Below the pieces are notes generated by a model that was given only the letters and a program-made list of their open reading frames with translations, did not search any database and was not told the origin of the DNA. The position numbers and the translations under genes are program-made. Shown here piece after piece: positions 1 to 34,512 of a stretch of DNA of 34,512 nt. The stretch comes from Lachnospiraceae bacterium (lineage in GTDB: Bacteria; Bacillota; Clostridia; Lachnospirales; Lachnospiraceae), in the NCBI GenBank assembly GCA_022799355.1, contig JAAWOG010000040.1, positions 1 to 34,512 on the forward strand, in the 5' to 3' direction. Positions within the stretch are counted from its first letter, which is position 1. Each line of letters begins with the position of its first letter.

Positions 1-1
1 A

Positions 2-91
2 AAGCATATGACAGATGAAGAACGGATGGATTACTACAACAAGAGAGGAAGAGAAGTTCAGAAAAAATTAGAGAAAATGAAAGCCTTATAA
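2..91 (+). CDS. C-terminal tail of a protein entering from the left edge (unrecognised)
   Basis: An open frame runs in from the window edge to a TAA at 89-91. The visible 29 residues are highly charged and Lys/Glu-rich (they include TDEERMDYYNKRGREVQKK), which suggests one amphipathic or coiled helix. An internal ATG at position 8 would give only 27 residues and has no visible ribosome binding site, so a tail of a longer protein is more likely. I do not recognise the family. Its place beside integrative-element debris suggests an element-borne protein, but that is inference. Confidence 0.35.
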   Translation, partial: KHMTDEERMDYYNKRGREVQKKLEKMKAL

Positions 92-117
92 TCATTTCAA
101 TATTATAAAATAAATGA

Positions 118-153
118 GCGGTATACGGTATCTCACTGACCGCCGTATACTGC
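118..153. other. Hairpin in the 92-535 intergenic region
   Basis: GCGGTATACGG (118-128) pairs with CCGTATACTGC (143-153) apart from one G-U, around a 14-nt loop. No T-run follows, so it is not a standard terminator. The rest of 92-350 is AT-rich, with a TATAAT at 217-222 but no convincing -35 box, and no gene is visible there. Confidence 0.35.
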
Positions 154-350
154 ACAGGCGGCGATTGCCAATGTAGAAAAATAGTAAAACGCAGATATTT
201 TTTACAAAAATTTATATATAATTATCGAAAGGGAGGGTTTTCAAAAGCTGACGTTAGATAACGATACTTTTGAAAATACTGGAAAATTAAGGTTTTTCGA
301 GCGGCGGACAAACAGGGTATTGTACTGAAAACTGAATACGACGCATAAGT

Positions 351-396
351 GGCGTTTCTTACTCTCTATACGGGAGAACAGGAACGCCGCTTTTTT
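351..396 (+). terminator. Intrinsic terminator or attenuator in the leader of the broken element gene
   Basis: GGCGTTTC (351-358) pairs with GGAACGCC (381-388, one mismatch), with extra internal pairing of the TCTC/GAGA type. Six T residues follow (391-396). It lies about 140-180 nt ahead of a broken coding remnant, so it could be a leader attenuator or the end of an upstream transcript. Confidence 0.55.
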
Positions 397-402
397 GTGC
401 CC

Positions 403-520
403 TTTGTTACGCAGTAAGGGCAGAAAAAGCCTTGCTGCAAGCGGTTTTGTGGGCGCGTATCCGGCGCGGCAAGGGATTTAGACCTTATCCCCCAAAACCG
501 CGCTTCTACTGCGTAACAAA
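403..520. repeat. Long nested inverted repeat (leader stem-loop)
   Basis: TTTGTTACGCAGTA (403-416) and TACTGCGTAACAAA (507-520) are perfect 14-bp inverted repeats. Inside them GCGGTTTTG (441-449) pairs with CAAAACCGC (493-501), and CTTGC (431-435) with GCAAG (469-473). The GC-rich 118-nt structure starts just after the T-run of the preceding hairpin, which fits a structured mRNA leader. A protein-binding or transfer-related site is the alternative. Confidence 0.55.
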
Positions 521-535
521 TCCACAGCAAAAGGA

Positions 536-733
536 GTGATTTACTGGGGCAGTTTTCTGGATGGAATGAAATAAGGGCTACACCGTAATGAGCCACCACC
601 ACCTACGCCGGATTTACCTACGTTGGAAAAACCATCGCAATTAAATAAAGATATACAAAGAACTGACTTACCAAAAAAGAAAACAAGAAAATTTTTTGAA
701 AGAGCCGCACATTCGACAGCTCTGATACGTTAA
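536..733 (+). pseudogene. Remnant of an integrative-element replication-type (HTH) protein gene
   Basis: No intact frame exists, but two frames carry recognisable pieces. From 570 one frame reads NKGYTVMSHHHLR. This resembles the conserved N-terminal KGYTVMSNHHLRD motif of replisome-organiser-like helix-turn-helix proteins carried by Clostridia integrative elements (recalled family knowledge). It then hits a stop. A second frame, open from 575 to TAA 731-733, encodes a Pro/Lys-rich linker (PTPDLPTLEKPSQLNKDIQR and onward to ALIR) of the kind found later in the same proteins. The simplest reading is an internal deletion with frame loss, leaving only the two ends. In-frame stops at 567-569 and 572-574 confirm it is broken. 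An alternative is unrelated noncoding DNA with chance similarity. Confidence 0.4.
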
Positions 734-760
734 ACATTATGAAGGGAGGTTTTATGGCAC

Positions 761-1222
761 ATGGATATTGAAGAACAATACGATAAAATATATCGCTACT
801 GTTATTTCAAGCTGTACGATAAGCAGTTAGCACAGGATATTACGCAGGAAACCTTTCTTCGATTTTACAGACAGGGTTTAAGACTTGACAGAAATAAAGT
901 GTTGCCTTATTTATATACGATTGCAAAAAATTTGTGTGTAGACAGCTTTCGCAAAAAAAATGTTGAAAGTTTAGAAGATGTAACAGAAGAAATAACATAC
1001 GATCCAACCGAGGATTGGATAAGTAACATAGCTTTAAGAGGGGTTATATCAAAGCTGCCGCAAGATGAACAGGAATTGATTTTTTTGCGATATGTAAATG
1101 AAATCGGGATTGCTGCAATTTGCAGGATTACGGGATTTTCCCGTTTTGCTGTTTCCCGCAGACTTACAAAAGCTTTGAAAGGGCTGAAAGACGAATTGAA
1201 AAAGGAGGGATTTTCTGTATGA
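761..1222 (+). CDS. ECF-like sigma-70 family RNA polymerase sigma factor
   Basis: This 153-residue protein has the two-domain layout of small sigma-70 factors. Region 2 is at about residues 5-60 (QYDKIYRYCYFKLYD, then AQDITQETFLRFYR, a core-binding DxxQExF-type motif). Region 4 is at about 95-148 (LPQDEQELIFLRY, then a helix-turn-helix ending SRFAVSRRLTKALKGLK). It would direct RNA polymerase to a small promoter set. The start is ATG 761, preceded by GAAGGGAGG (741-749); the ATG at 754 is out of frame and stops at once. The stop overlaps the next start as ATGA, so the genes are translationally coupled. With the downstream membrane protein and ABC genes it forms one operon, which it may autoregulate (inference). 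No canonical anti-sigma domain is recognisable. Confidence 0.85.
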   Translation: MDIEEQYDKIYRYCYFKLYDKQLAQDITQETFLRFYRQGLRLDRNKVLPYLYTIAKNLCVDSFRKKNVESLEDVTEEITYDPTEDWISNIALRGVISKLPQDEQELIFLRYVNEIGIAAICRITGFSRFAVSRRLTKALKGLKDELKKEGFSV

Positions 1223-1938
1223 ATAAGCAGATGAAACGGAGTATTCAAAAAGCATTTGAAGCCCCGCAGCCAAACCAACAGGAAAAGGCAAGGTTTCTGG
1301 AAACATTGCCCCAACCTCAAACCAGTATGTGGAAATTCATTTTGATACAGGCAACTTATCTGCGAAAGTGGACATTGCTTTTCTCGGTATTGCTCCTGTT
1401 CCCTGCATTGATAGGTGCTTATCACATTGAGAAAAATACGTTGTGGCTTGTATCTGCCTTTGTCCCCTTTCTTGGATTGTTAGCCGTAACAGAAAATGCC
1501 CGTTCCATGGTGTATGGAATGAATGAATTTGAAATGTCTGCACGGTTTTCACTACGAAGCGTAATCCTTGCCAGAATGGGAGTTTTAGGCTTACTTGATC
1601 TTCTCATTTTTTGTTGCCTTATTCCCCTGTGCCATATTGGCAATCATTTTTCTTTGTTTCAAACAGGGATTTATCTTCTTGTGCCATATCTGCTGACAAT
1701 AACTATCGGCTTGTGGATTACACGCTGTTTTCACAGCAGGGAAGCAATTTACGGTTGTATGAGCGTAGCGGTTTTGATTAGCGGAGCAGATATGGAAATA
1801 CATCTCATAGTTGATTTTGTATATCAATCTTCCTGCATCACATGGTGGTTTGTGCTGTTTGTTCTTTTAGTTGGAAGAATAATATACGAAACATATTGTA
1901 CAATTACGCAAACGGAGGAATTAGCATGGAACTTATAA
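1219..1938 (+). CDS. Polytopic membrane protein between sigma factor and ABC ATPase
   Basis: The 239-residue product has a soluble N-terminus of about 40 residues (KRSIQKAFEAPQPNQQEKARFL) followed by roughly six hydrophobic segments. The start is ATG 1219, preceded by AAAGGAGGG (1201-1209); it overlaps the sigma-factor stop by four bases. The 3' end overlaps the ABC ATPase gene by 13 bases. I do not recognise a named domain. Two roles are plausible: a membrane anchor that holds the sigma factor (anti-sigma-like, with its short cytosolic N-terminus), or an accessory subunit of the ABC exporter. The position, with overlaps on both sides, says only that it is made together with them. Confidence 0.72.
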   Translation: MNKQMKRSIQKAFEAPQPNQQEKARFLETLPQPQTSMWKFILIQATYLRKWTLLFSVLLLFPALIGAYHIEKNTLWLVSAFVPFLGLLAVTENARSMVYGMNEFEMSARFSLRSVILARMGVLGLLDLLIFCCLIPLCHIGNHFSLFQTGIYLLVPYLLTITIGLWITRCFHSREAIYGCMSVAVLISGADMEIHLIVDFVYQSSCITWWFVLFVLLVGRIIYETYCTITQTEELAWNL

Positions 1939-2633
1939 TTGACCGGGTATCAAAACAATATAAAAACAAGATTGCTGTTGACTGTATTTCCGTAAAACTG
2001 CAAAAAGGTGTTTATGGGCTGCTTGGCGCAAATGGAGCAGGAAAAACAACGCTTATGAGAATGATATGCGGCATATTAAAGCCTACAAGCGGTACAATTT
2101 CTTTTGATGGTATTGATGTGAGCGAAGAAAGCTACCGTTCTGTTTTAGGTTATCTTCCGCAGGATTTTGGCTACTATCCCGAATTTACAGGAATGGATTT
2201 TCTGTTGTATATGGCGGCTTTGAAAGGCATGGGGAAGGCACAGGCAAGGCGGAAATCGGAAGAACTTTTGGGGCTGGTATCTTTGCAGGATGTTGCCAAA
2301 AAGAAAATCAAAACCTATTCCGGCGGCATGAAACAGCGGTTAGGAATTGCGCAGGCATTACTCAATCAACCAAAACTTCTTGTTTTAGACGAACCGACCG
2401 CCGGACTTGATCCGAAGGAAAGGGTGAGGTTTCGCAATCTGATTGCGGACTTGGGAAAGGAAAATATTGTGCTGCTGTCAACACATATCGTATCTGATAT
2501 TGAACAGGTCGCAGAGAGAGTTTTGATGATGAAAGACGGACGGCTAATTTATCAGGATAAATGGGACGATAGCAACGGCAGTTTGGAGGACTTCTATTTA
2601 CAGCACATTGACGAGGAGGGGGAACATGAATAA
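1926..2633 (+). CDS. ABC transporter ATP-binding protein
   Basis: This 235-residue nucleotide-binding subunit has all expected motifs: Walker A GANGAGKTT (34-42), Q-loop LPQD (Gln79), signature SGGMKQ (132-137), Walker B LLVLDEPT (151-158) and the switch histidine in STH (187). It resembles ATPases of ABC-2 exporters of the antimicrobial-peptide resistance or lantibiotic-immunity type. The start is ATG 1926, behind CGGAGGAA; longer upstream reading would run inside the preceding gene. It overlaps the permease gene by eight bases. It would energise export or displacement of a hydrophobic substrate at the membrane. The substrate cannot be read from the sequence. Confidence 0.92.
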   Translation: MELIIDRVSKQYKNKIAVDCISVKLQKGVYGLLGANGAGKTTLMRMICGILKPTSGTISFDGIDVSEESYRSVLGYLPQDFGYYPEFTGMDFLLYMAALKGMGKAQARRKSEELLGLVSLQDVAKKKIKTYSGGMKQRLGIAQALLNQPKLLVLDEPTAGLDPKERVRFRNLIADLGKENIVLLSTHIVSDIEQVAERVLMMKDGRLIYQDKWDDSNGSLEDFYLQHIDEEGEHE

Positions 2634-3840
2634 CTTTAGGGTTTTATACCAATACGAATGTAAAAAATTGTTTGGCAGAAAAATAGTTTGGATTACTTTT
2701 GCGCTGTGCATAGTGACGATTATCATTTCTCTTTGCGTTCCTTTTATTGGCTCTTACTATGCAGGGGGCGAATTGATAGATACAAATCTCAATATGTATC
2801 AGACGGACAAGCGTTATTCCGAGGCTTTAAGTAACAGGGAAATCAATCAGGAACTCCTGGAAGAAACAATAACAGCATATAGAAAAATCCCATATACAAA
2901 GGAACTGCAATATTCATTAACAGAGGAATATCAGCAATATGCACGTCCATATAGTGCTGTTTTCAATTTCATAGTTGGAACAACAGATATGCAGGCTTCA
3001 GATGTTATCCTATCTTGGCAGGCAAACGAAGATGATTTATATACCAAAAGGCAGATGTGGCTAAATTCCTTATGGGAAGATTTGGGACTATCCAAAGGAG
3101 AAATAGATTTTTGGCAGGAGCGAGAAACACAAGTTAAAACGCCGTTTGTGTATCAACACCACGAAGCATATAACATCTTGATTTCGTGCTACCAAACTGT
3201 TGGTTTGTTTGTGTTGTTGTTAATTGCTATCTGCCTTTCGGGGGTATTTTCGGAAGAACATACAAGAAAAACAGATCAGATTATCTTATGCAGCCCATTA
3301 GGAAGGACCTGGCTTTACTGGGTTAAAATTACGGCGGGTATCAGTTTTGCCGTGATCAGTGCAATCCTGCTGTCACTTTTCACATTTATAATGACGATTT
3401 GCTTACATGGAGCAGACGGTTTTCATGCGGCGTTTCAGTTGGTATATATAAGAAATTCAGCCCCTATCACCTGCGGGCAAGCGATACTAATAGCGTTTGG
3501 CAGCATGATATTTGCAGCGATTGTTATCAGCATATTTGTTATGGTTTTGTCCGAACTGCTGCGTAGTAATATTGCTGCATTGGCAGTTTCAACAGGGTTT
3601 TTAATTATGGCTATGATTGTCGCAGTGCCGAAGCAGTATCGGTTATTGGCGCAAGTCTGGGATTGGCTCCCCTGGTGTTTCCTTGCCCCCTGGAATGTGT
3701 TTGGGATGTACACCCTTTCCATATTCGGGCATTACTTCACTTCCTGGCAGGCAGTACCGATTATCTATCTTGTTGCAGGCATACTGATAGCTGCCGTTGG
3801 ACGACCGATGTATCGGCGGTTTCAGGTGTCGGGAAGATAG
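2626..3840 (+). CDS. ABC-2 type transporter permease
   Basis: The 404-residue product starts with a cytosolic helix and a first membrane span (IVWITFALCIVTIIISL). A large extracytoplasmic loop of about 130 residues follows, then about five more spans, the layout of ABC-2 permeases. The start ATG 2626 has GAGGAGGGGG just upstream and overlaps the ATPase stop. It is the last gene of the sigma/membrane/ATPase/permease operon. The large external loop is shared with permeases that sense or handle peptide antibiotics (family knowledge), but the substrate is not known. There is no clear terminator after the stop; the next gene begins 92 bases on. Confidence 0.87.
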   Translation: MNNFRVLYQYECKKLFGRKIVWITFALCIVTIIISLCVPFIGSYYAGGELIDTNLNMYQTDKRYSEALSNREINQELLEETITAYRKIPYTKELQYSLTEEYQQYARPYSAVFNFIVGTTDMQASDVILSWQANEDDLYTKRQMWLNSLWEDLGLSKGEIDFWQERETQVKTPFVYQHHEAYNILISCYQTVGLFVLLLIAICLSGVFSEEHTRKTDQIILCSPLGRTWLYWVKITAGISFAVISAILLSLFTFIMTICLHGADGFHAAFQLVYIRNSAPITCGQAILIAFGSMIFAAIVISIFVMVLSELLRSNIAALAVSTGFLIMAMIVAVPKQYRLLAQVWDWLPWCFLAPWNVFGMYTLSIFGHYFTSWQAVPIIYLVAGILIAAVGRPMYRRFQVSGR

Positions 3841-3932
3841 GCATTTATGGAGATTGTTTTTCGTAATGGAGTATGGTATGATTTTCTCCGGAACAAACCG
3901 ATAAATTGGGATTTGAGACGGGAGGTTTGATT

Positions 3933-4847
3933 GTGGGAAAAAGGACAACGGAGGTGCATCCGGGGGATATTTTTATGATTCCTCTTTTTTTGCCATCCAA
4001 TGATGATGATTATACACTTGATTACAGTAAGTATAAGTTTCCCGTAAATGATACTTATGCTTTCGGAAGATTGATTGAAATACAGGTGGGAAATGTAGAT
4101 TTGATAGAGGTGTTTTCTTACACCGGACAGATACCCGAAAATCCTGATATTATAATACAATCGGGAAGAATGTTTGCACCTGTACATATAGGACATCCAT
4201 TTTCTAAAAATGAGCGTTGGCGAGCTATCTTCAATAATCCACATTATGATATGTGGAGAGATTCGGATTATGAAAATATTTCGTTTCTGTCTTCTGCAGG
4301 ACATATGTGGAAAGGAAAAGAAACAATCAGGATTACCCAAAAACAATGTATCGAATTGGAAGAAGCCGGAATACCTTACTGGATTATGCATTCCCGTACG
4401 GATCATGAAGTTAAGATTCGTTCGGTGCTTGAAGAACGGGGAGTGGATCTGAAGTATGAGCAGATAGTTGATGAGCGGAAATCGGAATTTCCAAAACCAA
4501 GAGATGTGGATAAAAAGCTAAAGGAAATGATTGCTCCGTTTAGCTGGTTATCAGAACCGGGAAAATATACATTAAGCCTGGATGCCGGTTTGTTAAATAG
4601 CGATTGCTTTGCAGAGAATAACATGTTAGGAAACGGATATGATTGGGAAAAAGTTGCATCCGAATTTATGAAAAAGCAGGGAATACATGCTGAGAAAAAA
4701 TTCAGTTTTGATTGTGAAGCGGATACATTTTCCATGACTTCCTCCTCTAAAAAAATGTTGAAGGAATTTTCAATTTCTTTCCACAAATTTGTTATGGATA
4801 CAAATGCCTTTGAAGAATTTTTGAAGCAGCTTTCGTTCTGCGGATAG
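3933..4847 (+). CDS. Two-domain immunity-like protein (Imm26-like N-terminus, Imm51-like C-terminus)
   Basis: The 304-residue soluble protein has no signal peptide. Residues 9-50 (HPGDIFMIPL, then YAFGRLIE) match the pattern I know from Imm26-type immunity proteins. The last 95 or so residues (GNGYDWEKVASEFM, then KKFSFDCEADTFSMTSSSKK) match the Imm51 pattern, in which an acidic strand is followed by a helical tail. Both are immunity domains of polymorphic toxin systems, which neutralise a cognate toxin in the cytoplasm. I chose GTG 3933 because GGGAGG (3920-3925) sits seven bases upstream; TTG codons at 3906 and 3927 are alternatives. No toxin gene is visible nearby, so it is an orphan here. 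Family assignment is by pattern only. Confidence 0.68.
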   Translation: MGKRTTEVHPGDIFMIPLFLPSNDDDYTLDYSKYKFPVNDTYAFGRLIEIQVGNVDLIEVFSYTGQIPENPDIIIQSGRMFAPVHIGHPFSKNERWRAIFNNPHYDMWRDSDYENISFLSSAGHMWKGKETIRITQKQCIELEEAGIPYWIMHSRTDHEVKIRSVLEERGVDLKYEQIVDERKSEFPKPRDVDKKLKEMIAPFSWLSEPGKYTLSLDAGLLNSDCFAENNMLGNGYDWEKVASEFMKKQGIHAEKKFSFDCEADTFSMTSSSKKMLKEFSISFHKFVMDTNAFEEFLKQLSFCG

Positions 4848-4917
4848 TCTAAAAAGAATCGGAATCAGTTATTGATTATGGAAGCGGTGAGATTATTATA
4901 AACAGCACATAACCTGC

Positions 4918-4946
4918 TTGACTTTTAAATCTTACTGTTGTAATAT
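4918..4946 (+). promoter_or_regulatory. Promoter of the envelope-protein operon
   Basis: TTGACT (4918-4923) and TAATAT (4941-4946) are separated by 17 bases, a good sigma-A-type promoter. Transcription would start near 4953. The spacer and -10 box lie inside the left operator arm, so a bound repressor would block polymerase. Confidence 0.6.
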
Positions 4947-4980
4947 TTTAAAAAAGTAAATATTACAATAGTAAGATTTA
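4926..4980. promoter_or_regulatory. Predicted BlaI operator (24-bp inverted repeat)
   Basis: Left arm 4926-4949 and right arm 4957-4980 are inverted copies matching at 22 of 24 positions. Each holds a TTAC-N4-GTAA core (4932-4943 and 4963-4974). The reverse complement of the right arm begins TAAATCTTACTATTGTAATA. That matches TAAATCTTACAATTGTAGTA in front of blaI (11,472-11,491) at 18 of 20 positions. BlaI/MecI repressors bind such TTAC/GTAA dyads as dimers (family knowledge). The shared sequence is seen; regulation by this BlaI is inferred. Confidence 0.65.
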
Positions 4981-5032
4981 CTTTGCATTTTATGCATGGC
5001 AGAAGATGCAAAAAGGAGAGGAAGAAGCGGTT

Positions 5033-6331
5033 ATGTTGTTGGAAAAGAATAAAAAAGTTCCCTTATTTGTAATGATACTGTTGATACTGTTGATATTGGC
5101 GGGGTGCGGCAATAGGACACCGGAGATATCGGATACCGGGGTAACTCGGCAGGACAGTGAAGTATATTCTTTCGATAAAAAGGAAACTGCCGATACGGAG
5201 CGCATAGCTGAGATTCTCAATGATATTTATGAGGAAGCAGTAAATACACCTTCCGGGCATTCATCTATGGCATATGGCGATCAAGAGGAGACAAATATAT
5301 TGGGAAGTCCGGATATTCTGCGGCGCATGGTTGCCGGACTCGGTGAAAACGGTTATGTGGCCGTTGACGGTGGAAATCAGATTGACATGACACAGGCAGA
5401 ACAGGCACTGGCATTTTGCAGGTCAGTAGATGAAAAAGAGAGGGACGAATTGACGATTATAGTAGTTATGGAGATGGGGATTCGTCAATTTGATTTGAAA
5501 ACAGAGGACGGTAATGTAACTATTGTCAGAGGATATTATCAATATGACCAAAATGGCAGTTTGCAGAACAGAAGTACGGTAAGCTATCCGGCGGATTTCT
5601 GGCAGTATACGGAGGAAGGATATTTAATCTTCGGGGGAAGCTACGTTTCGGATGAAAGTTATATACTGACATTAAGCGACACACCGGAACATACGATGCT
5701 TCGGATTTTGCCTTTGGATGAAAAGTGCAGGGAATATAACCGAAAGTATATCCTGCCGGTTGGCTATGAACAAAACAACCTGTTTCTCTGCAATTGGAGC
5801 GAGGACGATTTTGGAGATTTGGACTTTTATGATTTATTTGACAGGTTCTATCCAGTGATGTACAGCCAGCCGGCACCTTACATGGCGGATGAGAATTTAG
5901 GAGTCGGCGCTGTTTACCAAATACCGGAAGAACTATTTGAAAATGTGATCGGGGCATATTTCAATATGGATTATGAAACGCTCCGTTCCAAAACAACATA
6001 TATTCCGGAACTTGCCGCCTATGAGTACAGACCACGCGGTTTTCACGAGGCGGAATACCCGGATATTGCGTATCCGGAAGTAGTGAATTATAGGGAGAAC
6101 GAGGACGGGACAGTTACGCTTCATGTCAATGCGGTATATCCGGGGGGAAATATGTCTAAGGAGTTTTCACACACAACCGTAATCCGCCCATTCAGTGAGG
6201 GCAGTTTTCAGTATGTATCGAACGAGATCATCTTACCCGAAGGAGAGCATGATATTTGGTGGCATTCCAATCGGCTGACGGAGGAAGAAAGGGAAACTCT
6301 TTTCCCGAAAGAGGTTTATGGAGGGGCTTGA
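5033..6331 (+). CDS. Large lipoprotein, first of a paralogous envelope pair
   Basis: The 432-residue protein begins with a short basic stretch, a hydrophobic core and the lipobox LILAGC, so it should be a lipid-anchored protein outside the membrane. The start ATG 5033 follows AAAGGAGAGG (5012-5021); an in-frame ATG at 5006 would place that ribosome binding site inside the gene. The mature part aligns along most of its length with the next gene product: shared blocks include PL(D/S)E.CRE, KYI, NW, ENEDGT.TL.V and RPF..G.F.Y.SN.I. I recall this layout from a Lachnospiraceae family filed as DUF6070, but cannot confirm it. No enzyme motif is visible. It is first in the operon under the predicted BlaI operator. 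Confidence 0.82.
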   Translation: MLLEKNKKVPLFVMILLILLILAGCGNRTPEISDTGVTRQDSEVYSFDKKETADTERIAEILNDIYEEAVNTPSGHSSMAYGDQEETNILGSPDILRRMVAGLGENGYVAVDGGNQIDMTQAEQALAFCRSVDEKERDELTIIVVMEMGIRQFDLKTEDGNVTIVRGYYQYDQNGSLQNRSTVSYPADFWQYTEEGYLIFGGSYVSDESYILTLSDTPEHTMLRILPLDEKCREYNRKYILPVGYEQNNLFLCNWSEDDFGDLDFYDLFDRFYPVMYSQPAPYMADENLGVGAVYQIPEELFENVIGAYFNMDYETLRSKTTYIPELAAYEYRPRGFHEAEYPDIAYPEVVNYRENEDGTVTLHVNAVYPGGNMSKEFSHTTVIRPFSEGSFQYVSNEIILPEGEHDIWWHSNRLTEEERETLFPKEVYGGA

Positions 6332-6334
6332 ATC

Positions 6335-8224
6335 GTGAAAGACGTAAAATGGCTTTTAAAAAGGTATGGTTCTTTTATTGTGTTAACGGCAGTCATTATT
6401 GTAACAGGTAGCATTGCTTTAGGGAAAAGAGATACGGAAAGGAACACGGAGGAAGTGCGGGAATCTCCGGTCGTAATCGAAAATACGGAAGCGGTAAAAG
6501 AAGATGAATCAGTAGAATGTTTTGAGGAAAAGTCTCCGAATCCTGCCGAAGCGCTAACAGGGGAGAAGCCGGAACCTGTCAGTATCCTGACGGCGGAAGA
6601 AGAACAGGATTTGCAGGACGAGGCAATCTCAGCGGCCAGGCAGTGCATGGATCTTTATAAAGAGATTGAAATTGTATATCCTGAAATGGCGTATTCCTAC
6701 ATAAAGAGTTTTTCTGAAAAACAGAGAGAAGATGTGGTAAAGCGGTTGGGCGAACAGGGATTTGTAAGTGTTTCTGATGATATAAACATGGAAAATTATC
6801 AGAACATGGAGGAGTTTTATGCTGCTTATATTTCCGGCAGGGATGCGATGATTACAGTGTTTGATGTACACAGGGAGGGGAATATCAGTGCGCGGACATT
6901 TATTCATAGAAACGGGAAAATACAGTCCTTTTATGTGACGGCAGGCTGGCGGGAAGGCGGCATACCGGAAGTAAAAGGTTTTGGGAGCAATGATCTGGAG
7001 GAGATAAGGCTGACGGAGAAAGGGTATTTTATTTATACAAATACGGAGGCGGCAGCACATGGAAACCTGCGGGAATATTACAGGGTAAAGCCATTATCGG
7101 ATGAATGCAGGGAGCTGACAAAAAAGTACATATATGGACTTAGCTACGTGAATTATAATATGCTTGTAACAAACTGGGACGCCGGCAATGTGGAGGAAAT
7201 CTTAATGCCCCGTATGTTTGAGGATATATACCGGGTATACACAAATGAGCCTTTCAGGGCAGAGGGCGGGCTGATTCCTGCGGAGATTTATGAGCGTGTT
7301 ATGACCACCTGTTTTCCGGTATCCGTAGAACAGGTGAGGGAATATTGCGGTTATCATGCGGATGCGGGCGGTTATGAATATGAAATGATATGTGCAAGAC
7401 AGTTTCCGCCTTTTGGGGAAGTGATAGATTACAAATATAATGAGGATGGGACGATCACACTTTATGTGGACGGAGTCTGGATCGATTACAATTCGGATTA
7501 TGCTTTCACAAATCAGATTGTAGTCCGGCCATTCCCGGATGGGACATTCCGGTATCTGTCTAATACGATTGAACAAAAGGAACTGGAAGTGCCGCAGATA
7601 GGAAAAGAGAGGGAAAGTCAGTATATCGTACCGGAATGGGAAGATGCCTATAAGGAGATTGTCCGTAATATGGAAAGTTATTTAGCAGATCCATATGTTC
7701 TCCGAAAGGAACTTAAACAGGTAAACAGTGATTCTTGTATCGGCTATATCGGGATACACGATTTTGATGATGACGGTGTGCCTGAATTGATCATAGGGGA
7801 TGGTATATCAATAGGGATATTTACCTATGACAACGGTAGGGTAAAAAAGATTGCGGATTTGTATGAACCGGAGGATTGGGGCGGTATTAACGGAGTGCAT
7901 TACAGGGAAAACACGATTATCCTTGTAAATAGCGGTTCGGATGGGAGCTGTTATGTCTGTCTTTCATACCACGATGGAGAATATATAACAGGGATTTACG
8001 ATGAATATAATCCGCAGACGGCGATTGTCAATGGAAAAGAGATTACGGAAGAAGAATTTCAAAAGCAGTTCGATATAGTTGGATTGTCAGGGGATAGTTC
8101 CATTCCCCGCAGCAGGATGAAAAAAGAGGATGGAATCGTCACAGCTCTTGTAATGGATGCAATCCGGCAAGAAGATGAATATACCCTGATTGAAGATTTG
8201 GATTTTGGCACAATAAAGTGGTGA
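6335..8224 (+). CDS. Exported paralog with added FG-GAP-like C-terminal domain
   Basis: The 629-residue product has an N-terminal hydrophobic segment (SFIVLTAVIIVTGSIALG) without a lipobox cysteine, so it is membrane-anchored or secreted. An acidic linker follows to about residue 90. Residues 95-420 are homologous to the preceding lipoprotein. The last 200 residues add a different domain containing HDFDDDGVPELIIGDG, a D-x-D-x-D-G loop of the FG-GAP/VCBS or calcium-binding type. The start is GTG 6335, eight bases after GGAGGGG (6320-6326) and three after the previous stop, so the two genes are co-translated. The duplication plus domain gain suggests specialisation on a shared envelope ligand, which remains unknown. 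Confidence 0.8.
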   Translation: MKDVKWLLKRYGSFIVLTAVIIVTGSIALGKRDTERNTEEVRESPVVIENTEAVKEDESVECFEEKSPNPAEALTGEKPEPVSILTAEEEQDLQDEAISAARQCMDLYKEIEIVYPEMAYSYIKSFSEKQREDVVKRLGEQGFVSVSDDINMENYQNMEEFYAAYISGRDAMITVFDVHREGNISARTFIHRNGKIQSFYVTAGWREGGIPEVKGFGSNDLEEIRLTEKGYFIYTNTEAAAHGNLREYYRVKPLSDECRELTKKYIYGLSYVNYNMLVTNWDAGNVEEILMPRMFEDIYRVYTNEPFRAEGGLIPAEIYERVMTTCFPVSVEQVREYCGYHADAGGYEYEMICARQFPPFGEVIDYKYNEDGTITLYVDGVWIDYNSDYAFTNQIVVRPFPDGTFRYLSNTIEQKELEVPQIGKERESQYIVPEWEDAYKEIVRNMESYLADPYVLRKELKQVNSDSCIGYIGIHDFDDDGVPELIIGDGISIGIFTYDNGRVKKIADLYEPEDWGGINGVHYRENTIILVNSGSDGSCYVCLSYHDGEYITGIYDEYNPQTAIVNGKEITEEEFQKQFDIVGLSGDSSIPRSRMKKEDGIVTALVMDAIRQEDEYTLIEDLDFGTIKW

Positions 8225-8242
8225 TGCATCGGGTGTACATAA

Positions 8243-8368
8243 GGGCAAAGGCATGAACTGACAGTGCGGTTTTCAGAAGATGGCGGCTTTCGGTATTTGG
8301 GAAACAAAATTCCGGATGATGGGATTTCAAATATACCGGAATATCAATACGGGATTGTCAGAGAGTGA
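8243..8368 (+). pseudogene. 3' remnant of a third paralog of the envelope-protein family
   Basis: An open segment after an in-frame stop at 8240-8242 reads GQRHELTVRFSEDGGFRYLG, then NKIPDDG, ending at TGA 8366-8368. It matches the C-terminal blocks of the two preceding proteins: TVIRPFSEGSFQYVSNEI in the first and IVVRPFPDGTFRYLSNTI in the second. There is no start, and the upstream part is missing or frame-shifted. The cluster therefore once held at least three family members, and this copy is decayed. Confidence 0.55.
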
Positions 8369-8412
8369 TTATGGATATCGCTTAACGTTGAAAGAAGAAG
8401 GGATATGGGGCA

Positions 8413-9093
8413 ATGAAAACAATAATAAAATTTGTATTAGGCTTTGTGGCTGCCATTTTTATTATAATCTTTGATGGGAGAAAAGAGGCAAAACAGTTAA
8501 CGGATAGGGAAGAACGTGCAGAAGTGGGGGATGAGGATGAAATTCAAGAAATAAATCCGCAGACAATTTATGCAGGTGAATCAGAAAGTCAGGAAGATAT
8601 GGAACCGGATGAGAATGATGCAGATTCGGAGGATGATAGTGGTTCAATAGAATATATAAATAAGTATATGATACCGGAGCAATCGTTTGATGTTACGTTA
8701 GATGACTGGGGAGAAGTTACCTTTGTATCCTGTAAGCCGACTTATGATGTCGAGCATGAGTATGCTTCATTTTTCCTGCTTAGGGATGAACAGATATTAT
8801 ATAGATTTCCTTATCGTTATGAAGATAATACCATGGGGCATGAGGGTTCTTTTGCCAGAGTTGGCGCAGTTGCTTTTCGGGATATCAATGATGATGGGAA
8901 AAGCGACATAATTGTCATAGTATATTATTATTCCGGAGCAGGTCCGACCGGTATGGTTCCCCGTCCGGATATCAGAATATTTATAGCTGAGGAAAATGAA
9001 TTTTATCTTGCAGAAGATATGGCAGCAGATATTGAACAGCATATATTGGAAAAAGACATGACTATCGAAACTATTGAATTATGGGCGAGATAA
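8413..9093 (+). CDS. Membrane-anchored acidic protein with FG-GAP-like domain
   Basis: The 226-residue product has one N-terminal hydrophobic segment (FVLGFVAAIFIIIF), then a strongly acidic linker of about 45 residues. It ends in a globular domain with AFRDINDDGKSDIIVIVYYY, a D-x-N-D-D-G-x-S-D loop of the FG-GAP/VCBS type. The start ATG 8413 has an AGAAGGG about 12 bases upstream, a moderate match. It follows the paralog remnant and ends just before a terminator hairpin, so it is probably the last gene of the envelope operon. Its fold class resembles the added domain of the 6335-8224 product, which suggests a common theme. No enzymatic motif is seen. Confidence 0.75.
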   Translation: MKTIIKFVLGFVAAIFIIIFDGRKEAKQLTDREERAEVGDEDEIQEINPQTIYAGESESQEDMEPDENDADSEDDSGSIEYINKYMIPEQSFDVTLDDWGEVTFVSCKPTYDVEHEYASFFLLRDEQILYRFPYRYEDNTMGHEGSFARVGAVAFRDINDDGKSDIIVIVYYYSGAGPTGMVPRPDIRIFIAEENEFYLAEDMAADIEQHILEKDMTIETIELWAR

Positions 9094-9149
9094 TGCTCCT
9101 TTTTAAGTAACTGCATTTTACATGGGCTGCTTAAATGAGAGCATTTTTG
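9092..9149. terminator. Bidirectional terminator between convergent operons
   Basis: AATGCTC (9092-9098) pairs with GAGCATT (9139-9145), and TTTAAG/CTTAAA extends the stem inside. TTTTT follows on the plus strand (9144-9148). It lies between the plus-strand envelope operon and minus-strand blaR1, so it probably ends the envelope transcript. Use on the minus strand is less clear. Confidence 0.55.
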
Positions 9150-9180
9150 TGTGCCGGAGAGCATCCATTTTCCTCGTTAT

Positions 9181-11010
9181 TTACCATATACCCATATAGG
9201 ACAGGACGGAGAGAGAGATTTCCGATGCTTTACTGCCTGTGGCATTTTCTGCGGCTTGGATGTTGGCGGCAAAAAAGTATGTGTTTCCGGCAGTTTCAAG
9301 GAAACCCACAAACCAGCCATTTACGTCTTGACCATTTACACGTCCGGTTCCGGTTTTTCCGTAAAAGTTTTTGCCTTCCGATGAAAAATTTTCTGATGAA
9401 GAAAGGCAGATGGAATTTTTAACGGCATTTATATTTTCCGGGGCAAAATCAAATTGATTATTGTGCAGGGCGGTTAAAAGTTCCACCTGTTCTACCGGAG
9501 AGATTTTTAGCGTCCCCTGCATCCAGTAGGAGGAAAGATTTGTATTTACAATCTCATTCCCATATCCGATTTTTCGGATATAATCCTGAATGGCAGACGA
9601 GCCGATCCGCTTATCTATCTCCTCGAAATACCAGTTGACGGAGGACTGCATGGCAGAAGATAAATCCTGATTTCCGTTCCATTCTTCAAATGGGTAGTCT
9701 GTTTTGTCCCATGCCATGAAAGAATTATCCGGCGCAATCACGCCTTCTTCCAGTCCAAACAGCGCATCATAGATTTTGTAAGTAGAATTTGGGGCTGTCC
9801 GCAAAGTGGCTTGCTCCATGTCATAGACCTTCCATGTATCGCCGTTTAAATCATATAGTACAAAGCTGCCCTCATATCCACTGAACCAGGCAGACAGGTC
9901 AATCGTGGAAACCTTGTCAGAGGGAATATTCCACTGATACCGGCTCTGCCCGGCGGCATAGGTGGAGAGCATTGGGGCAAGCCCGGAAAGTATAATGCTG
10001 ATTGTGACAAAAGCAGTAAGTCCTTTTAATTTTCTGAGGACAGAAGGCTTTTTATAAGAGGAGATATTAACAATTCTTTGCTGCATCTGCTTCATGCTTT
10101 TGCTGATGCCGACAGCATTGCCTTCGGAAACAAAAGCAAGGGGGAAAGGCGTAAGTGAAACTTTCTCCGCAAAATTGATAAGGGTATTTCCGTAATCTTC
10201 ATAATCGCTTTCATCGAGCAGGTTCAGGACGGATGTATCACAGGCAACCTCCCGCTCATTCCGCATTTCTTTCAGTGCATACCGGACACAGGGGTTACAC
10301 CAGTAGAGTATGCCGAAAAAACTCATAAAGAAACCGGCCAGTGCGTCTTTGTGTTTGTAATGTTGTAATTCGTGCAACAGCATATACCGCATATCCGCAG
10401 CATTAAAATCCGATATGAGGTGGATGGGAAGATAAATGCGGGGATTGAATAATCCTGCGATAACGGGGGATTTCAGGAAGGCGGTGCTGTAAATGGGAAT
10501 CTTTCTTTTTATGTTCATTTCCCTTAAACAGTTATGATATAAAATGCGGACGGTCTCATTCTGCAGGGGAAGCGCGGACTTTTTTATGGCGTTTATCCGG
10601 GATACGGATTTTATTACCAGTAAAATCATAGCCGGAATGCCAACCAGCCATATCCCACACAAAATCAGTCCGATAATGGAGGGGGTTTTCCTGCTGACGG
10701 AAAGTGCAAAATCATTCATCTGATGTACGGCGCCGGACGTATTTGGATTCAGGATGCCTTCCGCAATCGCCTCCCTGCTTGAGGGCGCCGCATTTTTCCA
10801 TGCGTCGAGCAATGCGAGAACCTGCGTAAAAGAAGCCAAACGAAAGGGAACAAAGGGGACTGCGAGAATCCCAAGCAGCAAAAACCATAGATTGAACTGC
10901 ATCCGGCTGGTTAAACAATTTTTAAATGCCCGCTTTACGAGAATAAGAAAACCTATGATGATACAAATGAAAATATTACACAGGAAAAAGCGTATTCCAA
11001 ATTCTGCCAT
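9181..11010 (-). CDS. blaR1: BlaR1/MecR1-type membrane sensor-transducer metalloprotease
   Basis: The 609-residue protein has an N-terminal membrane region with several spans and a cytosolic M56 protease motif HELQH (213-217) followed by NEREVACD. A last span near 332-352 leads to an extracellular class D penicillin-binding domain. That domain keeps all active-site motifs: STYK (Ser409, Lys412), SVN (457-459) and KTG (552-554). In the known pathway a beta-lactam acylates the serine and the protease then relieves BlaI repression. The start ATG 11,010 follows AGGCAGGGG. It lies 56 bases downstream of blaI in one operon. No beta-lactamase is in the window, so the sensor probably serves other targets, most plausibly the convergent envelope operon. 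Confidence 0.93.
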   Translation of the reverse strand: MAEFGIRFFLCNIFICIIIGFLILVKRAFKNCLTSRMQFNLWFLLLGILAVPFVPFRLASFTQVLALLDAWKNAAPSSREAIAEGILNPNTSGAVHQMNDFALSVSRKTPSIIGLILCGIWLVGIPAMILLVIKSVSRINAIKKSALPLQNETVRILYHNCLREMNIKRKIPIYSTAFLKSPVIAGLFNPRIYLPIHLISDFNAADMRYMLLHELQHYKHKDALAGFFMSFFGILYWCNPCVRYALKEMRNEREVACDTSVLNLLDESDYEDYGNTLINFAEKVSLTPFPLAFVSEGNAVGISKSMKQMQQRIVNISSYKKPSVLRKLKGLTAFVTISIILSGLAPMLSTYAAGQSRYQWNIPSDKVSTIDLSAWFSGYEGSFVLYDLNGDTWKVYDMEQATLRTAPNSTYKIYDALFGLEEGVIAPDNSFMAWDKTDYPFEEWNGNQDLSSAMQSSVNWYFEEIDKRIGSSAIQDYIRKIGYGNEIVNTNLSSYWMQGTLKISPVEQVELLTALHNNQFDFAPENINAVKNSICLSSSENFSSEGKNFYGKTGTGRVNGQDVNGWFVGFLETAGNTYFFAANIQAAENATGSKASEISLSVLSYMGIW

Positions 11011-11066
11011 AGTAATACCCCTGCCTTTCTATAAACCTGCAAATTTGCAACACAGGAACAAATTTT

Positions 11067-11456
11067 TCAATTTCCCCCTTTGTCTTTTGAACCTTTTGCG
11101 AGAAGGGAACGGAGCGTGGAAATTTCTGATTCGGAGAGTCTGTCATCTTCGATATAGGCAGAAAGCATTGCCGTAATATTTCCGTCATAATACCGTTCAA
11201 GAAAAGAATGGCTTTCCTGACCGATATATTCTTTTTCTTCTATCAAAGGCGTGTAAACGAAAACCCTGCTCTGTTTTTCATAGGAAAGAGCCCCTTTGGT
11301 TACAAGCCGCTTGATTAAGGTCTGTATTGTCTTGGGACTCCATTTTGTAGTCCGTGTTAATTTTTCGGTGATTTCATTGGTATTGATCGGTGCGTGTTTC
11401 CATATGACTTTCATCACTTCAAATTCGGCTTCGGAAATTTGCGGCAATGGTTTCAT
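11067..11456 (-). CDS. blaI: BlaI/MecI-family transcriptional repressor
   Basis: The 129-residue protein is typical in length for the family. The N-terminal winged helix (ISEAEFEVMKVIWKHAP, NTNEITEKL, WSPKTIQTLIKRLVTKGAL) is followed by a helical dimerisation tail. It binds TTAC/GTAA dyads as a dimer and is inactivated by proteolysis triggered by BlaR1 (family knowledge). The start ATG 11,456 has GGAGGGG eight bases upstream. Its own promoter overlaps the operator at 11,472-11,503, which indicates autoregulation. The same operator sequence occurs in front of the lipoprotein operon 6.5 kb away. Confidence 0.93.
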   Translation of the reverse strand: MKPLPQISEAEFEVMKVIWKHAPINTNEITEKLTRTTKWSPKTIQTLIKRLVTKGALSYEKQSRVFVYTPLIEEKEYIGQESHSFLERYYDGNITAMLSAYIEDDRLSESEISTLRSLLAKGSKDKGGN

Positions 11457-11471
11457 CTGTAATCCCCTCCT

Positions 11472-11523
11472 TAAATCTTACAATTGTAGTATACATTGTA
11501 ATGTGAAAATAGGAAAATGTCAA
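11472..11523 (-). promoter_or_regulatory. blaI-blaR1 promoter with overlapping BlaI operator
   Basis: On the minus strand TTGACA (plus-strand 11,518-11,523) and TACAAT (11,495-11,500) are 17 bases apart, a near-consensus promoter. Two dyads cover the -10 box and start region: TTACAATTGTA (11,478-11,488) and TACATTGTA (11,492-11,500). This is the standard autoregulatory layout of bla operons. The site also lies upstream of the divergent gene at 11,617, which it could influence. Confidence 0.75.
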
Positions 11524-11616
11524 TTGCCCGTATTATACGGAACGGGCATCGTGTACCATGAAATGCAGAAATTTTTGTTGGAATTGGGGAAAGGTTTTTT
11601 GTTTGGAGGAATGATC

Positions 11617-12096
11617 ATGTTCGATGAAAGCTTATACGATACACCCGGATTTTGCCGTCATGGCTTAAGTATAGATTTGGTCAATAAAAAACAGATTTTG
11701 TTTGTCCCCGTACTGCAAATTAAATGTATTTCAGAGGCAGCCGCTATTTACGATTATCCAATGGACGCGGAGGAAATCGGGAGAATTGTGTTCCGTTTTT
11801 TTGAGCAAATGAAGCAGCGGAATTTAACGCTCCATACGCCCTGTAAAAAATACTGGCTTATGCCCAGGGGGATTCGGAGCTTCAAAAAATATGTAGAAGC
11901 TACTTTTTCTGTTGAACTTAGTTGGGATGGGGATGTTTTTAGTGTCTGTCGCTGGCTTCCGGCGCCTGACCGCGGTTTTGAACCGGAACCCTCCGGTGAG
12001 GATCTCACCATAAGCAACTCCGTTTCGGCAAAGGAACTGGGGGAGTTTATTCAGCTGCAATTCGATTACATTGAGAAGAAGCGTCAGGGTTTGTAA
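11617..12096 (+). CDS. Unrecognised small protein divergent from blaI
   Basis: The 159-residue product has no signal peptide or membrane span. It begins MFDESLYDTPGFCRHGLS, is mixed alpha/beta in look, and ends with an amphipathic helix (SAKELGEFIQLQFDYIEKK). I do not recognise it. I chose ATG 11,617 because GGAGGA (11,604-11,609) sits seven bases upstream; ATG 11,611 is too close, and in-frame ATG 11,563 lacks a ribosome binding site. A hairpin, TGCCCGT/ACGGGCA (11,525-11,548), lies in the leader. It shares its upstream region with blaI and the operator dyads, so it may belong to the same regulon. A strong hairpin terminator follows at 12,129. Confidence 0.6.
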   Translation: MFDESLYDTPGFCRHGLSIDLVNKKQILFVPVLQIKCISEAAAIYDYPMDAEEIGRIVFRFFEQMKQRNLTLHTPCKKYWLMPRGIRSFKKYVEATFSVELSWDGDVFSVCRWLPAPDRGFEPEPSGEDLTISNSVSAKELGEFIQLQFDYIEKKRQGL

Positions 12097-12128
12097 ATTT
12101 CAGTTTATCGGTCCAATAAAAGTCTAAA

Positions 12129-12171
12129 ACAGGGCGGCGAAATAGAGGTGTTTACTATTTCGCCGCCCTGT
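12129..12171. terminator. Strong 17-bp perfect stem-loop terminator
   Basis: ACAGGGCGGCGAAATAG (12,129-12,145) and its exact complement (12,155-12,171) flank a 9-nt loop. It ends the plus-strand gene stopping at 12,096. On the minus strand the stem is followed by GTTTTAGACTTTTATT, a better T-tract, which suggests that a minus-strand gene also ended here. It marks the change from AT-rich accessory DNA to GC-richer core DNA. The rest of 12,172-12,453 holds no gene I can support. Confidence 0.7.
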
Positions 12172-12453
12172 CTGTTACCGTGCCATATCCTGTGTCCCGC
12201 GGAGATAATCTTTCGCCGCCGTAATCAAGCATTCGTTTACCACGATTCCCGGTGTGCGATGCCTTACACTTCTACCTTTCTTATTCTCTGCATATATATG
12301 TAATACACAGAGACAAATTCTGCCGTATCGACGTGAAAACGGATTTTGCATAAAAAGTCCGGGGGCGCAAATCCGGCGGGAGGAAAGACCGAAAGGATTT
12401 CGGAGAAAGGGCAGTGGTGCCGTGCGGGACATGGCGCCCAAAGGAGGAAAGGC

Positions 12454-13080
12454 ATGATGGATAAAGTAATTGAAAACAACCAGGTAACAGTGATGGGAAA
12501 GATCGTGAGCGGATTTCTTTTCAGTCATGAGATCTACGGCGAGGGATTTTACATGATGGACGTGGAGGTGGAGCGGCTGTCGGATTCCACGGATATCATT
12601 CCGGTGATGGTATCAGACCGTCTGATCGATGTAACCCAGGACTACACAGGTGTGAACGTCTGCATTGGCGGACAGTTCAGATCCTACAACAGGCACGAGG
12701 AAAAGAAAAATAAACTGGTGCTGTCCGTATTTGCAAGAGAAATTGATTTTATCGAGGAAATGGAGGAGAATGCCAAGACGAACCAGATCTTTCTGGACGG
12801 ATTTATCTGCAAGGAGCCGATCTACAGAAAGACGCCTCTTGGCAGGGAGATCGCGGATCTGCTTCTTGCGGTGAACAGGCCCTATGGAAAGTCCGACTAT
12901 ATTCCCTGTATCTGCTGGGGCAGGAACGCCCGGTTTGCCAGTACCTTCCAGGTGGGAGACAGATGCATGATCTGGGGGCGCATCCAGAGCCGGGAGTATA
13001 TGAAAAAGATCACGGAGGAAGAACTGGAAAAGAGGGTGGCATACGAGGTCTCCGTCAGCAAGCTGGAAACAGGGGAATAA
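12454..13080 (+). CDS. Single-stranded DNA-binding (SSB-like) protein with two OB folds
   Basis: The 208-residue protein appears to contain two consecutive OB-fold units. The C-terminal one (about 108-200) carries clear SSB signatures: IFLDGFICKEPIYRKTPLG, ADLLLAVNRPYGKSDYIPC, CWGRNARFASTFQVGD and a GRIQSREY strand. The N-terminal unit (about 5-105) has a weaker version (NNQVTVMGKIVSGFLFSHE, later VCIGGQFRSYN). It lacks the acidic C-terminal tip that replicative SSB uses to recruit partners, so an accessory role in DNA binding is more likely. The start is ATG 12,454 behind AAAGGAGG; ATG 12,457 is equally possible. It is a single-gene unit upstream of the dapA leader. Confidence 0.78.
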   Translation: MMDKVIENNQVTVMGKIVSGFLFSHEIYGEGFYMMDVEVERLSDSTDIIPVMVSDRLIDVTQDYTGVNVCIGGQFRSYNRHEEKKNKLVLSVFAREIDFIEEMEENAKTNQIFLDGFICKEPIYRKTPLGREIADLLLAVNRPYGKSDYIPCICWGRNARFASTFQVGDRCMIWGRIQSREYMKKITEEELEKRVAYEVSVSKLETGE

Positions 13081-13133
13081 ATCCCGGTGTTAACAGAATT
13101 ACTTTTTATTGAAAATTGTTCCGTGCAGATACA

Positions 13134-13162
13134 TTGACACTGCATTCAGAAAATGATATATT
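13134..13162 (+). promoter_or_regulatory. Promoter of the lysine riboswitch-dapA transcript
   Basis: TTGACA (13,134-13,139) and TATATT (13,157-13,162) are 17 bases apart, a near-consensus housekeeping promoter. Transcription would begin near 13,169, immediately before the riboswitch P1 stem. Confidence 0.75.
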
Positions 13163-13170
13163 GTTGTATA

Positions 13171-13329
13171 GATAGAGGTTGCGCCTGTTATCAGTAATCC
13201 GTCTGATGTGGCAGTCACAGGGGAGGGCGGATAAAAGGAACCGGCGCCGAAGGGGTGTTTTACTGCAGGGCATTTCCTGGGCATGTATTTAAGAGGTACA
13301 TGACTGTCATCGGCAGATGGGGCGCTATC
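13171..13329 (+). promoter_or_regulatory. Lysine riboswitch (L box) controlling dapA
   Basis: The segment contains the conserved L-box blocks in order: GATAGAGGTTGCGCC, AGTAATCC, GGGAGGGCGGATAAAAGGAA, CGGCGCCGAAGG, and TGACTGTCAT. GATAG (13,171-13,175) closes P1 with CTATC (13,325-13,329). Lysine binding stabilises the aptamer and favours the terminator just downstream, lowering dapA expression when lysine is plentiful. Recognition is by sequence pattern, and the promoter and terminator are correctly placed around it. Confidence 0.9.
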
Positions 13330-13346
13330 GTTACGAAGTCTATTTG

Positions 13347-13373
13347 GCGGCTCATGTTGCATGGGCCGTTTTC
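13347..13373 (+). terminator. Riboswitch expression-platform terminator
   Basis: CGGCTCATG (13,348-13,356) pairs with CATGGGCCG (13,360-13,368) through a 3-nt loop and one G-U pair, followed by TTTTC. It sits 18 bases after the aptamer and about 90 bases before dapA, as expected for transcriptional attenuation. Confidence 0.75.
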
Positions 13374-13460
13374 TGTATACATACTGTGTGGGAAGGTGCG
13401 GAGAAGCAAAAGGGGCCCATCGATATCATCATTATACTATTATAAGAACGGAGGAGCATT

Positions 13461-14351
13461 ATGTCAGTATTTACAGGAGCAGGCGTGGCAATCGTCACAC
13501 CATTTCATGAGGATTACAGTATCAATTTTGAGGCGTTTGCGGAACTGATCGAATATCAGATTGCAAATTCCACGGATGCCATTATCGTGATGGGCACCAC
13601 GGGAGAATCGGCGACAACGTCTATCGAGGAGCATATCGAGGCAATCCGGTTCTGCGTAAAGACGGTAAATAAAAGAGTGCCGGTCGTTGCGGGAACGGGC
13701 TCAAACGCTACGGATACGGCGATCCATCTCTCCAAAGAGGCGGAGAAGTGCGGCGCCGACGGGCTGCTGGTGGTTTCTCCCTACTATAATAAGGCGACAC
13801 AGAACGGATTGTTTCACCATTTCAAGGCAATAGCGGACAGCGTAAAGCTTCCGATCATTCTCTACAATGTACCCAGCAGGACCGGCTGTAATATCCTGCC
13901 GGAGACGGTGGTGAGACTCTGCAGGGAGGTGGAAAATATCGTCGGTGTAAAAGAAGCCAGCGGCAATATTTCCCAGATTGCAAAATTGTTCTCTTTAGCG
14001 GACGGATGTGTGGATGTTTATTCGGGCAATGATGACCAGATCGTACCGCTTCTTTCGCTGGGCGGCAAGGGCGTTATCTCGGTACTGTCCAACGTGGCGC
14101 CGAAGCAGACACATGATATCTGCCAGCTTTATTTTGACGGGAAAACAGCGGAGAGCGCGGCGCTGCAGATCAAGGCGATCCCTCTGGTGGACGCGCTGTT
14201 TTGTGAGGTAAATCCGATCCCGGTGAAAAAGGGCGTGGCGCTGCTGGGCATTGCGGCGGGACCTCTTCGGATGCCCCTTTCCGAGATCGAGCCGGCGCAC
14301 GAGGAGAAACTGAGAAGAGCGATGATTGATTTCGGCTGCGAACTGAAATAG
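13461..14351 (+). CDS. dapA: 4-hydroxy-tetrahydrodipicolinate synthase
   Basis: This cytosolic enzyme condenses pyruvate with aspartate semialdehyde, the first committed step to diaminopimelate (cell wall) and lysine. The 296-residue length is standard. Key sites are visible: GTTGES (45-50) for the pyruvate carboxylate, Tyr135 in LYNVPSRTG, and the Schiff-base Lys164 in GVKEASGN. The start ATG 13,461 follows ACGGAGGAG. The gene is under a lysine riboswitch with its own promoter and is followed 91 bases later by dapB, so the two probably share a transcript. Nothing is missing or unusual. Confidence 0.97.
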   Translation: MSVFTGAGVAIVTPFHEDYSINFEAFAELIEYQIANSTDAIIVMGTTGESATTSIEEHIEAIRFCVKTVNKRVPVVAGTGSNATDTAIHLSKEAEKCGADGLLVVSPYYNKATQNGLFHHFKAIADSVKLPIILYNVPSRTGCNILPETVVRLCREVENIVGVKEASGNISQIAKLFSLADGCVDVYSGNDDQIVPLLSLGGKGVISVLSNVAPKQTHDICQLYFDGKTAESAALQIKAIPLVDALFCEVNPIPVKKGVALLGIAAGPLRMPLSEIEPAHEEKLRRAMIDFGCELK

Positions 14352-14442
14352 CGTGGCGATGGCAATCGGCGTAACGGTGGGGCTTAAGGGCTGAACCGGA
14401 TTGAAATACCCGCTGATGCGGGTGAATGGGAGAGCGGAGCAT

Positions 14443-15207
14443 ATGATAAAAGTGATTTTACATGGCTGCAACGGCAAGATGGGGCAGATGGTCACGGAAC
14501 TTTGCAGTCAGGAGGAAGATGTCAAAATTGTGGCAGGTATCGATGCGGTTCATCACGGCGCGGGGGAATATCCGGTATACAGGGACATTTTTTACTGTAA
14601 TATCGCGGCGGATGTGGTGATCGATTTTTCCAATGCGGCGGCGGTAGACCGTCTGCTGGATTATTGTGTGGAAAAAAAGGTTCCCTGTGTGTTGTGTACG
14701 ACGGGATTGGCGGAGGAACAGCTTGACAGGGTGAGAGAAGCGTCAAAGAAGACGGCGCTGCTGCGCTCCGCCAATATGACGCTGGGCGTGAATCTGTTGA
14801 TGAAGGTGCTGAAGGAGGCGGTGGCGGCGCTTGCGCCGGCGGGCTTTGACGTGGAGATCGTGGAGAAGCACCACAACCAGAAAGTGGACGCGCCGAGCGG
14901 CACGGCGATCGCTCTGGCGGATGTGATGAACGAGGAGATGGGCGGTGCTTATGAGTATGTCTATGACAGAAGCTGGGTGAGGCAGAAGAGGGACAAGAAG
15001 GAACTTGGAATCTCCGCTGTCCGCGGCGGTACGATCGTGGGAGACCACGATGTGATCTTTGCGGGGGCGGATGAGGTCATCACTTTCTCCCACAGAGCCT
15101 ATTCAAAGGGCGTTTTCGCCAAAGGAGCCATCCAGGCGGCAAAGTTTATAGCAGGAAAACCCGCAGGACTATACACAATGTCAGACGTAATCGAAAATCG
15201 AGAATAG
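14443..15207 (+). CDS. dapB: 4-hydroxy-tetrahydrodipicolinate reductase
   Basis: This enzyme reduces the DapA product to tetrahydrodipicolinate with NAD(P)H. The 254-residue product has the dinucleotide-binding GCNGKMG (8-14) and the catalytic signature EKHHNQKVDAPSGTA (141-155), with His143/His144 and Lys147. The start ATG 14,443 follows GAGAGCGGAG; in-frame codons upstream lack a ribosome binding site. The 91-base gap after dapA holds a small hairpin (ACCCGC/GCGGGT) but no strong terminator, which fits co-transcription under the lysine riboswitch. A pair of direct repeats follows the gene. Confidence 0.96.
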   Translation: MIKVILHGCNGKMGQMVTELCSQEEDVKIVAGIDAVHHGAGEYPVYRDIFYCNIAADVVIDFSNAAAVDRLLDYCVEKKVPCVLCTTGLAEEQLDRVREASKKTALLRSANMTLGVNLLMKVLKEAVAALAPAGFDVEIVEKHHNQKVDAPSGTAIALADVMNEEMGGAYEYVYDRSWVRQKRDKKELGISAVRGGTIVGDHDVIFAGADEVITFSHRAYSKGVFAKGAIQAAKFIAGKPAGLYTMSDVIENRE

Positions 15208-15216
15208 AGAATAGAT

Positions 15217-15316
15217 GAGCCATAAGGCGAATCTATTCGATACGGTGCAATTTGCGCAGCAAATCGCAGCGGTTCCCGAAAAGAGCCGTAAGGCGAATCT
15301 ATTCGATACGGTGCAA
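15217..15316. repeat. Two 34-bp direct repeats between dapB and fbp
   Basis: Copy 1 (15,217-15,250) and copy 2 (15,283-15,316) match at 33 of 34 positions and are separated by 32 bases. Each contains the small palindrome CGAATCTATTCG. They fill most of the gap between dapB and fbp. They may belong to an intergenic repeat family, or be a duplicated regulatory site for fbp. Confidence 0.75.
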
Positions 15317-15362
15317 GAAAGAGAAGCTGTAGATTCCGCATAAACGAAAGATGGGAGAATTT

Positions 15363-17321
15363 ATGAACGAACTGGAACTTAATTTTTTAAAAAGTCTTTC
15401 GACGCAGTATCCGACAATTGCTTCCGCCTCCACGGAGATTATCAATCTGCAGTCTATTTTGAATCTTCCCAAGGGGACGGAGCACTTTATGACGGATATC
15501 CACGGGGAATCGGAGCAGTTTAACCATATCCTGAAAAACGGTTCCGGTTCCGTGCGGCGGAAAATAAACGAGGAATTCGGGAATACGATGAGTGAGCGGG
15601 ATAAAAAGGCGCTGGCGACACTGATCTATTATCCGAAGGAAAAGCTGGATATTGTATTGCAGAGTGAGGACAATATCGAGGACTGGTACAAGATCACGCT
15701 GCACCGGCTGGTACAGATCACAAAGAGGGTGGCATCCAAGTATACCCGTTCCAAGGTGCGGAAGGCGCTGCCTTCTGATTTTGCCTATATTATCGAGGAG
15801 CTGATCACGGAGAAGGCGGAACTTTCGGACAAGGAAGCCTATTATAACGAGATCATACATACGATCATCCGGCTGGATCGGGCGCAGGAGTTTATCACGG
15901 CGCTGAGTTTTCTGATACAGCGCCTTGTCATCGACCATCTCCACATAGTCGGGGATATTTACGACAGAGGACCGGGACCGCATATTATTCTGGATACCTT
16001 AAGCGAATACCATTCCGTCGATGTGCAGTGGGGCAACCATGACGTGGTGTGGATGGGGGCTGCAAGCGGGCACGGCGCCTGTATCTGCAATGTGATCCGG
16101 ATGGCGGCCAGGTACGGAAACCTTGCCACGCTGGAAGAAGGATACGGCATCAACCTGATTCCTCTTGCCACCTTTGCGCTGACGACCTATGCGGACGCGG
16201 ACTGCAATGCCTTCAGGGTGCACTATGACAATGATTACAATACAAAGGATCTGGCGCTGGATACCCGGATGCATAAGGCGATCACGATCATGCAGTTTAA
16301 GCTGGAAGGGCAGGTGATCCGCAGGAATCCCTGTTTTGAGATGGAGGACAGGCTGCTCCTTGACAGGATCGACTACGAAAAAGGGACGGTCCTGATAGAA
16401 GGCAGGGAGTATGAGATGAACGATGTGGATTTTCCGACGGTGAATCCGGAAGATCCTTATGCGCTTTCCAGGGAAGAGATGGAAGTTATGAAAAGGCTCA
16501 TCAAAGCCTTTATGAACTGCGAGAAGCTGCAGAAACATGTGCGCTTTTTATTCTCGAAGGGCGGGCTTTACAAGGCTTACAATTCCAATCTGCTCTACCA
16601 CGGCTGTGTGCCCATGGATGAGGAAGGAAATTTCCTGAAAGTCAATGTGTTCGGGAAAACCTACGGCGGGCGGGTGCTCTATGATGTGCTGGAGCACTAT
16701 GCCAGAAGAGGCTATTACTCGAAACACCATCCCGAGGAGAAGATGAAGGGGCAGGATATCATGTGGTATATCTGGGCGGGACCGAAATCTCCGGTGTTCG
16801 GGAAAGACAAGATGGCAACCTTCGAGCGCTATTTTGTGGCGGATAAAGAGACGCATAAGGAACAGAAAAATGCTTACTACAGGCTGCTTGATAAGGAAGA
16901 GATCATCAATAAAATTTTAGAAGAATTCGGCCTTGATACAAGCGAATCCCATATCGTCAACGGGCATGTGCCGGTGGAGGCGAAGAAGGGGGAATCCCCG
17001 ATCAAGTGCGGCGGCAAGCTTTTTATCATTGACGGCGGCTTTTCCAAGGCATACCAGGGCAAGACGGGAATTGCCGGATATACGCTGGTATGTAATTCCT
17101 ACGGGATGCGCCTTGTCGCCCATGAGCCTTTTGAATCCGCGGAATCGGCGATCAAGAAAGAATCCGATATTTTTTCGGACAGTGTGATCGTGGAGACCAT
17201 GAAACAGCGGCTGCGGGTGGCGGATACGGACATCGGCGCGGAGATCCGGGAGCGGATTCGGGCATTGGAAGGACTGCTGCAGGCATACCGGGACGGCAGT
17301 CTGATCGAGAAAAGCATATAA
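15363..17321 (+). CDS. fbp: Fructose-1,6-bisphosphatase, class III
   Basis: The enzyme removes the 1-phosphate of fructose 1,6-bisphosphate in gluconeogenesis. The 652-residue size is typical of the Firmicutes class III enzyme, much larger than classes I and II. It carries metallophosphoesterase signatures: FMTDIHGESEQFNHIL near residue 40, GDIYDRGPGPH near 200, WGNHDVVWMGAASGHGA near 223, and NGHVPVEAKKGESP near 535. The start ATG 15,363 follows AAAGATGGGAG; an ATG at 15,351 would overlap that site. It stands alone, with direct repeats upstream and a strong terminator downstream. Nothing suggests inactivation. Confidence 0.96.
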   Translation: MNELELNFLKSLSTQYPTIASASTEIINLQSILNLPKGTEHFMTDIHGESEQFNHILKNGSGSVRRKINEEFGNTMSERDKKALATLIYYPKEKLDIVLQSEDNIEDWYKITLHRLVQITKRVASKYTRSKVRKALPSDFAYIIEELITEKAELSDKEAYYNEIIHTIIRLDRAQEFITALSFLIQRLVIDHLHIVGDIYDRGPGPHIILDTLSEYHSVDVQWGNHDVVWMGAASGHGACICNVIRMAARYGNLATLEEGYGINLIPLATFALTTYADADCNAFRVHYDNDYNTKDLALDTRMHKAITIMQFKLEGQVIRRNPCFEMEDRLLLDRIDYEKGTVLIEGREYEMNDVDFPTVNPEDPYALSREEMEVMKRLIKAFMNCEKLQKHVRFLFSKGGLYKAYNSNLLYHGCVPMDEEGNFLKVNVFGKTYGGRVLYDVLEHYARRGYYSKHHPEEKMKGQDIMWYIWAGPKSPVFGKDKMATFERYFVADKETHKEQKNAYYRLLDKEEIINKILEEFGLDTSESHIVNGHVPVEAKKGESPIKCGGKLFIIDGGFSKAYQGKTGIAGYTLVCNSYGMRLVAHEPFESAESAIKKESDIFSDSVIVETMKQRLRVADTDIGAEIRERIRALEGLLQAYRDGSLIEKSI

Positions 17322-17339
17322 GTGAAAAAACGCATAAAA

Positions 17340-17369
17340 AACCTCAGCCTTCCGAAGCTGAGGTTTTTG
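17340..17369. terminator. Bidirectional terminator between fbp and the convergent lipoprotein gene
   Basis: AACCTCAGC (17,340-17,348) pairs with GCTGAGGTT (17,357-17,365), followed by a T-run on the plus strand (17,364-17,368) and, read the other way, a T-run from the A-tract before 17,340. It serves fbp and the minus-strand gene ending at 17,392. Confidence 0.9.
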
Positions 17370-17391
17370 TGATCTGTGCCTGCGGCAGGAT

Positions 17392-17889
17392 TTATCGTCT
17401 TGCGGTAGTACCGACAGCACTGTTTACACCGTTTGCCACACCGTCAGCGACATCACCCACGGCATTTGCTGCTCCGTCCACAACATCCTCCACGGCGCCT
17501 GCGGCGTTATCGGCAGCATCGCCGACGGCATTGCCTGCGTTATTACCATTTGTGGTATTACCGTTTGTGGTATTGCCGTTTGTCGTGTTGTTGTTTGTGG
17601 TGTTGCCGTTCGTTGTGTTATTGTTTGTGGTGTTGTCGTCTGTCACGCTTCCGTCTGTGGTATTGTCATTACCTGCGGTATCGCCTGCATTGTCTGTGGC
17701 GGCGTCATTATTTGCGTCGTCTGTAACAACATCATCGTCCGCTGCGCCGGAATCTGCGGCAGCGTTATTGTTCTCTGTCTGATTATCTGCCATATCGTCC
17801 TTATTTCTGTCCGTGCCACATCCAGAAAGAACAAAGACGGACATAAGAATAAGCATGGAAACAGCCAGAGCGGTTCTAAGCTTTTTCAT
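17392..17889 (-). CDS. Low-complexity Asn/Thr/Ala/Asp-rich lipoprotein
   Basis: The 165-residue product has a signal peptide ending in the lipobox VLSGC (Cys24), so it is lipid-anchored outside the membrane. The rest is low complexity. An Asp/Asn-rich segment is followed by six five-residue repeats of the NTTNG/NTTNN type (residues 86-115, DNA 17,545-17,634). A tail of Ala/Val/Gly/Asp repeats (AVGDVADGVANGV) could form amphipathic helices. The start ATG 17,889 has AAAGGAG ten bases upstream; the ATG at 17,910 lies at the ribosome binding site. No enzymatic domain is recognised. A surface spacer or wall-associated role is a guess. The 15-bp repeats could vary in number between strains. Confidence 0.78.
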   Translation of the reverse strand: MKKLRTALAVSMLILMSVFVLSGCGTDRNKDDMADNQTENNNAAADSGAADDDVVTDDANNDAATDNAGDTAGNDNTTDGSVTDDNTTNNNTTNGNTTNNNTTNGNTTNGNTTNGNNAGNAVGDAADNAAGAVEDVVDGAANAVGDVADGVANGVNSAVGTTARR

Positions 17890-18075
17890 AATATGAATGC
17901 TCCTTTCCATAGATGAATCGACGTTTTATTCCAATCGTCAAGGTTAGTATGGACAAAAAGATGGATTCTATGTACTATAAAATAAAAAATTAAAAAATAT
18001 AAAATTAACAGGTAAATCAGCAATTTAAAACAATATCATACGATAAAAAATAAACGGGAAGGGACAGGTATTGAC

Positions 18076-18852
18076 ATGAAATTCAGGCCATGCATCGATA
18101 TTCATAACGGAAAGGTAAAGCAGATCGTTGGGGCAAGCCTGACGGATGCGGGAGACCGGGCGGCAGAGAATTTTGTGTCCGATCGGAGCGCGGCGGATTA
18201 CGCAAAGCTGTATCAAAAGTATGGCTTAAGAGGCGGGCATGTGATTTTGCTCAACGGAAAAGAGAGCGCCTATTACGGGGAGACAAAAAAACAGGCGCTT
18301 GGCGCGCTCGCGGCATATCCGGGCGGTATGCAGGCGGGGGGCGGGATCACGGCGGACAACGCGGCGGAGTTTATAGAGGCGGGGGCGTCCCATGTGATCG
18401 TCACTTCCTATGTCTTTCAGGGCGGACGGATTCTGGAAGAGAATCTGGAGAGGCTGGTGAGGGCGGTGGGAAGAGAGCGCCTGGTGCTGGATGTGAGCTG
18501 CAGGAAAAGAGGAGATGGCTATTATATCGTGACGGACAGGTGGCAGAAGGAGACGGATATTCAAATCACGCAGCCTCTGTTGGAGAGGCTTTCGGCGTCC
18601 TGTGACGAATTTCTGGTCCATGCGGTGGATGTGGAAGGGAAAAAGGACGGCATTGAGGAGGAACTGGTCAGAGAACTTGCCGGATACCGGGGGATTCTTA
18701 TCACCTATGCCGGCGGCGTGCGGGATTTGGAGGATTTGAAGAAGCTGAAGGAGGCGGGAGAGGGAAGGATCGATGTGACCATCGGTTCCGCGCTGTCCGT
18801 CTTCGGAGGAAATCTGGATTTTGAGGAAGTGGTCGGATACTGCAGAGGGTAG
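18076..18852 (+). CDS. hisA: Eukaryotic-type HisA (ProFAR isomerase)
   Basis: This is a 258-residue TIM-barrel enzyme of histidine synthesis that isomerises 5'-ProFAR to PRFAR. It resembles fungal/plant HIS6 rather than ordinary bacterial HisA. Diagnostic blocks are CIDIHNGKVKQIVG (Asp8 catalytic), YAKLYQKYGLRGGHVI, AGGGIT, VIVTSYVF, LVLDVSCRKRGDGYYIVTD, FLVHAVDVEGKKDGIEEELV, YAGGVRDLEDL, and GSALSVFGGNLDFEE. The start ATG 18,076 follows GGGAAGGGACAGG. It is a single gene with no other his genes in the window, flanked by an AT-rich promoter region upstream and repeat debris downstream. The assignment to this subfamily is from remembered HIS6 sequences. Confidence 0.9.
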   Translation: MKFRPCIDIHNGKVKQIVGASLTDAGDRAAENFVSDRSAADYAKLYQKYGLRGGHVILLNGKESAYYGETKKQALGALAAYPGGMQAGGGITADNAAEFIEAGASHVIVTSYVFQGGRILEENLERLVRAVGRERLVLDVSCRKRGDGYYIVTDRWQKETDIQITQPLLERLSASCDEFLVHAVDVEGKKDGIEEELVRELAGYRGILITYAGGVRDLEDLKKLKEAGEGRIDVTIGSALSVFGGNLDFEEVVGYCRG

Positions 18853-18876
18853 GGGATTCTTAGCCAGGATATCCAG

Positions 18877-18923
18877 TGTCCCTCCCGGCGTCCGGTAATG
18901 TGGTAATGGTAACGAAATGACAT
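18877..18923 (-). repeat. Degenerate half copy of the 26.1-26.4 kb palindromic element
   Basis: TGTCCCTCCCGGCGTCCGG (18,877-18,895), then AATG and AACGAAATGACAT, is the reverse complement of the left arm of the large palindrome at 26,143-26,188, with a small insertion. The 18,853-19,160 gap otherwise holds a GGATATCC palindrome (18,867-18,874), a weak hairpin with T-run near 18,972-19,003, and AT-rich DNA. No gene is seen. Confidence 0.6.
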
Positions 18924-19160
18924 GGCTGGTTCTCCGGCTGTTCCTTTATGGGATGGTTTTTTGCGAAATAAAAAAACAACCCCTGCCAGAGGAGCTGTTT
19001 TTCTTAATCCGTGATGACAATATTGCAAATTCCAAATAAAATGCAAATAAAGATATTTCTGTTATCAAAAACTTCTTGATTTAGATAATATTTAAGAACA
19101 GGCACAAATTGTAATACTGATTAATGAATGTGCATAATTTCGATTATGATATCGCCGAAA

Positions 19161-19361
19161 TTATAATTTTGTTACGTTTACAGCCTGAGGGCCTTTTGCT
19201 CCGTCAACTACTTCGTACTCAACAGCAGCGCCTTCCTCGAGAGATTTAAAGCCTTCCATGTTCAGTCCGGAATAATGTACGAATACATCGTTGCCATTCT
19301 CGTCAGAGATGAAGCCGTAACCTTTCTGGTTGTTAAACCATTTTACTGTACCTTTGTTCAT
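19161..19361 (-). CDS. Cold-shock (CspA-family) RNA-binding protein
   Basis: The 66-residue product is a single cold-shock domain. RNP1 is KGYGFI (13-18) and RNP2 is VFVHY (26-30), the nucleic-acid-binding motifs. It begins [16 protein letters not shown] and ends [10 protein letters not shown], both standard. Such proteins melt RNA secondary structure and bind single-stranded nucleic acid in the cytoplasm. The start ATG 19,361 has GGAGG about nine bases upstream. It is a monocistronic gene divergent from mscL, with a short AT-rich inverted repeat (AATTTCG/CGAAATT, 19,136-19,162) at its stop that may help end transcription. Confidence 0.97.
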
Positions 19362-19547
19362 GATGATACCTCCAAAAATAAGAAATTAATTGTATGTGTC
19401 CAATATATCTGGCTGATATAATTGGCAACACTCATAGGATATCATGAAAGATGATAAATGTAAAGTAGATAAAATACTTTTTTTAGCAAGAAAAAGATGT
19501 TATACTTTATGCGGTGAGTAAAAATGAACATGGAGGAGGAAAGTTTC

Positions 19548-19958
19548 ATGAAAAAATTTATGGAAGAGTTTAAGGCGTTTGCCTTAAAGGGAAATGTGAT
19601 GAACATGGCGGTCGGTGTGATTATCGGTGCGGCATTCAGTGATCTTGTCACTTCTTTTACGACAAATATCATTCAGCCGATTATCGCCTGCATCGGCGGC
19701 GCGGAAGTGCGCGGCAGGATCGAACTGTTCAAAACAGGAAATTATATCGATTATGGAGCGTTTATCAGTTCCGTCATCTACTTTATGATCATGGCATTTG
19801 TTATTTTTATGCTGGTAAAGACCATGAATACGGTGATGGGGCTGGGCAGGAAAAAAACGGAGGCGCCGGCGCCCACTACGAAAAAGTGCCCTTACTGTAA
19901 AAGTGAGATTGCGTTGGACGCCACAAGATGCCCACACTGTACATCCGAACTAAAGTAG
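19548..19958 (+). CDS. mscL: Large-conductance mechanosensitive channel with C-terminal zinc ribbon
   Basis: The 136-residue product has the MscL layout: an N-terminal amphipathic helix (EEFKAFALKGNVMNMAVG), TM1 (VGVIIGAAFSDLVTSFTTNI), a short periplasmic loop, and TM2 (FISSVIYFMIMAFVIFMLV). The channel opens under membrane tension to release solutes on osmotic downshock. After a short linker it adds a zinc-ribbon tail, with Cys114/Cys117 (CPYC) and Cys128/Cys131 (CPHC), where classical MscL has a helical bundle. The start ATG 19,548 follows GGAGGAGGAAAG; the ATG at 19,524 precedes that site. It is a single gene with a strong terminator. Confidence 0.95.
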   Translation: MKKFMEEFKAFALKGNVMNMAVGVIIGAAFSDLVTSFTTNIIQPIIACIGGAEVRGRIELFKTGNYIDYGAFISSVIYFMIMAFVIFMLVKTMNTVMGLGRKKTEAPAPTTKKCPYCKSEIALDATRCPHCTSELK

Positions 19959-19962
19959 GGGC

Positions 19963-19998
19963 AAAAGCGGACACTGTGAAAGGGTGTCCGCTTTTTAA
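19963..19998. terminator. Bidirectional terminator between mscL and the symporter gene
   Basis: AAAAGCGGACAC (19,963-19,974) pairs with GTGTCCGCTTTT (19,984-19,995), a 12-bp perfect stem followed by T-rich sequence on the plus strand. It serves mscL and probably also the minus-strand gene ending at 20,001. Confidence 0.88.
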
Positions 19999-20000
19999 AA

Positions 20001-21539
20001 TCAATTCTCAAGCGCCGTGGAGCGTTTCACTTCATGCACCTCATTATAAGAAGCAAAAGCGGCTTCCACCAGTTTCTCATCCGGTTTTTTGGTAAAGAGG
20101 CTGATCACGGGAACGATCACGAGCCCTGCCAGCATCGTGAAAGCGCCGGCATTGATTGGGGACTGCAGAAGGGCAGGAAAACTTCCCCGCACCAGCATAT
20201 TCAGCGTCATAAAACAGGAGCCGAAAATAAAACTGCACCAGACGGACGCCTTTGACACTTTTTTCCAGTACAGGCTGTAGAGGAAGGGGGCAAGGAAAGA
20301 ACCCGCAAGAGCTCCCCATGATACCCCCATAAGCTGAGCGATAAATGTGATGGCGCTCTTATACTGGATAATGGCGATCACTGCGGATATGGCGATAAAA
20401 AGCACAATCAGAATGCGGATGCTAAGGAGCTGCTTCTTTTCATCCATATCTTTTATGATATGATCCTTGATCACATCGATGGTCAGTGTGGAACCGGATG
20501 CAATGACCAGGGAGGAAAGGGTGGACATGGATGCGGAGAGAACGAGGATAACCACCAGTCCGATCAGAATCGGAGATAAATTCTCCAGCATGGCGGGGAT
20601 CACCGAATCGTAACCGTTTGCCTCTATATCAATATTGGCGGAATAAAGCCTGCCGAAACCGCCCAGGAAATAACAGCCGCCGGATACGATTACGGCAAAG
20701 AAGGTGGAGATCACGGTTCCCTTGTGAATTGCGCTCTCATTTTTGATGGCATAGAATTTCTGGACCATCTGGGGCAGCCCCCAGGTTCCCAGGGAAGTCA
20801 AGATCACAACGCCAAGCAGGTTCAGCGGATCAGGTCCGAAGAAGGAGGCAAAAGCGCCGGGCTGGGTTGTTGCCGCGGTATCCTCCACCATGGCGAGGGC
20901 GCCTACCGCGGCGAGAAAGCCCCCATTGGCTTTCAATACGGCGGCGATCACGGCGCAGATGCCAAAAAGCATGATCAGTCCCTGGATAAAGTCGTTGATG
21001 GCTGTTGCCATATAGCCTCCGGCAATCACATAGATGCCGGTCAGCACTGCCATCAGTACGATGCAGACCGTATAATCAATGTGAAACGCCATGCCGAAGA
21101 GGCGGGAGAGCCCGTTGTAGAGGGAAGCCGTATAAGGGATCAGGAAGATAAAGACGATAATGGAGGCGCCGATCTTTAAAGGTGTACTGGAAAAGCGGGC
21201 GCCGAAAAATTCCGGCATGGTGGCGGATTTAAAATGCTGCGTCATAATACGGGTACGCCGGCCAAGGACAACCCATGCCAGCATGGAGCCGATGATGGCG
21301 TTTCCAAGGCCGATCCAGGTGGAGGCTATGCCGTATTTCCAGCCGAATTGTCCGGCATAACCGACAAAAATAACGGCGGAGAAATAGGAAGTGCCGTAAG
21401 CAAAGGCGGTGAGCCAGGGGCCGACGCTCCTGCCGCCCAAAACAAAACCGTTTACATCAGTGGCGTTTTTCCGGCAGTAGAGTCCGATAAAGACCATCAC
21501 CGCAAAAAAGACGACCAGCATAGTTACTTTGAAAATCAT
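20001..21539 (-). CDS. Sodium/solute symporter (SSS family)
   Basis: The 512-residue product is an integral membrane protein with about 13 hydrophobic segments, the size and fold expected of SSS (PutP/PanF-like) transporters. Early blocks are typical: DVNGFVLGGRSVGPWLTAFA and SYFSAVIFVGYAGQFGWKYG, then a GGYMATAINDFIQGLIMLFG helix. It would drive uptake of an organic solute with sodium. The substrate is not readable; pantothenate, proline or another acid are all possible. The start ATG 21,539 has AAGGAGGAG six bases upstream; a more distal ATG at 21,566 lacks one. Repeated TAAAGCG motifs sit upstream. Confidence 0.88.
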   Translation of the reverse strand: MIFKVTMLVVFFAVMVFIGLYCRKNATDVNGFVLGGRSVGPWLTAFAYGTSYFSAVIFVGYAGQFGWKYGIASTWIGLGNAIIGSMLAWVVLGRRTRIMTQHFKSATMPEFFGARFSSTPLKIGASIIVFIFLIPYTASLYNGLSRLFGMAFHIDYTVCIVLMAVLTGIYVIAGGYMATAINDFIQGLIMLFGICAVIAAVLKANGGFLAAVGALAMVEDTAATTQPGAFASFFGPDPLNLLGVVILTSLGTWGLPQMVQKFYAIKNESAIHKGTVISTFFAVIVSGGCYFLGGFGRLYSANIDIEANGYDSVIPAMLENLSPILIGLVVILVLSASMSTLSSLVIASGSTLTIDVIKDHIIKDMDEKKQLLSIRILIVLFIAISAVIAIIQYKSAITFIAQLMGVSWGALAGSFLAPFLYSLYWKKVSKASVWCSFIFGSCFMTLNMLVRGSFPALLQSPINAGAFTMLAGLVIVPVISLFTKKPDEKLVEAAFASYNEVHEVKRSTALEN

Positions 21540-21572
21540 AATGTTCTCCTCCTTCAAAATACACAATCACTT

Positions 21573-21606
21573 TAAAGCGTTACGGTTTAAAGCGATAAAG
21601 CGTTTA
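21573..21606 (-). promoter_or_regulatory. Repeated TAAAGCG motifs upstream of the symporter gene
   Basis: TAAAGCG occurs at 21,573, 21,588 and 21,596. The last lies in the perfect dyad TAAAGCGTTTA (21,596-21,606), which faintly resembles LacI/CcpA-type operators. It is 35-65 bases upstream of the symporter start, a sensible operator position. No regulator gene is nearby. Elsewhere in 21,567-21,898 I see no gene. Confidence 0.35.
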
Positions 21607-21898
21607 CGTTATGAGTATAGAAGAAACGGGGGGAAATGTCAAGAATAACATACGCCGTGTGCTGCAATTGGCATGAAACAGGAAAAATCGGGTATGAAAT
21701 CCGGAGCGGAGGGGTTAAGGATACATCCTGAAATGTCGATGTAACATATGTGGATACAGAAGATAAGAATGTTTTTGGCAACAGTAAAATAACATGTGCG
21801 GCAACGGATGGCGGCAAAGTTTCCAGGGACGGAAGATGTGGGAATTTTGGCGTTTTTTATGTATATGGCGGTAGGGGCATCCTGCGGAAAGGAGAAGT

Positions 21899-23212
21899 AT
21901 GATATCGACGGATCATAATCTGGTTTATCCGGGAGTAAACGGAATGGGCAAAAGTGCGGCTGCTGCAGGAAATGCCTCCGAGAATGGCGTATCCGGCGGG
22001 AGGGGCTTTTTGGATCATATTCTGAAAGCGGCGGAAAAAGTCGATGAACAGGAGGCGGGGAGCGTCTCCGGAAATCGCGGGGATGCGGCAAAAGCGATAG
22101 AGGGCGCCTCAAAGGAGGAAAAGAAGACAGGCTGGGAAGCGCTGATGCAGGTTATCTCCGGCCAGAAGGAAGAGATTCTGAAAAAGATAAAAAGCGGTGA
22201 TACCGGTACGAAGATTCCCATCGGCAGTATGAGCCTGACGGAGGAAGAGTGGGAAAAGCTGCTGAAAGGCTTTGATGATGCCCAGGAAAAGATCCGGGAG
22301 GCGGTCAGGGCGGATGGCGGCGAAGAACTGCCGGAAAAGAGGCCGGATACGACGGTAAACGGCGATAAAGTTCTTGTATCGGAAGATACGGGACATGATA
22401 TAAAAGCCCTGGAGGATCTGATCAGCGAGTCGGGCAGCAAGCCGCAGGTGAGTGACGGCGCCGAAAAGGCGTGGCAGGCGGAGAAGGAGGCACAGCTAAA
22501 GAGCGCAGGGGTGAAAAAGGCGGAGGGCTTCGGGGATTATCTTCCGGGGATGCAGGTGATCACCAAAGTGGGAGACTGCAATGTTTCCCCCGGCATCTGG
22601 AGCAGGACGGATTTCCCTTTCTGGGAATATTTTAAAAGCGGAACTTCGGCGGATGCGCTGAACGACTGGCAGCCGGGCGGACCGCAGCCAAGTATGCTGG
22701 ATTCCCGGGTTCAGCGTAATCTGCAGGGAATCGGACATGGAAAGATAAGTATTCTGATTCCGGAAAAGCTGCAGGCGAAGATGGATGCGGATCCGGCTTA
22801 TGCGGATGAGATCTATCGAAAGGTGGCAAAGTGGAAAGAGGACTATGACGCCTGGGACAATGCGGCGGCGGCATCTCTCGGGATGAATGTGGCGGAACAC
22901 CAGTTTTCTAAGAGTTACTGCGTACAGCTTGACGAGGACGGCAATGTGGGTAACTTTACGGTAGTGAGCAGCAGTATGGATATAACCGAAAGCAGGGGCG
23001 ATGTGGAAGATAACTGGATCAAACGCAGAAACGCGGCGATTCTGTTCCATAAACAGCATCTTGCAAAGATGGGATATGCCGGCATTACCGGAACGGCGGG
23101 GATTATCCCGGAAGAATCAGGAGATTCGCCGCTGGCGCTTTTAAGGGCGGCGCTGATGGGGATTACGTCTTTGCCGGAGGAAGAGAAGGAGAAATATCAC
23201 ATCAATATATAG
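21899..23212 (+). CDS. Soluble protein of unknown role (DUF6033-like pattern)
   Basis: The 437-residue product has no signal peptide or membrane span. Its first 180 residues are Gly/Ala/Lys/Glu-rich and probably flexible. The C-terminal 250 residues look folded: QVITKVGDCNVSPGIWSRTD, KISILIPEKLQAKMDADPAY, SLGMNVAEHQFSKSYCVQLD. I recall a similar pattern from a Clostridia family labelled DUF6033, without certainty. The start ATG 21,899 follows AAAGGAGAAG. A second gene whose product resembles the end of flagellar cap protein FliD starts 30 bases after its stop, so a flagellum- or secretion-related role is possible. A sigma-28-like box may lie near 21,716-21,742. Confidence 0.72.
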   Translation: MISTDHNLVYPGVNGMGKSAAAAGNASENGVSGGRGFLDHILKAAEKVDEQEAGSVSGNRGDAAKAIEGASKEEKKTGWEALMQVISGQKEEILKKIKSGDTGTKIPIGSMSLTEEEWEKLLKGFDDAQEKIREAVRADGGEELPEKRPDTTVNGDKVLVSEDTGHDIKALEDLISESGSKPQVSDGAEKAWQAEKEAQLKSAGVKKAEGFGDYLPGMQVITKVGDCNVSPGIWSRTDFPFWEYFKSGTSADALNDWQPGGPQPSMLDSRVQRNLQGIGHGKISILIPEKLQAKMDADPAYADEIYRKVAKWKEDYDAWDNAAAASLGMNVAEHQFSKSYCVQLDEDGNVGNFTVVSSSMDITESRGDVEDNWIKRRNAAILFHKQHLAKMGYAGITGTAGIIPEESGDSPLALLRAALMGITSLPEEEKEKYHINI

Positions 23213-23242
23213 TGACGGACAAAATAAAAGGAGACAGGCAGC

Positions 23243-23905
23243 ATGAGAGTTACAACAAGTATGACAAACAACGCAACAATGAACGCAGGGATGTCGGTGA
23301 CAGGGAATTCGCTGGCAAGCTTTTTAAACGGTGAAGGAACGGATTCCATGGCGGCTTCCCTGGGCAATAAGCATCACTCTACCATGAATGTGTACTCGAA
23401 AGGGAAATATGAGAAATTAAAGGAGTCGGCGGACAGACTGGAACAGTATGCCGATGCACTGAATGCGACAGGAAATAAATCTCTTTTTGAGGAGGCAAAA
23501 AAGAGCGGTGATCCCACCGAGGTATGCGGGGAAGTGGAAAAGATGGTTTCCGCTTACAATGATCTGCTGGGCAGGATGCGGACCGATATGAGCACGATGG
23601 GCAGGTTCTATTATGAGAGTTTAAAAGCGGTGACGGCAGATCATAAGGACGAACTCAGCGCACTGGGCATCACCATGGATAAGAACGGCAAGCTGAGTAT
23701 CGATAAGGAAAAACTGAAATCGGCGGATTTAAGCAGGCTGGAGAGCGTTTTCGGCGCGGAGGGAACGCTGACGTCCCGACTGAATCTGATAGCGGGCAAG
23801 GTGGCGGACAGTGCCGAGGCGAGCTTAAAGAGCGCATCAAGCCAGTATAACGCGGCGGGAAACAGTGTGGACAGTCTGATTCGGAGCTACGACGCAAAAG
23901 GCTGA
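23243..23905 (+). CDS. FliD C-terminus-like protein
   Basis: The 220-residue product begins MRVTTSMTNNATMNAGMSVT, reminiscent of the N-termini of flagellin-like and hook-associated proteins. Its C-terminal half (about 95-215) follows the FliD C-terminal pattern: VSAYNDLLGRMR, then LSALGITMDKNGKLSIDKEK, VFGAEGTLTSRLNLIAGKV, and a final helix. FliD caps growing flagella, but this protein lacks the FliD N-terminal domain. The start ATG 23,243 follows AGGAGACAGG, 30 bases after the preceding gene, so they form an operon. No other flagellar genes are in the window. It could be a secreted cap-like or structural protein; function is not established. Confidence 0.75.
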   Translation: MRVTTSMTNNATMNAGMSVTGNSLASFLNGEGTDSMAASLGNKHHSTMNVYSKGKYEKLKESADRLEQYADALNATGNKSLFEEAKKSGDPTEVCGEVEKMVSAYNDLLGRMRTDMSTMGRFYYESLKAVTADHKDELSALGITMDKNGKLSIDKEKLKSADLSRLESVFGAEGTLTSRLNLIAGKVADSAEASLKSASSQYNAAGNSVDSLIRSYDAKG

Positions 23906-23923
23906 GAAATGCGGGGCAGGGCG

Positions 23924-24484
23924 TCAGCCATAGCATAGAAGTCCCGCAATGCCGCTGATCAGCATGATCAGGATCGGGGGGAGTTTCCATTTCCGTGATA
24001 AAAACAGCATGGCAATCAACAGAAACAGCGCGGTCCGGTTAAAAGACAACCAATCCGCTTCGGGCTGATTGGTTCCGTATAATGCCAGAAGGATGATGGT
24101 GAACGCGGCTGAAATAATCATGCCCGTTGAGGCGGATTTCAGTCCGTTCAGTACTTCCAGCACATAGACGGAGTTTTTGTGTGTCTGAAAAAAACGATAT
24201 AACAGCAGGGAAATAACGGTCCCGCACAGTACACAGCCGATGGTCGCCGAGAGGGCGCCCTTCACGCCGCCGATCTGAAGCCCCACAAATGTGGAGGTAT
24301 TGACGGCAAGGGGGCCCGGCGTCATTTGGGAAATGGTAAGGATATCGGTAAACATTTTTTCGCTGATCCAACCGTTTTTTTCCACGACCTGTTCCCGGAT
24401 TAAAGGAATGACCGCATAGCCGCCGCCGATACTCATCAGGCCTATTCTGAAAAATGTGAGAAATAAGTTCCATGCAGCATTCAT
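23924..24484 (-). CDS. Chromate transporter-family subunit (second of a split pair)
   Basis: The 186-residue membrane protein is a single CHR domain with about six spans. It has the family start LFLTFFRIGLMSIGGGYAVI, then QMTPGPLAVNTSTFVGLQIGG. Such short CHR proteins work as pairs with opposite membrane topology (family knowledge). The start ATG 24,484 overlaps the previous stop as ATGA, giving translational coupling with its partner. GGGGGAAAC precedes it. Short-chain CHR pairs can export chromate, but in gut anaerobes the natural substrate is unproven. It is convergent with the FliD-like gene, with only 18 bases between. Confidence 0.88.
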   Translation of the reverse strand: MNAAWNLFLTFFRIGLMSIGGGYAVIPLIREQVVEKNGWISEKMFTDILTISQMTPGPLAVNTSTFVGLQIGGVKGALSATIGCVLCGTVISLLLYRFFQTHKNSVYVLEVLNGLKSASTGMIISAAFTIILLALYGTNQPEADWLSFNRTALFLLIAMLFLSRKWKLPPILIMLISGIAGLLCYG

Positions 24485-25044
24485 GATCGTTTCCCCCTGT
24501 GATAAAATACCTGTATGATACATAAAAAGCAGCAGAAAAGGAGTATCAGAGCCACATTTACGCCAAAGATAAAATTTGCTGCAAAGGATAAGGGTATCAT
24601 GGCGGATAAAAGAAAAGACTTTTTCTTTACAATCAAAAAACACATATCTGTGATCAGATCGACCATTAAAGCGGCAACACCGGCTTCCATGCCTTTTAAA
24701 ATCGCCGCAATTACCGTATTGGAAATAAACATGTTATAACATGCCGAAAGAAACGTCAGGATAACGAGCGGCGGAATTACGGCGGCAAAGCAGCCGATTA
24801 AGGCGCCTGCGATGCCGGCTGTTCTATATCCCGCTAAAGCGGAGAGGTTGATGGCGATTGCGCCGGGCGTCGATTGCGCTATGGAAGCCATATTGATCAG
24901 CTCCTCTTCGCTGAAGCAGCGTTTTTTTACAACAAAAAAGCGGCGGACCATCGGAACGATGACATAGCCTCCGCCAAAGGTAAAAGCGCTTATAAACAAA
25001 TTGACAGCAAAAAGCCAAAGATATATTTTTATACGCGGTCTCAA
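24481..25044 (-). CDS. Chromate transporter-family subunit (first of a split pair)
   Basis: This is a 187-residue single CHR-domain membrane protein with LFAVNLFISAFTFGGGYVIV and IAQSTPGAIAINLSALAGY, the two family hallmarks. It is homologous to the following gene, and together they make the equivalent of one two-domain ChrA. The start is TTG 25,044, seven bases after AGGAGGGG on the minus strand; no better ATG is near. A LysR-type gene is transcribed divergently from 25,250, the usual layout when the regulator controls the transporter. The intervening 205 bases contain degenerate tandem repeats. Confidence 0.87.
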   Translation of the reverse strand: MRPRIKIYLWLFAVNLFISAFTFGGGYVIVPMVRRFFVVKKRCFSEEELINMASIAQSTPGAIAINLSALAGYRTAGIAGALIGCFAAVIPPLVILTFLSACYNMFISNTVIAAILKGMEAGVAALMVDLITDMCFLIVKKKSFLLSAMIPLSFAANFIFGVNVALILLFCCFLCIIQVFYHRGKRS

Positions 25045-25143
25045 AGTAATCCCCTCCTGCTCAGCCCATTATATCTCTTGTTTTACTATCTGTAAAATGC
25101 TATTATTTTATAGGAACCATCAATTTTATTCATGCCTAAACGG

Positions 25144-25241
25144 AAGGATCTTAAGGGAAGATTCATAAAGACAGGATCATAAAGGAAAATTTATAACGGC
25201 AGGATCATACTGGCGGGATGATAGAGGAAGGATCATAAAGG
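25144..25241. repeat. Degenerate 14-bp tandem repeat in the LysR/transporter intergenic region
   Basis: Around seven imperfect copies of a unit like AAGGATCATAAAGG run from 25,144 to the ribosome binding site of the LysR gene. The clearest copies are AGGATCATAAAGG at 25,172-25,184 and 25,229-25,241, and AGGATCATACTGG at 25,201-25,213. The last copy supplies the AAAGGAG ribosome binding site. It may have spread by slippage or act as multiple regulator sites. Confidence 0.6.
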
Positions 25242-25249
25242 AGAAGAAA

Positions 25250-26137
25250 ATGGTGATACGGCATTTGGAGATTATGGAAGCGATAGCGGAGACCGGAAGC
25301 TTTACGGGGGCGGCAAAAAAACTGTATATCACCCAGTCCGCGGTTTCCCATGCGGTGTCGGAACTTGAGAAACAGGCGGGGACACCCCTGTTTGAACGCC
25401 TGCAAAGGGGCGTTGTGCTGACGCGCTGCGGCAGTTCTCTTTTGGAGGAGGCGCGGGGCATTCTGACGGCGTGCAGAAATCTGGACAGAAGAATAAACCA
25501 TCTGGAAGAAAATACGCCGATTCATATCGTATCAAGCATTACCATCGCCTCCTTCCTGCTTCCCGGGATACTTCGTGAGCTGAAAACCTCTTTTCCGCAG
25601 ATACGGCTTTCCGTTCGGGTTGCCAGTGCAAATGCGGCCATTGATATTTTGCGGCGCGGCGAGGCGGATATGGCATGTTGGGAGGGCGTTGCCCCGAAGG
25701 GGGATTTTCAGGCAATCCATTTGGGCTCCTACGGATTATGCGCCGCCTGTGCACCGGACTTTGCATGGAACAGAGAGAGTATTTCCCCAAAGGAACTGTG
25801 CGGCTGCCCGCTGCTGCTTCGGGAGCGGGGCAGCGCCATTCGGGATACATTGGACAATACGCTTTCGCTTGCCAATCTGAAAGCGGAGCCCATCTGGGAG
25901 AGCGTCAATTCCCTTGCACTGATCAAAGCCGCCGAAGCGGGACTGGGTATTACGATACTGCCGGAAAAATTACTGGAGGATTCTTTGCTCTTACATAAGC
26001 TCCGTATCCTCCGTTTAGACGGTATAAACATGGAAAATCAGATGCTGGCGCTGTTTCAGAAGGATAAATACCTTACAAAACCCTTTCAGCTTCTGATAGA
26101 CCGGCTTGAAAGCAGAGAGAAGAGGTTCGCTTTCTGA
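25250..26137 (+). CDS. LysR-family transcriptional regulator
   Basis: The 295-residue protein has the N-terminal winged helix-turn-helix typical of LysR proteins (HLEIMEAIAETGSFTGAAKK, then ITQSAVSHAVSELEKQAG and PLFER). A linker helix and a periplasmic-binding-protein-like effector domain (about 90-290) follow, with IHIVSSITIASFLLPGILRE. The start ATG 25,250 follows AAAGGAG. It is divergent from the CHR transporter pair, which it probably regulates in response to a small ligand. The effector is not identifiable. A large palindromic element follows the stop after five bases. Confidence 0.93.
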   Translation: MVIRHLEIMEAIAETGSFTGAAKKLYITQSAVSHAVSELEKQAGTPLFERLQRGVVLTRCGSSLLEEARGILTACRNLDRRINHLEENTPIHIVSSITIASFLLPGILRELKTSFPQIRLSVRVASANAAIDILRRGEADMACWEGVAPKGDFQAIHLGSYGLCAACAPDFAWNRESISPKELCGCPLLLRERGSAIRDTLDNTLSLANLKAEPIWESVNSLALIKAAEAGLGITILPEKLLEDSLLLHKLRILRLDGINMENQMLALFQKDKYLTKPFQLLIDRLESREKRFAF

Positions 26138-26142
26138 GAGGA

Positions 26143-26353
26143 AATGTCATTTAGTTAACATTGCCGGACGCCGGGAGGGACATAAAATACTCCGTCGCCA
26201 CGCTTCCGCTCGGTAAAAAGCGTAGCGGACACTAAGCGCATGAGAAATTTTCTATGAAAATTCCCCATTTGCTAAGTGCCGACGCTTTTTAACGGGCTCC
26301 TTGAGCATTTTATGTCCCTCCCGGCCAGATAAATGGCTTAACTAAATGACATT
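26143..26353. repeat. 211-bp nested palindromic element (MITE-like)
   Basis: Terminal arms AATGTCATTTAGTTAA (26,143-26,158) and TTAACTAAATGACATT (26,338-26,353) are perfect 16-bp inverted repeats. Inside, GCCGGGAGGGACATAAAAT (26,170-26,188) pairs perfectly over 19 bp with 26,307-26,325. A third, imperfect stem joins AAAAAGCGT to ACGCTTTTT, and AATTTTC/GAAAATT forms the tip. There is no coding frame. A related half copy lies at 18,877-18,923, so it is a repeat family. It could be a non-autonomous mobile element or a structured terminator between the convergent genes. Confidence 0.8.
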
Positions 26354-26372
26354 GTTCTAAGAGGAAAGCGTT

Positions 26373-27836
26373 TTAAAAATTAAAATACAGAAAAGCCGAA
26401 ATACCGGCAAGCGATAGAACGGACCATAACATACACACAACGGTGATAAAGGACGTTCCGGCGGTGGGCTTAAAGTCCAGTTCCCTGCTGTTTTTGAAAA
26501 ACAGTACGATGATGAAAGCGGCAAGAAGAAAGAACCACAGGTAAAACCCTCGCAGGTGCGTTGTCAGGCAGGAGAGAGGGGGAAGTTTCTCCTCCAGGTA
26601 AGCAAATTCCTCCAGGCGAAATCCGGAAAGGAGTTCTTCCCGGATCTGAAACCCCGTGAAGGCAAACAACTGTTTAAAGTAGGATCCGGCGGTGCCGATA
26701 TTGTCCGCACGGAAAATGATCCAGAGAAAATCTACGGCGAGGAATGTGGCGCCCCAGCGTACAGGTTTACATAACTTTGACCATTGCCTGTGAAATAGCC
26801 TGTTCAGGCAGTTCAGTACACCGTGCAGCGCGCCCCACAGGATAAAGGTCCAGTTGGCGCCGTGCCAGATGCCGCTGACCAGAAAGACAGCCATAATGTT
26901 TACATAAGTTCTGATTCTGCCTTTGCGGTTTCCGCCCAGCGGAAAATAAATATAGGTTCTCAGAAAACGGGTGAGAGACATATGCCATCTGTCCCAGAAG
27001 TCCGTGATGGAATCCGCTTTATAGGGAGAGTTGAAGTTCTGCGGCAGATCGATATTGAACATGGCGCTGATGCCGATTGCCATGTCGCAGTAGCCGCTGA
27101 AATCAAAGTAAAGCTGGAACATATAGCAGAGCGATACCAGAAAGGCTTCCAGCGTATTTAAGGAAGGTACAATGAGAAAGCCGTAGTCCGCCGTTTTGCC
27201 GAAGGTATCTGCGATGATCACCTTTTTAAACAGCCCCAGGGCAAATATATACATGCCCTTAGAGAAGTTTACATAATTCATTTTTCGGTTCTCCGGTTTT
27301 CTGAACTGGGGAATGGTTTCGTTGTGCAGGACGATGGGGCCGGCGATCAACTGGGGAAAGAAGGAGACAAAGAGGGCATATTCGTCAAAGGAATAATCCT
27401 TCGTCTCTCCGCGGTAAGAATCCACCAGATAGGAAAGCTGCTGGAAGGTAAAGAAGCTGATGCCCAGCGGCAGCAGGATATGTTTCAGTTCAAAAGACCG
27501 GTGAAACAGAGCATTTATATTCTCCAGGAAAAAGTCAAAATATTTGAAATAGAAAATCACCGCGATATTGGCACATATGCCGAGGAACAGAATGGCCTTT
27601 TTTACGGACGGCTTTTCTGAGAAGTATTCCATTGCTTTGGCTATCAGAAAGTTGGCGATAATGCTGTTGCAGATAATCAGCAGATAGGAGACGTTGAAAT
27701 AGCCGTAAAACCAGAGGGACATACCGATCAGAAAGATGTTGGCAGTCCTGTACCGGTTTACATAATTCAAAAGATAGTATCCTGCAAGTGCGAAGGGAAA
27801 AAACAGGAATATAAAATAGTAGGAGTTAAACAGCAT
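26373..27836 (-). CDS. MBOAT-family membrane O-acyltransferase (AlgI/DltB-like)
   Basis: The 487-residue polytopic protein has the MBOAT signature: LLPLGISFFTFQQLSYLVDS, YALFVSFFPQLIAGPI, FDFSGYCDMAIGIS, NSPYKADSITDFWDRWHMSL, and catalytic histidine in SGIWHGANW (near 321). MBOAT enzymes pass an acyl group, usually acetyl, across the membrane to an extracellular glycan or polymer. The start ATG 27,836 follows AGAGAGG. It is the second gene of an operon; the upstream SGNH-like protein is the usual partner that transfers the acyl group on the outside. The polymer target is not apparent, since no polysaccharide genes are nearby. Confidence 0.94.
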   Translation of the reverse strand: MLFNSYYFIFLFFPFALAGYYLLNYVNRYRTANIFLIGMSLWFYGYFNVSYLLIICNSIIANFLIAKAMEYFSEKPSVKKAILFLGICANIAVIFYFKYFDFFLENINALFHRSFELKHILLPLGISFFTFQQLSYLVDSYRGETKDYSFDEYALFVSFFPQLIAGPIVLHNETIPQFRKPENRKMNYVNFSKGMYIFALGLFKKVIIADTFGKTADYGFLIVPSLNTLEAFLVSLCYMFQLYFDFSGYCDMAIGISAMFNIDLPQNFNSPYKADSITDFWDRWHMSLTRFLRTYIYFPLGGNRKGRIRTYVNIMAVFLVSGIWHGANWTFILWGALHGVLNCLNRLFHRQWSKLCKPVRWGATFLAVDFLWIIFRADNIGTAGSYFKQLFAFTGFQIREELLSGFRLEEFAYLEEKLPPLSCLTTHLRGFYLWFFLLAAFIIVLFFKNSRELDFKPTAGTSFITVVCMLWSVLSLAGISAFLYFNF

Positions 27837-27882
27837 ATCAGTAGTACCTCTCTGTTATTGTGAACTTTGTTACGTATATCTG

Positions 27883-29004
27883 TTACCTGTCCTTGTTGTG
27901 CAGGGAAGCATAATCATAGGACGTATAAAAAGATCTGACCGAATCCAGATAGGTTTGAACATTTTCTTTTGTCAGCAGGTGTTCATCGTTCTTCATCTGT
28001 TCCAGAAGTCTGTCATTGATCCATTCGCCGTAATGAAGGTAATCCTTATAGTGATCCAAATTGCAGACAAGTTCAAAATCGTCGCTGAAGGAGTACAGTT
28101 TAATATTCGGATGGGCTAAAAGTTCCTCGATGGCAAGGCGCTCAGCCTCAAGGTGGCGTTCCATTTCACCGTTGTTGTTTAAAATATCATAGTAACAGAT
28201 GCTGTAAGGCGGGAAGAACAGGTAAAATGTGGTCTCAGGATGTTCATCCGCCAGAGATGTCACATTCTGGCGAAGGTTGTCCAGCATGATATCGGCATCC
28301 TCCTTCGTCAGCGGCGCGGCAGGTTTCGGGGTGCTTCTTAACCGGTAGGTGGCAAGCACATGCCAGGCGCCGAATTCATCGCCGTGGTAGGTATTCCAGT
28401 TGCTGTAGGTATCAAAATTGATGGAGGAACCGTCTCCCGTCTTTGATCTTGTGACCTGCAGGGTTTTACCGAATAAAACGGATTTGTTCAGGATGTAACT
28501 GACATCGTCAAAGGGATTATCGTTATATAAATAACCGGGGTAGGCGAAGGTTTCATCGTAAGCGTCTTTGTCCGATATGAGGATATTGTAATCCAGTCCC
28601 CAGATAATGTATCGGACTTCTTTGCCCGCATGATACGCCCGTCTTAAGTTGTCGCTGACTTCCCTGTATTTTGAGCCGGCGAAGGGGACCTTGATAAAAT
28701 GCGCCCCAAACAGCCGGTTCGCCTCGGAAACTTTAAAGTTTTCGGTCATGGATGTGCCGGTGATGATGCTGTCGTAGGTAAAATGGCGGGTGATACCGTC
28801 ATTTAAATACCGCTCATTGTTAGTGGGATATTCATCCTGGGGATAATCATATCCTTTAAGCGGCGCGTGATAGTGGAAAAAGGGATCGATATAGACGGTA
28901 ATCGACGCCGTCAGTACAAAGGCGAGTATGGTCAGCAGCATGGTGCCGAACACCCAGCGTTTATATGCCGCAGTTTCGTTTTTGGATGATGATTCGGTTG
29001 ACAT
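27883..29004 (-). CDS. Membrane-anchored SGNH-like acyltransferase partner
   Basis: The 373-residue product has a short cytosolic N-terminus, one membrane span (GTMLLTILAFVLTASITVYI) and an extracellular domain. It has the nucleophile block IITGTSMTENF (Ser85) and a C-terminal DHYKDYLHYGEWIND with the Asp/His pair expected in SGNH/AlgJ-AlgX-type O-acetyltransferases. The start ATG 29,004 has GGAGAGG close upstream; in-frame upstream ATGs lack one. It lies 46 bases ahead of the MBOAT gene, which would supply acyl groups through the membrane. The pair resembles systems that O-acetylate exopolysaccharide or wall polymers. The substrate is unknown. Confidence 0.85.
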   Translation of the reverse strand: MSTESSSKNETAAYKRWVFGTMLLTILAFVLTASITVYIDPFFHYHAPLKGYDYPQDEYPTNNERYLNDGITRHFTYDSIITGTSMTENFKVSEANRLFGAHFIKVPFAGSKYREVSDNLRRAYHAGKEVRYIIWGLDYNILISDKDAYDETFAYPGYLYNDNPFDDVSYILNKSVLFGKTLQVTRSKTGDGSSINFDTYSNWNTYHGDEFGAWHVLATYRLRSTPKPAAPLTKEDADIMLDNLRQNVTSLADEHPETTFYLFFPPYSICYYDILNNNGEMERHLEAERLAIEELLAHPNIKLYSFSDDFELVCNLDHYKDYLHYGEWINDRLLEQMKNDEHLLTKENVQTYLDSVRSFYTSYDYASLHNKDR

Positions 29005-29188
29005 AAGTACCTCTCCGGTTGATTGGTTTTCTATATGGAGCGCAGCGGGGCTGATTTCATGCTGATTGTCCATAGGTGAGCATCTATCGCTATAGTATGT
29101 GCCGGGGCCTGTGCGGCAATACATGACATCCGCTGGTCCGGCGCGGAAGAACCCGTATCATCATATCACAAAGATCAGGTTTTTTCCA

Positions 29189-29369
29189 GTAACAGTTCTA
29201 GTGTCGCTTTTTTTGTAATAGTTCAGCATAGGAGTTTGCACTTGCTGCAAACTCCGTAAAAACGTGTGATGGGAAAATAGAATCCGCCCTTTCACCGTAG
29301 GTGAACTTAAAATAGGGCGGATTCAGTAACAGTGCAGCCGAAAGGCTGAACTGTTACCTTTTTCCTTTT
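29189..29369 (+). other. Nested hairpin element (candidate structured RNA or MITE-like repeat)
   Basis: Outer arms GTAACAGTTC (29,189-29,198) and GAACTGTTAC (29,348-29,357) are perfect 10-bp inverted repeats. Within them are a 10-bp hairpin (GGAGTTTGCA/TGCAAACTCC, 29,231-29,255) and an 11-bp stem (GAATCCGCCCT/AGGGCGGATTC, 29,280-29,324) enclosing TTCACC/GGTGAA. A third stem-loop has a GAAA tetraloop (29,326-29,357) and is followed by CTTTTTCCTTTT. The last stem and the outer pairing compete for the same bases, as in an attenuator. It fills much of the 480-base gap upstream of the NYN gene. No gene is seen there. Confidence 0.6.
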
Positions 29370-29484
29370 CGCGGCGATATATAATTCTTGCATAAAAAAA
29401 TTTAACTTGCTATAATGAAACGGTAAAATACTTTGTCCTCGCGGGAATATATCGTGAAATATGAAAAAAGAAAGAGGAATCCTG

Positions 29485-30429
29485 ATGGAAGATTTGATTC
29501 AAAACAAGCTGGAGTTTGCCGTACTGATAGATTCGGATAATATCAGCTCAAAATACGCGTCTACGATTTTTGATGAACTGGAGAAATACGGTTTTGCCTC
29601 CTGCAGGAGGATCTACGGGAACTGGTCGAAAGGAAACGGCTGGTCGGAGAAGGTGCTTCTTGAGTATTCCATCACACCGATTCAGCAGTTTTCTTATACA
29701 TCCGGAAAAAATGCCACGGATATGGCGATGGTCATCGATGCCATGGATCTTCTGTATAAGGACAAGGTGGACGGATTTTGTCTGGTGACCAGCGACAGTG
29801 ATTTCACAAGGCTTGCCATGCGGCTCAGGGAGGAAAAAAAGTATGTGCTGGGCATGGGCGAGTCCAAGACGCCGGCGGCACTGACGCGGTCCTGTAATAA
29901 ATTTATCTATCTGAATCTGATCGATGATAAAAATGAAGAAAACAGTTTTGACCATAATGCGCTGGAGAACGTGACCAGCATAGAGGCGGTGAAAAAGGCG
30001 ATCGCGGCGCTGTTTACGGAGAACGGCGGAAAGGCGTTGGACCTTGGCTATGTGGGGCAGCGTATCAGTGAGAGATACACGGACTTTGACGTGCGAAATT
30101 ACGGCTACGCGAAACTCAGCGTGTTTGTGAAGGAGGAAATGCCTCAGTATCAGGTGGTCAGGGAGAAGAAGAAAACTTACCTGAAAGAACAGGAGAAGGT
30201 ATCTCAGACCAGCCTTGAGACGGAGATTAAGGAGATGATCCGTGAAAACGGCGGGACCATCGATAACCTTTCCATTATTAACGACGAGATCGGAAAGCGT
30301 CATCCGAACTTTGAACTGAAATCTTACGGCTACAGCCGGATCTCCAGTTTCCTGCGCAGAATCAGAGGACTGGAAGTCAATAATAACAGCGTGCTTCTGC
30401 AGAAGGAAGAGGAGGAGAACCGGGAGTGA
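29485..30429 (+). CDS. NYN-domain ribonuclease with two C-terminal LOTUS (OST-HTH) domains
   Basis: The 314-residue cytosolic protein starts with a NYN/LabA-type PIN-like nuclease domain (about 8-145). Acidic metal-binding residues are visible: Asp16 and Asp18 (LIDSDN), Asp79 (GKNATDMAM), and Asp104/Asp106 (TSDSDF). Two winged-helix LOTUS/OST-HTH repeats follow, near 166-234 and 243-307; each ends in a YGY(A/S)(K/R)LS-type helix (NYGYAKLSVFV and SYGYSRISSFL). LOTUS domains bind RNA, notably G-rich or structured RNA, so an RNA-targeting nuclease is likely. The start ATG 29,485 follows AAAGAGGAA; an ATG at 29,461 lacks a site. It is a single gene convergent with the reductase. Confidence 0.92.
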   Translation: MEDLIQNKLEFAVLIDSDNISSKYASTIFDELEKYGFASCRRIYGNWSKGNGWSEKVLLEYSITPIQQFSYTSGKNATDMAMVIDAMDLLYKDKVDGFCLVTSDSDFTRLAMRLREEKKYVLGMGESKTPAALTRSCNKFIYLNLIDDKNEENSFDHNALENVTSIEAVKKAIAALFTENGGKALDLGYVGQRISERYTDFDVRNYGYAKLSVFVKEEMPQYQVVREKKKTYLKEQEKVSQTSLETEIKEMIRENGGTIDNLSIINDEIGKRHPNFELKSYGYSRISSFLRRIRGLEVNNNSVLLQKEEEENRE

Positions 30430-30434
30430 TACCC

Positions 30435-30463
30435 GCCTCTTTAACCCCAGAGTTTAAAGAGGC
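30435..30463. terminator. Hairpin at the junction of two convergent genes
   Basis: GCCTCTTTAA (30,435-30,444) pairs perfectly with TTAAAGAGGC (30,454-30,463). It covers the stop of the minus-strand reductase and follows the plus-strand NYN stop by five bases. A T-run on the plus strand comes only eight bases later (30,471-30,476), so terminator function is uncertain. Confidence 0.4.
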
Positions 30464-31622
30464 CGATGGCTTTTTTGGCAAGGGAGAATCTGAGATCTTC
30501 CAGTTTGGCGGCCGCCTCCTTCAGTTCTTTTCGTATGGGGATCTGCTGGGGGCAGTGGGCTTCGCATTTGCCGCAGGAAATACAGCCGGAGGCGTTGCTG
30601 GGGGTTTTCCGGAAGATGGTGCACTGCATGTATTCTCTTCTGGCGGCACTTTTTCCTTCTGCGTAGTAGTTATTGTAGCAGCGGAAGGTTTCGGGGATAT
30701 CGATGCCCTGGGGACAGGGCATACAGTAGCCGCAGCCCGTACAGCCTACTTTCACGGTCTTCTGAATTTCTTTTTTCACCGCTTCGATCAGAGCAAAATC
30801 TTCTTCGGTAAAGTCTCCTGCCTTTGTCTCATCGGCGATCCGCAGGTTTTCCAGAACCATTTCTTCGGAGTTCATACCAGATAGGACACAGGTTACTTCC
30901 GGCTGACTGTAGAGCCAGCGAAAGGCCCATTCCGCGGCGCTGCGCTTTATCTCATGGGCTTCCATCCGTTTCTTTGCGCCCTCCGGCAGGAGGTCTACCA
31001 GTTTTCCGCCCCGCAGCCCTTCCATGATAATAACAGGGATGCCTTTTTCGGCGGCGTAGCGCAGTCCCCGCCTTCCGGCCTGAGAGTGTTCGTCCATATA
31101 GTTGTACTGAATCTGGGTAAACTCCCAGTCATAAGCGTCAATAAGGCGGCAGAACATGTCCGTATGTCCATGGTAGGAAAAGCCGATATGCCGGATTTTT
31201 CCCGTTCTTTTCTTCTCTTCAATCCATTGTTCTATCCCAAGTTTTTTCAGTTTTTCCCAGGTTTCCACATCGGTCAGCATGTGCATCAGATAATAATCGA
31301 TATAGTCCGTCTGCAGGCGCCGAAGCTGTTCCTGAAACATCTTTTCAATGCCGTCCATGGACTTGATCAGATAGTGGGGGAGCTTGGTAGCGATCTTGAT
31401 CTGTTCCCGGCAGCCGATGCGCCGGAAAATTTCACCGACGGCGATTTCGTTTCCGGGGTAGATATAGGCTGTGTCAAAGTAGTTGACGCCGCCTTTTAAG
31501 GCAAGGCGCACTTCCTGTTCCGCCTTGTCAAGGTCGATACCGCTTCCTTTTCTGGTAAAACGCATACAGCCGTAGCCTAAAAGGGAGATGTCCTCTCCGG
31601 ATCTGTTTTTTCTGTATTGCAT
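30441..31622 (-). CDS. Aldo/keto reductase with C-terminal [4Fe-4S] ferredoxin-type domain
   Basis: The 393-residue protein has an AKR barrel with the catalytic tetrad visible: Asp50 and Tyr55 (FDTAYIYPGNE), Lys80 (ATKLP) and His114 (YYLMHM). After about residue 295 come two cysteine clusters, CTGCGYCMPCPQG and CISCGKCEAHCPQQ, which should bind iron-sulfur clusters. Such fusions are common in anaerobic Clostridia and reduce carbonyl substrates with NAD(P)H or linked electron carriers. The start ATG 31,622 follows GAAAGGAAAAC, a rather distant site; an upstream ATG at 31,718 gives an unlikely 32-residue extension. The physiological substrate is unknown. Confidence 0.93.
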   Translation of the reverse strand: MQYRKNRSGEDISLLGYGCMRFTRKGSGIDLDKAEQEVRLALKGGVNYFDTAYIYPGNEIAVGEIFRRIGCREQIKIATKLPHYLIKSMDGIEKMFQEQLRRLQTDYIDYYLMHMLTDVETWEKLKKLGIEQWIEEKKRTGKIRHIGFSYHGHTDMFCRLIDAYDWEFTQIQYNYMDEHSQAGRRGLRYAAEKGIPVIIMEGLRGGKLVDLLPEGAKKRMEAHEIKRSAAEWAFRWLYSQPEVTCVLSGMNSEEMVLENLRIADETKAGDFTEEDFALIEAVKKEIQKTVKVGCTGCGYCMPCPQGIDIPETFRCYNNYYAEGKSAARREYMQCTIFRKTPSNASGCISCGKCEAHCPQQIPIRKELKEAAAKLEDLRFSLAKKAIGLFKLWG

Positions 31623-31842
31623 GAGTTTTTTGTTTTCCTTTCGCTGTTTGTTTTCATGTGGGCACATATTCCTGATATCTGATGATATTACTGTAATCTG
31701 ACGGGCGGATGCTGTCAATTTCTTTTTTGGAAAAAGGACGGGAAGGCTGCGGCGGTTTCGGAAATCTGTCGGGAAAGATTTGATGGTTCAGGAATAGTAA
31801 GAGGACCTACAGGGCAGGGTAAAGAAAAAACAGGAAAGGAAG

Positions 31843-33390
31843 ATGCGGGGTGAGGAAATGGAAGAGGGCAGAACAAGAGGCAGTCAGACAGGCGGGAAAA
31901 AAAGGACGAAAGAAAGCCGAAAGGATACGGCGGCTCAGTGTCTTGTGGCGGTGTTTTGCTTTAGTGTCATGATGTTTTTGCACCTGTTTTTACGGACGGG
32001 CTGGGGAGACGATGGAGCGTTTGCCGGGATGGGTATGCCGATGGGGGAATTTTTGGCTTACCGGTACGAAACATGGTCGTCGAGAGTGCTGGTCGAGGCG
32101 GCGGTGAAACTGCTGACGGCAGCTTCCGGCGGGATCTGGAAGATACTGAATGTGCTGATGATCCTGCTGCTGATATGGATTGTGGCCGATCTGTTCGGAG
32201 GGGAGGGGAGAAGGGAGAAGATACGGTCCCAGCTTTCCTTCTTTGCGCTGCTCTGGTGTCTGCCGGTGCTCACCCTGTGCGATGCGGGCTGGATTGCCAC
32301 CACCCTCAATTATCTCTGGCCTTTGACATTGGGGCTTGTGGCAATGCGGCCTTTAAAACACGGGCTCAGAGAGGAAAAATGTCCCGGGTGGGAGTATGTT
32401 GTCTGTCCGGTGTGTATGTTGTTTGCGGCAAATACGGAGCAGGGGGCGGCGGTTTTGCTGGGGGTATATCTGCTGTTTGGAGGATATTTGTTTTGGAGAA
32501 AGAAAAAGCCGTCTTTGTTTTATCTTATTCTTTTGGCGCTTCCGGCGGTTTCGGCGGCGTTTATTTTAGCATCGCCGGGGAATGCTTATCGATTTGAAGC
32601 GGAAATGGATCAGTGGTTTCCGGGATATGACAGGCTGAGCTGGTCCCAGAAGCTGCTGATGGGCTTTATTGACAGCGTTCATTATTATGCTTCGGCGGGA
32701 GGAAGCGAGAGGACCAATTATCTGTTTGCCCTGCTGACGGGAATCCTGTTTGCGGGAGTATGGCAAAAGAGCAAAGATACGAAATTTTCGCCGGCTGTCC
32801 TTACGGCCTTTATCCCCCTTACATTTTACTGGGGGATCGGACAGTTTGCCAACGCCAGGATTGCGGAAGAGGGATTCGGCAGAGGGGGACATATGATTGG
32901 GCTGTTCGGGCAAAACCGCTGTCTGCCCACAGGGGCGGGAACTTTTGAATTTCTGGGCTGGATATCCTACCCCTGGAAAATGGTATTTTTGCAGGCGGGC
33001 GTCTATCTGGGGCTGCTTGTCTGTATCGGGCTGACGATTTGTTTTCTGCATGGAAAGAGTTTTGAGACGCTGTTGGAGCTTATGATTTTAGGGGCAGGGC
33101 TGTTTTCGCGGATCATGATGGGATTCAGCCCTACCATGTATGCGTCGGGGGAGCGGACTTCTTTGTATTGCTCCGCAGCGATTTTAATCGTATGCCTGCG
33201 GAATCTGGAGTGTTTCCGGAGGGAAGAGGACAAAGAGGGCATGGGGAGAGAAATCAGCCGGGAGGACAAAATGGGCGGAAAGAGCGGGAAGCTGGTTCTG
33301 GGGCTTTATGTTGTTGGCGTGATAGGGTTCAGCATATGGGGCTCGAAGCTGGCGCTGGATAGCAGGATGCGGATGTTTCCCGGGATGTGA
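31843..33390 (+). CDS. Large polytopic membrane protein (DUF6056-like)
   Basis: The 515-residue product has a basic N-terminus and about 11-12 hydrophobic segments spread over its length. Extracellular-type loops carry TGWGDDGAF and YRYETWSSRVLVE, and a GWIATTLNYLWPL segment follows. I associate the paired DDxxF, W(S/T)SR and NYLWP motifs with the DUF6056 family of GT-C-like membrane proteins, but this is from memory. A lipid-linked glycosyltransferase-type role is plausible and unproven. The start ATG 31,843 is close behind AGGAAAGG; ATG 31,858 is an equal alternative. It stands alone between the reductase and the nuclease gene. Confidence 0.75.
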   Translation: MRGEEMEEGRTRGSQTGGKKRTKESRKDTAAQCLVAVFCFSVMMFLHLFLRTGWGDDGAFAGMGMPMGEFLAYRYETWSSRVLVEAAVKLLTAASGGIWKILNVLMILLLIWIVADLFGGEGRREKIRSQLSFFALLWCLPVLTLCDAGWIATTLNYLWPLTLGLVAMRPLKHGLREEKCPGWEYVVCPVCMLFAANTEQGAAVLLGVYLLFGGYLFWRKKKPSLFYLILLALPAVSAAFILASPGNAYRFEAEMDQWFPGYDRLSWSQKLLMGFIDSVHYYASAGGSERTNYLFALLTGILFAGVWQKSKDTKFSPAVLTAFIPLTFYWGIGQFANARIAEEGFGRGGHMIGLFGQNRCLPTGAGTFEFLGWISYPWKMVFLQAGVYLGLLVCIGLTICFLHGKSFETLLELMILGAGLFSRIMMGFSPTMYASGERTSLYCSAAILIVCLRNLECFRREEDKEGMGREISREDKMGGKSGKLVLGLYVVGVIGFSIWGSKLALDSRMRMFPGM

Positions 33391-33489
33391 AATATGAGTG
33401 GTTTGGGTTTGGGGGGCGGGAGAATGGGGAAATGGGATCTATATATAAATATAATATATTTCGTAGTGTTCCATTTAAAAGTGCCATGA

Positions 33490-34413
33490 TTATTTGGTGG
33501 TTAAAGCTGCGAGTTTGGCGCGGAGAGCAGCGATTTCGGAGTCCTTTTGGGCCAGAGTAATTCTACTTGCGGAAAGCTGAGAATCTTTTTCCGCGATACG
33601 GGCTTCTAATTCTGCAATTTGCATACTTGGGAGGATGATCAAAGGTTTCGTCATACGTTGTACCTCTTTATGATAATTTGGATAATGATAAAAAATATGT
33701 TCAGAGGCATGAAGAAACAGATTGATATAGTCGCTACACTCCTGCCCTGTTAAATATCCATTAGTTAAAGCATCTTGTAATATTACTATAATCTCATCTA
33801 CAAGAGTTGTCAATTCCTTTTGGGAAAAAGGATGCTTTCTTGACTTGATCCGAGGTTTTAGCCGTAGCAGTAGATAGGGAATGAACAGGTATAGACGTTT
33901 TTTTCGGATTTCATCCAGAGAATAAGACTGGATTCGTATGGTAGGGACTTGATAAATATGTTCGCTTTCATCCTGGAAGATAATGCGGCATTGCAGTTTA
34001 TTTGGAAGGTTGCTGTTTTGATCTGGGTATAGGACAACAGAATGAGGGAAACGGATAATGATTTCACCGGATGAGCTGTCCTGTGACATACAGTGTTCTA
34101 TGGCGTAATGCATATCGTAAGAGATCATCCTGATGGCCATTATGTTATCATGTTTCATTTGGCATTCAATATGATAAAAATCTGAATCTGCAATTAGAAG
34201 AGAGATATCCATCAGATTGGAAGAAGGCGAACTTTGTGGAGAGTCTTGCCAGGTAGAGTGTTCGGTACTGAGAAACCTTATGGAAGTGTCCGGAGGATAT
34301 TCTTTTTGGTAAATTTCTTTGATGAGCGAGAATATTTGTTTTGGCATGGTGTAGACGATGGCTTTTAGGATTTCATCCCATAGTTTATCACCAGTAATAG
34401 GTTGGGGTGGCAT
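33490..34413 (-). CDS. Rpn-like PD-(D/E)XK nuclease/transposase-family protein
   Basis: The 307-residue protein has the PD-(D/E)XK pattern of the Rpn/PDDEXK_2 group: Asp69 in LMDISLLIADSDF, then HIECQMK (Glu83, Gln85, Lys87). The N-terminal TGDKLWDEILKAIVYTMPKQ is typical. The C-terminal 50 residues form a coiled coil with a repeated heptad-like pattern (ARIAEKDSQLSASRITLAQK). Members promote recombination or are mobile nucleases. No ribosome binding site precedes ATG 34,413, and the start lies exactly where the transposase fragment begins, so the native 5' end may have been changed by that junction. It may be low in expression or a remnant. Confidence 0.75.
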   Translation of the reverse strand: MPPQPITGDKLWDEILKAIVYTMPKQIFSLIKEIYQKEYPPDTSIRFLSTEHSTWQDSPQSSPSSNLMDISLLIADSDFYHIECQMKHDNIMAIRMISYDMHYAIEHCMSQDSSSGEIIIRFPHSVVLYPDQNSNLPNKLQCRIIFQDESEHIYQVPTIRIQSYSLDEIRKKRLYLFIPYLLLRLKPRIKSRKHPFSQKELTTLVDEIIVILQDALTNGYLTGQECSDYINLFLHASEHIFYHYPNYHKEVQRMTKPLIILPSMQIAELEARIAEKDSQLSASRITLAQKDSEIAALRAKLAALTTK

Positions 34414-34512
34414 TACAGCGATCTGAAGAAGTTTTCTTCTGATTTTAAGTCCGTATATAACGCTCCGAATGAATCAGCAGCGCTGCAGGAACTGGAGGGG
34501 ATCAAAGAAAAA
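34414..34512 (+). mobile_element. Fragment of an IS256-type (mutator) transposase, running off the right edge
   Basis: The plus strand from 34,414 reads YSDLKKFSSDFKSVYNAPNE, then SAALQELEGIKEK up to the window end. This matches the segment of IS256/mutator-family transposases just ahead of the helix 'EKWG' region (recalled family pattern). The upstream frame (ITSNRLGWH) does not match and overlaps the neighbouring gene. The element is therefore cut at its 5' side and joined to the nuclease gene. Whether it is complete downstream cannot be seen. Confidence 0.6.

What the first reader, a model, noticed from the sequence alone, without database searches (positions are those of the whole stretch)
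4918..11523. A BlaI/BlaR1-controlled envelope operon with no beta-lactamase
The promoter of the lipoprotein operon (TTGACT/TAATAT, 4918-4946) is embedded in a 24-bp inverted repeat whose arms share 17-18 of 20 bases with the operator in front of blaI (11,472-11,491). blaR1 and blaI are complete, including HELQH, STYK, SVN and KTG, and convergent to that operon. This suggests that a cell-wall-antibiotic signal induces paralogous exported proteins of unknown role, not a beta-lactamase. I regard it as the best candidate for an undescribed system in the window.
Basis: partly seen in the sequence, partly recalled or inferred. Interest (0 to 1): 0.78.

Follow-up and report, generated by a model that had tools for sequence, protein, structure and literature searches.

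The report
Penicillin-sensor-controlled lipoproteins that outlived their transpeptidase
A gut bacterium appears to use the classic penicillin-sensing switch BlaR1/BlaI to control a set of surface proteins of unknown role; in related bacteria the same switch also controls a cell-wall enzyme of the MRSA-resistance type, and here that enzyme's gene has been deleted while the surface proteins and the switch were kept.

Summary
The 4926-4980 repeat is two BlaI-type operators on the operon promoter; a third lies at blaI. No other perfect copy of the 17-base site occurs in the 3.79-Mb genome. blaR1 and blaI look intact. The two exported paralogues belong to Pfam DUF6070, which no paper of the held library mentions. 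DUF6070 is in 72 of 397 same-family genomes; in a 391-genome class-wide sample only the own genome has it. It co-occurs with BlaR1 (49 of 72 genomes against 22 of 325), and the operator precedes DUF6070 operons in many genera. In many relatives the operon begins with a MecA/PBP2a-type penicillin-binding protein (PBP). The window carries the 3' remnant of that gene: the PBP was deleted in place. Relatives show other deletion junctions (at least eight in all), while DUF6070, operators and BlaR1/BlaI persist, DUF6070 under purifying selection (dN/dS about 0.17). The own genome has no MecA_N match. Most likely this is a mec-like, beta-lactam-inducible operon reduced to its lipoprotein part, which still has a wall-protecting function. 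Regulation and origin are strongly supported by sequence; the role of DUF6070 is unknown and nothing has been tested at the bench. New variant of a known kind.

The parts
4918..4946 (+). sigma-70-type promoter TTGACT-17-TAATAT of the lipoprotein operon
   Evidence: window 4871-4955 is 86% identical to L183 7716-7800
4929..4946 (.). BlaI-type operator 1, over the spacer and -10 box
   Evidence: 18.4 bits; 4921-4950 matches 23/30 of the B. licheniformis OP1 oligo
4960..4977 (.). BlaI-type operator 2, inverted relative to operator 1, just downstream of the expected transcription start
   Evidence: 17.9 bits. Neighbouring operators at operon promoters of the named relatives are 26-27 bp apart in 14 and 46-67 bp apart in 18 of 37 pairs; 31 bp here
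4982..5032 (+). remnant of the 3' end of a MecA-type PBP gene; holds the AGGAGAGG ribosome-binding stretch (5014-5021, by eye) of the next gene
   Evidence: 4982-5059 is 86% identical to L183 9864-9939, inside the intact-length PBP ORF 7849-9996
5033..6331 (+). lipoprotein (lipobox LAGC by eye) of the DUF6070 family, paralogue a
   Evidence: PF19546 394 bits; AlphaFold2 pLDDT 82.6, pTM 0.78
6335..8224 (+). DUF6070 paralogue b with an N-terminal anchor, fused to a C-terminal part of about 200 aa that is a separate ORF in relatives
   Evidence: PF19546 226 bits; separate ORFs in L183, L186, L187 and others; alignment with L183
8249..8350 (+). remnant of a third DUF6070 gene
   Evidence: PF19546 positions 310-344, E 1e-6
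8413..9093 (+). small protein with an N-terminal anchor and an FG-GAP-like repeat, last gene of the operon
   Evidence: PF01839 20.7 bits, just under its cut-off 22.1; homologue in L183
9181..11010 (-). blaR1: M56 metallopeptidase plus class-D-like penicillin sensor
   Evidence: NF000326 634 bits; aligned along the BlaR1 structure 8exs
11067..11456 (-). blaI repressor
   Evidence: PF03965 120 bits; closest structures 1p6r (penicillinase repressor) and MecI 1sd6/1okr
11475..11492 (.). BlaI-type operator of blaI-blaR1
   Evidence: 20.6 bits
11495..11523 (-). promoter TTGACA-17-TACAAT of blaI-blaR1

Best explanation
This is a mec-like, BlaR1/BlaI-controlled envelope operon that has lost its transpeptidase. 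Step 1 (inferred from the families): a beta-lactam acylates the class-D-like sensor of BlaR1. Step 2 (inferred): the M56 domain is activated and BlaI is inactivated. Step 3 (supported by operators, not by experiment): BlaI leaves the two operators on the 4918-4946 promoter and the one at blaI, and both units are transcribed. Step 4 (shown by sequence): the operon encodes a DUF6070 lipoprotein, an anchored DUF6070 paralogue and a small anchored FG-GAP-like protein. In many relatives it first encodes a MecA/PBP2a-type PBP, whose 3' end holds the apparent ribosome-binding site and overlaps the start of DUF6070a. Here the PBP was deleted in place and only its 3' scar remains (shown). [quoted passage not shown] Originally they were partners of the low-affinity-type PBP, as the lipoprotein PrsA is for PBP2a. 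After its loss they would act on resident PBPs or wall enzymes, which would explain why they and their inducible promoter are kept.
For: Operators. Intact regulators. Linkage: BlaR1 in 49 of 72 DUF6070 genomes against 22 of 325 without (Fisher p 6e-28); PBP in 43 of 72 against 34 of 325; DUF6070 within 12 kb of BlaR1 at 34 of 81 loci despite draft contigs. PBP identity: MecA_N, PBP_dimer and Transpeptidase in the 3 of 24 scanned with Pfam (the rest by BLAST to one of them); nearest solved structures for a fourth are PBP3, PBP4, PBP5 and PBP2a. Loss in the window: 3' scar 4982-5059; no MecA_N match in the own genome, 97.9% complete; best match to the PBP 31% over 347 aa. Other junctions: PBP remnants in 13 of 35 PBP-less, operator-bearing operons, window included, at least eight different right-hand junctions. 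Constraint: DUF6070a dN/dS median 0.169 window against PBP-less relatives, 0.181 among PBP-less pairs, 0.148 among PBP-bearing pairs. Trans test. PrsA/PBP2a precedent: PMC6858329, passages read.
Against: No expression, binding or phenotype data. Step 5 has no direct support: the DUF6070 models have no significant PDB match, and the C-terminal domain profile is unrelated to MecA_N. The window's operon also lost most of a third DUF6070 gene and fused two others, as decay would. 23 of 34 unlinked DUF6070 operons, including the own genome's copy on contig C104 (score -7.5), have no operator, and 6 of those 23 are in genomes with BlaR1, so DUF6070 is not always a BlaI target. 22 of 35 PBP-less operons show no clear PBP remnant. 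PBP-less dN/dS is slightly higher than PBP-bearing, and part of the branches may predate the loss.
Confidence: 0.6

Rival explanations
1. Decaying remnant: after loss of the PBP the lipoproteins have no function and the locus is on its way out; conservation only reflects recent loss.
For: The PBP, most of a third DUF6070 gene and an intergenic stretch are gone in the window; two relatives carry fragmented PBPs (L186, L190).
Against: DUF6070a, blaR1 and blaI are open with dN/dS near 0.2 or below against most close relatives; loci with different PBP junctions keep DUF6070 and operators, and those with enough flank mostly keep the regulators.
Confidence: 0.2
2. Same circuit, other signal: BlaR1/BlaI here report wall damage or wall fragments rather than an antibiotic, and the lipoproteins are a general envelope-stress output.
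For: A peptidoglycan dipeptide dissociates BlaI/MecI from operator in vitro (PMC3305447, passages read); no beta-lactamase in the operon and no MecA-type PBP is left to make antibiotic sensing pay.
Against: The BlaR1 sensor keeps STYK, SVN and KTG, and blaR1 is under purifying selection.
Confidence: 0.2
3. DUF6070 proteins are inhibitors of wall hydrolases that limit lysis during beta-lactam stress, like IseA of Bacillus (IseA's role is recalled).
For: The top Foldseek row for the C-terminal domain is the CwlO-IseA complex entry 8wt4_A (E 0.11, prob 0.75).
Confidence: 0.08
4. The operon is not a BlaI target; the dyad belongs to another of the BlaI/CopY-type regulators of the cell.
For: 13 matches to PF03965 in the genome.
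Against: The site is shared with the blaI promoter itself, occurs perfectly nowhere else in the genome, resembles a BlaI operator used in binding assays, and tracks BlaR1 across genomes.
Confidence: 0.04

Closest known systems
mecI-mecR1-mecA of Staphylococcus (PBP2a)
   Same: BlaI/MecI-type repressor, BlaR1/MecR1-type sensor and, in relatives, a MecA_N/PBP_dimer/Transpeptidase PBP behind the same kind of operator
   Different: Convergent rather than divergent; PBP in one operon with DUF6070 genes; PBP deleted in the window
blaI-blaR1-blaP/blaZ of Bacillus licheniformis and S. aureus
   Same: Repressor, sensor and operator sequence (OP1 similarity)
   Different: No beta-lactamase in the regulated operon; the targets are lipoprotein and anchored proteins
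BlaI regulons of Clostridium thermocellum (PMC8457756, passages read)
   Same: Small BlaI regulons with paired operators and hypothetical target genes
   Different: Different operator motif as described there and different targets; DUF6070 is in no paper of the held library
Pfam PF19546 (DUF6070)
   Same: Both exported paralogues are members by curated cut-off
   Different: Pfam gives the family no function; its link to BlaR1/BlaI and a MecA-type PBP is described here

Membership tests
BlaR1/BlaI (bla/mec) signalling system | Sensor with M56 peptidase and penicillin-binding domain, active-site motifs present | tested here: met
BlaR1/BlaI (bla/mec) signalling system | Penicillinase_R repressor encoded with the sensor | tested here: met
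BlaR1/BlaI (bla/mec) signalling system | BlaI-type operators at the regulators' own promoter and at the target promoter | tested here: met
   by sequence only:
BlaR1/BlaI (bla/mec) signalling system | Beta-lactam-dependent derepression | not testable with these tools
   needs RNA-seq, reporter or EMSA
beta-lactamase (bla) operon | A beta-lactamase gene under the operator | tested here: not met
   operon genes are DUF6070, DUF6070 and FG-GAP-like. Elsewhere in the genome: one class-D-like 526-aa protein, 169 bits against a cut-off of 250, and three partial PF13354 matches above its cut-off (51, 43 and 26 bits), which by my reading look like D,D-carboxypeptidases. Classes B and C were not searched
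mec-type operon (PBP2a-like PBP under MecI/BlaI) | A MecA_N-PBP_dimer-Transpeptidase PBP as target | tested here: not met
   met in relatives but only a 3' remnant in the window, and no MecA_N match in the own genome
Pfam DUF6070 (PF19546) | Match above the gathering score over most of the model | tested here: met
   394 bits over positions 2-345 and 226 bits over 2-336, cut-off 27
IseA-like hydrolase inhibitor | IseA fold and inhibition of D,L-endopeptidases | tested here: inconclusive
   Foldseek E 0.11 only; activity not testable here
NTF2/cystatin-like fold (C-terminal domain of DUF6070) | Helix packed on a curved antiparallel sheet | tested here: inconclusive

The most novel reading that the evidence does not exclude
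DUF6070 lipoproteins are a further kind of BlaR1/BlaI output, beside beta-lactamases and low-affinity PBPs: inducible surface proteins that by themselves give gut Lachnospiraceae tolerance to beta-lactam wall damage, so that lineages could repeatedly discard the co-transcribed MecA-type PBP and keep the lipoproteins.
Probability: 0.3. Interest if true: 0.8.

Novelty: new variant of a known kind. Interest (0 to 1): 0.62.

Why it matters
It gives a regulatory and genetic context to a protein family without a described function. It places a mec-like operon with a penicillin-sensor switch in many gut commensals. It also shows a natural experiment: the PBP goes, while lipoproteins and penicillin sensor stay. 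BlaR1/BlaI genes in a commensal are easily read as a sign of beta-lactam resistance; this locus shows that the regulators can face an operon without beta-lactamase or MecA-type PBP. One published mismatch of that sort is Blautia producta DSM 2950, with blaI and blaR1 listed and no resistance to beta-lactams such as ampicillin (PMC8146736, passages read); that strain's locus was not examined here.

Tried and rejected

Limits of the counts. The 22 'control' sites all come from stretches that hold blaI or blaR1; I take them mostly as neighbours sharing an intergenic region, which I did not check one by one. My simple ORF caller missed some genes (for example blaI of the window), so gene counts are lower bounds. 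The two locus sets (L056-L135 and L182-L261) share some genomes and are not independent; relatedness is not corrected for in the Fisher tests. PBP remnants: one search compared each operon with its best of six references; I then repeated it for 20 operons on two common references. I count 11 with homology beginning 25 bp or more upstream of the DUF6070a start (window, L182, L185, L188, L191, L193, L194, L212, L215, L218, L221) plus L184 and L197, which have internal PBP pieces. L199 (E 0.003), L192, L196, L200, L207, L210 and L258 were dropped as weak or inconclusive; the other 15 of 35 showed promoter homology only. In dN/dS, pairs with dS outside 0.1-1.2 were dropped (kept 11 of 21, 56 of 78 and 10 of 12), and L186, L190 and L195 were left out. 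Different junctions may reflect separate losses or later erosion of one loss; I favour separate losses because loci with an intact-length PBP (L183, L187) are closer to the window in DUF6070a than several PBP-less ones, but I built no tree.
Full report
1. What was checked. The window is contig C45 of a 3.79-Mb, 97.9% complete draft genome; named relatives of the operon are mostly gut Lachnospiraceae. The inverted repeat is real: arms 4926-4948 and 4958-4980, 22 of 23 complementary, 9 nt apart. A matrix learned from 33 blaI upstream regions (window included) gave the palindrome ATATTACATATGTAATAT. With it the window has exactly three sites of 12 bits or more: 4929-4946, 4960-4977 and 11475-11492; 60 first-order Markov copies of the window gave none at 15 bits. 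A 17-base pattern has three perfect matches in the whole genome, which are these sites. The first site matches 23 of 30 bases of the OP1 oligo used for BlaI binding in B. licheniformis, the second 21; the best of each of 20 shuffles was 18-20, and the blaI operator was not among the four best rows (PMC3305447, passages read; comparison). The '24-bp inverted repeat' is therefore best read as two BlaI-type operators in opposite orientation on one promoter, -35 TTGACT and -10 TAATAT.

2. The genes. 5033-6331 (lipobox LAGC) and 6335-8224 (N-terminal anchor) both belong to Pfam DUF6070 (394 and 226 bits, cut-off 27) and are 24% identical. 8413-9093 is a small anchored FG-GAP-like protein (20.7 bits, cut-off 22.1). 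blaR1 matches the BlaR1 equivalog at 634 bits (cut-off 400) and aligns along a BlaR1 structure. blaI is closest to the penicillinase repressor domain 1p6r and to MecI. The genome has 13 matches to the repressor family PF03965, so the specificity of this operator matters; argue for this BlaI.

3. Conservation. DUF6070 occurs in 72 of 397 genomes of the same family. In a sample of 391 genomes of the class only the own genome matches, so the family looks restricted. BlaR1 (E 1e-60 or better) is in 71 of 397 and the MecA-type PBP (same threshold, 44-100% identity) in 77 of 397. Co-occurrence: DUF6070 and BlaR1 49 of 72 against 22 of 325 (odds ratio 29, p 6e-28); DUF6070 and PBP 43 of 72 against 34 of 325 (odds ratio 12.7); PBP and BlaR1 51 of 77 against 20 of 320. 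34 of 81 DUF6070 loci lie within 12 kb of BlaR1. Relatedness of genomes is not corrected for.

4. The ancestral layout. Of 80 stretches fetched plus the window, 75 have a recognised DUF6070 ORF, and 24 of these hold a PBP-like gene, of 700-763 aa except for one cut by a contig end; in 23 of the 24 it lies upstream of DUF6070 (L093 has it downstream). Three of the 24 were scanned with Pfam and have MecA_N, PBP_dimer and Transpeptidase domains; the nearest solved structures of a fourth are PBP3, PBP4, PBP5 and PBP2a. The usual order is PBP, one to three DUF6070 genes, small genes, then blaR1 and blaI facing them. The operator (15 bits or more) stands before 21 of 24 such PBPs, before 14 of 17 DUF6070-first operons with blaR1/blaI in the stretch (misses L068, L069, L076 at or near contig ends), before 11 of 34 DUF6070-first operons without them, and before 22 of 758 other genes, all 22 in stretches that hold blaI or blaR1. 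In the named set (80 of 218 relatives kept by the tool; 75 with the operon's 5' end in view), 25 of 26 operons with blaR1/blaI, 10 of 36 without (long flank) and 7 of 13 on truncated stretches have it. The two sets overlap in some genomes.

5. A test in trans. Among 34 DUF6070 operons with no blaR1/blaI in the stretch and no PBP, 11 have the operator. Of these 11, 10 are in genomes that encode BlaR1 elsewhere; of the 23 without it, 6 are (Fisher p 6e-4; by genome 10 of 11 and 5 of 20). The window's own genome holds an unlinked DUF6070 gene on contig C104 without operator, an internal counter-example to universal control.

6. What happened in the window. Window 4871-4955 (promoter and first operator) matches L183 7716-7800, and window 4982-5059 matches L183 9864-9939, both 86%; the latter lies inside the intact-length PBP ORF of L183 (7849-9996) and begins 50 bp upstream of the DUF6070a start. 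The PBP was deleted in place and its 3' end, which carries the apparent ribosome-binding stretch and the start of DUF6070a, was spared. The own genome has no MecA_N match and only distant PBPs (best 31% over 347 aa). A third DUF6070 gene is reduced to 8249-8350, and two neighbouring genes are fused.

7. Other loci lost it too. Of 35 PBP-less, operator-bearing operons tested (window plus 34 named loci), 13 show PBP remnants: window, L182, L185, L188, L191, L193, L194, L212, L215, L218 and L221 on common references, and L184 and L197 by internal pieces. L182/L188 share a junction, as do L215/L218; right-hand junctions lie 50, 124, 61, 64, 31, 25, 49, 41 and 194 bp upstream of the DUF6070a start, so at least eight differ. 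Seven operons are weak or inconclusive and 15 show promoter homology only. L186 and L190 carry PBP fragments, and 12 of 80 named loci have an intact-length PBP. DUF6070a stays under purifying selection: median dN/dS 0.181 in 56 of 78 PBP-less pairs, 0.148 in 11 of 21 PBP-bearing pairs, 0.169 for the window against 10 of 12 PBP-less relatives (pairs with dS 0.1-1.2). Against close relatives blaR1 gives 0.13-0.26 and blaI 0.06-0.20. These are pairwise values; branches before the loss are included.

9. What is known. The system is the bla/mec switch with a different load. In other stretches of the family BlaR1/BlaI faces ORFs similar to the class-D-like sensor, taken as beta-lactamases (for example L145, L147, L155), MecA-type PBPs alone (L159, L160, L162, L164, L166) or PBP-like proteins of 911-981 aa (L148, L154, L158, L165, L167); each of these 13 stretches has at least one site of 15 bits or more, while two other BlaR1/BlaI stretches (L146, L149) have none. 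These labels rest on BLAST similarity only. C. thermocellum BlaI regulons also have paired operators and hypothetical targets (PMC8457756, passages read). No paper in the held library names DUF6070. Verdict: new variant of a known kind; regulation and origin well supported by sequence, function of the lipoproteins open.

Noticed in passing
window 3936-4847: Protein with Imm26- and Imm51-like immunity domains directly upstream of the operon promoter; no toxin gene recognised beside it among the genes scanned.
   Followed up: no
window 761-3840: ECF-type sigma factor, an unscanned ORF, an ABC-transporter ATPase and an ABC-2-like membrane protein (just under Pfam cut-offs) in a row upstream.
   Followed up: no
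L127 9038-10438 (G000 contig C104): Second DUF6070 locus of the own genome; no BlaI-type operator in front of it (best score -7.5).
   Followed up: partly
L263 1459-3039 (G000 contig C16): 526-aa anchored protein with a class-D-beta-lactamase-like domain (STFK, KTG), 169 bits against a curated cut-off of 250.
   Followed up: partly
phage record MT836875.1: Unannotated 8.4-kb 'Bacteriophage sp.' record from human faeces has two DUF6070-like places; perhaps a bacterial contig or a mobile carrier.
   Followed up: no
L148, L154, L158, L165, L167: BlaR1/BlaI beside PBP-like proteins of 911-981 aa behind BlaI-type sites; length suggests class A PBPs, not tested.
   Followed up: partly
L194, L207, L210, L215, L217, L261 and others: DUF6070 paralogues apparently fused into single ORFs of about 740-830 aa, up to 1195 aa (L257).
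   Followed up: no
window 11617-12096: 159-aa hypothetical protein divergent from blaI, no Pfam match.
   Followed up: no
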